A DNA stretch of 50,356 bases from a virus, in the IMG/VR virus record IMGVR_UViG_3300048823_000117, positions 1 to 50,356 of that record. One strand, written 5' to 3'. How positions within the stretch are numbered: position 1 is the stretch's first letter; the number at the start of each line of letters is the position of its first letter. A model generated the notes under the pieces. That model was not told the origin of the DNA and did no database searches. It saw nothing but the letters and a program-made list of their open reading frames with translations. The position numbers and the translations under genes are program-made. This document shows, one piece after another, positions 1 to 50,356 of this stretch.

Positions 1-127
1 GCGAGTCGCCGAACCTTATTATTGCAACAGGCAATACGCCGATGTGGGCCCTTACAGGACGCTTTGGTATTACAAAATGGCGCGGCAGCCAATTGTACAC
101 CGACGGCCAATGCGGACCAGCCGGAAT
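1..127. repeat. Terminal direct repeat, left copy (circular contig overlap)
   Basis: These 127 bases are identical to the last 127 bases of the window (50230-50356). The open reading frame crossing the junction stays in frame (49881 and 50271 are both in the frame that matches base 42), so the repeat closes a 50,229-bp circle. The length equals a common largest assembler k-mer, which points to an assembly overlap rather than a biological terminal repeat. Confidence 0.95.
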
Positions 128-2201
128 CCAAGTAATCCCCATCCTCCACCCAGCGAGTATCCTACGTGAATGGAAAACCCGACAAGCCACCGTACAGGAC
201 CTTCGCCGTGCCAAACGGTTCGCACAATCGCGATGGCAAGTGCCCGAGTACCACTTCGACATCCGACCAAGTTACGATCGAGCTGTCGCTGTCCTCCAAT
301 GGCTCCGCTATCGACTCGACTGCGGGGAACGACTCCGACTCAGCTTCGACATTGAAACTGCATCCGGACATATCACTTGCTGTGGAGTTGCTTGGTCTTA
401 CCGCGATGCCATCTGCACCCCCTTCACCGAGCGGGGGGCTGCGTGCTGGACCGAGACGCAGGAACTCGAAATTGTGTGCTTGTGGCGGGAGTTACTCACT
501 CACCCAAACGCACAGGTCGTCGGCCAAAACATTCTGTATGACGCCCAGTATACCTGGAAGCATTGGGGCTTTGCCCCAAGGGTTGCCCAAGATACGATGA
601 TCTCCCAACACTCCATCTTCAGTGACCTGCCCAAGTCCTTAGCGTTCATCGCCAGCCTGTACTGCGACCACTACGTCTTTTGGAAGGACGAGGGTAAGCA
701 GCACAACCCTGGCGACGCTGGCGAGCAGCTCTGGTGGTACAACTGCCTCGACTGCGCCTACACCTTAGAATGCGCCGACGTCCTCGTCCAGACCGCCGAC
801 CGAATGGGCCTCATGGAGGTCCACCGTTTCCAGCAATCGATGTTCTGGCCCGTTCTTCGAGCTATGCAACTCGGCCACCGAGTCGATACCAAGACCCGTG
901 ACGAGATGATCTTCGACGTGCAGGAGGAAATCGCCAAGCGCGAAGCCTACCTCTTCACCATCCTCGGCCACCCACTTAACCCCGACTCGCCGAAGCAGAT
1001 GCACTCTCTATTCTACGACGACCTCAAGCTCCCCGTCCAAATGAGCCGAGCCGGGAAGGGCAAGAAGGCCCATCCAACCTTGGACGACGATGCGATGATG
1101 AAGCTCGCTCTGAAGGAACCGCTCATCCGCCCGCTGGTAAGCGCCATCGGCGACATCCGCACCCTCGGCAAATTCATCAGCAATTTCCTCACCCGCCGCC
1201 TCGACTCTGACGGCCGGTGGCGCTGCAGCATAAACATCGGAGGTTCCGCCAGTGGTAAATCTGCTCCTAAAACTTATCGACTGTCGACAAGCGAAAGCGC
1301 CTTCGACACCGGCGCAAATATGCAGAACATTCCCTCGGAAAAGAGTAAATCTATTGGCAAAGCAGCTGCTCGGGCGGCTTTGGCTAACGTCGGGGATCCT
1401 TATTCTCTGCCTAATATTAGGTCTATCTTTATTCCTGACCCTGGGCAGATTTACATCGAGCTTGATCTCCAGCGCGCGGACCTGTTCGTGGTCGCCTACG
1501 AGGCGAATGATACAATCCTTAAACGAGTAATGCACAGTGGCGCAGATATTCACCTGGCTAACGCCTTCAGCCTGGAAGGCAAGATCGTTCCGCCGATTGA
1601 GGAACTGGTTGAAGGCCATCCAGCGTACCTCGACCACCGGAAACCGATGAAACTGATTCGCGAATTCGCAAAGGTATGGTGTCATGGAACAAATTACGGA
1701 GGTCAACCTCGCACTATGTCTGCGAACACTGGTCGCAGTATTGCGGAATGCGAGCGAAACCAGCGGATCTGGTTCGGAGCACATCCAGGAATTCTTGAAT
1801 GGCACGAGAGAGTTAAAACTCAAGTTGCTGCCCGGCGGTTTATTGCAAATAAGCTTGGATACCGTTGGTATATCTTCGACCGTATCGACTCGATTATCCC
1901 CGAAGCGATCGCCTGGGTCCCGCAGTCAACCGTCTCGGTCGTGATTAATCGGATCTGGATGAACATCTTTGAACGGGCTCCTTGGATCCAGGTCCTAATC
2001 CAAGTCCACGACTCGCTCTGCATGCAGGTCCCTAGGGAACGACTCCTCGAAGCGCTGCCCATCATCCGGTCGGCGGCCGAGATAACCGTCCCGTATCCAG
2101 ATCCTCTGGTTATACCACATTCGCTAACTCTAAGCTCACATTCTTGGGGGTGCTCCTGTGACCGATGTAAGGACCTCACCGCGCAGCACGCCTTGACGTG
2201 A
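1..2201 (+). CDS. Uracil-DNA glycosylase / family A DNA polymerase fusion, C-terminal 3/4 (gene wraps from 49881)
   Basis: This is the downstream part of an 849-residue protein that starts at GTG 49881 and crosses the contig junction. It should copy phage DNA. Numbering on the full protein: the end of the glycosylase-like domain with an HPAS motif (about 166-169); a 3'-5' exonuclease domain with Exo I DIE (233-235), Exo II NILYD (Asp297) and Exo III YNCLD (Asp367); then the polymerase. Motif A is DLQRAD (Asp605) instead of the usual DYSQIE, so the steric-gate Glu is an Asp (610). Motif B has Arg670, Lys674, His678 and Tyr682; His sits where E. coli Pol I has Phe762. Motif C is VHDS (786-788) instead of VHDE. 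All core catalytic Asp residues are kept, so it is probably active. The stop overlaps the next start by 4 bp (GTGA). Confidence 0.93.
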   Translation, partial: ESPNLIIATGNTPMWALTGRFGITKWRGSQLYTDGQCGPAGIQVIPILHPASILREWKTRQATVQDLRRAKRFAQSRWQVPEYHFDIRPSYDRAVAVLQWLRYRLDCGERLRLSFDIETASGHITCCGVAWSYRDAICTPFTERGAACWTETQELEIVCLWRELLTHPNAQVVGQNILYDAQYTWKHWGFAPRVAQDTMISQHSIFSDLPKSLAFIASLYCDHYVFWKDEGKQHNPGDAGEQLWWYNCLDCAYTLECADVLVQTADRMGLMEVHRFQQSMFWPVLRAMQLGHRVDTKTRDEMIFDVQEEIAKREAYLFTILGHPLNPDSPKQMHSLFYDDLKLPVQMSRAGKGKKAHPTLDDDAMMKLALKEPLIRPLVSAIGDIRTLGKFISNFLTRRLDSDGRWRCSINIGGSASGKSAPKTYRLSTSESAFDTGANMQNIPSEKSKSIGKAAARAALANVGDPYSLPNIRSIFIPDPGQIYIELDLQRADLFVVAYEANDTILKRVMHSGADIHLANAFSLEGKIVPPIEELVEGHPAYLDHRKPMKLIREFAKVWCHGTNYGGQPRTMSANTGRSIAECERNQRIWFGAHPGILEWHERVKTQVAARRFIANKLGYRWYIFDRIDSIIPEAIAWVPQSTVSVVINRIWMNIFERAPWIQVLIQVHDSLCMQVPRERLLEALPIIRSAAEITVPYPDPLVIPHSLTLSSHSWGCSCDRCKDLTAQHALT

Positions 2202-3382
2202 GGCATTTCGACGACTGGATTCTGGCGTACTGCAACTACGCCGGGTTCTCGGAAGCCCCGAGATATATGCACTTCTTTACAGCCGTCAGTACCATTGCGA
2301 GTACACTAACAAGAAAGGTCTGGATTAATCAGGTCCATTTCAAGTGGTACCCAAATTTTTTCATTGTCCTGGTGGCTGAACCGGGAATCGTGTCCAAATC
2401 AACTACGATGGACATAGGAATGAAATTACTGAGGCAAGTGCCTGACATACATTTTGGCCCGTCTGTGGTTACATGGCAGGCACTAGTGAAACGATTTACC
2501 GAGGCGAAGTCGGCGTTCGAGTTCCCCCCAGGGGAGACGAAGTTCGTTATACAGTCGGCCCTTACATTAGCCGCAAGCGAGTTCGGCAATCTGGTCAACC
2601 CGACCGAACGGGAGACAATCGACCTGTATGTAGATTTGTGGGACTGCCGTACTGGTGTGCTGGAGAAGCTGACCAAGACCTCGGGTCACGACAAGGTAGA
2701 GAACCCTTACATCAACATGATTGCATGTACGACCCCTGCGTGGATTGCGGGTACTTTTCCCGACTACGTTATTGGTGGAGGCTTCGTAAGCCGGTGCCTG
2801 TTCGTCTACGCTGAGGCGAAGGAGAAGCTAGTCGCCTATCCCTCTCGCCACGCCCCGGCGGATTTCGAAGATACCGGCCGTCGGCTCATCGAGGACCTCA
2901 TCGAGATGTCCAAGCTAATCGGCCAGTACGAGCTAACCGAGGAAGCCTACCAATGGGGTGAGGAGTGGTATCATATCCTCTGGAAGGGCAAGCCGGCCGA
3001 GATGGCCGACGAACGATTTAAGACTTATCTGTCCCGGAAGCAAACTCACATCCACAAACTCGCGATCGTATTGGCAGCCAGCCAAAGCGACCACCTCCTC
3101 ATCACCGACCAGCACCTATTCGTTGCGAATAAGATGATCACCGACTTGGAACTGGAAATGCCCAAGGTCTTCGCCAAGATCGGCCGTACCGAGCAATCGG
3201 TCCAGGCAGAACGCTTCATCAAGTTCGTTGAAAAGCGAGGGCTAGTCAGCTTCGGCGAAGCCTACCAGTACGTTCACTCCGCCTTCCCCGGATTCCGCGA
3301 CTTCGAGAACATCGTGGCGGGAGCCTGTAAGGCTGGCTACATCCACTTCGACGGGGCGATGCTGAAGAGCCTGAAGAAGTAA
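2198..3382 (+). CDS. P-loop ATPase of the DUF3987-like phage replication type
   Basis: The protein has 394 residues and a GTG start overlapping the polymerase stop by 4 bp. A degenerate Walker A lies at about 60-69 (AEPGIVSKST, Ser in place of the second Gly) and a Walker B-like ASEF follows a hydrophobic strand near residue 128. Length, the opening FDDWILAYCNYAGFSEAP and the position right after the DNA polymerase fit DUF3987-like ATPases that sit in phage replication modules, where they are thought to act as helicase or primase-helicase partners. I see no zinc ribbon or TOPRIM primase domain. It could instead be an inactive NTPase because of the Walker A change. Confidence 0.7.
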   Translation: MRHFDDWILAYCNYAGFSEAPRYMHFFTAVSTIASTLTRKVWINQVHFKWYPNFFIVLVAEPGIVSKSTTMDIGMKLLRQVPDIHFGPSVVTWQALVKRFTEAKSAFEFPPGETKFVIQSALTLAASEFGNLVNPTERETIDLYVDLWDCRTGVLEKLTKTSGHDKVENPYINMIACTTPAWIAGTFPDYVIGGGFVSRCLFVYAEAKEKLVAYPSRHAPADFEDTGRRLIEDLIEMSKLIGQYELTEEAYQWGEEWYHILWKGKPAEMADERFKTYLSRKQTHIHKLAIVLAASQSDHLLITDQHLFVANKMITDLELEMPKVFAKIGRTEQSVQAERFIKFVEKRGLVSFGEAYQYVHSAFPGFRDFENIVAGACKAGYIHFDGAMLKSLKK

Positions 3383-3417
3383 ACGATACCATGTTACGTC
3401 TATTAACCCAATATCAT
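3383..3417. promoter_or_regulatory. 35-bp dyad operator, copy A
   Basis: This is an imperfect inverted repeat with half-sites of pattern AYGRTAYYNKGTYA around a 7-bp spacer. The left half is ACGATACCATGTTA and the right half, read on the other strand, is ATGATATTGGGTTA. It fills the 51-bp gap upstream of the small gene at 3434. Three other copies (16747, 33673, 39944) share the pattern and the exact spacing. Differences between arms are not compensatory, which favours a DNA site for a dimeric protein over an RNA hairpin. Confidence 0.75.
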
Positions 3418-3433
3418 TAACCCGGAGCCACTT

Positions 3434-3667
3434 ATGAACACCCTACTCGTTAAGCTAACCGAAGCCTCAACTCGGTCGGCGTTCTTCCTCGATGCAGCGA
3501 ACATCCGAATGACCACCCGATCGGCGGAGAACCCGTTGGTCACGATGATAATCACCTATACCATGACGCAAAAAGGACCCCAGGCCTACGAGGTCCTGGA
3601 GTCCCCAGAGGAAGCGGCTCGGTTGGTAAACGCCGGCCGACTCGGCAAGGACCTGCTAGTTAGCTAA
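3434..3667 (+). CDS. Small protein of unknown function, end of rightward arm
   Basis: A 77-residue protein follows a CCCGGAG ribosome-binding site 9 bases before ATG 3434. It is soluble and mixed alpha/beta by eye, with no motif that I recognise. It is the last gene of the rightward arm; its stop overlaps the stop of the convergent gene at 3664 by 4 bp. The 35-bp operator-like dyad immediately upstream suggests it has its own control. Confidence 0.7.
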   Translation: MNTLLVKLTEASTRSAFFLDAANIRMTTRSAENPLVTMIITYTMTQKGPQAYEVLESPEEAARLVNAGRLGKDLLVS

Positions 3668-3825
3668 AGCCTACCGCCTAGCAGCAACAGAATCAGCACA
3701 ACAACGATCACTACCCCGATCCCCGACGGGTACCAGCCGTACGAGTGGTGCCAGGGACCAATCCCTGGCGCCCCAATCAGGGCGAAGATCACCAGTACCA
3801 AGATAATCAAAAAGAGTGGATTCAC
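3664..3825 (-). CDS. DUF3309 small membrane protein
   Basis: A 53-residue protein starts at GTG 3825 behind an AAGGGGA site 5-8 bases upstream. It consists of a hydrophobic helix (NPLFLIILVLVIFALIG), a short polar turn with PWHHSYGWYPSG, and a second very hydrophobic helix ending GGRL. This two-helix hairpin with a WGYYPSG-like turn is the hallmark of DUF3309, a family of about 50 residues in many proteobacteria. It would sit in the inner membrane. It is the last gene of the leftward lysis block, so a role in lysis or envelope disturbance is possible but unproven. Its stop overlaps the convergent gene by 4 bp. Confidence 0.85.
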   Translation of the reverse strand: MNPLFLIILVLVIFALIGAPGIGPWHHSYGWYPSGIGVVIVVVLILLLLGGRL

Positions 3826-3835
3826 AATAGTCCCC

Positions 3836-4414
3836 TTATTTCAGCTTAACCTTAAGCCTGTGATCGACCATCCAGCCGGCCCAGGCCTTTAGCTTAACCG
3901 GCGTGAAGAAATCCGAGTGCCCCAGTACCACAGGCATGCCTGGAGTCTTGTCGCAGAAGTAGTTAGGAATCAACGGGTCCTTTCCTGTATACCCAAGGTG
4001 GCCCAGTTCACCCCAGACCGAGTCAACCAGGCCAAGCCTAGCCCCGAGCATCGCCGCTTCGGTAAGCGTATCGCCTTGGTTCGAGTAAACATCAATCCAC
4101 TTACAAGTCCCCGGTCGGATGATATTCGTCTCCAGGGCCCCGTTGATGAAGATTGCCCCTTCGGCCGGAGCGCCAAGTAACATGAGGTGGTAAGCAATCG
4201 CGCAGCCATTCGAGTGGCCGATCAAAATATCTCCTGGTTTAATATAAGGCAACAGCGTCCCGACGAGCATCGAGTTAACCACCCTCGTTTCAAGCGCCAG
4301 TTCGTACCCATACTCTGGGTACGCTACCTCGAACCCCGCCTCCAATAGATAGCCGATCAGCCCTTTTACCTGACTAGTCGGCTCTGTGTGGATCCCGTGG
4401 ATCAGATGGATCAC
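3836..4414 (-). CDS. Alpha/beta-hydrolase fold protein, lysis block
   Basis: The protein has 192 residues. An oxyanion-loop HG is at 6-7, the nucleophile elbow GHSNG is at 66-70 (Ser68), Asp115 lies in a SNQGD loop, and His166 in GHSDFF completes a plausible Ser-Asp-His triad. It is short for the fold and has no lid domain, no signal peptide and no membrane helix. It overlaps the gene upstream by 4 bp and lies downstream of the transglycosylase and holin candidates, so it may be a lipase or esterase acting on the envelope during lysis. A host-metabolite esterase is an alternative. Confidence 0.72.
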   Translation of the reverse strand: MIHLIHGIHTEPTSQVKGLIGYLLEAGFEVAYPEYGYELALETRVVNSMLVGTLLPYIKPGDILIGHSNGCAIAYHLMLLGAPAEGAIFINGALETNIIRPGTCKWIDVYSNQGDTLTEAAMLGARLGLVDSVWGELGHLGYTGKDPLIPNYFCDKTPGMPVVLGHSDFFTPVKLKAWAGWMVDHRLKVKLK

Positions 4415-4698
4415 GGTGCTGCCGGCGGCACGGTCGAACCAGGTGCCTTGCTTGCAATATACGCCTGTACCTTCGTAATAACCAGCTGCGCCAGTTGCTG
4501 TTCAACCTCAATCTCCAGGGCAATTCCTGCCCCCGGTGCTGCTGCCTGAAACTGGAGTAGGTCGGCGGCCTGCTGCAGGGTATTACCCGCATGAGCCTTC
4601 CAGTCAGTGAAGAGGGTGATAATCGGCGACCCAGCTACACTAGCCACATCCGACTCGAGTGTGGCCAGAATTAATTGGCCGACTGATTGTGTTGTCAT
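4411..4698 (-). CDS. Conserved-looking small lysis-block protein, unknown function
   Basis: A 95-residue protein is linked by 4-bp ATGA overlaps to the genes on both sides. It is largely helical and rich in Gln, Ala and Leu (for example VEQQLAQLVITKVQAYIASK), with a Pro/Ala-rich tail (GSTVPPAAP). No transmembrane helix or signal peptide is evident. I do not recognise a family; the context is the lysis cassette. Confidence 0.7.
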   Translation of the reverse strand: MTTQSVGQLILATLESDVASVAGSPIITLFTDWKAHAGNTLQQAADLLQFQAAAPGAGIALEIEVEQQLAQLVITKVQAYIASKAPGSTVPPAAP

Positions 4699-5012
4699 TT
4701 GGAAGTTTCCTTTGGTTGCGTTGGGGATAAAGGGCTCTTGTCCAGGACCGCCTGGGCCTGGTCTACATGCGTCTGCGCAACAGGAATGCCATAGTTCTTA
4801 CCCTGGTTGCGCACTTGGGCGATTATGACTCCGAGAATCCCGCCCGCCGTCCCGAGCCATTTCAAGGCTGGGTAGTCGGCGATCAGTTGGATAACAATAT
4901 CCTGCCCCGCAAGCAGGATCGTCAGCGGGTTGAAGTAAATCCACCGACAGATCATCCAGAACACATAACGTAAGCCGAATCCCTTCGGCATAACGGGGTC
5001 AGGACTGTTCAT
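4695..5012 (-). CDS. Membrane protein, holin candidate
   Basis: The protein has 105 residues, with one long hydrophobic stretch from about 14 to 44 (FGLRYVFWMICRWIYF then LTILLAGQDIVIQLI) and a second at about 52-67 (WLGTAGGILGVIIAQV), followed by a polar tail. Two membrane spans and a place directly after the endolysin gene, with 4-bp overlaps on both sides, make it the best holin candidate. No family signature is visible. Confidence 0.65.
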   Translation of the reverse strand: MNSPDPVMPKGFGLRYVFWMICRWIYFNPLTILLAGQDIVIQLIADYPALKWLGTAGGILGVIIAQVRNQGKNYGIPVAQTHVDQAQAVLDKSPLSPTQPKETSK

Positions 5013-5449
5013 ACTAATTCTCCTGGAACATCCGCGAGGATTTGCGCCACGTAGTCCTTCGTCTCGGTCGGTAGGCCAGCAATCTTATGCCTCAGGTACT
5101 TATCCTCATTCCCCGGACCGAAGTTATACGCCGCCAGGGCCTCCGACCAAGTTCCGAATCGTTCATAGAGGTGCGCGATGTACAGCCCGGCGTCCTTGAT
5201 CTGTAACGTCACCGCCGCGTCGTCAAAGGGAATCGTATGGACCGAGGGGAAGTCCTGGGGCATAAGTTGCATAATCCCCAGCGCACCCGCTGGACTCTGC
5301 CTAACCCCTTCGATAACATCCCGACGGAACGACGATTCCTCGAAGGCCATCCTGCAGAGCAAGTCGGTCGGAAGGCTGAGATCCTTCTCCACCCCTCGGA
5401 TAACCGGAATCCACTTCGGCCCGTCGTTAGCTTGTCTCCAGTCAATCAT
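5009..5449 (-). CDS. Lytic transglycosylase endolysin (SLT / goose-lysozyme-like fold)
   Basis: The 146-residue protein should cleave the MurNAc-GlcNAc bond of peptidoglycan at lysis. It carries the SLT signatures in order: catalytic Glu in AFEESSF (37-38), GALGIMQLMP (55-64) and AAYNFGPGN (106-114). There is no signal peptide, so export would need the holin candidates. The stop overlaps the downstream membrane gene and the start overlaps the upstream membrane gene (4 bp each). Confidence 0.9.
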   Translation of the reverse strand: MIDWRQANDGPKWIPVIRGVEKDLSLPTDLLCRMAFEESSFRRDVIEGVRQSPAGALGIMQLMPQDFPSVHTIPFDDAAVTLQIKDAGLYIAHLYERFGTWSEALAAYNFGPGNEDKYLRHKIAGLPTETKDYVAQILADVPGELV

Positions 5450-5700
5450 CGTAACCTCTGCCTGTTAATTCGTCGTAAGTTGTTTCGAGCCATGAGTTGC
5501 TCGAGTTCTCCGTCGAACACTAAGATGTCCTCATTTACTTTCGCAGCATCGCCGGTCAGCCTATTAATCGCCTTATCGTGAATATCGACCTTAACCTCCA
5601 ACCTCACCAGACTAATCTTAATGCCCATCCATGAGCCTATAAACCCCCCTACCAGTCCAACTGTGGGGGATACTATATAAGGTACCCAATCGGGAACCAC
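5446..5700 (-). CDS. Small membrane protein with N-terminal helix and coiled coil, lysis accessory
   Basis: The 84-residue protein starts with GTG 5700, immediately after the upstream stop. It has a hydrophobic, Gly-rich N-terminal span (about 7-27: YIVSPTVGLVGGFIGSWMGI) and then a charged heptad-like helix (KISLVRLEVKVDIHDKAINRL) and a basic C-terminus. This architecture resembles the phage lysis accessory or pinholin types with one span plus coiled coil. An inner-membrane spanin subunit is possible, but I see no separate lipoprotein partner. Confidence 0.65.
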   Translation of the reverse strand: MVPDWVPYIVSPTVGLVGGFIGSWMGIKISLVRLEVKVDIHDKAINRLTGDAAKVNEDILVFDGELEQLMARNNLRRINRQRLR

Positions 5701-6558
5701 CTACAGCCCCATACAGGTCAGTATAAAGTGGTTATCCTGAAAAGCGATCGAAACGTTGAACATAAAGAGTGAGATAATAAACGGAGGTGACGAGCCAACC
5801 TCCAGCGATTCGACGCTATTACCATTCGCCCCGCCTCCGGCACCCGAGCCTGGCGAGACAGTACAAGCTGGCGGCTGGGTGAACTGTCCTGTCAGCGGGA
5901 CGATCTGATACTGCCCCGTACCCAACCTCGTGCAAGTGAAGTTCCCCGGTTGGAACCCAGAGATCGCAATCTGCGTATCCTGTATACAACCCCCGACTCC
6001 ATCCCAGCCGCCAAAGGCGACCTTCGGCCAGGGGACGCTCGTCGCCCGAGGGAAAGTAACTGCACCGGCTTGGTTAATACACTCAACAGAGCCCAGAGCG
6101 GCAGTAAAGACTGAATAAGTCCCTGGTGCGGCGCCGTTACAGTACCCCGAGATTGTATCCCACTCGACGTTCCCTGCCTGTCCATCGACCAGCCCGTAGG
6201 AGCTCGCCGTGGCAGTCGGCGATTGATTCTTCACAATTCCTGTACCAATAGTCACTCCACCCGATGAGCCAACTATCCCTACTGGGCCTAACAGCATATT
6301 TCCGGTTAGCACCGATAGGCTTGGAGCAATCAGCTGCTGCGAAAACGCCACGTTGCCTGTAAACGTAAGGTTCTGCGCGACCAGCCAGGCGGCGATCTGC
6401 GACAAGGTCATTTTCTTCGTCGCACCCGACTGTACCACCGGGAACGGCTCAAGGCCAGTAGTCGAGGTACTAGCCGCTGGCAGCGCTGAAATTGGCGTCT
6501 GCGCTTGGGCCAGTCCACAAGCCAGCAACAATACCCCTAGGGCTAAAATGCGCTTCAT
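5701..6558 (-). CDS. Secreted tail-fibre-like protein with Sec signal peptide
   Basis: The protein has 285 residues from ATG 6558, chosen because AGGAGA lies 5-10 bases upstream; an earlier in-frame codon at 6609 would bury the signal peptide. Residues 1-20 (MKRILALGVLLLACGLAQAQ) are a textbook Sec signal with an AQA cleavage site. The mature N-terminus, TPISALPAASTSTTGLEPFPVV then TKKMTLSQIAAWLV, matches a motif common near the N-termini of phage tail-fibre-like proteins. The C-terminus is beta-rich with Gly/Ser loops. A signal peptide on a virion-like protein is odd; similar leaders occur at 25348-31964. Confidence 0.8.
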   Translation of the reverse strand: MKRILALGVLLLACGLAQAQTPISALPAASTSTTGLEPFPVVQSGATKKMTLSQIAAWLVAQNLTFTGNVAFSQQLIAPSLSVLTGNMLLGPVGIVGSSGGVTIGTGIVKNQSPTATASSYGLVDGQAGNVEWDTISGYCNGAAPGTYSVFTAALGSVECINQAGAVTFPRATSVPWPKVAFGGWDGVGGCIQDTQIAISGFQPGNFTCTRLGTGQYQIVPLTGQFTQPPACTVSPGSGAGGGANGNSVESLEVGSSPPFIISLFMFNVSIAFQDNHFILTCMGL

Positions 6559-6568
6559 AGTTGTCTCC

Positions 6569-7204
6569 TTAAGTACTAACACTTGCAGTCGCCGTCGATA
6601 CGCCACCAAGGCTATCGACGATGGTTACTTCCAGTACACCGTTGACTGGGCTAGCCAAGGCGAACAGTTGGGTACCGACTGAATTGGGGGAGAGAATCTG
6701 AATCCCTGCCCCGCCGGAAGCCCAGGTCCAGTTAATCGACGTCACAAACACACCTTGACTCGGATCCCCCGCGTCAACCGAAGCGACCCAAGGGGGTAAG
6801 ACCGCAGCCGCAAACCCCTGGAACGATCCCGCTTCAGTTACCAGGTCACTCCCTCCTTCAGTAGTTAGGAACGATCCGACTTCAGTCGTGATTGGGGTTT
6901 CGCCCATCTCGGCGAGCTGAATTACATTCGGCCTGATGACGAGGGGGAAGCCTAGATTGAGCTGCCGGAAGTTAACAATCGGGGGCTGTACCCTCGGTAC
7001 CGACATATGCTCAGGGATTCCCCGGACGAACTCTTGAGGGTGTCGGCGGTCGGCGTGCTCAGGACAGCACCACATCTTTCGGGCGAACTCGTCGTCAGTT
7101 ATGAGTTCGTTCGATTTCCTTTTCCTGCCACAGTATGCACACATGACGTTCCAGGCGCCAAGTTCAAGGAAATCGCGGCCTCCTTTTGTAAAGCCGTTAC
7201 CCAT
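6569..7204 (-). CDS. Zinc-finger plus beta-domain virion-associated protein
   Basis: The protein has 211 residues. The N-terminus carries a probable zinc site, CAYC (about 22-25) and CCPEH (46-50), then RRHPQEFVRGIPE, a combination I associate with conserved small proteins of podophage virion modules. The C-terminal half has short repeats (TTEVGSF, TTEGGS, VTEAGSF) and an Ig-like segment with ASVDAGDPSQG and ITSINWTWASGGAG-type turns. It overlaps the upstream ATP-grasp gene by 8 bp. The function is not known. Confidence 0.7.
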   Translation of the reverse strand: MGNGFTKGGRDFLELGAWNVMCAYCGRKRKSNELITDDEFARKMWCCPEHADRRHPQEFVRGIPEHMSVPRVQPPIVNFRQLNLGFPLVIRPNVIQLAEMGETPITTEVGSFLTTEGGSDLVTEAGSFQGFAAAVLPPWVASVDAGDPSQGVFVTSINWTWASGGAGIQILSPNSVGTQLFALASPVNGVLEVTIVDSLGGVSTATASVST

Positions 7205-8522
7205 CAGAGTAGCTCATGCTACGGGCGTAGCCTAAAGACTGCAGTAATGGCAATTCCCCCGCTAACTTCCTGCCCACGTCGGTGCGCATCATTCGGTTAG
7301 AAGGCCACCGAACCCCCCACGCAACGCCATATGCGGCCATAGCGGCCGATTCTACCGTAGGACCGCTTCCTGTGACCACCGCCACGTACGTCCCCGCCGT
7401 TGTGAGACATCGCCTGTGACGGAGGTTTCCATCGTCGTCGATGACTGGTTCCATGCCCATCCGCACCATCTGCCAGTGGATGTGATTCGCCGACTCCTCG
7501 TCGAAGTGTATCGGGAACCCAGACCACTTCTCGTGCGGGTCGTTTGAGATTGGGTAGTCGCCGTGGGTCATTACAACGCCGACTGCGATATCAGGTCGGG
7601 GGTTAAACTCATCCCGGCCGGCAAGCATCGCTGCCATCCACTCGACAGGGTCGTGGTCGATTACCTCTTGGCGGATGTTGAAGTCAGGCCAGCCTAACCT
7701 CGAGGTGAACTCCAACGGCCACGGCGTTCCGTCCGAGTCCACAATGCAGTTCACCGAACAATCTCCCACATACCCAATCTGGTACAGGTAGTCCGTCAAG
7801 GGCTTCAGCACCCGGTCGAACAGCAGAGATTCCTGCACGTGCCGCAGGACGGTTCCCTGCTCGCCGGTGTTCTGCCCCAGGTCGTCGTTGAGGAAGCGTT
7901 TGTGTTCCCAAGATTCCTCCACCATTCGCAACCAGCCCGACTGCGGGCTAAACCAGCCGGCAATCCCGACCTCCACCCCGTCGGCTTTCTTCTGCAGCAT
8001 GAGCTTGCTGTTCAGCCCGGCGTCCCTCCACCGTTCGAGTTGGAAAATCGCTTCTTCCGGCGAATTGGCGACACAGGTAAGGGACTTATCGCCTTCCCCT
8101 CCCCAGGGCTTGATGACAACTGGCTCCCTCGAGGCGACGACATACTCAATTGCATCATTGAGATTCTCGACAGTAACATACGGCAGAATCTGAACTCCTT
8201 GAGACTGGAGCACTTGCTGTCCGAGAGCCCGGTCAAGTTCAAGCTGCGCGCTCGCCGCATTGGCGCCAAAGATAGGGTAACCAGATTCAAAGTACGGTTC
8301 GAGTTTGTTGGCATAGCGAGAATTCCCGTTGACGATTACCAAATCGCTCCCGTCCATTAAGGGTTCCCAGTCTCGCGGGCGATCAACCAGCCCCTCGCCG
8401 AAGGTTAGTTCTTGGCGGCTGGGCGGTAGCCAGTACCTGACATCATGCCCCCACTCCTTCGCTCGCAGGGCGATTCCCAGCCCCGTTGCCTCGCCCTCGA
8501 CTTCGATGATCAGTATTCTCAC
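7197..8522 (-). CDS. PurD-like ATP-grasp ligase
   Basis: The 441-residue protein has the layout of phosphoribosylamine-glycine ligase (PurD): an N-terminal Rossmann-like start (MRILIIEVEGEATGLGIALRA), an ATP-grasp core with VVIKPWGGEGDKS near 135, and the Mg/ATP-binding strand PLEFTSRLGWPD near 270. PurD joins glycine to phosphoribosylamine in purine synthesis. Here the gene is embedded between an ejection-protein gene and a virion-protein gene with 4-8 bp overlaps, far from any nucleotide genes, so it may instead modify a phage or host product. No other purine gene is present in the genome. Confidence 0.8.
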   Translation of the reverse strand: MRILIIEVEGEATGLGIALRAKEWGHDVRYWLPPSRQELTFGEGLVDRPRDWEPLMDGSDLVIVNGNSRYANKLEPYFESGYPIFGANAASAQLELDRALGQQVLQSQGVQILPYVTVENLNDAIEYVVASREPVVIKPWGGEGDKSLTCVANSPEEAIFQLERWRDAGLNSKLMLQKKADGVEVGIAGWFSPQSGWLRMVEESWEHKRFLNDDLGQNTGEQGTVLRHVQESLLFDRVLKPLTDYLYQIGYVGDCSVNCIVDSDGTPWPLEFTSRLGWPDFNIRQEVIDHDPVEWMAAMLAGRDEFNPRPDIAVGVVMTHGDYPISNDPHEKWSGFPIHFDEESANHIHWQMVRMGMEPVIDDDGNLRHRRCLTTAGTYVAVVTGSGPTVESAAMAAYGVAWGVRWPSNRMMRTDVGRKLAGELPLLQSLGYARSMSYSDG

Positions 8523-10063
8523 GGCTGGTCCGCCGGCTGGGGGTCGTCTTCCTGCGCAGCTTCGCTCCCACGAATCGCCGACCCACGAGCGACTCGTTTC
8601 ACGAGCGCCTTAGTCTTCGGCATTCCGCGAACGATCTTACCCTGAACGACTTTCGTCCCAAGGGCAGCCCTTACCGCTGGCCGAGCTATCGCCATTCCAG
8701 TTGCAATAGGATGACTAGCTGCCAGGCCTGTCCCACCGATCAGGAAGTCCATCGCCGAGAACAAGCCCTCAGAGCCTTTCTTCTCCAGGTACTGAGCGTT
8801 CCTTGGAAAGTGCTTCGCCGTGTCGGCGATTACCTTCATCCCACCAGTCATCTTAATCCCGGCCTCTTGTGCCGCTGCGACGACCTGTGCCATGACGTGT
8901 CCGCCTGGGCCGAGAGAGTCGTCAACTGTAGCGATCTTAGCGAGTTGTTCTCGGGCCTGTACATAGTCCTTATACACATCGGGCGGCACAACCCCTTGTT
9001 TCGCAAGCACTCCAGCTCGACGGTCCAGTCGTGCGTCAAGGGCATCGGCTAGCTGTCGTTGTACCATCCCTAAAGCGTTATTTTCTGGGTGCCGAATCTT
9101 TAGATTCAGCTTAGAGTCATGTCTTAACGCTCTAATCTCGTCAATGGTTTCCTGCGCAGTAACAGTACCACTATTCAAGTAATGTGACTTTTCATCTTCA
9201 ATTGACTTGTATCTGTACTTCCCGCCATACCCAGATGAACGCTGTGCGAACCTGCCACCAGTGGCTTTGACGGCTGCGTCGTATAGGGGGTCAGGTGGTA
9301 AATTGCCAATCGCTGCCAGACGATCATAGCCAGTGTTCGCGCCCTTACGCAGCAAGTCCAGATTATGATCGTTCAGCTCATCATCTGGGTGCAGGCCGAT
9401 TGAGGTCTTCGCCAGTCGGTCGTAAACGGGCTGATTCAGATCCGACAGGTACTTGTCAGTTTTTGCCCCGCCGACAGCACCTTGAACAGCCTTCGACACA
9501 CGCCCGCCGACGTAGCTCGGCGAGAGCATGATCCCGGCGTTGTGGGCTTGTTCCGCAGCCTGAGACGTCACAAGTGTTAATCCCTGGTGCGGCGTATGTC
9601 CGACGAACTTCTGTGAGAGTTTCTTCCCCACAGCCTTAACCGCGTCCTCAACCAGCCGACCACCTACTTTCCCAGCCGCCTCACCGCCCGAGGCAACAAT
9701 CGCAGCAGCTTCTTCCGAGAACTTACCCAGTCCCGAGGTCGGCGCTCGGGTGTACTGGTCCAGCTTATTCAGCCAAAAGGTCGACGGTTGCTCAACGTCA
9801 GGTTCCTTCGGCAGTATGCCCGCCTTCGTTCCTGCGCTGCCGATCACGTTCGCGAGGGAAGTCGCCATGTCAGGAATGAAGGTTGCGGCGTAGATTCCTG
9901 CCTTCGCCACTGGTCGGACGATCGCCGAGCCCCAGTCCTTCGCCACGTCAGTCGCAGACTCCTTAGCCGCAGGTTTCTGCCCAGGATCTGGCACAAAGCT
10001 CCCGGCCGAGTTAGGATCCGCCTGGGGCGTAGCTGGTTGCGAAGTATCTGGAACAAATGGCAT
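8519..10063 (-). CDS. Internal virion / DNA ejection protein
   Basis: The protein has 514 residues from ATG 10063, which has GGAAG about 8 bases upstream and follows the upstream stop by one base; an earlier in-frame codon at 10093 lacks a site. It is helical and Ala-rich with a Pro-rich start (FVPDTSQPATPQADP), hydrophobic Gly/Ala segments near the C-terminus (FLIGGTGLAASHPIATGMAI) and no enzyme motif. Size, composition and position after the tail-neck genes fit P22- and T7-type ejection proteins. It overlaps the ATP-grasp gene by 4 bp. Confidence 0.72.
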   Translation of the reverse strand: MPFVPDTSQPATPQADPNSAGSFVPDPGQKPAAKESATDVAKDWGSAIVRPVAKAGIYAATFIPDMATSLANVIGSAGTKAGILPKEPDVEQPSTFWLNKLDQYTRAPTSGLGKFSEEAAAIVASGGEAAGKVGGRLVEDAVKAVGKKLSQKFVGHTPHQGLTLVTSQAAEQAHNAGIMLSPSYVGGRVSKAVQGAVGGAKTDKYLSDLNQPVYDRLAKTSIGLHPDDELNDHNLDLLRKGANTGYDRLAAIGNLPPDPLYDAAVKATGGRFAQRSSGYGGKYRYKSIEDEKSHYLNSGTVTAQETIDEIRALRHDSKLNLKIRHPENNALGMVQRQLADALDARLDRRAGVLAKQGVVPPDVYKDYVQAREQLAKIATVDDSLGPGGHVMAQVVAAAQEAGIKMTGGMKVIADTAKHFPRNAQYLEKKGSEGLFSAMDFLIGGTGLAASHPIATGMAIARPAVRAALGTKVVQGKIVRGMPKTKALVKRVARGSAIRGSEAAQEDDPQPADQP

Positions 10064-10064
10064 G

Positions 10065-11516
10065 TTAGTTCTTCCAGGTTCCTGATACACCATTAATGGT
10101 TATCTTATCACCGTCCTGTAGCTTGCCCGCCTTGGCAGCGGCCTGTGCCATTGCTTGACTGGTGAATACCTTCGGTGCTCCAGCGTTCAGCGCTTCCTGG
10201 ATCGTCTTCCCCGCTTTCAGCGCATCCATCACAGTCTTGTTTCCCTTCTGCACCGCGTCGATCACTTTGCGTGAAGCGCCGACGGCCGCCTGCAACTCAG
10301 GATAGCTCATAGTGTCGGGTAGCGAAGCAGTCGCCTGTTCTCGAGCATGGTCGGTGGTCTGTCCCGACCGCGAAAGAACCGTCGCGAGATCAGCTCGAGT
10401 ATCCTCAAGCGTCGTAGCATAGGCCTGAATCGTCGGATTGGCGTAGACGTGCTTCTGCAGAGCCGTTCGTACCTGCGAAGCCGTCTTCGAATCACCGAAG
10501 TTAACTTGCTTAGCCGCCGCGTCAAGCTGCTCAAACAGACCACCCGACTCGGTCAGAGCTGCCTGCGCCGACTCAATGTTACCCTCTCTACGAGCCACTA
10601 CTCCAGCCTCGGTCAGGTCGCCCTTCATGCCAATATACCCAGACTTCATATCCGCGACAATTTCCTCTGGCGTTCGATCAGGATTATTCTTAATCGCGTC
10701 AGCGAAGAACTGATTCCTCGCCGCCAGCGACCGAGTGCCCAAGGGCAGAGGAATCTGATCCTTCGCAACGAGGAACCGCAATTGGCTTAACTTATCCCCC
10801 GTCGAATCACCCTCAGCATCCTCGTCAAACGCACCAGTCTTCTGCAGGTACTTCTCCCGAGTCTTATCCAGGTTAATCTGTTCCTCCTTCACCCGCTGGT
10901 CAACCTCCTGCGTCTTGGTCTCAGCGTTAGCCTTCAGCGCGTTCGCCTCGTCCAGCTTCGCCTGGGCCTTCGTCTTCAGATGTTCCAGGAACTCTGGCAT
11001 GACCTTGACTTTGTTAGGATCGTAGGCGCTAGTTAGAAGGCTCTTAATCGTTGGATTCTTCATCATCTCAGGCGGGAGTTCTCCTTGCACAACTATCTGC
11101 GCCGCATGCCATTCCTCAGGAGTCGTCACTCCAGCGAAGGTCTTGTTCGCCAAGTCGATGTAGCTCAGTGCATCATTCGCCTGCTTCGACATGATATCCG
11201 ACTGAGTCTTAGCCGTATCGTTAGCCATCTTCGAAATCTGCGCTGCCTGTTCAGGGAACCCGTCGGAGAGATAAGTGTTGGCCAGCTTCGTCAGCGCGTC
11301 GGTATGCTCGGTCGGATCCTTGGAGTTAATCCCGTCGAACTGCCCCGAGGCTAAGCTCCCCTGGAGCTTCGTCATGTTGTCCAGTTCCATTTGGCTCTGT
11401 TGTAACTTGACCTGCTTCTGCTTATTATCAATCTCCCCCGTTTGCAGAGACTGATATAACTGAAGGGCATCCGCCACTCCCCCAGCACCGAAACCTAATT
11501 CTGAACCTTCAGCCAT
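10065..11516 (-). CDS. Internal virion / DNA ejection protein, coiled-coil rich
   Basis: The 483-residue protein is almost wholly helical with long charged heptad runs (for example around 180-230, KTKAQAKLDEANALKANAE). It begins MAEGSELGFGAGGVADALQLYQ and ends with a short beta motif, KLQDGDKITINGVSGTW, that looks like a small SH3-like cap. No catalytic motif is visible. Neighbours on both sides are ejection-type proteins, so it is probably the second protein of the trio that forms a trans-envelope channel. Confidence 0.7.
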   Translation of the reverse strand: MAEGSELGFGAGGVADALQLYQSLQTGEIDNKQKQVKLQQSQMELDNMTKLQGSLASGQFDGINSKDPTEHTDALTKLANTYLSDGFPEQAAQISKMANDTAKTQSDIMSKQANDALSYIDLANKTFAGVTTPEEWHAAQIVVQGELPPEMMKNPTIKSLLTSAYDPNKVKVMPEFLEHLKTKAQAKLDEANALKANAETKTQEVDQRVKEEQINLDKTREKYLQKTGAFDEDAEGDSTGDKLSQLRFLVAKDQIPLPLGTRSLAARNQFFADAIKNNPDRTPEEIVADMKSGYIGMKGDLTEAGVVARREGNIESAQAALTESGGLFEQLDAAAKQVNFGDSKTASQVRTALQKHVYANPTIQAYATTLEDTRADLATVLSRSGQTTDHAREQATASLPDTMSYPELQAAVGASRKVIDAVQKGNKTVMDALKAGKTIQEALNAGAPKVFTSQAMAQAAAKAGKLQDGDKITINGVSGTWKN

Positions 11517-11523
11517 AAATGCC

Positions 11524-12135
11524 TCAGTTAAAGACGAACTGGTTTTGGTCGATGGGCTGGTTCGCAGGCGCGCCGGTCACGTTAATCGAACCAGCAGGTG
11601 TACTCGCCGGCGCCCCGGTCTGCCCCTTCTGGTACCCCAGCATGCCGTAGAAGCCGAGGCTATTCAGCAAGCTGCTAATCGTACTGGTCGCTTGCCCTGT
11701 CGCTCCAGTCGCAGCATTAATACTCGACGCAGGTGAACTTGGCGCCGTTACGCCAGACAACGCCGAGAGCAACTGCGTCTGTTGGCCGTAGAACGAACTC
11801 GCCAGCCCCTGGCCGAACGACGTCAGCGCTGCTCCCTCGTTCCCACTCCCGGCAAACCCCCCTGCAGCCATCTGATCGGCCACCGCAGCTGCTCCAGTCT
11901 GCTCTTGAAACTGAAACCCAGGCAGTTGCCCCACACTCGACGGATTCGCGATAAGCGTCTTCAGCAGGTTATTGTAATATCCCTGCTCCCCTGCAGTGTT
12001 CTGCGCCAGGCTAAGCGCAGAGCTTGCCTCCGACCCAGACTGGCTCGCCTCGTATCCTCCAATAGCCAGACTCCCGGCGGCCGCCACCGCAGTCAACCCG
12101 GCCGTCAGACCTATCCCTGTTACTAAGCCAACCAT
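11524..12135 (-). CDS. Internal virion protein (small ejection protein)
   Basis: The 203-residue protein has a hydrophobic Gly/Ala N-terminus (LVTGIGLTAGLTAVAAAGSLAIGGYEA) that could insert into membrane, then SVGQLPGFQFQEQTGAAA and GFAGSGNEGAALTSFGQGLA. The LPGYQF ... GSGN ... ALTNYGQ pattern is widespread in small internal virion proteins of podophages. The start overlaps the upstream cupin-like gene by 13 bp. Confidence 0.75.
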   Translation of the reverse strand: MVGLVTGIGLTAGLTAVAAAGSLAIGGYEASQSGSEASSALSLAQNTAGEQGYYNNLLKTLIANPSSVGQLPGFQFQEQTGAAAVADQMAAGGFAGSGNEGAALTSFGQGLASSFYGQQTQLLSALSGVTAPSSPASSINAATGATGQATSTISSLLNSLGFYGMLGYQKGQTGAPASTPAGSINVTGAPANQPIDQNQFVFN

Positions 12136-12581
12136 AGCTGCTCCTGGACACCTTGCCCTCGCATCAGCAGCGGCGCAACCGGCTCGAAGAACTCATCTTC
12201 AAGTTCTTCTATATCACGAATCTCGTTCGGATTAGCGTGAATGCTGCAAGCGGTTATCGGGGTCAAGGTGTGAATCACTGTTTGAAACCCAGGGACCGTC
12301 ATAAGACGGTCGATGGCGTTATGAACTGTAGTGCCCTTTTCAGTGATCAGCTCAGTTCGGCCACGGAGTAGCTCTACCAAGTGCCCCTTCTTATGGACTC
12401 GGCCGATGAAGATGAAGTCGGCCGGCAGGTCGAATTCGCGAACATAGCGCCCAGGATGAAAGATGTGGCGAACCTCGAAGTCTTCCACTTGATAGCCGCC
12501 GACCTGACGAATCTTCCACGCCAAGTAAGCGATCTTATCCTTCCAACTCAGCTCAGGTTGGAGCGGTGTACTGAGTGACAA
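12123..12581 (-). CDS. Cupin-like small protein of the virion module
   Basis: The 152-residue protein has VRHIFHPGRYVREFDLPAD then IFIGRVHKKGHLVELLRGR, which reads like the two histidine-bearing strands of a cupin barrel, followed by a Gly turn and TVIHTLTPITACSIHAN. Similar small cupin-like proteins recur in structural modules of tailed phages, with no agreed function. It overlaps neighbours by 13 and 29 bp. Confidence 0.6.
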   Translation of the reverse strand: MSLSTPLQPELSWKDKIAYLAWKIRQVGGYQVEDFEVRHIFHPGRYVREFDLPADFIFIGRVHKKGHLVELLRGRTELITEKGTTVHNAIDRLMTVPGFQTVIHTLTPITACSIHANPNEIRDIEELEDEFFEPVAPLLMRGQGVQEQLWLA

Positions 12582-12789
12582 TTCCGTTTACCACCGTGAT
12601 CGAGCCATTTGTACCGCCGGTAGTTAACTTAACCAGCACCACCGTAGTCGAGATTCCTGGTGCCAGTACCCCCTTAACCTGCCGCATCCACTGCTTCATC
12701 CAAGTACTGGCCTTGCCTGTTAGCGGATTCACGACCACCGACTGATCCGACGGTGCAGTCGAGATCGGATTCCTCGTCGGGCTAGCCAT
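12553..12789 (-). CDS. Small hypothetical virion-module protein
   Basis: A 78-residue protein opens with a Pro/Ser-rich segment (SPTRNPISTAPSDQSVVVNPLTG) and ends in short strands (GGTNGSITVVNGIVTQYTAPT), the kind of beta tail common in tail-fibre-associated proteins. It overlaps the genes on both sides (8 and 29 bp). No family is recognised. Confidence 0.6.
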   Translation of the reverse strand: MASPTRNPISTAPSDQSVVVNPLTGKASTWMKQWMRQVKGVLAPGISTTVVLVKLTTGGTNGSITVVNGIVTQYTAPT

Positions 12790-13015
12790 TCAGCTTCGCC
12801 CCAGTCGCTGGATCGATCATCGCCTGACGGCTATCAACCAGCCGCTGTTTCGCCGCGATAAACGCTGCCTGAGGGTCCCTGCCAGCTGCCGGGATGTGGA
12901 TGGCAATCTTCTCCAGCAGGCTCTGCGCCTCTTGCTGAACCGCCGGCAGGTCCTTGGCAGCCGTCAGGAGCCCATTAACGATGTTCAGTATCAGTACGAC
13001 TGTCGTGAGTGGCAT
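12782..13015 (-). CDS. Small hypothetical protein with hydrophobic N-terminus
   Basis: The 77-residue protein starts with one hydrophobic stretch (TTVVLILNIVNGLLTAA) followed by amphipathic helices (LPAVQQEAQSLLEKIAIH). The start overlaps the stop of the gp10-like gene by one base and the end overlaps the next gene by 8 bp. It could be a membrane-anchored or tail-neck accessory protein. Confidence 0.6.
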   Translation of the reverse strand: MPLTTVVLILNIVNGLLTAAKDLPAVQQEAQSLLEKIAIHIPAAGRDPQAAFIAAKQRLVDSRQAMIDPATGAKLNG

Positions 13016-14619
13016 TAGATTGTCCCTATGTCGAGTTGAAGATCAGAGGCCTTAATCCTAAACGGCGTTGGCGCTGTATGGCGGAGGTTAAGCGCTCGCT
13101 TGGTAAACGACCCGCAGCGGGTTAGACTCGGTCGGTTGACCGACAGCGACACCGCCCTGAACGGCGACCAGCTGCGGTAGTCGTTGTCCGACTTCCGAAC
13201 AAACATCTTACTACCAGATACCTGATCGTTCTGGAAATACATCGCGTTGAGTTGCTTCCTGCGCTTCGTCCCAGCGTCCCAGCTCGGCGTGTAGATATCC
13301 ACCTGGGCGGGAGTCCCGGCGTCGGTCGGATAGACTTGATCGATGTCCATCACGTAGAACTGGCCGGAGGAAATGTCCTGGCAGTAGACTCCTGGGCCGA
13401 CGAACGGATCGTCACTCCCGTGGCCTGAGACTCCTGTAACGGACCAATACGACAGCCCTGGGCTCATCCACAGGTACCACATCTGCTGGTCGAGATCGTA
13501 GGCGAGGGTGAACGGGAGGCAGTCGGTTAGTACCTGAAGAGCGGTGATTACATAGAACCTATGCCCACCACGCTTAATCCCAGCTGAATAGATGATGTTA
13601 GCAGGGACACTCGGCTGGGCGGAGAAGACAGCCATTTGCAGCTGCTGGAGCAATCGCTCGACCGCCGGCGTTGAGACAACGCTCACTTGTAACCCGTCCA
13701 TGCGGGCAATTTGGGGGGTGGTCTTGTCGTTGTTAGTTAGCCAGAGGAGCGACTGGTCGATCAACTGAACCGACCCGGCGTTCGCACAGCCATAGTTGGC
13801 ATCCGCCCCTTCGACCCAGGCCAGGTTACTCCCCACACCGGCGGTGTTCGCCGCTGCCCCAGCGTCGTAGAAGCAGCGTAGGCTGGTTGACTTCAGCGCT
13901 ATTACATATTCAAGTTGCTGCACCAGGCAAACGGGCAGGTCCGACCGGCCGCCAGCTTCGATCACCGTAGTCGCTGTCCAAGACCCAACCGAGTTGTTAT
14001 CCGATCCCCAGATATTCCCTTGCTGGTCCATCACGTACAGAACGCCGTCGAGGAACACGCAGCCGTCGACTAAGGGAACTGTCCAAGGGACAGTCGTCGC
14101 GAAATCGAGCACGCTCTTATAATACGGTGGGCCGAGAAACAGTACTGCTCCCCAAAGGTTACCATTCGCGCACCAGAACAGATACGGTAAGGTATTGCTC
14201 TCGGTGACTTGAATAAAATTAGCCACCCGACCGGGTACCCAGGGCTGAGCGTTCGTGCCCATATAAGGGACGTTGACGAACCCTGACGGGCTGTACGAGA
14301 ACACCAAGAGGCCGAAAATCGTTAGCGCAAGTGGCGTTGCCGCTCCAGCCGCGTAGCCAAGGCCAACCCCGCCGGCCTGACCGCCGACTGGGTTGCGCAG
14401 TGACTTCAGTCCGAATCGCTTCTCCACCCAGTACTGACCGTCCTCAGGATCAAGTTCAGCGTAGCCGTTAATGATCACCGAGTCGGAGACTGGCGACCGA
14501 ATGGAAGGATCCGTCAGTGCAACGGTACTCGACCTGAACCCAGGCTTACTTGCCAGCGGAAACCTCTTCGGCACTCGAACGCTCGGCGCTTGACTAACCT
14601 GCTCGCCAGGGGTGCTCAT
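13015..14619 (-). CDS. P22 gp10-like tail hub / DNA stabilisation protein
   Basis: The 534-residue, beta-rich protein begins with a short basic segment and SVIINGYAELDPEDGQYWVEKRFGL, resembling the opening of P22 gp10-like hub proteins (NGYAE ... KRPGL). The remainder is a series of WD-like or propeller-like strands. It sits directly downstream of the gp4-like gene (1-bp junction), the P22 order. It would close the portal vertex and hold packaged DNA. Confidence 0.72.
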   Translation of the reverse strand: MSTPGEQVSQAPSVRVPKRFPLASKPGFRSSTVALTDPSIRSPVSDSVIINGYAELDPEDGQYWVEKRFGLKSLRNPVGGQAGGVGLGYAAGAATPLALTIFGLLVFSYSPSGFVNVPYMGTNAQPWVPGRVANFIQVTESNTLPYLFWCANGNLWGAVLFLGPPYYKSVLDFATTVPWTVPLVDGCVFLDGVLYVMDQQGNIWGSDNNSVGSWTATTVIEAGGRSDLPVCLVQQLEYVIALKSTSLRCFYDAGAAANTAGVGSNLAWVEGADANYGCANAGSVQLIDQSLLWLTNNDKTTPQIARMDGLQVSVVSTPAVERLLQQLQMAVFSAQPSVPANIIYSAGIKRGGHRFYVITALQVLTDCLPFTLAYDLDQQMWYLWMSPGLSYWSVTGVSGHGSDDPFVGPGVYCQDISSGQFYVMDIDQVYPTDAGTPAQVDIYTPSWDAGTKRRKQLNAMYFQNDQVSGSKMFVRKSDNDYRSWSPFRAVSLSVNRPSLTRCGSFTKRALNLRHTAPTPFRIKASDLQLDIGTI

Positions 14620-15491
14620 CAGGCAAACCGCCGGGTGGTCATGAAGTTCCTCGGATCAGCTTGGATGTACGTCGAAGTATCTTCAACGTCGAAGTCCATC
14701 AGCTTCTCATGATAGCTATCCCGCATAGATTCGTTCTTCGCCTGGATAGCCATCGGCTGCCCTTGGTCGATCTCGCACGCCAGGGCCCAGTGCATCCACT
14801 GGAACCATTCGATCGGGAAGTTCATCTGGTCGGTGATCGAGATCGCTTGATTGACCTGGACCTGAGTCGTGAAGGTGACCGTCGCTTGCGACGTGAACGC
14901 ATCTGGGTTGAGCCATAACCAAAGGTTCAGATAGAACTGCTGCTTGTCTGCGAAGAAGCTATTCGTTAACCCGCCGGCGTTCAACACACCCAAGTTGTTC
15001 CACTCGTCCCTCGAGAGCTGGTAAAGTGGGAACCGATTCTGGATGTTCGACAGAGCAGCTCCGCCCCCACTGGTTGTAATTGACAGTCCAGAGTCGGTCT
15101 GAATAGTGATTCCAGCGTCGGTTTGAATCACATTCCCTGCGGTGGTTGTAGGGAAAGTAAAGTATCCAGCGATGATCCTCGTCGGCCGGGGCATCTGGAT
15201 ATCGCCGCCAGGACCCCAAGAATAACGCTGCTGGCCGAGGACTGGAATAAAGGAAATGTCTTCCTGGAGGAACAACTTCAGCCCCTGGGTCTGCTCGAAG
15301 TTGATCATCATATTCAGCCGACCGAGGTACTGACGATAGTCCTCCGAGTCAGGCTCGTCCATCTTGTCCAGCAACCCAGCATCTCGCATCGCGAGTTCAA
15401 CGGCGTACGACGCGCTCTGCGCAAACGGGTCGCCAGTCCCTGGCGGCTGTGGAACTGGATTCGGCGGATTCGGAACTGGTAGTTGGCTCAT
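14619..15491 (-). CDS. P22 gp4-like head-tail connector
   Basis: The 290-residue protein matches the gp4-type connector pattern: AVELAMRDAGLLDKMDEPDSEDY, LGRLNMMINFEQTQGLKLF, LGQQRYSWGPGGDIQMPRP, then a beta region. An extra loop at about 117-147 holds near-repeats (VIQTDAGITIQTDSGLSI) that look like an insertion relative to the family. It should bind the portal and start the tail. It overlaps the upstream gene by 4 bp. Confidence 0.75.
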   Translation of the reverse strand: MSQLPVPNPPNPVPQPPGTGDPFAQSASYAVELAMRDAGLLDKMDEPDSEDYRQYLGRLNMMINFEQTQGLKLFLQEDISFIPVLGQQRYSWGPGGDIQMPRPTRIIAGYFTFPTTTAGNVIQTDAGITIQTDSGLSITTSGGGAALSNIQNRFPLYQLSRDEWNNLGVLNAGGLTNSFFADKQQFYLNLWLWLNPDAFTSQATVTFTTQVQVNQAISITDQMNFPIEWFQWMHWALACEIDQGQPMAIQAKNESMRDSYHEKLMDFDVEDTSTYIQADPRNFMTTRRFA

Positions 15492-15889
15492 CTTTCCAGC
15501 ACCTTGTCGAACTCAAGTTGAAACCAGAACCACTTCGCATCGACGACACCAAACGGCTCGAGGTACAACTTGCCCTTCCACCCATCCAGTGGCATATCCC
15601 TGTCGAACCGAATGAAGTTCCTAGACTCCATAATCAACAGCAAAGACTCGGGCTTTCGTTCCTGGTTCGTCCAGACGTAAAACCCGAGTTTCTCTTGCAG
15701 GGTCCAAAGGGCGCTTACCAAGGATAGCGTCCGCAAGGTCTTGCCGTGCGGATCGACAGCCAGGCTCTTCGTATCAAAGATCTCAACCAAAGGGTAAGCA
15801 GCTCCCCCATTGACCGGCTCTACACTCCCTCTAACCCAGATCCCGACGTTCTTGCTCGCGTCGCCCAGGAGCTTAACGTGAAGGTCCAC
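15488..15889 (-). CDS. Virion-module protein of unknown function
   Basis: The 133-residue protein is aromatic-rich and probably mixed alpha/beta (GIWVRGSVEPVNGG, KLGFYVWTNQERKPESLLLIMES, KWFWFQLEFDKVLER). It lies between the capsid region and the gp4-like connector, where head-completion or minor head proteins are expected. No motif is recognised. Confidence 0.65.
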   Translation of the reverse strand: MDLHVKLLGDASKNVGIWVRGSVEPVNGGAAYPLVEIFDTKSLAVDPHGKTLRTLSLVSALWTLQEKLGFYVWTNQERKPESLLLIMESRNFIRFDRDMPLDGWKGKLYLEPFGVVDAKWFWFQLEFDKVLER

Positions 15890-15890
15890 G

Positions 15891-16718
15891 TTATCGCTCC
15901 TGCTTAGCGCCTACGAAGTCGAGCGTGAGCGTCTGAGCCGCCCCTGTTGAGGTAATAACTCCAACGGTATTGCTCAGATTCGCCGACGGCAAGGTATAGC
16001 CGCTGGCGACGGTCGTCGGCTGGTTGCCCGAATACAGCTTACCAGTCGGGCACAGAACCGGCAAAGTTGGTACTCCACTCGTCGAAACAGCTGACGTACC
16101 GCTCTGTGGGATCCAACCGAACAGCTGTACCCCGATCGAATACTGCACGTTGCCGTACTGATCGACGTAGAACGCAACGTCGAACTCGGTCGCGGCAGTC
16201 GGCACAAACGATAGAGCCGTTGCGAGGTTAGTACTGCTTGCACTGACGTTGATGCTCAACGGATTCGAGCCGATCGCCCCGGCGACCTTCGAGAACCAAA
16301 TGCCGTCGGTGATCTGGCCTGCGGTAAATGGCGTCGTGGTCGAGTTAACCACCCCGGCGATGAACCCGCTGTTCAACGAAGCGAGCATCAACCTCGCACC
16401 GAAGAAGAACTTCTTCCCTGCGTTTGTTCCCTGGGGAATAACCAGGTTCGCAACAGCCCGCTGGATCGAGGCGTAGTTAGTCGCAACTACTCCGGTGGTG
16501 AACAGGAGGAGCCCCCCTCCACCAGCGGTCAGGGCAATGGTACCGCCGTTGTTCTCGGTCGCTGTCCACGCAGCAGTTGGTAGACAGTTGAAATCATCTG
16601 CATCGGTCTGATAGAAGAAATCGTCCCCGGCGCCACAGTCGGCCCAGGGGCCATACGGTGGCTGAGGCGTGTACCCAGACGGGTTCCGCTTTGGGACTTG
16701 GCTTGCGATCTTAGACAT
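15891..16718 (-). CDS. Beta-rich virion structural protein
   Basis: The 275-residue protein is Gly/Thr/Ser-rich with alternating hydrophobic strands typical of a lectin-like jelly-roll (TIALTAGGGGLLLFTTG, KKFFFGARLMLASLNSGFIAGVV, EFDVAFYVDQYGNVQYSIGV). It lies directly after the major capsid gene, separated by 82 bp that hold a 35-bp operator-like dyad, so it may be a decoration protein or head fibre whose level is set separately. Confidence 0.65.
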   Translation of the reverse strand: MSKIASQVPKRNPSGYTPQPPYGPWADCGAGDDFFYQTDADDFNCLPTAAWTATENNGGTIALTAGGGGLLLFTTGVVATNYASIQRAVANLVIPQGTNAGKKFFFGARLMLASLNSGFIAGVVNSTTTPFTAGQITDGIWFSKVAGAIGSNPLSINVSASSTNLATALSFVPTAATEFDVAFYVDQYGNVQYSIGVQLFGWIPQSGTSAVSTSGVPTLPVLCPTGKLYSGNQPTTVASGYTLPSANLSNTVGVITSTGAAQTLTLDFVGAKQER

Positions 16719-16746
16719 GAATTTGCTCCAAGTTAGATTAGTATAA

Positions 16747-16781
16747 ACGATATCGGGTCACCGGCCGTAACCCGATACCAT
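16747..16781. promoter_or_regulatory. 35-bp dyad operator, copy D
   Basis: Half-sites ACGATATCGGGTCA and, on the other strand, ATGGTATCGGGTTA flank a 7-bp spacer. It lies between the major capsid gene and the structural gene that starts at 16718, inside the leftward late operon, and is the only copy among structural genes. Confidence 0.72.
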
Positions 16782-16800
16782 TAACTACCAGCCACTCTCA

Positions 16801-17724
16801 TCAAGGTCCCTGACTACCATAAATCCCGCGCGGCTCGGTATTACCGAACGAGACACGGAAGTACGTCGAGGCCAAGGCGTTCTTCGTCGCGAAGTCGTTG
16901 TCTTGGTCGAAGATCGGCTTATCTCGCCAGAACATCATCATGCCATGCTCAGCGTTCGTGCGGGTGAACCAGCTATCGGGGGCCGACAGGTAATGGTTCA
17001 TCTTGATGCCTTCCGGAAAGGCGTTCGTTGCCTTGAGCACGTTGATGTCGTTATTGTCGGTACCCGGCTGCATCACCGACTTCAGCAACCGGTTCGCGTT
17101 GAACCACTGCTGCCAGGCGATGATCAGCGACCTCGGCATGATCGAGATCTTGTTGCCTCGGTCGTCGGTCGCACCCATGATCAAGATGCACATGTCTTCG
17201 AGACTCGCCTCGAGGAGACCTGCCCCTGGGCTCAGTTCGTTCGAGAACGTCCCACCAGTCGTGTTCGGATTTGCCGTTGAGCAGAGGCTCTGTCCATTGG
17301 CGTTCTGATACACTGCCCCGGTAAAGGCGTCGTTATAGACCGCTACTGCGAGGGTCTCGAGGGTCTGCCGAATGCTAAACGCATTCGCTGCAGTTCGATT
17401 ACGCGCTACCTTCTCGTACAGGTTGTCGCGCAGCTCTTCGAACGTAACGATCCAGCCCAGAGCGTACGGGATGTGCAGATAGGTCTGCACCGGACCCTGG
17501 GTCTCGTAGTCGTAGGTTATGGGTCCGCCCTGGGACTTCCTCGGGGCTAGGCCAAAGGGCGTCACCTGGACGTCCTGTTCATAGGCCATATTCGAGGTTT
17601 CGTCCGAGAACAGATCCGGGTACTCTGGGGGGTGTTCAGAGTACTTCTGCCCCCAGATTCCGTGCACGCCCGGCCATAATAGCTTCGGATGTGCGCCTGT
17701 AGTAATTACTCCACCGACTGCCAT
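16801..17724 (-). CDS. Major capsid protein
   Basis: The 307-residue protein starts at ATG 17724 with AAAGGAG 7 bases upstream. It is the only candidate of suitable size after the scaffold-like gene. Segments such as AYEQDVQVTPFGLAPRKSQGG, IPYALGWIVTFEELRDN (an E-loop/P-domain-like start), SLEDMCILIMGATDDRGNKISIMPRSLIIAW and DSWFTRTNAEHGMMMFWRD have the feel of HK97-fold capsid proteins. It would form the icosahedral shell. Confidence 0.82.
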   Translation of the reverse strand: MAVGGVITTGAHPKLLWPGVHGIWGQKYSEHPPEYPDLFSDETSNMAYEQDVQVTPFGLAPRKSQGGPITYDYETQGPVQTYLHIPYALGWIVTFEELRDNLYEKVARNRTAANAFSIRQTLETLAVAVYNDAFTGAVYQNANGQSLCSTANPNTTGGTFSNELSPGAGLLEASLEDMCILIMGATDDRGNKISIMPRSLIIAWQQWFNANRLLKSVMQPGTDNNDINVLKATNAFPEGIKMNHYLSAPDSWFTRTNAEHGMMMFWRDKPIFDQDNDFATKNALASTYFRVSFGNTEPRGIYGSQGP

Positions 17725-17736
17725 TTCATTTCTCCT

Positions 17737-18459
17737 TTAAGGTGCCGTGGTGCCGGCGCGAAGGAAGTGGTTGTTCAGACAAACCCACCACTTCTGCCCG
17801 CCGCCGCCAGTTGACGGTACGGTGGTAAAGCCGTTGTCGACCCGAGGCGCAAGCCGTAGGATCTTCAACGGGAAGGTTGCGGTCGTAGCTGGTGGGTTGG
17901 TGTCGTTGTCCAACTGTGTACCAGACTGCGCCGTAACGCCAATCGTGGCGGGATTCGCCACGATGACCTCTGCGTTCAGACCGACGGCTGTCTGGGTCAG
18001 ATTGGTCGTCGCACCGCCTTCCTGGATCTCGTAGATCACGAACGGATCGTCCAGGACGAACGCGTAGAAGTACACGCTCTGTGCGGCGGCCGGTCGGTAT
18101 GTCGCCCCGCCTGGACCGGCGTACGGATAGTTACTCGCCGCCCCGCCCAGCACGTTTGGGTTGATGAACTGCGATCCAGTCGGGTCGATACCAACCGCCT
18201 GGACCACACCCACGACTGGGTGGCCAGATCCTGCGACGTACTTCGTGATGATCGGCGTTCCTAGGGTATCACCCCCGGCGCCGAACGTGTTACCTGCACT
18301 AGTCCCGGAGGTGACTAAGTCACCCGGCCAGTAGCCCGACGTGTCCCCAGGTGCAATCGCGTATAGATTGCCCATTCCAGCGAAGCCGCCTACCGATGAA
18401 ATCAGAGAAGCGATCGCTGCCAGACCGGCGGGCTTGCTTGGGTTATTGAAAACACTCAT
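17737..18459 (-). CDS. Capsid-associated structural protein (decoration candidate)
   Basis: The 240-residue protein is rich in Gly, Ala, Thr and Pro with beta repeats (GDTSGYWPGDLVTSGTSAG, FVLDDPFVIYEIQEGG, FPLKILRLAPRVDNGF). It lies directly upstream of the capsid gene in the same operon, a usual place for decoration or head-stabilising proteins. DDPFVIYEIQ-like strings recur in phage head proteins. No firm family call. Confidence 0.65.
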   Translation of the reverse strand: MSVFNNPSKPAGLAAIASLISSVGGFAGMGNLYAIAPGDTSGYWPGDLVTSGTSAGNTFGAGGDTLGTPIITKYVAGSGHPVVGVVQAVGIDPTGSQFINPNVLGGAASNYPYAGPGGATYRPAAAQSVYFYAFVLDDPFVIYEIQEGGATTNLTQTAVGLNAEVIVANPATIGVTAQSGTQLDNDTNPPATTATFPLKILRLAPRVDNGFTTVPSTGGGGQKWWVCLNNHFLRAGTTAP

Positions 18460-18478
18460 AACAAACCTCGTTAGTTGA

Positions 18479-19207
18479 TTAGTAAGTTCGGACTCTTCCG
18501 CCAGTTACCTGGGGCGCTACTCTTCCACCTCGATTGAACAAGGCGGTGTATGGCTGCTTCTTCACATAAGTCTGACCAGTGGGCGCTGCTCCACCACTTG
18601 GGTCTACTACTGAGTCGGGTCGGCCAGATTGGCCGTCGGGCATCATGATCAGCTCGCCGTCGAAGATCGCACGCATCTGCTTGGCGTGTTCTTCGAAGAT
18701 CGTTCGCTTATCGTCGAGGTAGTATTCCTCGGGGATCTTCATCAGGACGAGGCGTTCGCCAGTTCCGGCCGAGCCGACGATTGAGACTTCGCTGCCCAGA
18801 GCAGTATTGCCACCAATACCATAGGCAGCGCCAATTTGGCGACTATTCACCCGGACCTCGGCCTTGTCGACGAACACGTACCCAGCGTCGATTGCACGCT
18901 CGATATCCGACTGCCGATGCCAATACAACCTGAAGCCTGCGAGCGGGGCGACCTCCAACTTCCGCCGAGGGATGTTCATCGGCGTCCGATTGAACCGAGT
19001 AATGCCGTTGTTCGCAGGATTCGGCTGAGCTTGTTCCTGCACTGGGGTAGTCTTCGGCCCGAGGCTCTGAGCGAGCAACTCTGCTTCTCGATTCGCAGCT
19101 CGCTGTTCAGCCTCCTCCCTCGCAAGGCGATTCTGGACGGTTGGGTTGATTGGCTTTCTTTCCACGACGATCTCCTTCAGATTAATTGCCCGGCGGGCGG
19201 TAGTCAT
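18479..19207 (-). CDS. Structural-module protein of unknown function
   Basis: The 242-residue protein has a charged N-terminal helix (NRLAREEAEQRAANREAEL), a Pro-rich linker, then a compact domain with APLAGFRLYWHRQSDIERAIDAGYVFV and ERLVLMKIPEEYYLDDK. It lies between scaffold and capsid genes and overlaps the scaffold gene by 26 bp. A capsid accessory or second scaffolding factor is possible. Confidence 0.65.
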   Translation of the reverse strand: MTTARRAINLKEIVVERKPINPTVQNRLAREEAEQRAANREAELLAQSLGPKTTPVQEQAQPNPANNGITRFNRTPMNIPRRKLEVAPLAGFRLYWHRQSDIERAIDAGYVFVDKAEVRVNSRQIGAAYGIGGNTALGSEVSIVGSAGTGERLVLMKIPEEYYLDDKRTIFEEHAKQMRAIFDGELIMMPDGQSGRPDSVVDPSGGAAPTGQTYVKKQPYTALFNRGGRVAPQVTGGRVRTY

Positions 19208-20090
19208 AGCCTACGCCGTCGGCGTATCGGCTGAGTTGTTGCACGTAGTGCTTGCGCCAGTCGACCAGGGTAGCGAACGACTTTCCCTTACCGACAAGGC
19301 CCATCCGTTCACCCTGGGCGTCACATTCGGCTTTCGCCTGAGCGGACAAGCCTTCGAAGGTCGGGCCGTCGACTTGCTGCTGGCCGCCACCGCCAGAACC
19401 AGATCCTCGAGAGCCGCTCTCTGCGCGGGAGATGTTGCTGCGATTCGGCATATACTTCTCTGCGACGATCTTCGCTGTGGCGTTCAGTTGGGCGGTGAGG
19501 TCCATTCCGGTTAGCTTACCCGCTGCACGGAGTTCAGCCCCCTCGACCGACATCGCTTGCATGTAGACGGGGTTCTTCGCCCAGGCGTTCTCGGCGAGCC
19601 AGTCGGTCATCGCTTGCGGGACCTGTTGCTGGGTAGGTTCCTGGCGCTGTTGCTGCTGAACAGGCGGCTTGGCGGCCGGCGGCGGGGTGGACAGCTGCCC
19701 GAGGATCCTCGCCTCAGCCTGGGTGTCGCCTGATTCGCGCGCAGCGTGTAGCTCGGCCGCCAGTTCGTTCCGAATTCGCTCCCGCTCCTTGCCAGCCAGC
19801 TCCGTTTGGAAGGCGGTTAGGCCAGTTATCTGAGTGCGGAGTTCCTCTTGCTCGCGTTCGAGCTTGATTCGACCGGCCCGCTCAGTAGCGAGTTCCTGTT
19901 CCAACTTCGCCGCATGACGCTGTACATGCGGCAGGACTTCGCGTCCGCGCTTTACAAACGTCCCAGCATCGACCCAGACATTCGGATCGCCGTTGAATTC
20001 TTCCTTCGGCCGCCAGCCGCCACGACGAGCCTCGGCGAGGACTTCCGGATCAGGACCTTGGTTCTGTTCAACTACTGCTTCATCAGCCAT
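19182..20090 (-). CDS. Scaffolding-type protein
   Basis: The 302-residue protein has an acidic start, a long coiled coil (about 65-145, QELATERAGRIKLEREQEE and onwards), a Pro/Gln-rich hinge (PPPAAKPPVQQQQRQEPTQQ) and a helical C-terminus followed by a Gly/Ser linker. This profile and its place between portal and capsid fit a capsid scaffolding protein. The N-terminal GGWRPKEEFNGDPNVWVDAG motif is common in such phage proteins. Confidence 0.75.
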   Translation of the reverse strand: MADEAVVEQNQGPDPEVLAEARRGGWRPKEEFNGDPNVWVDAGTFVKRGREVLPHVQRHAAKLEQELATERAGRIKLEREQEELRTQITGLTAFQTELAGKERERIRNELAAELHAARESGDTQAEARILGQLSTPPPAAKPPVQQQQRQEPTQQQVPQAMTDWLAENAWAKNPVYMQAMSVEGAELRAAGKLTGMDLTAQLNATAKIVAEKYMPNRSNISRAESGSRGSGSGGGGQQQVDGPTFEGLSAQAKAECDAQGERMGLVGKGKSFATLVDWRKHYVQQLSRYADGVGYDYRPPGN

Positions 20091-20102
20091 GACTGCTATC
20101 TC

Positions 20103-20546
20103 CTAGTGGGGGTATTCGACAACTGCTGCTTCTTCGACAATCTTAACGAAGATATCTTCCTCGTTAACCATGCGGTACTGCTTGCCGTTTAGAGTGCCAA
20201 CGACGATTGCACCCGAGTACTTCTGGACCAGGATCTTATCCCCCGGGAGGCACCTCGGCCGCCAAGGAGTCATCAGCCGACGCAACCAAGTCGCATTCTC
20301 CGGCCGGTACGCCTCGCTTCCAAGTGCCACCACAATCGCCCTCATCTCGACCATGATCGAGTTGTTACGAAGGTTATCGGGGATGATGAGTCCGCTTCGC
20401 CTGGCGGCGTCGAAGTCCGGTTCATAAGGTTCTAGGAGAACCGCGTGGCCTACCGGCTGTAGGCCCGAAGGGTTCAGACACTCCGGCCGGCGGTTTGAGG
20501 CCTTTATCCTCAGACTCCCCGGTATAATTTGCATAAAACTCAGCAT
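20103..20546 (-). CDS. GroES-like co-chaperonin (Cpn10 domain)
   Basis: The 147-residue protein (or 143 from a second ATG at 20534, which has the better spacing to a GAG site) has an unusual 25-residue lead-in. Then comes a Cpn10-like domain: LQPVGHAVLLEPYEPDF, MRAIVVALGSEA, CLPGDKILVQKYSGAIVVGTL and YRMVNEEDIFVKI, matching the GroES strands around the PGD ... VLF.KY.G.E turn and the final EEDI(L). Phage co-chaperonins such as T4 gp31 help fold the capsid protein with host GroEL. Its position among capsid genes supports this. It overlaps the gene at 20422 by 125 bp. Confidence 0.82.
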   Translation of the reverse strand: MLSFMQIIPGSLRIKASNRRPECLNPSGLQPVGHAVLLEPYEPDFDAARRSGLIIPDNLRNNSIMVEMRAIVVALGSEAYRPENATWLRRLMTPWRPRCLPGDKILVQKYSGAIVVGTLNGKQYRMVNEEDIFVKIVEEAAVVEYPH

Positions 20547-20763
20547 ACTCCATCTCCATTAACTGCTTGTACAATCTGCACTTGCCAATGACGAAGGCTA
20601 ATTCCTCGCCAGAGGCTACTGCTCCATCAGCCAAGAGCTCCTGCAGGCGCTCCCGCTCCAGGGCCAGGAGCCGCAGGAACGCCACCGTCACCGGGTGCTG
20701 GTGCCATTCCCCCCATTCCGTCTCCACTGGAGGGCTTCCCGCCCTGGGATCCATCTTGGGCAT
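20422..20763 (-). CDS. Small helical protein overlapping the portal and GroES genes
   Basis: The 113-residue protein has a helical core, HPVTVAFLRLLALERERLQELL and EELAFVIGKCRLYKQLMEM, a pattern seen in small proteins next to portal genes of podophages. It overlaps the portal gene end by 137 bp and the GroES-like gene start by 125 bp, each in another frame. An AGGAG site 9 bases before ATG 20763, inside the portal gene, supports real translation. Its tail (PFGPTAGRPRGSPRTL) is probably disordered. Confidence 0.65.
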   Translation of the reverse strand: MPKMDPRAGSPPVETEWGEWHQHPVTVAFLRLLALERERLQELLADGAVASGEELAFVIGKCRLYKQLMEMEYAEFYANYTGESEDKGLKPPAGVSEPFGPTAGRPRGSPRTL

Positions 20764-22759
20764 CGCTCATTGCTCCTATTCGGTCGGTAAGGTGCTGACT
20801 GTACTGCTGCAATACCCCAAGCGCCAGCTCTACTTTCTTGAGGCCATTTTGCTGCTCGTCGCTCTTAACGCCGGCGATTAACGAATAAGCCTGCGCTTCA
20901 AGCTGCATAATCTTCGCTTGGTTGAGCCGACGCTCTTCCATCAGGTGGTTGGCCCATTCCTGCTTCTTCGCCTCGAGCTCCATCTGCTTGCCCTTGAGCT
21001 TGAGCTCTTCGACCTGGGCCTTTGGATTCGGCAGCGGCGTTGAACGAGGGTCGTTCGGGCCGACGTACAGGCGGCTGATGTTCTGCACCCGAGCGGCTTT
21101 GAGAATCGCCCGTTCAACTTCCTCATGGACGTAGCCAGGGACGGTCATCGCACGCTGAGCGACGAACATCGCTTGCTGCAGACGCATTACGCTCGATGGC
21201 AAGTTCGGATCAACCACCGGGCAGATCTGATCCGCATCACCGGAGTAGTCCTCCCGGTAGATTAACGAATTCTCCTGCCCGTAGTGGTTGACCGATCGCA
21301 GCGATCGCTTGTTGATCTCGTACCGCTGCTTGAACTCCTGCTTCATCGCCCGCCAGATGCGCTTGAAGATCCAGACGTAAATTCGAGATCCACGTTCTTG
21401 CATTCCCTGGAAGGTACTGGCTGGGGTGTTCTGCCCAGGGTTCTCGCCGACCATGGTGTCGGTAGTCCCGGCGATTCGATTCGCGTACTCGATCAGCAGA
21501 CCGAGGAGCTTAAAGAGCATCTCCGGCGGGGCGTTCGGCTCGAACAGAACGAGGTTCTTTCGGATATCGTCGCCGGTTGAATCGACTCGCTTCAGCTCGA
21601 ATGGAGCCATGGTGTAGTTGCCACCACGAATCTTCATCCCCCGACCGATGAATCCGCCACTGAGGTTGTGCAACGTGGCGTTATCGATGATCTGGTTGAT
21701 GATCGTCGAAACGGACTCGTTCAGCGGCCCAAGGAGAATCCCGAATCCGAGGTCGTAGAACCCGCCGTCTGGATTCGGGATGAACGGGTACTTGGTGTAG
21801 AACTCCTCGGGCTTGATCGAGAGGATTTCGCCAGACGAATTACGTCGGACGTCTTCCTCGTCAGCAACTCGGGCGACGATTCGACAAACGCACTGCGAGG
21901 TCTCCTCGATCGTTACGATATACGGCTCGGCGTAGCCGTCGTGATCGAGGTCCATGAAGCGGTGTTGTTCCAGGAACTGGAACGGGGCGTCGGCATCGGG
22001 TTCGATGGGAGACTGACCCGAGCGCAGATCGTGCTCTCCAGAGTCGGTCGGGGTGGTCGGTAATGAGTTGAACCAGGCTTCATTACGAACGTCTCGGAAC
22101 GTACCGTTATGAATGCGCTCGAGGATATCATTGCGGTACAGAGCAATTCGCTGTGTCTTGCGCTTCGCAGTCTCAAGCGACTTGGCCCAGTAGTCGACGA
22201 CCAGGTCCCAGGCGGAGACAAACTCCCCGATGGGATAGCCTTCCGACGAGCCCAACTGATTCTTAACAAACGCAGTGCCAACCACCGACAGGTTGATGAA
22301 CAGTCGGTCGTGCTGTTCCTCCCAAGACTGGTCCTGTTCCATCGCTTGCCAGGACATATGACGGCCGACCCGGTCGGCGCGCTTGGCCAGCGCCCCTGAC
22401 TTGTCATCACCGATTACTCGGTAGTTGACGATGTCGTTTCCTTGGATGATATCTGAGTAGCTATTCGCGGAGAACTGTAGGGCACCGATTGTAATCAGTG
22501 GGAACGCTACCGACGAAGCGCCTTCCCAGGGGAAGCTCTTAGGCTTCTGGAGCTGGATCGCTAGCTCCATCGCAGCGGTCATCCGACGTTCCCAGTGACT
22601 GCGGGATAGTTTGTCCTTATAGTAACCCTGGTAGACCCAACTGCCGAGGGTGTCGAGGTCGTCGAAGGTGAACTTGCTGCACAGGTTCGCCGCCTCGATC
22701 GTCGCCGTATCGAAGGTGATCTTGGTTTCGAGTTGCAGGAGTGCGGCGTTAGCGGCCAT
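20627..22759 (-). CDS. Portal protein (P22 gp1 type)
   Basis: The 710-residue protein forms the dodecameric DNA gate. Features include LQKPKSFPWEGASSVAFPLI near 73, DRVGRHMSWQAMEQDQSWEEQHDRLF, GTAFVKNQLGSSEGYPIGEF, the stem-region IINQIIDNATLHNLSGGFIG and ANRIAGTTDTMVGENPGQNTPAST. These are hallmarks of the P22/T7-like portal superfamily of this size. The C-terminus has a long helix for the barrel and then a Gly/Pro/Ala-rich tail of about 35 residues that overlaps another gene. Confidence 0.88.
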   Translation of the reverse strand: MAANAALLQLETKITFDTATIEAANLCSKFTFDDLDTLGSWVYQGYYKDKLSRSHWERRMTAAMELAIQLQKPKSFPWEGASSVAFPLITIGALQFSANSYSDIIQGNDIVNYRVIGDDKSGALAKRADRVGRHMSWQAMEQDQSWEEQHDRLFINLSVVGTAFVKNQLGSSEGYPIGEFVSAWDLVVDYWAKSLETAKRKTQRIALYRNDILERIHNGTFRDVRNEAWFNSLPTTPTDSGEHDLRSGQSPIEPDADAPFQFLEQHRFMDLDHDGYAEPYIVTIEETSQCVCRIVARVADEEDVRRNSSGEILSIKPEEFYTKYPFIPNPDGGFYDLGFGILLGPLNESVSTIINQIIDNATLHNLSGGFIGRGMKIRGGNYTMAPFELKRVDSTGDDIRKNLVLFEPNAPPEMLFKLLGLLIEYANRIAGTTDTMVGENPGQNTPASTFQGMQERGSRIYVWIFKRIWRAMKQEFKQRYEINKRSLRSVNHYGQENSLIYREDYSGDADQICPVVDPNLPSSVMRLQQAMFVAQRAMTVPGYVHEEVERAILKAARVQNISRLYVGPNDPRSTPLPNPKAQVEELKLKGKQMELEAKKQEWANHLMEERRLNQAKIMQLEAQAYSLIAGVKSDEQQNGLKKVELALGVLQQYSQHLTDRIGAMSDAQDGSQGGKPSSGDGMGGMAPAPGDGGVPAAPGPGAGAPAGALG

Positions 22760-22941
22760 CAGTTAGCATTCTCACAGTTCTTGCAACGGGGCAATGGACT
22801 CCGACTGGCGGTCCACCATAACCAGCCCTTGCTGACGTACAGTCCACAGGCGGTTAGTCCTTCACTATGCGACTTACCGTACATTATGTGCTTGACCTTG
22901 CCAAGCGGCCGAGCTACGTAGAAGAAACGTTTCATACTCAA
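22759..22941 (-). CDS. Small Cys-containing protein between portal and terminase
   Basis: The protein has 58-60 residues. TTG 22941 forms a TTGA overlap with the terminase stop, and ATG 22935 lies two bases after it; I cannot decide between them. The sequence HSEGLTACGLYVSKGWLWW ... RCKNCENAN has three Cys and a His suitable for one zinc. Its end abuts the portal start. Confidence 0.6.
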   Translation of the reverse strand: MSMKRFFYVARPLGKVKHIMYGKSHSEGLTACGLYVSKGWLWWTASRSPLPRCKNCENAN

Positions 22942-24416
22942 TATCCCGTCACTTGGTTGCGACCTTCAGCCTGTCGCGCAGCATTACCGCCGGCGATCCA
23001 GTCGAGTTCCTCGTCAGTCACATCATCCTCAGGTTCGACCTCTGGCATAGAATCAGTTCCGATGACGAGCCAGGCGGTGGAGTCGAAATCGTCATCCTCA
23101 AGGGCTTCGGCCTCGGCGGTGAACAAGAGCATCACAGATTCGTACTCGGGGTACCAGTCGGCGTCTTTGTCAAACGACATACCCTTGTTTTTCATTCGCT
23201 TCTGCATCGGTCGGCCGCGAGCAGCTTTGTCCTTAGACGCAGTCTTCGGCTCGATGTTGAGGTAGATGTTCCGCGAGCGCATTTCGGCTTCAAGGGTCGA
23301 CTTGAGCGTCAACCAGATCTGCCCCGACTCGACGAAGAAGAACTCTGGGTTCCAGCGAACCTGGATTGAGAAGAACTCCTCAATCAGCTGCGAACCATCC
23401 ATGCGGCCCTTTCGGCGGTCGACCACGTCCAGATGGCCGCCAATACATCGCCGACCTACGGTGAAGACGGAATTGTTCGCGCTATCCGCTTGGCTGATGG
23501 CCAAGTCCACACCCACTGCGAACCGACCGAAGCGCTCTTTTTCGTGCTCTTCAAGGGCGATGAACCATTCCTTTTTCAGATAAGCGTCTTCACGGTCCCG
23601 AGGCGCGTTCAGGTACTCGCACGAGTAACCAGCCGGATCCTTCGCGTCTATGAACTCTTGCTGCCGGCGGCGGAGTTCCGCCTCGTTGAACCTCGACGGC
23701 CAAAGAATGGCGCTAAAATTGCTGTAGCTTGCATGGGCTCGATAGATCCTATGGGTCCACGACTTACTATGGGTAAGATTCCACAGTAACGAGTCATCGT
23801 GAAGAATCGTCCCGTGGATTCGGGACAGACCGCCCTCGCCAAGGAGCTGCTTCGCCACTCGGAAGAACCACGCACGGAACGCCTTACGGGTCTCGGTAGT
23901 TGAAACGTTTTCCTCTGATTCAAGATCGTCTCCAAGGAGTAGGTCCGGCCGCATTCCGAGCCATAGCATGCCACGGATCTTCTGCCCGCTGCCCTTGGCG
24001 GAGATTCGGAACTTGTACCCGTCGGTACACTCGACGATGATGTCGGTCTGAGTATCGACGATGAAGTCTTTAATGCCGAAGTCCCGGCGCAGGGCCTCGT
24101 TGTTCTTCAGCGCATCTACCGACCGACCGAGGTGCTCGATCGCCAGGGCCTCGCTCGCGCTGAACAGTACCACGTACCTGCGCCAGCGGAACAGCACAGC
24201 CGCCAGCATGAACGCATCGGTGAACGCGGATGACTTCCCGTGCTTACGAGGAGCCGCCAGGGCGACGTTTTCGTCCGACGCATCGCAGTACAGAGCCCAT
24301 CCCTCCCGGTGCATACCGCACACCGGGTGGGGCTGATCGTACCCAGGGCTCAGGTAAGCCCCGGCGAAATTCTCGATCAGCTGCGCGTCGAGCGCAATGA
24401 GACCCTGGCCCTTCAC
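22938..24416 (-). CDS. terL: Terminase large subunit
   Basis: The 492-residue protein drives DNA packaging and cuts the concatemer. The ATPase domain has Walker A APRKHGKSS (55-63), Walker B PDLLLGDDLESE (157-167) and a coupling SRIHGTILHDDSL segment. The RNase H-like nuclease begins at VGVDLAIS (Asp304), followed by FFFVESGQIW (Glu) and MSFDKDADWYP (Asp). It is encoded well away from the small subunit gene, with the signal-peptide cassette between them. It overlaps the next gene upstream by 4 bp. Confidence 0.92.
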   Translation of the reverse strand: MKGQGLIALDAQLIENFAGAYLSPGYDQPHPVCGMHREGWALYCDASDENVALAAPRKHGKSSAFTDAFMLAAVLFRWRRYVVLFSASEALAIEHLGRSVDALKNNEALRRDFGIKDFIVDTQTDIIVECTDGYKFRISAKGSGQKIRGMLWLGMRPDLLLGDDLESEENVSTTETRKAFRAWFFRVAKQLLGEGGLSRIHGTILHDDSLLWNLTHSKSWTHRIYRAHASYSNFSAILWPSRFNEAELRRRQQEFIDAKDPAGYSCEYLNAPRDREDAYLKKEWFIALEEHEKERFGRFAVGVDLAISQADSANNSVFTVGRRCIGGHLDVVDRRKGRMDGSQLIEEFFSIQVRWNPEFFFVESGQIWLTLKSTLEAEMRSRNIYLNIEPKTASKDKAARGRPMQKRMKNKGMSFDKDADWYPEYESVMLLFTAEAEALEDDDFDSTAWLVIGTDSMPEVEPEDDVTDEELDWIAGGNAARQAEGRNQVTGY

Positions 24417-25012
24417 GCTGGCTTAGCAGCCGGTGGCAACGGCGCCGGGCTCGGAGGAGCTGGCTGACCGACCGCGTTAGCGGGTAGACTCGCTGGCATT
24501 GGGCTACCTGAGACCGGCGGAGCGACGTTCTGCGGCAGCGGCGTTGCCGCCTTGAGTTCAGCCTCAGTTGGGGTAGGAGCTACAACTGGCGTGACTGACG
24601 GGGGCGGAGCCCCTGTACTGAAGCCGTCAACCGGGGTGGCGTTGACAGTTGGGGTACCAGCCGCCGGCGGATCGAGCTTCGCGGCATACCCTGGTGGTGG
24701 GTAGTCGGCGGCCGAGAAGCCCTCCGCGAGGAACTCCTTCAGCGTCGGGCCATCTTCACGCAACTTAGTCCAGCCGGGGGCAGCCGCCACAGGACGAGGA
24801 ACTGGGTTGTTGACCATTTGGTCCTTATGCCAGGCAATGTAGGGCAGGGCGCCCGGCGGTCCACCTGACATAAGAGCAGAGCCGAGGCTGAGGAGTGCTC
24901 GTCGCATACAGGCGAACTCGAACTCGAGGTCCGACAGTCGGCTGTCAGCAGTCTCAGTCGGAGGGGTTGACGCCTTGGAAGTCGGCGCAGGTGCGGTTGT
25001 GGTATCAGTCAC
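24413..25012 (-). CDS. Pro/Ala-rich virion-module protein
   Basis: The 199-residue protein has a short helical core (RLSDLEFEFACMRRALLSLGSAL) flanked by low-complexity Pro/Ala/Thr segments; the C-terminal 80 residues are nearly all Pro, Ala, Thr, Ser and Val. It is linked by a 4-bp overlap to terL. The function is unknown; the composition suggests a flexible linker or assembly factor. Confidence 0.6.
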   Translation of the reverse strand: MTDTTTAPAPTSKASTPPTETADSRLSDLEFEFACMRRALLSLGSALMSGGPPGALPYIAWHKDQMVNNPVPRPVAAAPGWTKLREDGPTLKEFLAEGFSAADYPPPGYAAKLDPPAAGTPTVNATPVDGFSTGAPPPSVTPVVAPTPTEAELKAATPLPQNVAPPVSGSPMPASLPANAVGQPAPPSPAPLPPAAKPA

Positions 25013-25021
25013 GAAGGTCTC

Positions 25022-25351
25022 CTAGTTAAGGGGCGGCTTAATCGCAAGCGCCGCAGTTTTAGTAATGACTCGAGCGAGGTTAGTCGTGGCGGTCACGACG
25101 ACTTGATAAATTGTGCCTAACACACCTGCGGACAAGACGACCGCTACTACCGCCGGAACGCCAGCGTAGTTGTTAAGAATGTTCTGCCCAGTGATGATTG
25201 CCTGAGGGTTAAGGTCATTGCCGCTGTAGACAGTTGAAGTCATAGTCACAACATTAACCGACTCGCCCGTGGCCAATTCGTCGGTGCAGTCCGCGTATCG
25301 AACCACCGTCTCTCCAATGGTCTTCGGCTTCCAGTCAAGTTTCCCGCTCAT
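25022..25351 (-). CDS. Small virion protein, beta-domain
   Basis: The 109-residue protein reads like a single Ig-like or fibre-base domain: KPKTIGETVVRYADCTDEL, GESVNVVTMTSTVYSG, then a hydrophobic middle (VPAVVAVVLSAGVLGTIYQVVVTATT). The order of a conserved opening and an Ig-like end is common in small tail-fibre or capsid-decoration proteins. It overlaps the gene upstream by 4 bp. Confidence 0.6.
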   Translation of the reverse strand: MSGKLDWKPKTIGETVVRYADCTDELATGESVNVVTMTSTVYSGNDLNPQAIITGQNILNNYAGVPAVVAVVLSAGVLGTIYQVVVTATTNLARVITKTAALAIKPPLN

Positions 25352-27240
25352 TTACATGCAGCGTAGTTAGTCGGACAGGCGCCATTGATACGCCAACCAG
25401 CAGAGTTAATAGCAGTGCGTACTCCAGCTAAAGTCTGGGTCGAATTGCCATTTGTCTGCGTGTCGATCCAGATAAAATGGGTTACTCCCAGGTTGCTGAA
25501 TCCATAGCTTTCGGTACCCGCTGAGGTCTGATTGGTCCAAGAGTAAGCGTTCGCCTGGACTTGGAACCCTAACGGCACCTTGCCCTTGAAGACGTTCGTG
25601 CCATAACTGCTACCCTCGCCCTGCACAATAGCCTCACCCGAGGTCTCGCATTGTGTGGTACTGGTTGCGGTACAGTGGGGGGTGGTCGCTCCGTAAGGAG
25701 TTAGATAGATGACATCGGGTCCACCAAATCCCCAGCCAGTATTGCCGGCGATAACAGGGAAGCGGGCGGCCATCGTAGAGAGCGCTTCACCCTGAATGCC
25801 CCAGTTGTCGTTGAAGAACTTGTTGGTCGTCGGCCACGAGACTGACAGAGCAGTGGCCATAGCTTCGTACTGGGTTTGATAAGCACTGGCTGAATAGTCA
25901 GCCGGCTCAGACCCAGGACCAGAACTGTTCCAAGTCAAGCCAGTTTCGGGTATAGGGACTATTCCCTCGACGTTCGGGTTGCCGTCGTACTTCTTGCCGA
26001 GGTAGTTAAACAGATTTATATAGGCCGTCATCGTGGCAGGACGCCACAAGGCTACGGTGGCGGTGTTCTGAGTACGGACGAGATCAGTACCGAAGCCGCC
26101 TACGCCTGTAATGATGTAGTCAGGGGCGATTGAGGAGCTATTGTTGGAGGCGCCATAAGGCGCCCCCTGTGGAACGGTCGGAAGAGTACCAGGTGCCTGC
26201 CAGTACTCGCTCATTACGAGGATGATTAACTTGTACGTTACACCATCAGCCGCACTGGCTGAAGCCAGAGTAGCTAAGTCAGTATCAATCAGTATAGTGT
26301 TATAAACCGTACTGCTTACACCAGCCGGCAGGGTACCGCCTCCAGCCGTCCCGTCGGTCGGCCCGCCAGTTGGCTCGAGATAGAACCAACTATAGTCGTT
26401 CTCGATCCCTTTGAACCCGGGCTTTCCGGTCGCAGAGTTAATTGACCCCCGCATATCTGGGCCAAAGGAGGACCAGTTTGTTGATTGGTTCGTCGGGTTG
26501 ATCGGCGCTTGGCTAAGCGCTACCGGGTAATTAAAGTAGTGGCCAGGAGTCCACTTGATAGCAACCACTCCACTGGGCGGAACGCTTGTACCGAGATACA
26601 TCCCCGACCAGTTGGCCAGGACGACGTCAGTCGGCGCCTGGCCGTTCGAGTTGATAATCAACCCTGGTTGGCCAGAAGCAATCGACGAGTCGGTATAGTT
26701 AAAAGCGGCGACCTTAGTCCCGCGAAGGGTGACGTATAGGCTGGTGCCTTGAGCACAAACGCCGACGAGGTCGCCGGAATTAACTGTCTCGGTAGTCGCT
26801 GTAACGAGGGTTGTGACCGAGCCAGCTATGTTCTTGAACAGTAACATGCTTGCGGTGGCGCCTAGAGGGCCAGTCACCGCTACCCCGTAGAAGGTGCTGG
26901 CGGACGAGCTACTGCGAACCAGGACCTGGAAACTGGCTGAGCTAACTGCGTTCAAAGTGTTGACTTGAACCTGCGAGCACTGGTCGTTGGGGTAAGCGAT
27001 GTTGAACTGATTCCCGCAGTCAGTCACACCGACGTGCGAGCACTGGAGGGTATTGCTCACTACGCTTAGCGTAACATCGGACAATCCACCATTAACTACT
27101 ACCCAGTTCGACTGGCCGGACAGATTGCCGTTCGCGTAAGAGAACTTGTCCAGGGATAGAATGTTCCAATAGAACGCCGCCTGCGGCAAGGCCGTCGAGG
27201 CGACGAAGGTCAAGACCAGGGCAATTAACAAACGACGCAT
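25348..27240 (-). CDS. Secreted glycoside-hydrolase-like protein with lectin-like N-domain
   Basis: The 630-residue protein starts at ATG 27240 with GGAAA upstream and a 1-bp overlap with the previous stop. Residues 1-20 are a Sec signal (MRRLLIALVLTFVASTALPQ). A beta-rich, concanavalin-like domain follows (about 30-215), then a TIM-barrel-like domain with KLIILVMSEYW, YDGNPNVEGIVPIPETGLTW (Glu near 435, a strand-4-like acid/base position) and DVIYLTPYGATTP. This layout suggests a polysaccharide-degrading enzyme. It could act as a virion depolymerase or as an exported enzyme; the signal peptide favours export at some stage. Several paired Cys also suit a periplasmic or secreted protein. Confidence 0.65.
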   Translation of the reverse strand: MRRLLIALVLTFVASTALPQAAFYWNILSLDKFSYANGNLSGQSNWVVVNGGLSDVTLSVVSNTLQCSHVGVTDCGNQFNIAYPNDQCSQVQVNTLNAVSSASFQVLVRSSSSASTFYGVAVTGPLGATASMLLFKNIAGSVTTLVTATTETVNSGDLVGVCAQGTSLYVTLRGTKVAAFNYTDSSIASGQPGLIINSNGQAPTDVVLANWSGMYLGTSVPPSGVVAIKWTPGHYFNYPVALSQAPINPTNQSTNWSSFGPDMRGSINSATGKPGFKGIENDYSWFYLEPTGGPTDGTAGGGTLPAGVSSTVYNTILIDTDLATLASASAADGVTYKLIILVMSEYWQAPGTLPTVPQGAPYGASNNSSSIAPDYIITGVGGFGTDLVRTQNTATVALWRPATMTAYINLFNYLGKKYDGNPNVEGIVPIPETGLTWNSSGPGSEPADYSASAYQTQYEAMATALSVSWPTTNKFFNDNWGIQGEALSTMAARFPVIAGNTGWGFGGPDVIYLTPYGATTPHCTATSTTQCETSGEAIVQGEGSSYGTNVFKGKVPLGFQVQANAYSWTNQTSAGTESYGFSNLGVTHFIWIDTQTNGNSTQTLAGVRTAINSAGWRINGACPTNYAACK

Positions 27241-28301
27241 CAGGTTTCCCCTGTGCCAGTGGTATGCCAGCCGGTCGTCGTATCCTTGTCAATTGACACG
27301 TCGGCTCCAGCCGCAAGCGTCCGACTCCCTGTCGTATTCACCGGGCTGAATGTCAGGGTATCGCTTACGATCTGCAGGGTCACAACCGCCGACGCGGCTG
27401 AGACGTAGATGCGGATCTTGGTCGGCACGACGAAGGCGACCGACGAGTTCGCTGGGATCGTCTCGGTGCAGGCAGAGGCGCAGTTGATATAGATCTTATT
27501 ATTAGCGTCTCCAATCGCCATAGTATCGTTGCCAGTCACATTACGCTGGGTAACCGCGCCGCTAGGCGTTGAACAGTTCGCAGCACCAGCCGTCGTGACG
27601 CCAGTAGCAAATTGGCCGCCAGTACACTGACTAGGAGATGAGGCTAAGGCGGCGGCGGTCGAGGCGGCGATTGTCCCTGTCCCAGTGAAGGACATTGAGC
27701 AGCCAGTCCCACAAACCATCGCGGCGATAGTGTTGGTTGAACTGGTAATCGAGCTAAACGCGCTCGAGCTCCCCGAGCCGCAGGCAGCGCCCGAGTCAAC
27801 CGCTACTCCAAGGGCAGACCACTGCATACAGTGGCCGGAGGTTATACCGCCATTGAAGATAACCAAGGCGCAGTTAATCAGCGAAGTGCAACCCGTTCCA
27901 CCGTTTACTTGTGGGAGGACCCCATTAAAGGCGTTTGCTGTTATGTTGCCACTGAGCTGGCAAGAACTGTTACAAATCATTACGGCTGTGGCGTTAGTGC
28001 CGCCAGTTACCAAGGCCCAGCTCGAGCCACCTGCTCCTGTACCACAAGGCGCTCCAGCGTCGCCGATAGTCGTTGAGGTGAAGAACTTGGCGCAATCGTT
28101 CGGCGTCGGCGAGGCGACGATCAGGGCCTGCTGCATGTACGCAAGGAACATCGAAAAGGTGCACTTGCTAGTCGTGCCGGACTGATCGCAGATAGAGTAA
28201 TCGCTGCCGGAAATCGACCCGCCTAAGGGTAAGTTCTGCACCGAGACTTGAGCAAAGGCTAATACCGGCAACAGGGCTAGCAACAGGAATAGCTTTTTCA
28301 T
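27240..28301 (-). CDS. Secreted tail-fibre-like protein with Sec signal peptide
   Basis: The protein has 353 residues from ATG 28301; ATG 28316 or TTG 28325 would add 5-8 residues and no candidate has a strong ribosome site. The signal peptide is MKKLFLLLALLPVLAFA. The mature start, QVSVQNLPLGGSISGSDYSICDQ, is followed by TSKCTFSMFLAYMQQAL, the same fibre-like ISxLPxxxxxxxxD ... T..SxxxAYL pattern as at 5701, with added Cys. The rest is Gly/Thr/Ser/Ala repeats and a C-terminal beta domain (KIYINCASACTETIPANS). Possibly a receptor-binding or adhesin-like fibre. Confidence 0.75.
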   Translation of the reverse strand: MKKLFLLLALLPVLAFAQVSVQNLPLGGSISGSDYSICDQSGTTSKCTFSMFLAYMQQALIVASPTPNDCAKFFTSTTIGDAGAPCGTGAGGSSWALVTGGTNATAVMICNSSCQLSGNITANAFNGVLPQVNGGTGCTSLINCALVIFNGGITSGHCMQWSALGVAVDSGAACGSGSSSAFSSITSSTNTIAAMVCGTGCSMSFTGTGTIAASTAAALASSPSQCTGGQFATGVTTAGAANCSTPSGAVTQRNVTGNDTMAIGDANNKIYINCASACTETIPANSSVAFVVPTKIRIYVSAASAVVTLQIVSDTLTFSPVNTTGSRTLAAGADVSIDKDTTTGWHTTGTGET

Positions 28302-28434
28302 TGTAAAGTTACTCATATAACTCAATCCCTAATCCGCTTCTACCGGGCACCGGATTAAGATGGGCCATGGCGAAGAAAAAGAAGATGGATGCGCATACCC
28401 GAAATTTAACTACGGGTGCTAGAGGTTCCAACAG
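28302..28434. other. Intergenic gap with a possible 23-codon plus-strand frame
   Basis: This stretch upstream of the fibre-like gene holds a plus-strand frame from ATG 28367 to TAG 28438 (MAKKKKMDAHTR then NLTTGARGSNS). It has no Shine-Dalgarno site and runs against the operon. It may be chance or the remnant of a gene at an insertion boundary. No terminator or promoter is clear. Confidence 0.3.
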
Positions 28435-29289
28435 CTAGTTGGATCCGACGGCGCCAGTGGATAGCAAATAACTGCCCGTAGTGCAGTTGGGCGTCGTGAA
28501 ACTGCCGGTCCCCTCATTCCAATACGAGCCGCTAGTGCCATTCGGAACTGCGAAGACGCCCGTACTGGACCAGAAGGAGTGCGTACACGAGGCGCCGGAT
28601 CCTTCCGTAAACACCAGTCCCGTGGTATCCCAATTATCGTACTGCCCCACCCCGGATGAGCCGAAGGTCGCAGCGTTGGATCCTGTGGAGGTTACCCGCC
28701 TATCCTCGAACAGCACCAGATTCCCGGATGGAGAGAGCCAAGGATTTCCCCTGGTGGTGAACCCGGTTCCAGCGGTGGGTGCCACTCCATTGTTCTCATT
28801 GGCAGTCATACCCCACAGCATGGCTGGCACTGAGGTGATCGAAATCGTCGTGGAGGTCACCGTATCCGTGCCGTTGGTGGTGCCGGCTTGGGTTTGTCCA
28901 ATACACCCGGCATAAGCGCCTAGCCCTGAGTATTCCGATACCAAGATACCCGACAGGCCGCCTACCGCTGTCGCGGTGACGACCGTGGCTCCAGCGGCTG
29001 CGGCCAATACGTAATAGTAAGAAGTGCTGAAAGCAGCCCCCGTGACGGTGCAGGCGGCCGTGTAGGTGTTGCCGTTTCCGGTCACAGTAGCGATAGGTTT
29101 GCCGCTATTTGCGATATAGACGCCAACGATGAGCGTGTCACCGGCAGTCACAGTGATCGAGCTTGCGGCGATGGAACCCACGCCAGATGCGGTGTTGTTC
29201 TGCCCATCTTGAACGTGTGCGTAGGTTGCGAATGCCGGGGATGCAATCGCAAGAAGAAACAGCGCAAGAGTTGCGCGCAGTAGTTTCAC
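28435..29289 (-). CDS. Secreted beta-rich protein with Sec signal peptide
   Basis: The protein has 284 residues from GTG 29289, which makes a GTGA overlap with the previous stop and has AGGGG 8 bases upstream. The signal peptide is KLLRATLALFLLAIASPAFA. The mature part resembles repetitive Ig/fibre domains (ITVTAGDTLIVGVYIANSG, AAAAGATVVTATAVGGLSG) and ends with Cys-containing loops. It pairs with the hydrolase-like gene at 29286, with which it is translationally coupled. The function is unknown; an adhesin or binding partner is likely. Confidence 0.68.
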   Translation of the reverse strand: MKLLRATLALFLLAIASPAFATYAHVQDGQNNTASGVGSIAASSITVTAGDTLIVGVYIANSGKPIATVTGNGNTYTAACTVTGAAFSTSYYYVLAAAAGATVVTATAVGGLSGILVSEYSGLGAYAGCIGQTQAGTTNGTDTVTSTTISITSVPAMLWGMTANENNGVAPTAGTGFTTRGNPWLSPSGNLVLFEDRRVTSTGSNAATFGSSGVGQYDNWDTTGLVFTEGSGASCTHSFWSSTGVFAVPNGTSGSYWNEGTGSFTTPNCTTGSYLLSTGAVGSN

Positions 29290-31271
29290 TGTATGTACCC
29301 CTGGATTGCCTGCCACTTAGCTGGTGCACTGCCAATAGGTGAGATCGTCTGCATGATGCTTTCGAGCGCTCCCCATGCGCCGTTGAAAGTGATCGGCCCA
29401 ACATCTGAGAAGATGTTGTTGATGTTTGTGGAAGTGGCGCCGACGTTGGTCTTCCAATAGTTCAGGTACGTCGTGTATGCAGTGCCCATTCGCGCATCAC
29501 GCTCAGCGCTAATGACAAGTGCAGGCCATCCGCTTGCTGTCCCTGATGATGTCGCATAGAAGTTCTGGCCGCCCTCATAGGCAACGAGGCTCAACGTCGG
29601 ATAGGTCGGCATGATCGCCGTGTAACTGTTTATCTGGCCCTCGATCTGCCCCAGCCATCCACCCGATGGGACGCTCGAATAGCTCTGTGATCCATTACCA
29701 ACGGTGCCTGTTTGGCTGTAGAGGGTTGCAAAGAAGTCATCTAAGGGAGTGGTGACGCCGGTCATCGTCGTGGCATCACCGGAACTTGGATTTCCGCCCC
29801 AGTAAGGAGCTATCGAGAGTGCTTTTACCGGGTAGCTGGTGACCGGCCCGCTTGGCCAATCAGCCGCCGCAATCGCAAGTGTTGCGGTCGCTGTGAAGGA
29901 AGCCTGTCCGCCTAAGACAGGAATACAGTTGGCAAAGAGCGTTGAGCCCACCGCGGTTTGAATGTCGGTGGCCATCTGCGCCACCCGCATGCCGTACCAA
30001 CTGCGGTTATATTCAAATCCACCGGCCGCGGTGTCGGACGGCCACAGCACATATCCTGCGGTAGAGGCAATCGTGTTTTGAGGAAATGCGCCGTTCCACA
30101 CCTCGTTGGAGAACTCAGAGTAGAACTTCAAACCTGAAGTAAGCGCAGAATATCCCGACTGTGCCCCGGTCCCGCTCATGACCAGTTGCGCCCAGCTTTC
30201 TATGTAGGCGTCGGAGGCGTTCACGGGCACGTTCATCCAACAATTGGCACCGATCGCATTGCACATCGCGACCTGGACTTCGTAGGGCACGCCATCCGAT
30301 CGGGTGTACGAAGCATTAGACGGCAGCGCCCGATTCGCCCAGGACTTGGAAATATCGACTGGGAAATAGGGCAGGTAGTTGAACGAGGTCCCCCCGGTCC
30401 AACTGACAGTTGTGCTCCCATAGGTAAAGGATGCCGCCTTTACCTCGCTTTGCGGGGCGCTGTTGCTTAAAGTGCCGAAGTAGATGTTGTAGGTTCCGGT
30501 CGGATACGGCCATGCTTGGTTGAGCGTAAGACCTGTGGCACCTGAGTTGATCTGCGTTCCGCTAGAACACGCGCCAGATGATGCACAGGCTGCCTCGTAG
30601 GCTTGAGCATTCGTGTTGCGCCAGTCCATCATGCGCAATAGCTTGAAGTTAGCCATCGCGGTGAGGAATGATGGGGCAAATATCGCTCCGGCGTTGTAGG
30701 CGGCAACATTGCTGGTCTGAACGATGCTCAGGTTTGTGAGATGGTTTCCTGAAGTTGACGATGTGATATTGACGAAGAGGCCGTTCGTCGTGGCGCTTGA
30801 GACCGTAAAGGTACTTCCGGATGTCGTGATCGTCGCGCTCGCATCCCCTGAAATGACGACTGTTCCGGCACCTGAGAACTGAACGGTGTAACTGCCCGTG
30901 GGGTAATAGAGGCTCTGTCCGGGAGCCAGCGAATATCCGCCAGGTGCCCGATAGACGAGGCAATAGACCTGCGTGCTGGTGAGGCCGCTTTGAGGAATGA
31001 TCAGCGGATAGCCGTCAGAGTCCGTATTGAGCGAGTATTCCTCGCTCGTGTCGCCCCCTCCGTTCGAGGTACTGGTGACCCAGGTAGAATCTAGCGTGTT
31101 GCTGCCGCACATCTTCATGATATTCATGAAGGGAAATTCGGTCGTGAAGTAGTTGACGGAAGTCAGCTCAATGCCTAACGGGTTTACAACTATCGGAACA
31201 GCCCCCCACGGGCGCGCGAAAGTGGGCAGCGATGCCGTCAAACACAGCAGAACCGGAAGTAAGCGCTTCAT
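29286..31271 (-). CDS. Secreted clan GH-A glycoside-hydrolase-like protein
   Basis: The 661-residue protein has a signal peptide (MKRLLPVLLCLTASLPTFA), a beta-sandwich region (about 100-180), and a TIM-barrel-like region with FKLLRMMDWRNTNAQ (210-223), FYSEFSNEVWNG (Glu390, an NE acid/base) and LVAYEGGQ (Glu566, a candidate nucleophile). NE on strand 4 and E on strand 7 is the clan GH-A arrangement. The substrate cannot be read from sequence; a capsule or exopolysaccharide is a reasonable guess. A lack of tail-attachment motifs and the signal peptide are unusual for a phage depolymerase. Confidence 0.72.
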   Translation of the reverse strand: MKRLLPVLLCLTASLPTFARPWGAVPIVVNPLGIELTSVNYFTTEFPFMNIMKMCGSNTLDSTWVTSTSNGGGDTSEEYSLNTDSDGYPLIIPQSGLTSTQVYCLVYRAPGGYSLAPGQSLYYPTGSYTVQFSGAGTVVISGDASATITTSGSTFTVSSATTNGLFVNITSSTSGNHLTNLSIVQTSNVAAYNAGAIFAPSFLTAMANFKLLRMMDWRNTNAQAYEAACASSGACSSGTQINSGATGLTLNQAWPYPTGTYNIYFGTLSNSAPQSEVKAASFTYGSTTVSWTGGTSFNYLPYFPVDISKSWANRALPSNASYTRSDGVPYEVQVAMCNAIGANCWMNVPVNASDAYIESWAQLVMSGTGAQSGYSALTSGLKFYSEFSNEVWNGAFPQNTIASTAGYVLWPSDTAAGGFEYNRSWYGMRVAQMATDIQTAVGSTLFANCIPVLGGQASFTATATLAIAAADWPSGPVTSYPVKALSIAPYWGGNPSSGDATTMTGVTTPLDDFFATLYSQTGTVGNGSQSYSSVPSGGWLGQIEGQINSYTAIMPTYPTLSLVAYEGGQNFYATSSGTASGWPALVISAERDARMGTAYTTYLNYWKTNVGATSTNINNIFSDVGPITFNGAWGALESIMQTISPIGSAPAKWQAIQGYIQ

Positions 31272-31964
31272 TTAATTGAAGTCGCAGTTGAAGCTGATGA
31301 CATCAGTTGTCGCAGCTGCTGCCGGAATCGGCAGCGTCGCCGTCGTGGTGGTGCTGGCCGATTGAATCCAGGCCGGGATCCACGTACCCGCGTTCATGGC
31401 TGTCTGATCCCCTACGCTGCAGTGATAGCCGTACGGTGCAGTGAAGCCAGTAGCGCCGTTTATCTCAATGGTGACCGCCGTGCACGGACCTGAAGCCAAC
31501 GTAAACGTGCCCCCGAACGGCCCTGCGTGCGTGATCGTGGGAGTGCAGCCAGTGCCGCTGATCGTATAGGCGGTGGTGGCGCCGATATCTGCGATAGTGC
31601 TTGCAGAGGCCGCGACGAATGAGGTTCCTCCCGCTCCCGTCTGATACGGGATATTGTTCGCTGCGCCGCCGGCGATGTTGGTGGCTGTACCGACAGTGAC
31701 GGTTGATGCAGCAGTACCCGTGCAATTGGTTGTACTGGTGAAGATGCACAGCTGACCGACAGAGCCAGGACCAATACCAGCGCTTCCACTGCCACAAGCT
31801 GCCCCAGCGTCTGCCAAGACGCCGACCTGTTGCCACTTCGTACAGTCACCAGGAGTAATTGGGGTGATGTAGGTCAGTCCGCTAACCGATCCACCACCGA
31901 CGCCTTGGGCGAACCCGATGATCGGGACCAGGGCTAGGAGGAGCAGGGCGAGTAGGCGGCACAT
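31272..31964 (-). CDS. Secreted fibre-like protein with Sec signal peptide
   Basis: The 230-residue protein has the signal peptide MCRLLALLLLALVPIIGFA. Its mature part resembles a fibre fragment: GGGSVSGLTYITPITPGDC, then Gly/Thr-rich repeats and a C-terminal beta domain (GPCTAVTIEINGATGFT, TWIPAWIQSASTTTTATLPI). Cys residues are paired along the chain. It abuts the next gene (31271/31272). It belongs to the cluster of exported proteins between the two terminase genes. Confidence 0.7.
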   Translation of the reverse strand: MCRLLALLLLALVPIIGFAQGVGGGSVSGLTYITPITPGDCTKWQQVGVLADAGAACGSGSAGIGPGSVGQLCIFTSTTNCTGTAASTVTVGTATNIAGGAANNIPYQTGAGGTSFVAASASTIADIGATTAYTISGTGCTPTITHAGPFGGTFTLASGPCTAVTIEINGATGFTAPYGYHCSVGDQTAMNAGTWIPAWIQSASTTTTATLPIPAAAATTDVISFNCDFN

Positions 31965-31966
31965 GG

Positions 31967-32572
31967 CTAATTCCTGCCCTGTGAGGCGACGAGGAACGCC
32001 TTACCCGCACCAGTGAAGGCGGTACAGATGAGGCGAGACATCCAGACTGGGTAGGCGTAATTGCCAGTTGCGCGAGCTACGAGGCCAGTTAGCGACGGGT
32101 GGGTGAACACGCGGGCGGAGGTCACTCGGGCCTGGAATACGCTTGTCTGGTTAACCGGAGTCACGACGGTGTAGGTATTCACGCCCGTTACCGTAACCGG
32201 GTAGCCAGACTGGTTGCCCGAGTCAACGCCGACTTGCGAGCCCTGGAGGAATACCAAGTCGCCGGTTAGCAGCCCATGACCGAACGGGCCACCCCAGGCC
32301 TGGTTCGACGGTGCGCCGTTAATGGTCTCGGGGCCGTAGTCGGTTATCGTAGCAGTAGTCGAGGCAGACTGAACGCCTTGAACCAGACGCTCAGAGGTCT
32401 GTGACTGGTCGTCGGCGACGTACTGAACCGCAAGAGTGGCGTTGAGGACGCTGTCGAAGAACACGCTCAGCGTGACGTCGAACGGACTCTGCCCAGTGTC
32501 GTGCTTGATCCAGGGGCTTACCGAGGCAGTCCCAGCGACCGCCATGGCGACCTGTTGGATTCGCGTAGCCAT
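31967..32572 (-). CDS. Beta-rich structural protein
   Basis: The 201-residue protein has repeated strands (DVTLSVFFDSVLNATLAVQYVA, YPVTVTGVNTYTVVTPV, GLVARATGNYAYPVWMSRLI) and no signal peptide, unlike its downstream neighbours. It is probably a virion protein such as a decoration or tail component. The start overlaps the upstream stop by one base. Confidence 0.62.
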   Translation of the reverse strand: MATRIQQVAMAVAGTASVSPWIKHDTGQSPFDVTLSVFFDSVLNATLAVQYVADDQSQTSERLVQGVQSASTTATITDYGPETINGAPSNQAWGGPFGHGLLTGDLVFLQGSQVGVDSGNQSGYPVTVTGVNTYTVVTPVNQTSVFQARVTSARVFTHPSLTGLVARATGNYAYPVWMSRLICTAFTGAGKAFLVASQGRN

Positions 32573-32808
32573 TAGGCAACTCCCTTCAATCGCTTCGACG
32601 GCCGGATAGGATCTCGGCCCTCGTCTTGGGCCTTGGGCTCCGAGTCGAACATCGGATTCCGGTCGGCGAACCGAGTTCCTCGAGTACCATCCGGTACCGG
32701 CTTCCCAGGACCCGGGACCGACGAATTAACCCTCCCGGGGGCCAGGACCGCAAGGTTCGGCACTGGCTGTCGAGTCGCCTGTCCACGTTTCGACCACTTG
32801 GTTGTCAC
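32572..32808 (-). CDS. Small basic Pro-rich protein next to the small terminase gene
   Basis: The protein has 78 residues from GTG 32808, chosen because GGAGG lies 7 bases upstream and overlaps the terS-like stop. It is basic, Pro- and Arg-rich (TTKWSKRGQATRQPVPN, KPVPDGTRGTRFADRNPM) and probably disordered. The function is unknown. Confidence 0.6.
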   Translation of the reverse strand: MTTKWSKRGQATRQPVPNLAVLAPGRVNSSVPGPGKPVPDGTRGTRFADRNPMFDSEPKAQDEGRDPIRPSKRLKGVA

Positions 32809-32812
32809 AGAA

Positions 32813-33331
32813 TTAACCTCCGGCAGCCCCGGAGGCTGCTGACTTAACGACGATCTCGGCATCCGAGACGTCGGGAGACTGGTTGAGGTTGCGCAGATTG
32901 TCGCGCAGCTGATGCAGGTGCAAGTGCATATCCACCCGCTGCGGGGTGCCGGGCAGGTCCCGGGCGCCGTAACCGAGGAGCTTCGAGGTCATCTCGGCCG
33001 ACTTGATGATTAGCTGAGGAGGAATGAGTTCCTCGGGCTGGTCGAGCTTACTCGCCAATAGCCGAAGGCTATTCTTGAGAATCCCCCGGGCTTCTTCCTC
33101 GATCGAGGCGAACCGGAGCTTAAACGCCGCCTGGCGCTCGGGCTCGATTGACTTCTCGATTCGATCCGCAAGGCGGACCTGGAATGCGTCGCTGGCGATC
33201 AGCCGGCTGAGGTAGCTCTGGGTATAGCCAAGGCGCTTGGCCAGCTGCCCCTGCGTCTCGGTCGGGGGGCTAAGTAAGAGCGCATCAACGATCTGCTCAT
33301 AGGTCAACGAGACTGTAGTTATTGGTGGCAA
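32813..33331 (-). CDS. Small terminase-like DNA-binding protein
   Basis: The 172-residue protein is the first gene of the leftward arm. An N-terminal HTH (TQGQLAKRLGYTQSYLSRLIAS, about 25-46) precedes a long helical middle and an acidic/Ala tail. This fits small terminase subunits, which pick the packaging site. The start is uncertain: TTG 33331 has no spaced ribosome site. The same frame is open upstream, and a GGGGGAG site sits 6 bases before an in-frame CTG at 33436, which would add 35 residues. The leftward promoter at 33473-33501 lies upstream of either. Confidence 0.68.
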   Translation of the reverse strand: MPPITTVSLTYEQIVDALLLSPPTETQGQLAKRLGYTQSYLSRLIASDAFQVRLADRIEKSIEPERQAAFKLRFASIEEEARGILKNSLRLLASKLDQPEELIPPQLIIKSAEMTSKLLGYGARDLPGTPQRVDMHLHLHQLRDNLRNLNQSPDVSDAEIVVKSAASGAAGG

Positions 33332-33472
33332 CCTAGCCGAGGCGGCTGGACTGGCACCTGATACCTGCGGGGCAGACGGTTCGTCTGGGGGTGATGCGAT
33401 CCCCAGTAGGCTTAACGTCCCTGCGGTGCCGTCCAGTCCCTTCTCCCCCGGTCGTTCTGCGACCGTATCGAG

Positions 33473-33501
33473 AACATACCATAAGCGGCGACCCGTGTCA
33501 A
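33473..33501 (-). promoter_or_regulatory. Sigma70-type promoter of the leftward arm
   Basis: On the minus strand TTGACA (33501-33496) and TATGTT (33478-33473) are separated by exactly 17 bp. Transcription would start near 33466 and read the small terminase gene and all late genes. It is the only good match upstream of the leftward operon. Confidence 0.7.
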
Positions 33502-33672
33502 CTAAGTAATGAAACTATTTTCACGACTGAGCCGGTCAGGTCCAGGTCATCGGGGCGGCGGGCCGGTCGGCGGATGGCCCCAGGACTGCATACGGCGGCC
33601 GGTGGGCGGCGATCGTCGGCGGCCGGTACCCTAGTGGCGGGTCCGTTCGCCCCGCCCATATCGCGTCTGATT

Positions 33673-33707
33673 ACGATATCTTGTTATGGGGGTTAACCTG
33701 ATATCGT
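33673..33707. promoter_or_regulatory. 35-bp dyad operator, copy B (most symmetric)
   Basis: The arms ACGATATC..GTTA and TAAC..GATATCGT are perfectly complementary at all 12 defined positions around a 7-bp spacer. It lies about 170 bp behind the leftward promoter and 550 bp before the first rightward promoter, inside the divergent control region. Confidence 0.8.
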
Positions 33708-33821
33708 TAATGGCAGGACCCGCAATGTTCGAGAAAGCCTGGTACACTTTTACTGTGGGCGAATTATTTGCCCCCCAGGCGGCCCAGTCAGCGGGCGACC
33801 CTGGCTGCGGCAGTGCAACAA

Positions 33822-33887
33822 GCTAATGCGAATGATTATCAATCGCAGTCGCTAATGCGAATGATAATCATTCGCAGTCGCATTAGC
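33822..33887. repeat. 29-bp tandem repeat with Fur-box-like palindrome
   Basis: Two 29-bp units (33822-33850 and 33851-33879) differ at two positions and are followed by GCATTAGC, the inverse of their first 8 bases. The second unit contains the perfect 9-1-9 palindrome GCGAATGATAATCATTCGC (33857-33875), whose central AATGATAATCATT is the core of the canonical Fur box. The whole can fold into a long cruciform. Confidence 0.8.
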
Positions 33888-34029
33888 ATTAGCAATTGCG
33901 CTTGACTGTGCTAGTGATGTAGCACACCAGCCTACTACATAGCTACTCATGTAGGCTGCTACACTACCACTAGGCTAGACGGCTGGCCTGTTGCAGCGCC
34001 GCATGAACGCGGTTCAGGGTGCAGTGCGA

Positions 34030-34140
34030 CAATCCATGCGGTCGATGGCTGGTATCACTACGATGGATTATCCAGCCGATGGATAGCTATCATTCGTCAG
34101 ATGGATAATCCATCGCGTCGATGGCTGGTATTCGTGGAAC
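34030..34140. repeat. Iteron-like repeat cluster
   Basis: The 15-mer GTCGATGGCTGGTAT occurs at 34041-34055 and 34117-34131. Between them GATGGAT occurs three times, once as the perfect 7-1-7 palindrome GATGGATAATCCATC (34100-34114) and once as a partial one (34062-34074). Clustered direct and inverted repeats beside AT-richer sequence are what iteron-type origins look like; no initiator protein of the classic Rep type is recognised. Confidence 0.6.
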
Positions 34141-34150
34141 GAATGGCGAG

Positions 34151-34166
34151 TGTTCCACGTGGAACA
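34151..34166. promoter_or_regulatory. parS-type centromere site
   Basis: TGTTCCACGTGGAACA is a perfect 16-bp palindrome and an exact match to the bacterial chromosomal parS consensus TGTTNCACGTGNAACA bound by ParB/Spo0J. An extra GTGGAAC lies 11 bp before it (34134-34140), in inverted orientation to its left half. It sits in the repeat-rich candidate origin, where centromere sites are expected. Confidence 0.8.
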
Positions 34167-34252
34167 TAAATGATCCGCGCGCGTAGCAAGATGCGTGCCA
34201 ATTCGTCGGGCGAAAGATTACGAAAATGTAATGCAAATCGTTGAACAAACCC

Positions 34253-34281
34253 TTGACGGCGATGGACTAACTAGGTAGACT
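34253..34281 (+). promoter_or_regulatory. Sigma70-type promoter, first rightward promoter
   Basis: TTGACG (34253-34258) and TAGACT (34276-34281) are 17 bp apart, 33 bp upstream of the first rightward gene. The leader carries TAAACGAATGGAGGAACGA, nearly the same as the leader of the gene at 37682. Confidence 0.7.
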
Positions 34282-34313
34282 GACATCGTTAGCTAAACGA
34301 ATGGAGGAACGAC

Positions 34314-34523
34314 ATGACGACATTGCAATTAACCCGGCCGATGGCGAATTGGCGAACGGCCGTCAATACCGGCATCACGTACATGTGGAGTCGGTTGAAT
34401 CGAATTGACCGGCACAACGAACGGGCTCGGAATCGAATTGACCGGCACAACGAACGGGCTCGGACGTGGCGGGTGCTGGAACAAATTGACCGCAACAATG
34501 TGCAGATGAATGTCAAATATTAG
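34314..34523 (+). CDS. Small basic protein with internal 11-residue tandem repeat
   Basis: The 69-residue protein has GGAGG 6 bases before ATG 34314. It contains two identical 11-residue units, NRIDRHNERAR, encoded by a perfect 33-bp tandem repeat (34398-34463), and a third related piece, EQIDRNNVQ. It is Arg-rich and helical. As the first gene after the rightward promoter it may be an early host-takeover or nucleic-acid-binding protein; no family is recognised. Confidence 0.72.
   Translation: MTTLQLTRPMANWRTAVNTGITYMWSRLNRIDRHNERARNRIDRHNERARTWRVLEQIDRNNVQMNVKY
34398..34463 (+). repeat. Perfect 33-bp tandem duplication
   Basis: Two identical 33-bp units lie head to tail inside the first rightward gene and keep its frame. 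Identity at all positions, including third codon positions, means that the duplication is recent or kept by gene conversion. Confidence 0.85.
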
Positions 34524-34552
34524 TTGACACGTTCTGGGCATTCGTGTAATGT
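34524..34552 (+). promoter_or_regulatory. Sigma70-type promoter
   Basis: TTGACA (34524-34529) and TAATGT (34547-34552) are 17 bp apart, immediately after the previous stop codon and 38 bp before ATG 34590. The same -10 hexamer and spacing occur at 38962-38990. Confidence 0.75.
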
Positions 34553-34589
34553 CCAGGCGCGTGGCAATTACGCCATTAGGAGGAACGAC

Positions 34590-34982
34590 ATGGAAACGAA
34601 ACGAAAGACTGGGATTGCCGTTAACTACACGGCTGGTGTCATCACATGGTCGGACATTGAGGGGAAATCGGCTCCGATTACATTGTCGGTTCCGGACCTG
34701 TCGCAGGAAATCCGTGACCAAGGTTTGATGCATGGCATTGACCAGAAGGTGACTGATGCCGGGGCGATGGGCACTGACCATTGGGATGGCAAAGACAAGG
34801 CCAAACGTCCTGCCACAACGGCGGAGCGGCTCGCGAGAATGCGTCGGGTAGCTGACAATCTCGTTTCAGGTAACTGGAATGTCAGACAATCGGCCGATCC
34901 CCTTGCCAATAAGACTCCTGAACAGCTGGAACAGCTGATGGCCGCCATTCAGGCGAAATTGACGGCGATTGGAGTTAGCTGA
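34590..34982 (+). CDS. Early protein of unknown function
   Basis: The protein has 130 residues from ATG 34590 behind TTAGGAGGAACGAC. It has an N-terminal beta segment (GIAVNYTAGVITWSDIEGKSAPITL) and helical C-terminal half (TTAERLARMRRVADNLVSGNW, PEQLEQLMAAIQAKL). This pattern is familiar from small conserved phage proteins but has no known function. It has its own promoter and is followed by alternative hairpins at 34987-35029. Confidence 0.72.
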   Translation: METKRKTGIAVNYTAGVITWSDIEGKSAPITLSVPDLSQEIRDQGLMHGIDQKVTDAGAMGTDHWDGKDKAKRPATTAERLARMRRVADNLVSGNWNVRQSADPLANKTPEQLEQLMAAIQAKLTAIGVS

Positions 34983-34986
34983 TAGG

Positions 34987-35029
34987 CTAATCGTGACGCG
35001 GGCCTGGGGATTGACGATTAGTCCCCAGG
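34987..35029 (+). promoter_or_regulatory. Mutually exclusive RNA hairpins, attenuator candidate
   Basis: CTAATCGT (34987-34994) pairs with ACGATTAG (35014-35021), and CCTGGGGA (35003-35010) pairs with TCCCCAGG (35022-35029). The pairs interleave with no bases between the two 3' strands, so both stems cannot form together. The second stem resembles a terminator stem, though no T-run follows. Confidence 0.55.
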
Positions 35030-35241
35030 TCCATGTTGTTATCAACACCTATCATCATTATCCCGAAACAACATACGGGCCTTATTTCGGCGGCCGGGTT
35101 CCTTGTTCCTTTTAATATATTCTCTTTCAGATAGAACACTCAAAACGCAAAATGACTGAGCGGGGGTATAAAAGAGGATCGTATGTTGTATCGGGATGAT
35201 AATGAGGTTGTTAAGACTATATCAACCATATCATTACTTGG

Positions 35242-35270
35242 TTGACAACACCATACGGCCGTGGTACAAT
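35242..35270 (+). promoter_or_regulatory. Sigma70-type promoter
   Basis: TTGACA (35242-35247) and TACAAT (35265-35270) are 17 bp apart, 22 bp upstream of ATG 35292. It is the strongest promoter match in the window and lies next to the right arm of a 26-bp inverted repeat, so it is probably regulated. Confidence 0.8.
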
Positions 35271-35291
35271 GCGCGTTCACCTGGAGGTTAT

Positions 35292-35504
35292 ATGAAAATG
35301 GTTTGCGGTTGTGAAGTGAGTAAGGGCAAGGAGTTTGTATCAAACGCCGACTGCCCGGCGCACAAAGGAATGCAATTCATTGCAACGAAGCAAGTGCTAT
35401 GCACTGGATATGTACCCTGGCGCGAGCCGGTACGAGAAACCGACTGGCCTAAGTGCCGGTGCGGCGAGATTGCGCAGATGCACGACGAGAAGGCCCGATG
35501 TTAA
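35292..35504 (+). CDS. Small Cys-rich, probable zinc-binding protein
   Basis: The protein has 70 residues from ATG 35292 with GGAGG 5 bases upstream. Cys/His pairs CGC, CPAH and CRC suggest one or two zinc sites (VCGCEVSKGKEFVSNADCPAH, WPKCRCGEIAQMHDEK). It overlaps the endonuclease VII-like gene by 7 bp. Confidence 0.68.
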   Translation: MKMVCGCEVSKGKEFVSNADCPAHKGMQFIATKQVLCTGYVPWREPVRETDWPKCRCGEIAQMHDEKARC

Positions 35505-35893
35505 GCCCGCATGAAGAATGGTTGATTGCGAATCGGCTGAAGGCCCAGGAAATGGCGCCTAAGATGACCGACCAGGATAAGGCGCGGTTGCATAAGGCGA
35601 TTGCGAAAGTCGCTTATATGAAAGACGCGCAAGCGGCCAGGGCAGCATTAGGCGCGCATTCGATGACAGCCGGAGACGCAGTTTACCTTTTGGTTGTCCA
35701 GAATAGCTATTGCGCCTGCTGTCCGCAGGACTTATCCAGCGATGAAGTAAACCGCTGGGGGGTTGACCACAATCGACAAAAGCACCGCGTTCGGGGGATT
35801 CTCTGCTTTAGTTGCAATACAGGCATCCGGCCGGTCTGGCAAGTGAAGTGCATGGTTGAGTACTTAAAACGCAATGGAGACTGGGATGAGTAA
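35498..35893 (+). CDS. Endonuclease VII-like HNH resolvase
   Basis: The 131-residue protein resolves branched DNA in related phages before packaging. The signature CACC (about 78-81), WGVDHNRQKHRVRGILC and FSCNTGI matches the T4 endonuclease VII-type motif DH...T...VRGLLC..CN.GLG, with DH as the catalytic start and four Cys for zinc. An N-terminal helical region of 60 residues precedes it. ATG 35498 overlaps the previous stop. Confidence 0.85.
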   Translation: MLSPHEEWLIANRLKAQEMAPKMTDQDKARLHKAIAKVAYMKDAQAARAALGAHSMTAGDAVYLLVVQNSYCACCPQDLSSDEVNRWGVDHNRQKHRVRGILCFSCNTGIRPVWQVKCMVEYLKRNGDWDE

Positions 35894-36377
35894 TAGATTT
35901 GGCAGCAGGAATACTCGAGCGGCCGAATTAACTCCGGTTCAGGTGCTGGAGATTCGAGAATTGTATCACAATCAGCAATACACACAGCGTCGACTTGGGA
36001 GGATGTACAATGTCGCCACAGAGACAATTGGGCGTATTGTGAGGAATGATACCTGGAAAGGAGTAGGCGGCCCAGGGACGGACAGGGAACCGTCGGCAGA
36101 TGAAAATCTGCACGAAGCGGCGCTGGAGATGGCAGCGAAGCTACCATTGTCACCGCAAGCACAGGCTGAGGCTACTGCAGCCGCAGCACGGATTATGGCA
36201 AGGTTAACACAAAACGAGGAACGCACCGATGATTTACCGAGACAGACGAACGATTTACATTCCGACGACCAATCAGCCGGACTCAACGTACCAAGCCACG
36301 ACGTATCCGAGCATCAATCTGGCGAAGAAGCAGAGCCGGTTGCTGGGCGGATCCCGGGGACTGGTGAGGGTCGGTAA
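35886..36377 (+). CDS. HTH DNA-binding protein with disordered C-terminus
   Basis: The protein has 163 residues from ATG 35886, overlapping the previous gene by 8 bp. Residues about 13-58 form an HTH of the type found beside phage HNH enzymes: LTPVQVLEIRELY, YTQRRLGRMYNVATETIGRIV, NDTWKGV. The remainder is helical, then Asp/Ser/Gln-rich and probably disordered. It is a candidate for the protein that reads the 35-bp dyads, but this is only inference. Confidence 0.75.
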   Translation: MSNRFGSRNTRAAELTPVQVLEIRELYHNQQYTQRRLGRMYNVATETIGRIVRNDTWKGVGGPGTDREPSADENLHEAALEMAAKLPLSPQAQAEATAAAARIMARLTQNEERTDDLPRQTNDLHSDDQSAGLNVPSHDVSEHQSGEEAEPVAGRIPGTGEGR

Positions 36378-36435
36378 GCCCCCACGGAACGTGGCGGAGG
36401 TTAACCCTGTGGCTAAGGAGACAGCCAGTGGCTAA
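36229..36435 (+). CDS. Possible overlapping small gene
   Basis: A 68-codon frame starts at ATG 36229 with GAGGAA 9 bases upstream and overlaps the tail of the HTH gene by 149 bp in another frame. It ends by overlapping the next gene's GTG start (36428). The product (MIYRDRRTIYIPTTNQPDS and onwards) is Tyr/Thr/Pro-rich and then basic. The HTH protein is disordered in the overlap, so both could be real, but this one is uncertain. Confidence 0.42.
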   Translation: MIYRDRRTIYIPTTNQPDSTYQATTYPSINLAKKQSRLLGGSRGLVRVGKPPRNVAEVNPVAKETASG

Positions 36436-36832
36436 GTACCATGTGATCTTTGAGCAGGGGGTTGTACGAACCGCCGACTGGCTATTGCCGCTCCAGTTCG
36501 GTTGCCCGAGGTTCGAGCATATTCGAGACTCTCTGGGGTTTAAGCCAGATGCGCCGTTAGAGCATGTTTCGGTTCTCTGGCAAGGTAAGCTGGCGCATAT
36601 GTTCGTCGATGAAATCGGCCTGATGACAGGGCGGGAGCTAAACCCAAAGGCAACCCGAGTCTACTGGAACAACACACTCAGCCGTCACGGGAGGAAGTCG
36701 CTTCTCTACAACGACCTGACCGCCGACCCGGCAGTTAACCAGATAGTCGATACGGCTATTCTGGAAGGGCTTGGGCTATTCGAGGCAGTGATCGTCGGCC
36801 CGGCGTTACTTTGGGAAGGAGATATGGAATGA
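36428..36832 (+). CDS. Conserved-looking phage protein of unknown function
   Basis: The 134-residue protein has a GTG start with AAGGAG 8 bases upstream. It is mixed alpha/beta with a long helix at the end (NQIVDTAILEGLGLFEAVIVGPALLWEG). The C-terminal IVGPALLWEGDME recalls small phage accessory proteins but I cannot name a family. It overlaps the next gene by 4 bp. Confidence 0.65.
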   Translation: MAKYHVIFEQGVVRTADWLLPLQFGCPRFEHIRDSLGFKPDAPLEHVSVLWQGKLAHMFVDEIGLMTGRELNPKATRVYWNNTLSRHGRKSLLYNDLTADPAVNQIVDTAILEGLGLFEAVIVGPALLWEGDME

Positions 36833-37083
36833 CCACGCAGGCAACACTGTTCGTACAGCTTTGGCAAGACGGGGAAGATGTCGCACAGGTGACGAATGAG
36901 CATCTGACGGCGGTTATGACCGGCCGCCGAGAAGACGACAAGACCGAATGGACTTGCTGGGTATTCAACGACCGCTCTGCAGTCATTACGATGGAAGGAA
37001 CCGATTCCGACGGAACTCGGCATAGGGTAGTGCAGATCATGTATCCAGGCGGTGATGCACTGGCAGGAGAGGTTAAGTTATGA
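36829..37083 (+). CDS. Small protein of unknown function
   Basis: The protein has 84 residues from ATG 36829 (ATGA overlap, AGGAG 8 bases upstream). It reads as a single beta domain (ATLFVQLWQDGEDVAQVTNE, KTEWTCWVFNDRSAVITMEG). It is coupled by a second ATGA overlap to the next gene. Confidence 0.65.
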   Translation: MTTQATLFVQLWQDGEDVAQVTNEHLTAVMTGRREDDKTEWTCWVFNDRSAVITMEGTDSDGTRHRVVQIMYPGGDALAGEVKL

Positions 37084-37337
37084 TCCGACTACTGATCAAG
37101 GGCGGCATGTCGGTCGCCGAGGCCGAACTCGCGAAGCGAGGCATTCCGACCTACGATAAGACCTTCACCTCGCATTCCGACCTGGGCGGGCTGCAGACGC
37201 ACACCTCGGTGCCGAGCATGTATCAGGCTAAAGTGACGAAGTGGTTCGGGGAGCCGGCCCAAGCGCCGTTCCCGAGCGGGACGCTCTTGCTGTTCACACT
37301 GAGCGTGGGCGGGGTAAGCGGCCGCCGGGTGGCCTAA
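37080..37337 (+). CDS. Small protein of unknown function
   Basis: The 85-residue protein starts with an ATGA overlap. It is basic at the N-terminus and ends in a hydrophobic strand pair (PFPSGTLLLFTLSVGGVSGRR). No motif is recognised. It is the last gene of the 35292-37337 cluster; a copy of a 26-bp repeat begins at its stop. Confidence 0.6.
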   Translation: MIRLLIKGGMSVAEAELAKRGIPTYDKTFTSHSDLGGLQTHTSVPSMYQAKVTKWFGEPAQAPFPSGTLLLFTLSVGGVSGRRVA

Positions 37338-37363
37338 CCGAGCGTCCGCGCACGTTAAGTTGA
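37338..37363 (+). repeat. 26-bp direct repeat, copy 1
   Basis: This sequence matches 37610-37635 at 23 of 26 positions (core CCGAGCGTCC and CGTTAAG). Each copy follows a gene and precedes the next gene's leader. Copy 1 lacks the right arm that makes copy 2 a hairpin. Confidence 0.7.
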
Positions 37364-37389
37364 CCGTTTTCGATTAACTGGAGATAATC

Positions 37390-37599
37390 ATGCGATACGA
37401 GGTTAAGGTACAGAGGACTGTGGTTAAGACCACGGTTGTGGATGTCGAGGCGAAGAATGAGGAGTCAGCCTCCGACAAGGCAACGATGATGGTCGAGAAG
37501 ACTCCTGACGCTTGCGAATGGGAACTGGAATCCGACGATCTGGATGTGATCGAGGTGAGTGAGCTGGACAACGAGCCAGACGAAGACGACGAAGACTGA
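37390..37599 (+). CDS. Small acidic DpnD/PcfM-like protein
   Basis: The protein has 69 residues from ATG 37390 with GGAG 7 bases upstream. The fold pattern YEVKVQRTVVKTTVVDVEAKN followed by ESASDKATMMVEK resembles the small DpnD/PcfM-like family. The C-terminus is extremely acidic (EVSELDNEPDEDDED), which could mimic DNA. The role is unknown. Confidence 0.6.
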   Translation: MRYEVKVQRTVVKTTVVDVEAKNEESASDKATMMVEKTPDACEWELESDDLDVIEVSELDNEPDEDDED

Positions 37600-37609
37600 G
37601 ATCCCACCC

Positions 37610-37643
37610 CCGAGCGTCCTCGCGCGTTAAGCTGAGGACGCTC
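37610..37643 (+). terminator. Hairpin overlapping 26-bp repeat copy 2
   Basis: GAGCGTCCTC (37612-37621) and GAGGACGCTC (37634-37643) form a perfect 10-bp stem with a 12-nt loop, followed by TTAGG rather than a T-run. It may act as a weak terminator, an RNA processing or stability hairpin, or a protein site. Confidence 0.5.
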
Positions 37644-37681
37644 TTAGGTGTGATTTAAGATAAACGAACGGAGGAACGAAC

Positions 37682-38383
37682 GTGACCAAACGAGACATCA
37701 AGACGCTTCTGGCGGCGAGCCAGATCGTTAACGAGATGAACAAGTACGGGAGTCCCTGGCTGAGCCAAATCGCCGGCGGGCTGGCCGATATTGCAGCGTC
37801 GGCGATTACGCTAGAGCGGGTGATGGCGAAGCCGAAGGAGCAGACTGTGGAGAAAAACATGAGTGACGATATGGCAGCAAAAATGGATGACCAGATTGAG
37901 GGCGCGCTTTGTGAGAACGAGCGCCTTCTCAACGAAATCGATCATCTACGCAAGATTGCCGCCAAGGCCGACTGCCAGGACGAGAATTGTGTCCTGTTCG
38001 GGCTGGTGCATACGCATGTTTACCTCGAACAGGCCGAGCGTACTGAGGAACAGTACCTCGGTGATGGAGTCTATGCCAGCTTCGACGGCTACCAGATCTG
38101 GCTCGCAGCGAACGATCATACGAATCAAGTGATTGCGATCGAGCCGCAGGTCTGGGCGCAGCTGGTCAAGTATGCCTCCCGCGTCTGGGGCCAAAGACAA
38201 GCCCCTAACCTTCCGGCCGCCTCGGCCATTGCCTGTAACGACGGCGAGGAGCCGATCCGTTTCGACCAGGATGGTGGCAGGGATGAACCGCCTGACCCAG
38301 ACGGCGAAGAGTTTCGCGGAGGCGAGGCAGCAGCGTATAACGCGCAAGAACAGGACCGCATTCAAAGGGAGCTGAAGCGATGA
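37682..38383 (+). CDS. Conserved-looking phage protein of unknown function
   Basis: The 233-residue protein has a GTG start with GGAGG 8 bases upstream. It has a helical N-terminus, a charged coiled coil (NERLLNEIDHLRKIAAK) and the segment YLGDGVYASFDGYQIWLAANDH followed by IEPQVWAQLVKYA, a pattern seen in small phage proteins. An acidic, Asp/Glu/Pro-rich tail follows. An in-frame ATG at 37860 has its own GGAG 8 bases upstream and could give a shorter product starting MSDDMAAKMDDQ. Confidence 0.65.
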   Translation: MTKRDIKTLLAASQIVNEMNKYGSPWLSQIAGGLADIAASAITLERVMAKPKEQTVEKNMSDDMAAKMDDQIEGALCENERLLNEIDHLRKIAAKADCQDENCVLFGLVHTHVYLEQAERTEEQYLGDGVYASFDGYQIWLAANDHTNQVIAIEPQVWAQLVKYASRVWGQRQAPNLPAASAIACNDGEEPIRFDQDGGRDEPPDPDGEEFRGGEAAAYNAQEQDRIQRELKR

Positions 38384-38790
38384 AGATCTTAATCGAGACG
38401 ATTCCGCACTCCGAGCAACGGTACCCGACGGTCGGGGACTGGTTCTGGAAGTCATCGCGAACCAAGGACTTCGACGACAAGGGTAAAGGTCCAGATTGGC
38501 ACAAGAAGGACACGCTCGTGATTCGCGTCTCCTCCATGTCCGACTGGCGTTACGAAGCCCTCGTCGGCCTCCACGAAGCGGTCGAGGCCCTGTTGTGCAA
38601 GCACGCAGGAGTGAGCGAAGCCATCGTCGATGCGTTCGACCTTAACTTCAAGGGCGAGGGCGAACCGGGGGACGACATCGGAGCCCCTTATCACCGGCAG
38701 CACGACATCGCCACGAGTGTCGAGGTGTTCCTCGCGCAGAATCTGGGCGTTAACTGGCTCCATTACGAACAGGAGGTCGACTCCCTATGA
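38380..38790 (+). CDS. Conserved-looking phage protein with HEAVE motif
   Basis: The 136-residue protein starts with an ATGA overlap. The text YPTVGDWFWK, DTLVIRVSSMSDWRYEALVGLHEAVEALLC, VDAFDLNF and APYHRQHDIATSVEVFLAQ looks like a widely shared phage protein with conserved His/Glu residues (HEAVE near 65, HRQH near 105) that might bind a metal. The function is unknown. Confidence 0.68.
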   Translation: MKILIETIPHSEQRYPTVGDWFWKSSRTKDFDDKGKGPDWHKKDTLVIRVSSMSDWRYEALVGLHEAVEALLCKHAGVSEAIVDAFDLNFKGEGEPGDDIGAPYHRQHDIATSVEVFLAQNLGVNWLHYEQEVDSL

Positions 38791-38933
38791 AACCAACCAT
38801 CAAGCACGCTTACGCGACAAGTCGCTTCAGCGGCCATTCGCCGGCGGCCGCCGCTTGGTTTAGTTTACGGTGGTACTTCGCGGAGCGATTGAGGATTCGT
38901 AAACTGCGCGCGTTCTTGAACAAGTACGGGTGA
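38787..38933 (+). CDS. Tiny basic protein (48 residues)
   Basis: ATG 38787 overlaps the previous stop as ATGA and the frame runs to TGA 38933. The product is very basic and aromatic (FSGHSPAAAAWFSLRWYF, AERLRIRKLRAFLNKYG). Translational coupling and the lack of any other gene here support it. It may bind nucleic acid or membranes; no family is known to me. Confidence 0.6.
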   Translation: MKPTIKHAYATSRFSGHSPAAAAWFSLRWYFAERLRIRKLRAFLNKYG

Positions 38934-38961
38934 GTTAGCGATTAACCCCCTCATTACTCCG

Positions 38962-38990
38962 TTGACATGCGCGTTCGCGTATGATAATGT
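38962..38990 (+). promoter_or_regulatory. Sigma70-type promoter
   Basis: TTGACA (38962-38967) and TAATGT (38985-38990) are 17 bp apart, 79 bp upstream of ATG 39069. GTTAGCGATTA flanks it on both sides (38934-38944 and 39049-39059), a possible pair of operator sites. Confidence 0.75.
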
Positions 38991-39068
38991 GTGACCTGTT
39001 CATCGTGGTTAATGCCCCGCCGCCACGCAAAACACTGACGGGCAAGTTAGCGATTAGGAGCATGTAAC

Positions 39069-39791
39069 ATGTCAGCAGAAGCAGCAGAAGTCGGTCAGGC
39101 GGTTGCCGCCAAGCGACCGAAGACTGAGTACGAGAAGGTCAAGATGTCCGACGGCCGGGAGGTCGAGTTCCCGAAGAATCGCAAGCTCCAGAAGACGAGC
39201 TTGATTACTGGGGTCGACGGCCATACTGGCCCGACAGCAGTGCGTCTGGATTACGCCAACGGGGAGACCCGGACGGTGGTGATCCCAGGCGCGGACACCG
39301 TAAGCGAGATGATTTCGACGTTGGAGTTGCAGCCGGCTGAGTTGTCGAAGGTGCAGTTCCTCTTGAAATCAGCCGCCCACGGGATGGAGCAGAAGCTCGG
39401 CGACGAGATGGCCTATCAGCCGAAGAAGGACGAGCCCGAACCGACACTCGAGGATAAGATCGAGTGGGTTGATGAGCTGATCGGAAGGCTCGGTTCCTTG
39501 GAGTGGACGGTCGCCCGAGAGGGCGGTGGTGGTGGACTGGCTGGTGCCAGCACCCTCATCCAGGCCCTGTGCGAACTGTCGGGCAAGACGAAGGAAGAGA
39601 TCCGAGACTTCCTCAAGACGGCCGGCAAGGACGCCGAGGGCAAGGCGGCTCCCCTCAGTCGGGAGGAGCGCGCTGCGATTCGCCGGTCGAAGGCGGTCAA
39701 GGCCAAGATCGACGAGATCGAGGCTGCGCAGGCCAAGGCCAAGGGTATCGACGTCACGTCGAACCTGGGCAGCTTGGGCATCCCCGCCTAG
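39069..39791 (+). CDS. Abundant-looking early/middle protein of unknown function
   Basis: The protein has 240 residues with AGGAG 9 bases before ATG 39069. A beta N-terminus (REVEFPKNRKLQKTSLITGVDG, VRLDYANGETRTVVIPG) leads to a helical C-terminus rich in Lys/Ala (REERAAIRRSKAVKAKIDEIE). It has a private promoter and is followed at once by a strong terminator, so it is a single-gene unit, as expected for a highly expressed protein. No family is recognised. Confidence 0.68.
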   Translation: MSAEAAEVGQAVAAKRPKTEYEKVKMSDGREVEFPKNRKLQKTSLITGVDGHTGPTAVRLDYANGETRTVVIPGADTVSEMISTLELQPAELSKVQFLLKSAAHGMEQKLGDEMAYQPKKDEPEPTLEDKIEWVDELIGRLGSLEWTVAREGGGGGLAGASTLIQALCELSGKTKEEIRDFLKTAGKDAEGKAAPLSREERAAIRRSKAVKAKIDEIEAAQAKAKGIDVTSNLGSLGIPA

Positions 39792-39850
39792 TCGGTAGAC
39801 ACTACCAGGACCCCCTGGGCCGTTCCTCCACAGACGCCCTGGAAAGTGGG

Positions 39851-39883
39851 CAAACGCCGGCAGCAATGTCGGCGTTTGTTTTT
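39851..39883 (+). terminator. Rho-independent terminator
   Basis: CAAACGCCG (39851-39859) and CGGCGTTTG (39870-39878) form a 9-bp stem, followed directly by TTTTT. It ends the single-gene unit at 39069-39791. Confidence 0.88.
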
Positions 39884-39943
39884 GTCCGGCGGCCGGCAGT
39901 AATGCACATGGCATCAATACTTAGTGGACAATGGCCGGTGAAT

Positions 39944-39978
39944 ATGATATTGTGTCATCCGTTGTAACCTAATATCGT
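39944..39978. promoter_or_regulatory. 35-bp dyad operator, copy C
   Basis: Half-sites ATGATATTGTGTCA and, on the other strand, ACGATATTAGGTTA flank a 7-bp spacer. It lies between the terminator at 39851 and the gene at 40000, 22 bp before the start codon, where it could control the whole 40000-41537 operon. Confidence 0.75.
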
Positions 39979-39999
39979 TTCGCATTTGGAGGAACCAGA

Positions 40000-40377
40000 A
40001 TGCTCGATCTAAACGCACTAGCTGCGCAAGTTCGCGTCGAAGCGCGAATTCGGACGCAAGCACAGTCAATCACAGCTCGATTGGCCCAACGCCAAACGGC
40101 CGAACAAATTGCCGACGCAGCCGCAAGGGAACTCGCCAAGCGAGAGTCGTTGGCCAGGGCACTCAGTTCCGAGTCCTTGGACGCCACTCGGTTCCGCTGG
40201 CTCGGCTCCCACAGTACCCGGGCGTGCGAACTCTGTGGCCAGTCCACCGACGAGATGCGTCGGACGCTCGACGGCTGGATCAGCGCCGAAGCAAAACGCC
40301 GACTGGTCGAGATGCGAAAGGACTTCGCTGAGCGGACCGGGCGCCAACTGCCGAACTTGGAGTTCGACCGGGCATGA
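40000..40377 (+). CDS. Helical protein of unknown function with a CxxC pair
   Basis: The protein has 125 residues from ATG 40000 with GGAGG 8 bases upstream. It is helical, Ala/Arg/Glu-rich, with one CELCGQ pair near residue 77. The middle ESLDATRFRWLGSHSTRACELC may be a small metal site. It leads a chain of coupled small genes (40000-41537). Confidence 0.65.
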   Translation: MLDLNALAAQVRVEARIRTQAQSITARLAQRQTAEQIADAAARELAKRESLARALSSESLDATRFRWLGSHSTRACELCGQSTDEMRRTLDGWISAEAKRRLVEMRKDFAERTGRQLPNLEFDRA

Positions 40378-40487
40378 CTTACTGTCAGCCCCATAACTGG
40401 TCCGAATGGACCTGGACAATGACTTTGTGTATGTACAAGCGTCAATGCTCAGTATGCAAAGTCTGGGAATACAGGCGAACTCGCTAA
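40374..40487 (+). CDS. Tiny zinc-ribbon-like protein (37 residues)
   Basis: ATG 40374 overlaps the previous stop (ATGA), and its TAA 40485-40487 overlaps the next ATG (TAATG). The product has CQPHNWSEW ... LCMYKRQCSVCKVWEYR, that is C, H, C and CxxC ligands around Trp residues, as in small one-zinc phage proteins. Coupling on both sides makes it very likely real. Confidence 0.72.
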   Translation: MTYCQPHNWSEWTWTMTLCMYKRQCSVCKVWEYRRTR

Positions 40488-40687
40488 TGCCCCGTCCCAG
40501 ATCCATCATTCCCCGCCGCCAGTACAACGTGAAGATCCCCGACGATCTCTACGCCCGAGTCCTGGCCCACTTATGGTCGCCCGCAGAGAACTGCGTCCCT
40601 TACGGCGCATTCAGCGAGTTCGTAAACGACTGCATTCGCGACAAATTCCGCCGAATCGACGAGGTAAAGACCGATGTTATCCCCTGA
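40487..40687 (+). CDS. Small ribbon-helix-helix-like DNA-binding candidate
   Basis: The protein has 66 residues from ATG 40487 (TAATG junction); the longer frame from 40406 lacks a start signal. RRQYNVKIPDDLYARVLAHL has the strand-then-helix pattern of ribbon-helix-helix proteins, and a second helix follows (GAFSEFVNDCIRDKFRR). It could be a small repressor, or one of the conserved phage proteins of this type without assigned function. It overlaps the next gene by 14 bp. Confidence 0.68.
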   Translation: MPRPRSIIPRRQYNVKIPDDLYARVLAHLWSPAENCVPYGAFSEFVNDCIRDKFRRIDEVKTDVIP

Positions 40688-40904
40688 AGACCTATCCACG
40701 ATGCAACTGCTCCGCAGCCGCATCCTAATGAACGAACAGATCCCGCCGGAGGAACTTGGAGCGGCCCTGCGACTGATGCGCGCGGACCGGCTAAGCGCCG
40801 CAACTCGGGCCAAGACGACCAAGTCCCGCAGCGCGGGTAAGGCCAAGGCTCCCGCCCAGGCGGCCGGGGCGTTGCTCGGCCAGTTGGGAATCCCTGGGGT
40901 ATGA
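40674..40904 (+). CDS. Small basic helical protein
   Basis: A 76-residue protein has a helical core, PPEELGAALRLMRADRLSAATRA, then a Lys/Ser/Ala-rich segment (KTTKSRSAGKAKAPAQAAG). The PPEEL..ALRLMRADRL text resembles small phage proteins next to such zinc and RHH proteins. Coupled by overlaps on both sides. Confidence 0.65.
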   Translation: MLSPEDLSTMQLLRSRILMNEQIPPEELGAALRLMRADRLSAATRAKTTKSRSAGKAKAPAQAAGALLGQLGIPGV

Positions 40905-41131
40905 TCCCAGTCCAATTTCCCGAGGCCAATGGCGTCTTGGCAATGGGCCAGGACGAGTACGAGCCTCTACCCTTTTACAAGACCGCCGACGGTCGGACGA
41001 TTTGCTGCTTTCGCTTATCTCCAGCGGAGCTGGAGGAAATCGCCCGTACCCGAACGCTCTGGATTATGCAGTTGACCTTCAACCAGCCATTCCAGCCAAT
41101 TGGCCTATCTACCCAGCGGCCGTTTGAGTGA
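40901..41131 (+). CDS. Small protein of unknown function
   Basis: The 76-residue protein starts with an ATGA overlap and ends with a TGATG junction. It seems a single compact domain (DEYEPLPFYKTADGRTICCFRL, SPAELEEIARTRTLWIMQLTF). The final LSPAEL-helix-LWIM pattern is typical of conserved small phage proteins without known role. Confidence 0.68.
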   Translation: MIPVQFPEANGVLAMGQDEYEPLPFYKTADGRTICCFRLSPAELEEIARTRTLWIMQLTFNQPFQPIGLSTQRPFE

Positions 41132-41307
41132 TGTACGAGCCCATCTTCAACCTCGAATGCGTCGAATGCGATTCCGAACCTGTCGTCGGCATCCGAGACG
41201 ACGAAGGTTCGCTCCGCTGCACGCACCTTTGCGGCAGCTGTTTTTTCAGTGACCGCAGCATGAACGACTGGGACCTCTGGAACGAACCTCAGGAGTCTAC
41301 AGAGTGA
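41131..41307 (+). CDS. Tiny Cys-rich zinc-binding protein (58 residues)
   Basis: ATG 41131 overlaps the previous stop by one base and TGA 41307 overlaps the next GTG (GTGA). The product has CVEC, CTHLC and GSC (NLECVECDSEPVVG, LRCTHLCGSCFFS), enough ligands for two zinc ions, and an acidic Trp-rich tail. No family is recognised. Confidence 0.7.
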   Translation: MYEPIFNLECVECDSEPVVGIRDDEGSLRCTHLCGSCFFSDRSMNDWDLWNEPQESTE

Positions 41308-41537
41308 CCGACGAAGAGGCCAACTATACCAAGGTCGCCGACGGAGTCGACGCACTAATGGCCAAGATCTACCCAGGGAGTAAGTTCCTCGTCGTCACCG
41401 TCTGGGTCTGCGAAGCAGAGGCCTGGGTCCACGTCGCCTCGAATAGCAAGATGATGGCGCTGAAGTTACTAACCGACGCCAAGGATTGCATCGAAGGTAA
41501 CATCGGCTACGCACCTATAAGGAGCCTGGATTCATAA
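41304..41537 (+). CDS. Small protein of unknown function
   Basis: The 77-residue protein has a GTG start (GTGA overlap). SKFLVVTVWVCEAEAWVHVASNSKM followed by a helix (ALKLLTDAKDCIEGN) suggests a beta-hairpin plus helix domain. It is the last gene before the structured RNA candidate at 41543. Confidence 0.65.
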   Translation: MTDEEANYTKVADGVDALMAKIYPGSKFLVVTVWVCEAEAWVHVASNSKMMALKLLTDAKDCIEGNIGYAPIRSLDS

Positions 41538-41542
41538 ACTGA

Positions 41543-41663
41543 TAACTCCTAAGAGACGGGCCTGGCTCTCAGTCCCAATGAGTTGCGACCTGGGCGTAAT
41601 GTGCGAGTTGGCCCAGGCACGTGTGGTGGACAAGCCATAATTAGGCCCGTCTCTTAGTAGTTA
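41543..41663 (+). ncRNA. Candidate structured RNA or leader element
   Basis: A closing stem joins 41543-41563 to 41643-41663 with one mismatch in 21 pairs, including a perfect 15-bp run (CTAAGAGACGGGCCT with AGGCCCGTCTCTTAG). Inside, GGCT (41564-41567) can pair with AGCC (41633-41636). CTCA/TGAG (41568-41571, 41579-41582) closes a 7-nt loop and CCTGGGC/GCCCAGG (41589-41595, 41611-41617) makes a second hairpin. Loop bases GTCC (41572-41575) can pair with GGAC (41628-41631). It ends 21 bp before the next start codon. It has no T-run, so it is not a simple terminator. A riboswitch-like leader or separate ncRNA is possible. Confidence 0.6.
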
Positions 41664-41684
41664 ACAGCAGTAAGGAGGACGACG

Positions 41685-41942
41685 ATGGACGTTAAGCGAC
41701 TTAACATCTTCGCAACCGAAGATGAGATCAAGTATATAAAGCATTGCCAGTCAATGCCTATCATGGCATTCACAAACCCAGGACCACCAGGGCCAGGGGT
41801 ATCGCCAGTTATTCCCCTGAGCGAAGCCCCGATTAAGGCAGTTCACCGAGCAGCTCTCGCCCACGGTCTGCCGGAGATCCCTGGTTACTACGGTATCGAC
41901 TTGACGAATGGTGAATTCGTGACTGTCGAAGGAGCAGAATGA
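41685..41942 (+). CDS. Small protein downstream of the structured RNA
   Basis: The 85-residue protein has TAAGGAGG 7 bases before ATG 41685. It has a Pro/Gly-rich middle (TNPGPPGPGVSPVIPLSEAP) between two helical parts. No family is recognised. If the upstream RNA is a regulator in cis, this gene and the nuclease behind it are its targets. The end overlaps the next gene by 4 bp. Confidence 0.65.
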   Translation: MDVKRLNIFATEDEIKYIKHCQSMPIMAFTNPGPPGPGVSPVIPLSEAPIKAVHRAALAHGLPEIPGYYGIDLTNGEFVTVEGAE

Positions 41943-42844
41943 TGTTTCCAGAAGTCATAGATAGCTCCATGATGGCCTCCTTCAAGGAGTGCCCGGCGAA
42001 GTTCAAGTTACAATACATCGAGGAGTGGAAACCCCGGGGCATCTCGACTCACCTCCACGCGGGTGGAGCGTTCGCCCACGGCCTGGAAGCCTCTCGTCGG
42101 GCGTTCTACGAACAGGACGTCAGTAGCGACGACGCTCAGGCCATTGGAATCGACGCCCTGTTGCGCTTCTACGGCGATCACCGGCCGCCGGACTTCGGCA
42201 CCGCCGCGAACAAGTCCGCGATCCGAATGGCCGGCGCGCTGGAGTTTTATTTTGCTAACTACCCACTGAATCACGACAGCGCCTACCCTGTCATCATGCC
42301 TGGAGGCAAGCGTGGAATCGAATTCAACTACACTTATCCCTTGGGGATTGACCATCCAGAGACAGGACAACCAATCCTGTACACAGGACGATCTGATGGG
42401 ATATTCCAGTTCTCTGGCGGAACCTACATATTCGACGACAAGACTGCCAGCCAACTCGGACCAACTTGGGCAAAGCAATGGAAGTTACGAGCACAGTTTT
42501 CAGGGTACTGCTGGCTCGCACAGAAATGCGGAATCAAGGTTGATGGTGTTGTTGTGCGCGGTGTGTCGATACTGAAGAACTCCTACGGCACGGCCGAGGA
42601 CATTTCGTTCCGAGGCGAGTACATGCTCACCACGTGGGAGGCCGAGTTATTGACCTGGATCGCGATGATGAAGGAATGCTACCGAACCGGCCGCTGGGTT
42701 CATAACTTCGACCATGCCTGCAGTAACTACGGCGGCTGCGAATTCGACTCCATTTGCGACATGGAGGAGCCGAAGCCGTTCCTCGAACAGTCCCACGAGC
42801 GCCGACATTGGGACCCGATCACCAGAATTGAAACTAAATTGTGA
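41939..42844 (+). CDS. Cas4/RecB-like PD-(D/E)XK nuclease with probable [4Fe-4S] cluster
   Basis: The 301-residue protein has the PDDEXK order: Cys18 in SFKECPAKFKLQYIE, GRSDGIFQ (Asp153), FDDKTAS (Asp166/Lys168) and the QxxxY motif QFSGY (186-190). Cys261, Cys267 and Cys273 near the C-terminus with Cys18 complete a Cas4/AddB-type iron-sulfur site. Such nucleases act as 5'-3' exonucleases in phage recombination. The ATPase and SSB-like genes downstream support this. Confidence 0.85.
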   Translation: MMFPEVIDSSMMASFKECPAKFKLQYIEEWKPRGISTHLHAGGAFAHGLEASRRAFYEQDVSSDDAQAIGIDALLRFYGDHRPPDFGTAANKSAIRMAGALEFYFANYPLNHDSAYPVIMPGGKRGIEFNYTYPLGIDHPETGQPILYTGRSDGIFQFSGGTYIFDDKTASQLGPTWAKQWKLRAQFSGYCWLAQKCGIKVDGVVVRGVSILKNSYGTAEDISFRGEYMLTTWEAELLTWIAMMKECYRTGRWVHNFDHACSNYGGCEFDSICDMEEPKPFLEQSHERRHWDPITRIETKL

Positions 42845-42853
42845 GGAACTGCC

Positions 42854-43171
42854 ATGTATACACTAACTGTAGCAATGTACAAGTGGACCGAACACCCTGA
42901 CTGGACGCCCGACTTACACGTGATGTCGTTCCAGGACGACGGGACCGAGAACCTAATCAGCGAGCGCCATCGAGTCAGTGAGCCTATTACAGTCAATCTG
43001 CCAGAACGGTCGGCTCAAGAGTCCACATTAGACGCCTTGACTGTTATCGCTAAGCTAAAGAGCGAACAGGTAACCGAGCACGTCTCAAAGATGCAGGCTC
43101 TGAATGAAGCCGAGGCGAAGTATCTATGCCTGACGCACGAGGTGCCCAGTGAACAGGATATGGAAATTTAA
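42854..43171 (+). CDS. Small protein of unknown function
   Basis: A 105-residue protein begins MYTLTVAMYKWTEHPDWTPDLHVM, probably a beta domain, and ends in a charged helix (AQESTLDALTVIAKLKSEQVT). A GAGGAA site precedes ATG 42854. It sits between recombination genes but shows no catalytic motif. Confidence 0.62.
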   Translation: MYTLTVAMYKWTEHPDWTPDLHVMSFQDDGTENLISERHRVSEPITVNLPERSAQESTLDALTVIAKLKSEQVTEHVSKMQALNEAEAKYLCLTHEVPSEQDMEI

Positions 43172-43451
43172 GATCTTGGGGCCTGACAACCAATTCGACG
43201 GTCCAGCCGGCGCTCGGGCCGTCACGGCCGTGATCGAGCCGGACGGACAGCCTGTCTTATACCTCATGTGCCCAGACGGGACGTCGAAGGTTAAGTACAA
43301 CGTCAGGCTATTCAGTACCGCCCAGCCAATCCCCGAAGGCTCGGGCGAGTACGTGGCGACTTTGCGAATCCCTACCCCGGAAGTCGACCGCCGAGGCACA
43401 TTCGTAATGCACGTTTTCTGGCAACAGACGCCAATTGCCCTTGCGAACTAA
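43149..43451 (+). CDS. Small beta-rich protein of unknown function
   Basis: The 100-residue protein has a GTG start overlapping the previous gene by 23 bp with GAGG 6 bases upstream. It reads as an all-beta domain (AVTAVIEPDGQPVLYLMCPDG, GEYVATLRIPTPEVDRRG). No motif is recognised. Confidence 0.6.
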   Translation: MNRIWKFKILGPDNQFDGPAGARAVTAVIEPDGQPVLYLMCPDGTSKVKYNVRLFSTAQPIPEGSGEYVATLRIPTPEVDRRGTFVMHVFWQQTPIALAN

Positions 43452-43474
43452 CCACTCAATCAAGGAGTAAAGCC

Positions 43475-43930
43475 ATGACAGCCGATGCCGCACCGACCTA
43501 TATGCTTCGATACCCTGGCGGCACCGAACAGCACGAATTCGTGCTCGCGGAGAATTACGACGCGATGAAGGCCGAACGGGATGCCGCGCGCGAGAGGATT
43601 CTCGGGTTGACAAATGAACTTGCGACAGCTAACGACGGGCTGAATGTGTGGAAGACCGAGGCAGAGCGCTTATGCAAGGATGCTGCATGGTTCCGATGGA
43701 TGATGGCCGACGCCGACCGTTGTGCCAGCATTGTGGGCGATGCCTACAACGGCTGGGATACGGACTTGTCTTGGGAAGACGCGGTGAAACGCGAGATTGA
43801 CGATTTCATCGCAGCATGTACGACCTGCGGTGGCACTGGCGAGATTGACGAGACCCTCGGCGGCATAGCCACATCAAATCCGCATGCGCCGTGTCCGGAT
43901 TGTGCAGGAGCCAAGCATGGCGACGTGTAA
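43475..43930 (+). CDS. Coiled-coil protein with DnaJ-like CxxCxGxG motif
   Basis: The 151-residue protein follows AAGGAG. A coiled coil (AENYDAMKAERDAARERIL) precedes a domain with WFRWMMADADRCASIV and ends with CTTCGGTGEID and CPDC, a DnaJ-type zinc module. Parts of this layout recur in phage proteins that describe no clear enzyme. It overlaps the next gene by 14 bp. Confidence 0.65.
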   Translation: MTADAAPTYMLRYPGGTEQHEFVLAENYDAMKAERDAARERILGLTNELATANDGLNVWKTEAERLCKDAAWFRWMMADADRCASIVGDAYNGWDTDLSWEDAVKREIDDFIAACTTCGGTGEIDETLGGIATSNPHAPCPDCAGAKHGDV

Positions 43931-44132
43931 CGGCTGTGGGGGCGTCGTCGGCCGCGATTGCTGGAACCCGGTTGAGTGCGAGCAAATTGCCAATCAGATG
44001 GAGCAGAACAAGCATTATAGCCTAGAGCAGCGCGTTCAGTCGTTAGAGCAAGAGTTGGCGGAACTGCGGCGCTTGCTGCTGCCGTTGGAACGACACTCAC
44101 CTCTCAATCAAGGTGGTAAGTCTGATGGATGA
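43917..44132 (+). CDS. Small zinc-finger / coiled-coil protein
   Basis: The protein has 71 residues from ATG 43917 (AGGAG 7 bases upstream). The N-terminal CNGCGG ... CWNPVEC is a probable zinc site and the rest is a leucine-heptad coiled coil (LEQRVQSLEQELAELRRLL), so it probably dimerises. Confidence 0.65.
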   Translation: MATCNGCGGVVGRDCWNPVECEQIANQMEQNKHYSLEQRVQSLEQELAELRRLLLPLERHSPLNQGGKSDG

Positions 44133-44307
44133 GACAGTGCACAGCACCGAGGTCTCGCGGCTCCGGGATGCGCTCCAATTGATCGCGGATGGGGTCATGT
44201 GCGAGGAACTGTTTCCGGGAGTCACAGACGATTACCACGTTAAGGCATTGACCGCCCAGACAATCGCCTTGGCCGCATTGGCCCACGAGACAGGGCCAAA
44301 GCTTTGA
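44125..44307 (+). CDS. Small helical protein
   Basis: The protein has 60 residues from ATG 44125 with AAGGTGG about 8 bases upstream and an 8-bp overlap with the previous gene. It is predicted helical (VSRLRDALQLIADGVMCEELF, VKALTAQTIALAALAHE). No function is evident. Confidence 0.6.
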   Translation: MDETVHSTEVSRLRDALQLIADGVMCEELFPGVTDDYHVKALTAQTIALAALAHETGPKL

Positions 44308-44687
44308 TCCACCTCCGCCTACCGACCGAGCACTCCTTCCTCTGGGTCTGCCCACAGTGTTCCACCACCTGGGCAGTCCTGGACTCATCCTTCGGCGGCA
44401 AGGCGCATTTCTTCCTACACGCCGAGTGCGAGTCCTGTGGCGGCGGAATCCTAACTTGCGACTTCTGGCTCGACCAGAACCCGCTCGACGACACCCTTAG
44501 CAACATCCTAGCAGTCCTCCCCTACGACATGCTCGTCCGGGAGGTTCGTTTATACTTGGAGGAACTCTTTGATGAACGTACAGGCCATCCCTTCGTCCAG
44601 CAGCCTCTCAACGCAGGCATCTGGAACGACGACCTCCCCCGCACCAGCGGATTCCTCAATTCTCAAGGGAGTGAAAGTACTCCTTGA
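44304..44687 (+). CDS. Zinc-ribbon-containing protein overlapping the ATPase gene
   Basis: The 127-residue frame starts at TTG 44304 (TTGA overlap). CPQC (about 16-19) and CESC (42-45) form a four-Cys zinc ribbon. The last 38 codons overlap the ATPase gene in another frame, so the true protein may be less conserved there. The function is unknown. Confidence 0.58.
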   Translation: MIHLRLPTEHSFLWVCPQCSTTWAVLDSSFGGKAHFFLHAECESCGGGILTCDFWLDQNPLDDTLSNILAVLPYDMLVREVRLYLEELFDERTGHPFVQQPLNAGIWNDDLPRTSGFLNSQGSESTP

Positions 44688-45483
44688 AGGCCCAGCCGGC
44701 ACGGGGAAGACCCACGCCCTTGGCACCCTGGTGGACACAGGTCTCGAGGTATTCTACCTATCGATCGATTCTGGCAGAGAATCGCTGGTCGGCTATTACA
44801 CCGATCGACAGAAACCCGTACCGGCTAATTTGCACTGGCACGACATCGAGACCGCCGACTGGTCGTTCGAGACGATGATCGCAGCAGCGAACAACACGCT
44901 CAACCTCACCTACGAGTCCCTGACCAAGGTCTCCGACCCGTACAAGTCCCAGTACAACCAGTACGTAAAGATGCTAACCGCGTTGCACGACTTCCCTGCC
45001 GACGACTTAGGCGGGAAGAAGTTCGGCGATGCAAGCACTTGGGGAACGAATCGAGTATTAGTGATTGATAGCCTGTCGGGCGTCAATACCTGCGTCATGT
45101 CAATGGTAGTTGGGACTAAGCCCGTCGTTAGCCCCGGTGAATGGCAAATCGGGATGCAGCATATCGAGAAGCTTGTCAAGAAGTTCATGTCGATGCGCTG
45201 CCATATGGTCTTAATCGGCCATGTTGAGCGAGAAATCGACGAAGTGGAAGGCGGGACGAAGATCACTGTCAGCACCCTTGGCAAGAAGCTCGCACCGAAG
45301 CTACCGAGCCTGTTCGGCGATGTCATAATGGCACAGCGAAAAGGTGCTACTTGGATGTGGTCTACAGCGAATTCGCAGTCGGATCTCAAAACGCGAAACC
45401 TGCCCGTCGCCGAGGGCATCAAGCCCGACTTCGGGCAGATCATCAGCAAGTGGGAATCCCGAGGTGGAAGGAGAACCCCATGA
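44572..45483 (+). CDS. RecA-like P-loop ATPase, phage recombination (Sak4-like candidate)
   Basis: The protein has 303 residues from ATG 44572, with GGAGG 9 bases upstream; the first 30 residues are Ser/Thr-rich. Walker A is GPAGTGKT (40-47), Walker B RVLVIDSLSG (161-170), and VLIGHVEREIDEVEGGTKI may be sensor strands. It is a single-domain ATPase of the AAA_24/Sak4 sort, which promotes annealing or strand exchange together with a phage exonuclease and SSB. The Cas4-like nuclease lies upstream and the SSB-like gene downstream. Confidence 0.78.
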   Translation: MNVQAIPSSSSLSTQASGTTTSPAPADSSILKGVKVLLEGPAGTGKTHALGTLVDTGLEVFYLSIDSGRESLVGYYTDRQKPVPANLHWHDIETADWSFETMIAAANNTLNLTYESLTKVSDPYKSQYNQYVKMLTALHDFPADDLGGKKFGDASTWGTNRVLVIDSLSGVNTCVMSMVVGTKPVVSPGEWQIGMQHIEKLVKKFMSMRCHMVLIGHVEREIDEVEGGTKITVSTLGKKLAPKLPSLFGDVIMAQRKGATWMWSTANSQSDLKTRNLPVAEGIKPDFGQIISKWESRGGRRTP

Positions 45484-45671
45484 CTGAGCTTCATTACGCC
45501 TCCGCAATGTTCGATATGCTTGACCGTGATGATCAAAGCGTTAAGAAGTTCATAGCATACCCCATTACTAAGGTAGTTCTCAGGTCCATTCAGAGTACGA
45601 CTAATCCTGAAGGGCATCCAATGAAAACTTTTATCGTAAATGATAAAGATGAATGGGAGCAAGTGTCGTGA
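45480..45671 (+). CDS. Small protein of unknown function
   Basis: The 63-residue protein starts with an ATGA overlap. It has no clear motif (MLDRDDQSVKKFIAYPITKVV, MKTFIVNDKDEWEQVS) and a lower GC content than its neighbours. The GTGA junction at its end couples it to the next gene. Confidence 0.6.
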   Translation: MTELHYASAMFDMLDRDDQSVKKFIAYPITKVVLRSIQSTTNPEGHPMKTFIVNDKDEWEQVS

Positions 45672-45961
45672 AGTTTAATCTCGGCGATCTGGTTTGGATA
45701 CGCTCACTAGGCCCCCCAGAAGACGACCCAGCAGCCGGCGAGTACCCTGGCTGCATAATAGGGCCTGCCGAATTATGGCAGATAAAGCCTGGCTTTACAG
45801 GTTATCGCTGTGAGGTCCCTTTCGATACTAAAGTCTGGATCGTGGCTGGACAGCGTCTCCGCCCCCGTAGGGACGACTACCAGCAGCACGAACCTCGAAT
45901 GACCTGGGAAGATATCAAGATCTTAGCCACAACTCCAGGGCTAGTTGAGGAACCGAGATGA
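45668..45961 (+). CDS. Small SH3-like protein of unknown function
   Basis: The protein has 97 residues from GTG 45668. KFNLGDLVWIRSLGPPEDDP ... YPGCIIGPAELWQI ... CEVPFDTKVWIVAGQRLRPR reads like an SH3-like or Tudor-like barrel (repeated G-D-L-V-W turns). A nucleic-acid or peptide binding role is possible. Confidence 0.6.
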   Translation: MKFNLGDLVWIRSLGPPEDDPAAGEYPGCIIGPAELWQIKPGFTGYRCEVPFDTKVWIVAGQRLRPRRDDYQQHEPRMTWEDIKILATTPGLVEEPR

Positions 45962-46128
45962 CCTCCCCTCGTTTCGACTACCGAGCAATCAACTACTGGC
46001 GGCGCATCATGCGACCCAGTCCCGAGCAACAGGACGCCAGTCGTCCTTCGCGTCTGCGAGAAGTCCTTCGCGGTCTTTACAACTTGGCACATGGTACATT
46101 ACAAGGATCAAGGAAACATGGAAACTAA
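45958..46128 (+). CDS. Tiny basic protein (56 residues)
   Basis: ATG 45958 overlaps the previous stop (ATGA), and the frame ends at TAA 46128 inside the start of the SSB-like gene. The product is Arg-rich (SPRFDYRAINYWRRIMRPSP, RLREVLRGLYNLAHG). Its end carries the ribosome site of the next gene. It is probably translated for coupling or as a small basic factor. Confidence 0.55.
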   Translation: MTSPRFDYRAINYWRRIMRPSPEQQDASRPSRLREVLRGLYNLAHGTLQGSRKHGN

Positions 46129-46591
46129 CACAGGTGGCTTTAACCCGGAACTGTTCCTGGATATGCCCACTGACAAGGCGGCCGTCCGCCGTCCGCCCGT
46201 CGCTTCGGGCCTCTCGTTCCTCGGAACAATCGGTGAGCCGAAGGCTCGGGTCGTCCAGGGCAAGCAGGATGCGTCGAAGACCTACGTCTTCTGCGACATT
46301 CCAATTACCCTGGACCTGTCCACAAGCCCGTCGGAAGTCCATCGTATCGGCATCGACAAGGTCACCCTCCGCCACGGTATCAGCCTCGACATTGGTGACG
46401 ACGGCCAGCTCGACTGGTCGACCGGCCGCAATCGGGGTCTCGCTCAGTACCGGGAGGCCCTTGGCCTGAACGACGACGGGCGAACTTTTACCCCTCGTAT
46501 GCTGCAGGGGCGAATCGTCCGGGCGAAAGTCAAGCATCGTACCAACGAAGGCGAAATTTATGATGACATCGACTCGGTAGCGAAGCCGTAA
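46118..46591 (+). CDS. Single-stranded DNA-binding-like OB-fold protein
   Basis: The protein has 157 residues from ATG 46118 with AAGGA close upstream. The pattern HRIGIDKVTLRHGISLDIGDDG, GRNRGLAQYREALGLNDDGR and LQGRIVRAKVKHRTNEGEIYDDI matches a family of phage proteins in recombination and replication modules that I take as SSB-like (OB fold ending in a modification-of-reading strand pair). It is adjacent to the ATPase and nuclease genes. DUF669-type proteins are the alternative. Confidence 0.68.
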   Translation: METNTGGFNPELFLDMPTDKAAVRRPPVASGLSFLGTIGEPKARVVQGKQDASKTYVFCDIPITLDLSTSPSEVHRIGIDKVTLRHGISLDIGDDGQLDWSTGRNRGLAQYREALGLNDDGRTFTPRMLQGRIVRAKVKHRTNEGEIYDDIDSVAKP

Positions 46592-46821
46592 TGGCCAAGG
46601 GTCCACTCCCGGACTACCGTCTGTCGGCTCTCAACAAGTCGACCGACGAGACTCGGAACATCGGGGCGGCCTGGAATAAACCCCACGGGCGCATCAGCAT
46701 CAAGCTCGATGCGTTCACGGTCTTGCAGTCCAGCCCCGACCTAATCATCACTCTCTTCCCAGCTAACGAGCGGGATAAGAAGCGAATGACCGAGGAACCT
46801 GTCCGGGAAGAGCCGTTCTAA
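46591..46821 (+). CDS. Small conserved-looking protein next to the SSB-like gene
   Basis: The 76-residue protein has its start overlapping the previous stop (TAATG). The text LSALNKSTDETRNIGAAWNKPHGRISIKLDAFTVLQ is typical of small proteins that recur next to phage SSB or replication genes, ending with ITLFPANE and an acidic tail. It may act with the SSB-like protein. It ends before a strong terminator. Confidence 0.66.
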   Translation: MAKGPLPDYRLSALNKSTDETRNIGAAWNKPHGRISIKLDAFTVLQSSPDLIITLFPANERDKKRMTEEPVREEPF

Positions 46822-46828
46822 GCGAATC

Positions 46829-46858
46829 GACGGCAGGGAATTGGCCCTGCCGTCTTTT
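46829..46858 (+). terminator. Rho-independent terminator
   Basis: GACGGCAGGG (46829-46838) and CCCTGCCGTC (46845-46854) form a perfect 10-bp stem with a 6-nt loop and TTTT after it, directly behind the operon that carries the recombination genes. Confidence 0.85.
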
Positions 46859-46870
46859 GGGGGAACAAGG

Positions 46871-47047
46871 TTGAAAAAGTGTTACCATTGCAAACGCATA
46901 ATCTGGCCGTGGCAGGCTCGTTCGTACAGCACGATACCAGAGCACAAACGGTGCGCTGTATTAGCGTTCATCCATGATGCTTACAGAGATCTCCCTATTA
47001 CACAGGCAAGTAACCAAATTGCCCTGTACAGGGAGAGCCAAAAGTGA
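46871..47047 (+). CDS. Small Cys-containing protein
   Basis: The protein has 58 residues from TTG 46871 with GGGGGAA about 6 bases upstream. KKCYHCKRIIWPWQARSY ... HKRC contains a CxxC and an HxxxC-like pair for one zinc. The GTGA junction couples it to the ParB-methyltransferase gene, so the two probably work or are made together. No promoter is visible between it and the terminator upstream. Confidence 0.62.
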   Translation: MKKCYHCKRIIWPWQARSYSTIPEHKRCAVLAFIHDAYRDLPITQASNQIALYRESQK

Positions 47048-48366
47048 AAGTCCATCTGATCGACTTCGAAGAACTCCACATCGAGGAGGGCCGGCAACGA
47101 AAGGACATCTCCGCTGAGGCGATCCTCGAACTGGCCGGCAGCATAACCCACAACGGCCTGATCCACGCTTGTGTAGTCCGCCTTGACGACGAAAACCGAA
47201 CTGTCCTCGTCGCAGGCGAACGTCGTGTAAAAGCGATGGAATACATCTGGAATTTCGGCCAGTCGGTTCGCTATGGCGAATACGATATACCTGCTTATAA
47301 GATCCCGTGTAACTACCTCGGCGAGATCGACCCGATAGCGGCGTTCGAGATTGAGCTTGAGGAAAATATTCGACGTAAGGATATAAGTTGGCAGGAGAGA
47401 GCCCAAGCGGTCGCTCGCCTGGCCAAACTTAAATCTGAACTTGAAGGGGAAGAGCCCTCACCGGCGAGGCTCGCCGAGACCCTAGGGCTGTCCGTCAGTG
47501 GTGGCGGTGGGGGCACCCCTGCCCAAGACGTCCGACAGGACCTCATCCTCGCTCGCCATATGGCCGACCCGGATATCGCGAAGGCGGCTAGCCGGTCGGA
47601 TGCGTTTAAGATCCTCAAGCGCAAGGAAGAAGTAACCCAGAACGCCGCCCTCGGCGCAGCGATCAGCACTCAGACCCTCGCCAACGAGCATAAGCTCCTA
47701 AAGGGGAACTGTCTTGAAATCCTACCTACCCTCCCTGATGCTAGCTTCGACGTTATCCTTAGTGATCCTCCTTATGGCATGGAAGCCCAGGACTTCGGGG
47801 ATTCCGGCGGAACGGGTGGTGCAGTGGGCGGGCACTTCTACGACGACACCCACGACAACTGGATCCGTCTCATGTCTGGCTTGGCAGCAGCGATCGACCG
47901 ACTCGCCAAGCCTCAAGCGCACTTATACCTGTTCTGTGACATCGACAGATTTGCGGCGCTGCGAGATTTCATCGGCGCCAGTGGCGTGTGGAAGTGCTTC
48001 CGCACCCCGCTGATTTGGTTCAACCCAGGAGGTTCTCGTGCACCTTGGCCACAAAACGGACCCCAACGTAAGTCGCAGTATATACTCTATGCTGTCCGGG
48101 GTTCAAAGCCTGTTATTAGTATGCTTGGCGACGTCCTTACTCACGGAAGCGATTCTAACCTTGGACACCACGCACAGAAGCCTGTATCGTTATATAACGA
48201 TTTGCTTCGCCGTAGCGTGCGCCCTGGAGATTCCGTGCTGGATCCTTTTTGCGGGACTGGTACGATCTTCCCGGCCGCCCACGCGCTGAAATGCAAAGCA
48301 ACGGCAATCGAAATGGACGACATGGCCCTTGGAATAGCAGCCGCCCGGCTGAAGGAACTAAAGTGA
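47044..48366 (+). CDS. ParB-like domain fused to a DNA methyltransferase
   Basis: The 440-residue protein joins two parts. The N-terminal ParB/Spo0J domain has box I AGERRVKAM (57-65, the nucleotide-binding GERR) and box II ENIRRKDIS (107-115), then a helical region where ParB has its HTH (ARLAETLGLS), interrupted by a Gly run (GGGGGT). From about 215 a methyltransferase follows with catalytic DPPYGM (241-246) before the AdoMet-binding DPFCGTGT near 405, the beta-class order of N6-adenine or N4-cytosine enzymes. Such fusions are known in phages; the ParB part may guide DNA binding. A parS-type site lies at 34151 in the same genome. Confidence 0.86.
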   Translation: MKVHLIDFEELHIEEGRQRKDISAEAILELAGSITHNGLIHACVVRLDDENRTVLVAGERRVKAMEYIWNFGQSVRYGEYDIPAYKIPCNYLGEIDPIAAFEIELEENIRRKDISWQERAQAVARLAKLKSELEGEEPSPARLAETLGLSVSGGGGGTPAQDVRQDLILARHMADPDIAKAASRSDAFKILKRKEEVTQNAALGAAISTQTLANEHKLLKGNCLEILPTLPDASFDVILSDPPYGMEAQDFGDSGGTGGAVGGHFYDDTHDNWIRLMSGLAAAIDRLAKPQAHLYLFCDIDRFAALRDFIGASGVWKCFRTPLIWFNPGGSRAPWPQNGPQRKSQYILYAVRGSKPVISMLGDVLTHGSDSNLGHHAQKPVSLYNDLLRRSVRPGDSVLDPFCGTGTIFPAAHALKCKATAIEMDDMALGIAAARLKELK

Positions 48367-48695
48367 CCCCCGACAATAAACTCGCCGCGCTGGAACGCGC
48401 CTTCGAAGCCCGCATGATCGACCTTATGAAGGCAACCGATGGGGCTGGTCTCAAGATCATGCTTACACCTCACAGACCAATAACACCAGGAGTTAACCCA
48501 TTAACTGTCCCAGGCAGCGGCATACCAATGCCAGAGGACTTTGTTAAGCAGATCAACACACTGATGTGTAAAGTCGGCGACGTTCATATAGCGTATCGTG
48601 GAGAGGAAGCTCTCGCCCGCAACATCGGCCTATTAGCCGCCGCTTGGGAAGCCGCCGTACGGTACTGGGACTTTAAGAAGGAGGTAGCAAAGTGA
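48363..48695 (+). CDS. Small protein of unknown function
   Basis: The protein has 110 residues from GTG 48363 (GTGA overlap with the methyltransferase stop). It is helical at both ends (NKLAALERAFEARMIDLMKA, ARNIGLLAAAWEAAVRYW) with a Pro-rich middle. No motif is recognised. Confidence 0.65.
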   Translation: MTPDNKLAALERAFEARMIDLMKATDGAGLKIMLTPHRPITPGVNPLTVPGSGIPMPEDFVKQINTLMCKVGDVHIAYRGEEALARNIGLLAAAWEAAVRYWDFKKEVAK

Positions 48696-48901
48696 CAACC
48701 GCCGACCCAATCAACCCTGCCCATTACAAAGCCCACCCCTCTGGAATCGAGTGCATCGAAGTAACTCGGCACTTCAACTTCAACCTCGGCAACGCCATCA
48801 AGTACATCTGGCGAAGCGGCCATAAGGCCAATACCCTGCAGGACCTCAAAAAAGCCCAGTGGTATATTGAAGATGAAATCAAACGCCTGGAGAGCCGCTA
48901 A
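48692..48901 (+). CDS. DUF3310 protein (T7 gp1.7-like nucleotide kinase family)
   Basis: The protein has 69 residues from GTG 48692. NPAHYKAHPSGIECIEVTRHF then FNLGNAIKYIWRSGHK is the full DUF3310 signature. T7 gp1.7, a dGMP/dTMP kinase, contains this domain with extra sequence; this copy is the bare domain, so kinase activity is not assured. It is part of the replication arm. Confidence 0.85.
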   Translation: MTTADPINPAHYKAHPSGIECIEVTRHFNFNLGNAIKYIWRSGHKANTLQDLKKAQWYIEDEIKRLESR

Positions 48902-48902
48902 G

Positions 48903-49097
48903 ATGGCTAACTCATTCGACTCGGCCGGCAACCAGCACTTCACCCGTTATGGCGAGTGGGAAGTTGCTTGTCGGAAGCGCGGCTTACAAGGCCCCGTCGA
49001 TAGCGACTCCGGTAAGCACTTCCTCAACTCGTTCGGCGAGGTCAAGGGCACGTGGAACTCGGTCGGCGGGACAAGTACAGGGGTATTACTTAAATGA
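48903..49097 (+). CDS. Small protein of unknown function
   Basis: The protein has 64 residues from ATG 48903, one base after the previous stop. It is polar (DSAGNQHFTRYGEWEVACRKR, SGKHFLNSFGEVKGTWNSV) and has no recognised motif. The end overlaps the phosphatase-like gene by 4 bp. Confidence 0.6.
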   Translation: MANSFDSAGNQHFTRYGEWEVACRKRGLQGPVDSDSGKHFLNSFGEVKGTWNSVGGTSTGVLLK

Positions 49098-49465
49098 GCC
49101 AAATAGACGAGTCCCGCTACATGCTCCATATGAACCCGTACCAAGGCAACACACTGAAAGCGCTGTTTGTCTGTTCGGGCGGAATCCTTCGATCGCCGAC
49201 CGCCGCCCACTTCGCCCATAAGAAGCTTGGCTGGAATACTCGATCAGCCGGAATCTTAGTTGATGCAGTCCCACAAGTCACAGGAACATTACTTCGTTGG
49301 GCCGATCACATTTTTTGTTTGGAGCGTAAACATGAAAGCTGGATCGTCGAGCATGGAGGGGATCAGTATCTAAATAAGATAACTGTGCTCGATATACCAG
49401 ATAACTTTAGGTATGGAGACGAAGAGCTACTTCGGTTGCTTGATACACATTCAGAACTGAAATGA
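49094..49465 (+). CDS. Low-molecular-weight tyrosine phosphatase-like protein
   Basis: The 123-residue protein carries the P-loop VCSGGILRSP (Cys27-x5-Arg33-Ser34) that defines LMW phosphatases and arsenate reductases, followed by TAAHFAHKKLGWNTRSAGI as in that fold. The general-acid Asp would lie in VLDIPDNFRYGDEELL. It could remove phosphate from host Tyr residues or phage proteins. The start overlaps the previous gene by 4 bp. Confidence 0.82.
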   Translation: MSQIDESRYMLHMNPYQGNTLKALFVCSGGILRSPTAAHFAHKKLGWNTRSAGILVDAVPQVTGTLLRWADHIFCLERKHESWIVEHGGDQYLNKITVLDIPDNFRYGDEELLRLLDTHSELK

Positions 49466-49884
49466 GACCACCCGACTTAATCATCGGTACCAAGGATGAC
49501 CACTACCTCTATCGTTGGCACCTGATCAAGACCCGCTGGCTAAAAATCTACCTACACAAAATCCTTCGGTCGGACGACGAGCGAGCCTTACACGACCACC
49601 CTTGGCATAACATATCAGTCATCCTAAAGGGTGGTTATAAAGAAATCCAAGGCATTCCCTGTGGTGAACGCTGGTACTACCGCCGACCAGGGAATGTAAT
49701 ATTCCGCCGAGCAACTCTACCACATCGATTGGTAGTCTTGAACAAAGAGCCTTGTTGGAGCCTATTTATAACCGGCCCGACTATTCGAGAGTGGGGGTTC
49801 CATTGCGCTCGTGGCTGGCAGCATCACGACAAGATGGTTGAATATAAAGACGGTTACTCTATGCCCAAGGGCGGCTGTCCGTGA
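49462..49884 (+). CDS. Cupin-fold protein
   Basis: The 140-residue protein has the cupin strands: ERALHDHPWHNISVILKGGYKE (His/His/Glu) and RRPGNVIFRRATLPHRLVVL (second His). LHDHPW and the metal-ligand spacing suit a metal-dependent small-molecule enzyme or binding protein. It is coupled to the glycosylase-polymerase gene by a GTGA overlap. The substrate is unknown. Confidence 0.78.
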   Translation: MRPPDLIIGTKDDHYLYRWHLIKTRWLKIYLHKILRSDDERALHDHPWHNISVILKGGYKEIQGIPCGERWYYRRPGNVIFRRATLPHRLVVLNKEPCWSLFITGPTIREWGFHCARGWQHHDKMVEYKDGYSMPKGGCP

Positions 49885-50356
49885 CCAAGGTCCTAATCGT
49901 AGGGGAGGCTCCGGGAGCTGATGAAGAAACATTACAAAGGCCCTTCGTCGGCGTCTCCGGTTGTGAACTCGCCCGCATGTGCGGCGAAGCCGGGTTCCGA
50001 ACCGCCACGACCAGTTGGTCGCCCGCCCTTGGCAAGTACGCCGCCGACTGGTCGGCGTCCGAGTTCACACTTACAAACGTATGCCAGACGCGTCCGCCGG
50101 GCAACGATATTACAGCGTTCTTTGCTAAAGCCAAAAAGGATCGGACGACCTCCCACAAATTACTCCGAGACCGTTATGTTCTTCCTCCGATTAGAGAAGG
50201 ATTCGCCCTTCTTGGCGAAACGATTACCCGCGAGTCGCCGAACCTTATTATTGCAACAGGCAATACGCCGATGTGGGCCCTTACAGGACGCTTTGGTATT
50301 ACAAAATGGCGCGGCAGCCAATTGTACACCGACGGCCAATGCGGACCAGCCGGAAT
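49881..50356 (+). CDS. Uracil-DNA glycosylase / family A DNA polymerase fusion, N-terminal part (continues at base 1)
   Basis: GTG 49881 overlaps the cupin stop (GTGA). The first 170 residues match uracil-DNA glycosylases of the family 4/5 type: motif GEAPGADEE (8-16), FTLTNVCQTRPPGND, NLIIATGNTPMWALTG and the HPAS motif after the junction. The N-terminal CxxC of iron-sulfur family 4 enzymes is not seen, so it may lack the cluster. The frame stays open across the 127-bp overlap into the polymerase, giving an 849-residue fusion. The role may be removal of uracil from the template ahead of synthesis, or merely uracil sensing. Confidence 0.9.
   Translation, partial: MTKVLIVGEAPGADEETLQRPFVGVSGCELARMCGEAGFRTATTSWSPALGKYAADWSASEFTLTNVCQTRPPGNDITAFFAKAKKDRTTSHKLLRDRYVLPPIREGFALLGETITRESPNLIIATGNTPMWALTGRFGITKWRGSQLYTDGQCGPAG
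50230..50356. repeat. Terminal direct repeat, right copy (circular contig overlap)
   Basis: It is identical to bases 1-127 and should be counted once when the genome is closed. Confidence 0.95.

Follow-up and report, generated by a model that had tools for sequence, protein, structure and literature searches.

The stretch of DNA analysed here (the window) is an IMG/VR virus contig of 50,356 nucleotides. Its first 127 bases (1-127) are repeated exactly at its end (50230-50356), and a UDG domain at the end (PF03167) and a DNA polymerase A at the start form one reading frame across the junction, so that the contig is a complete, circularly permuted genome of 50,229 bp in which this gene is a UDG-polymerase fusion. 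The late operon runs on the - strand, and comprises, in order, a presumed terminase small subunit gene (32813-33331), which was inferred only from its position and a helix-turn-helix-like sequence, as a profile search gave no family hit, although genes at this place in relatives look similar. This is followed by two small genes, one of which (31967-32572) encodes a 201-aa protein without a leader at the head of the cassette, with a very weak match to an endosialidase beta-barrel (Pfam PF12195, E 0.047, below cut-off). Next come five consecutive genes with leaders (31964 to 25348), a gene for a gp77-like fibre-tail adaptor without a leader (25022-25351), which overlaps the end of the last leader gene, a 199-aa gene, the terminase large subunit gene (22938-24416; phrog_38, E 7.6e-62) and then portal, GroES-like, capsid and tail genes. 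The adaptor matched Pfam PF23148 with E 2.8e-5, but at 25.0 bits this is just below the Pfam gathering cut-off of 27 and so we call it gp77-like only; the assignment is supported by its relatives, which lie beside fibre genes in related phages. The GroES/Cpn10-like co-chaperonin gene (20103-20546, -) lies downstream of the portal gene and is also annotated at this place in phages MW202796, OK172329 and DSL-LC05. The structural operon also contains a phosphoribosylglycinamide-synthetase-like ATP-grasp protein (7197-8522, -; GARS_A E 9e-8, GARS_C below cut-off), and a fusion of ParB-N to an N6/N4 DNA methylase (47044-48366, +) is found in the gene block of the other strand.

A sixth leader gene lies apart from the cassette at 5701-6558 (-), close to a transglycosylase (SLT) gene. 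It is next to a gene for a small Cys-containing 'RHPQ' protein (6569-7204, -), relatives of which are found next to the gp77-like adaptor in many related phages, whereas in the window the two are separated.

The six leader genes of the window

The initial annotation had claimed that these six genes start with textbook signal peptides and carry paired cysteines, yet have mature parts resembling tail fibres or polysaccharide hydrolases. To test this, we applied a heuristic signal-peptide caller (n-region charge, hydrophobic core and AXA-type site) to the approximately 60 called ORFs of the window. Exactly these six genes, all on the - strand, scored at or above 10 and no other did, each with a positive n-region, a hydrophobic core and an AXA-type site within the first 15-35 residues. 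With the same cut-off 4 of 833 ORFs of terminase-related contigs were flagged, two of them in a contig with the same kind of cassette, so that about 0.3 would be expected in the window by chance. Thus, the observation was confirmed, although the likely starts of three of the genes are internal to the ORFs originally called: 27240 (ATG at 28301), 28435 (GTG at 29289) and 5701 (ATG at 6558, with a strong AAGGAG upstream). We refer to each gene by its lower coordinate.

Gene 25348 (25348-27240) encodes 630 aa with a predicted leader at 27190-27240 (MRRLLIALVLTFVASTA, followed by LPQAAF, or cleaved 4 residues later). The domain directly after the leader (residues 28-190) weakly matches a virion structural protein family (phrog_2804, E 2e-5), whereas the C-terminal part is only motif-like to a glycoside hydrolase. 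Gene 27240 (27240-28301) encodes a tail-fibre-like protein of 353 aa with a leader at 28251-28301 (MKKLFLLLALLPVLAFA, followed by QVSVQNLP), a neck with CDQSGTTSKC and a C-terminal module as in Gordonia phage minor tail proteins. Gene 28435 (28435-29289) encodes 284 aa, with a leader at 29227-29289 of the LASPAFA type followed by TYAHVQ (VKLLRATLALFLLAIASPAFA), and no relatives were found for it. Gene 29286 (29286-31271) encodes 661 aa with a leader at 31215-31271 (MKRLLPVLLCLTASLPTFA, followed by RPWG) and belongs to an unnamed family discussed below. Gene 31272 (31272-31964) encodes 230 aa, with a leader at 31908-31964 (MCRLLALLLLALVPIIGFA, followed by QGVG) and no clear relatives. Gene 5701 (5701-6558) encodes a tail-fibre-like protein of 285 aa with a leader at 6502-6558 (MKRILALGVLLLACGLAQA, followed by QTPISALPAAS), such that the mature part starts at the fibre neck. 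This leader contains a lipobox-like LLAC and that of a protein in another contig, L197 (8167-9573, -), contains a similar motif (LLAC/LLGC), so a lipoprotein fate cannot be excluded for these two. The mature parts of 25348, 27240, 28435, 29286, 31272 and 5701 have 8, 16, 4, 7, 8 and 6 cysteines, respectively, five of the six numbers being even. The resemblance of the mature parts to fibres or hydrolases is therefore supported for three or four of the six: 27240 and 5701 are fibre-like by homology and have the neck, which was not shown for the other four proteins, and 25348 and 29286 have the weaker similarities given here.

Leaders and the fibre neck in other phages

To determine whether this arrangement was private to the window, we first examined 55 terminase relatives. 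Most of these lack leaders in the stretch examined, but one contig (L043) has the same arrangement, with three leaders in a row upstream of its terminase, whereas the closest relative by terminase (L002) has an adaptor and fibre-like genes at this place without leaders. A search of IMG/VR for the pattern A.A followed by QT.I[ST].LP then gave contigs whose leader-bearing proteins begin, right after the predicted cleavage site, with a fibre neck (MKRLFLSAALALFATSAFA, followed by QTKISELPAAGALTGTEEVPAVQ...). Their settings are those of fibre genes: after Baseplate_J and DUF2612 genes (contig L088), next to a Phage_portal_3 gene (L079) or directly upstream of a terminase large subunit (L096, L199 and L200). 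L200 has four leader genes in a row, one of which encodes a protein of 959 aa that is a tail fibre by profile (phrog_18345, E 1e-80), and in a leader-bearing protein of L088 residues 21-63, just after the leader, match positions 3-45 of a tail-fibre family. None of eight such contigs tested, some of which are fragments, has a terminase matching that of the window, so the trait appears to cross phage lineages.

To avoid selecting for leaders, IMG/VR was next scanned for the neck alone (I[ST]xLPA...LxGTE). All 75 hits fell into two classes: 57 proteins start at the neck (MADTKISALPAA... or MADTKISALPAASALAGTE...) and 18 have a leader immediately before it (MKTRILAFTLGLVVATVAFA, followed by DTKISALPAASALAGTE..., or ...AFA followed by DTKISALPAA...), and no third class was seen. 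We do not take 18 of 75 as a population frequency, as several hits are near-duplicates and the scan covered one motif variant only. The distance from the mature N-terminus to the neck is most often 3 residues with a leader and 4 without (after Met removal), and the part of the neck not fixed by the scan is kept in both classes. Cleavage would therefore restore the normal fibre N-terminus to within about one residue. In cultured phages the same neck (ISxLP...GTE..P.VQ) stands at the start of ordinary tail fibres, in the same gene neighbourhoods, without a leader and with few or no cysteines (phage DSL-LC05 WJZ48167, Erwinia phage Special G gp306 and Salmonella phage SA002). The leader is thus a module added at, or lost from, the native N-terminus. 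A second family, a TEF/TEY protein of roughly 100 aa, shows the same: in a leader-blind scan 36 of 37 members start at the motif (MAKLYITEF...) and one has a leader (...ALA followed by DVLYITEF...), and the leader forms found elsewhere lie in contigs with leader-bearing fibres. The export state therefore appears to be a property of the cassette.

Absence of signal peptides in homologues had been set beforehand as a result that would count against the initial annotation, and here the answer was mixed: homologues of the mature parts exist both with and without leaders, which shows that the leader is a gain or loss on ordinary fibre proteins rather than a misread start. Chance or misread starts were also rejected on the basis of the exactly six hits in the window, the Shine-Dalgarno support at 5701 and the same junction in unrelated contigs. 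In an attempt to identify a host, the leader-neck pattern was searched for in 84,980 species genomes, which gave five hits, none of them a phage fibre, and the neck pattern was searched for in 399 genomes of the order of a Nitrosospira MAG, which gave none; neither search pointed to a host.

Cysteine parity and the hydrolase-like proteins

If the leader-bearing proteins are exported, their cysteines would be expected to be paired in disulphides. In the window the mature leader proteins have 2.1% Cys against 0.6% in other late proteins (Fisher p 6e-9), and neck fibres have 1.2% with a leader against 0.28% without (Mann-Whitney p 1e-4). More telling was parity. The leader proteins of the cassettes were listed first and counted afterwards: 39 of 41 with any Cys have an even number, compared to 98 of 204 leader-less proteins of the same contigs (Fisher p 2e-9). 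One protein was listed twice in that count, but after collapsing homologues to one per cluster the result was 25 of 27 (binomial p 2.8e-6). Even numbers are expected where all cysteines are paired in disulphides, that is, in an oxidising compartment, and this supports export without relying on the signal-peptide caller alone.

Single-protein searches with the two hydrolase-like proteins found no relatives, and those of 29286 came only through a contig found with the leader-neck pattern. The family of 29286 is present in contigs L080 (32% identity over 433 aa), L110, L111, L113 and L114, with or without a leader (L080 and L110 without, L114 with one at an internal start). In L110 (2460-12316) three leader-bearing fibre genes in a row are followed by leader-less genes, including a 29286 homologue with chitobiase/CHB_HEX_C_1 repeats, such that leader and non-leader proteins are mixed in one operon. 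In six aligned phage sequences two Glu are invariant, in EFSNEVWN and YE motifs 176 residues apart, and these NE- and YE-type contexts look like the acid/base and nucleophile of glycoside hydrolase clan A, although this is suggestive only and any catalytic role is inferred from sequence alone. The predicted core alternates strands and helices, but the AF2 model was too weak to assign a fold (pLDDT 43, pTM 0.46); Foldseek found nothing significant (best E 0.05, with barrels among the weak hits), and there was no Pfam or PDB match. A Smaco_capsid match of 29286, below cut-off, was rejected as a composition match. For 25348 the hydrolase label is weak, as it rests on motif resemblance only and a model of the C-terminal part gave no information (pLDDT 28), whereas the phrog_2804 match favours a virion role.

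Possible roles of the leader-bearing proteins

The initial interpretation, that the proteins may be exported to alter the host surface, to act on neighbouring cells or biofilm, or to assemble on virions after release, was partly supported. What the analysis itself establishes is the presence of the leaders, their exact placement, their recurrence in other phages and the cysteine parity; Sec export, removal of the leader and oxidative folding are strongly inferred, though only from sequence, whereas the arrival of the mature fibres on virions at or after lysis is inferred from architecture only. Of the purposes offered, assembly on virions after release fits best, and we consider it somewhat more likely than not. 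In this view the six genes encode virion accessory proteins (tail fibres, small companions and probably a glycan-cleaving enzyme) made as Sec precursors; leader peptidase would remove the signal peptide at the ordinary fibre N-terminus, the mature protein would fold and form disulphides in the periplasm, and after lysis it would dock through its N-terminal neck, probably via the gp77-like adaptor, onto particles assembled in the cytoplasm. This is suggested by the conserved neck, the fibre-gene positions of the leader fibres, the adaptor-like gene that abuts the cassette and the fact that the complete genome shows no other long fibre candidate in its late operon. Late attachment is physically plausible, as P22 tailspikes can be added to finished heads in vitro. 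However, all of this evidence is from sequence, no tailed-phage virion protein is, to our knowledge, exported by Sec before assembly, and attachment after lysis risks dilution. In addition, two of the six proteins have no usable relatives, 29286 has an odd number of mature cysteines, the adaptor match is just below cut-off, and leader and non-leader fibres coexist in some related cassettes (L110 and L080), so the two kinds may have different roles.

The main alternative, which we regard as less likely but possible, is that fibre-derived proteins are exported to act on their own, coating or trimming the envelope of the infected cell (and so blocking superinfection or re-adsorption to debris) or degrading the matrix around it, without being part of the virion. 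Alteration of the host surface or biofilm is neither shown nor excluded. The support for export, the GH-like motifs of one protein and the mixed cassettes speak for this idea, and there is a precedent in PblB of Streptococcus mitis phage SM1, a phage tail protein that is released by lysis and binds other cells (PMC4508584). On the other hand, the docking neck stays conserved right at the mature N-terminus, which a free effector would not need, the complete genome would then lack an obvious receptor-binding fibre, and an outer membrane would still have to be crossed if the host is diderm. A dual use, in which part of each fibre pool stays in the cytoplasm or attaches to virions at lysis and part works free outside the cell, is compatible with all of the sequence data, and free tailspikes that make plaque haloes are a familiar precedent, but nothing here calls for it and the cysteine parity suggests that the functional form is the oxidised, exported one; we consider it unlikely. 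That the N-terminal segments are uncleaved hydrophobic anchors or virion-docking peptides is very unlikely even though cleavage is only predicted, as they share composition and AXA-type sites but not sequence, homologues do without them and start with the neck, and the cysteine parity would be left unexplained.

Literature searches, limited to open-access text, found no description of leader-bearing tail fibres as a class. The nearest described case of exported fibre proteins is the mosaic adhesive trimer (MAT) family of Bdellovibrio (PMC10769870), in which phage-fibre-like proteins are exported with a signal peptide, but these are encoded by the chromosome of the predator and used on its own surface, whereas the genes described here lie in a phage late operon and no MAT or S74 domain was found in the window proteins. 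The PblA/PblB tail proteins of streptococcal prophages also work outside the producing cell, and a signal peptide was predicted for one pneumococcal PblB (PMC4508584). However, these belong to Gram-positive temperate phage, S. mitis PblB is drawn without a signal peptide and is released by phage-induced permeabilisation, and they do not form a cassette of several leader-bearing fibres. Among phage proteins that use Sec are leader-bearing or SAR endolysins (an endolysin example is in PMC8951688). Spanins and filamentous-phage coat proteins also do so. These serve lysis or membrane extrusion, and none is a tail fibre of a tailed phage. A study of diversity-generating retroelements took the absence of signal peptides on phage target proteins as supporting their phage origin (PMC6199706), which shows how unexpected leaders on such proteins are.

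In the furthest-reaching reading, which we judge about as likely as not, some tailed dsDNA phages assemble their virion in two compartments, the particle in the cytoplasm and the disulphide-bonded fibres and enzymes in the periplasm, joined only at lysis, with the export signal being a swappable module on otherwise ordinary fibre genes; the exact junction between leader and neck makes this idea directly testable. Assembly of tailed phages is described as cytoplasmic, and a leader on a phage gene is usually read as marking a lysis or host-modifying protein. If fibres are exported, their folding, disulphides and attachment need a new account, host range could depend on the Sec, leader peptidase and Dsb systems of the host, and a group of uncultured phages has receptor-binding proteins that current models do not expect.
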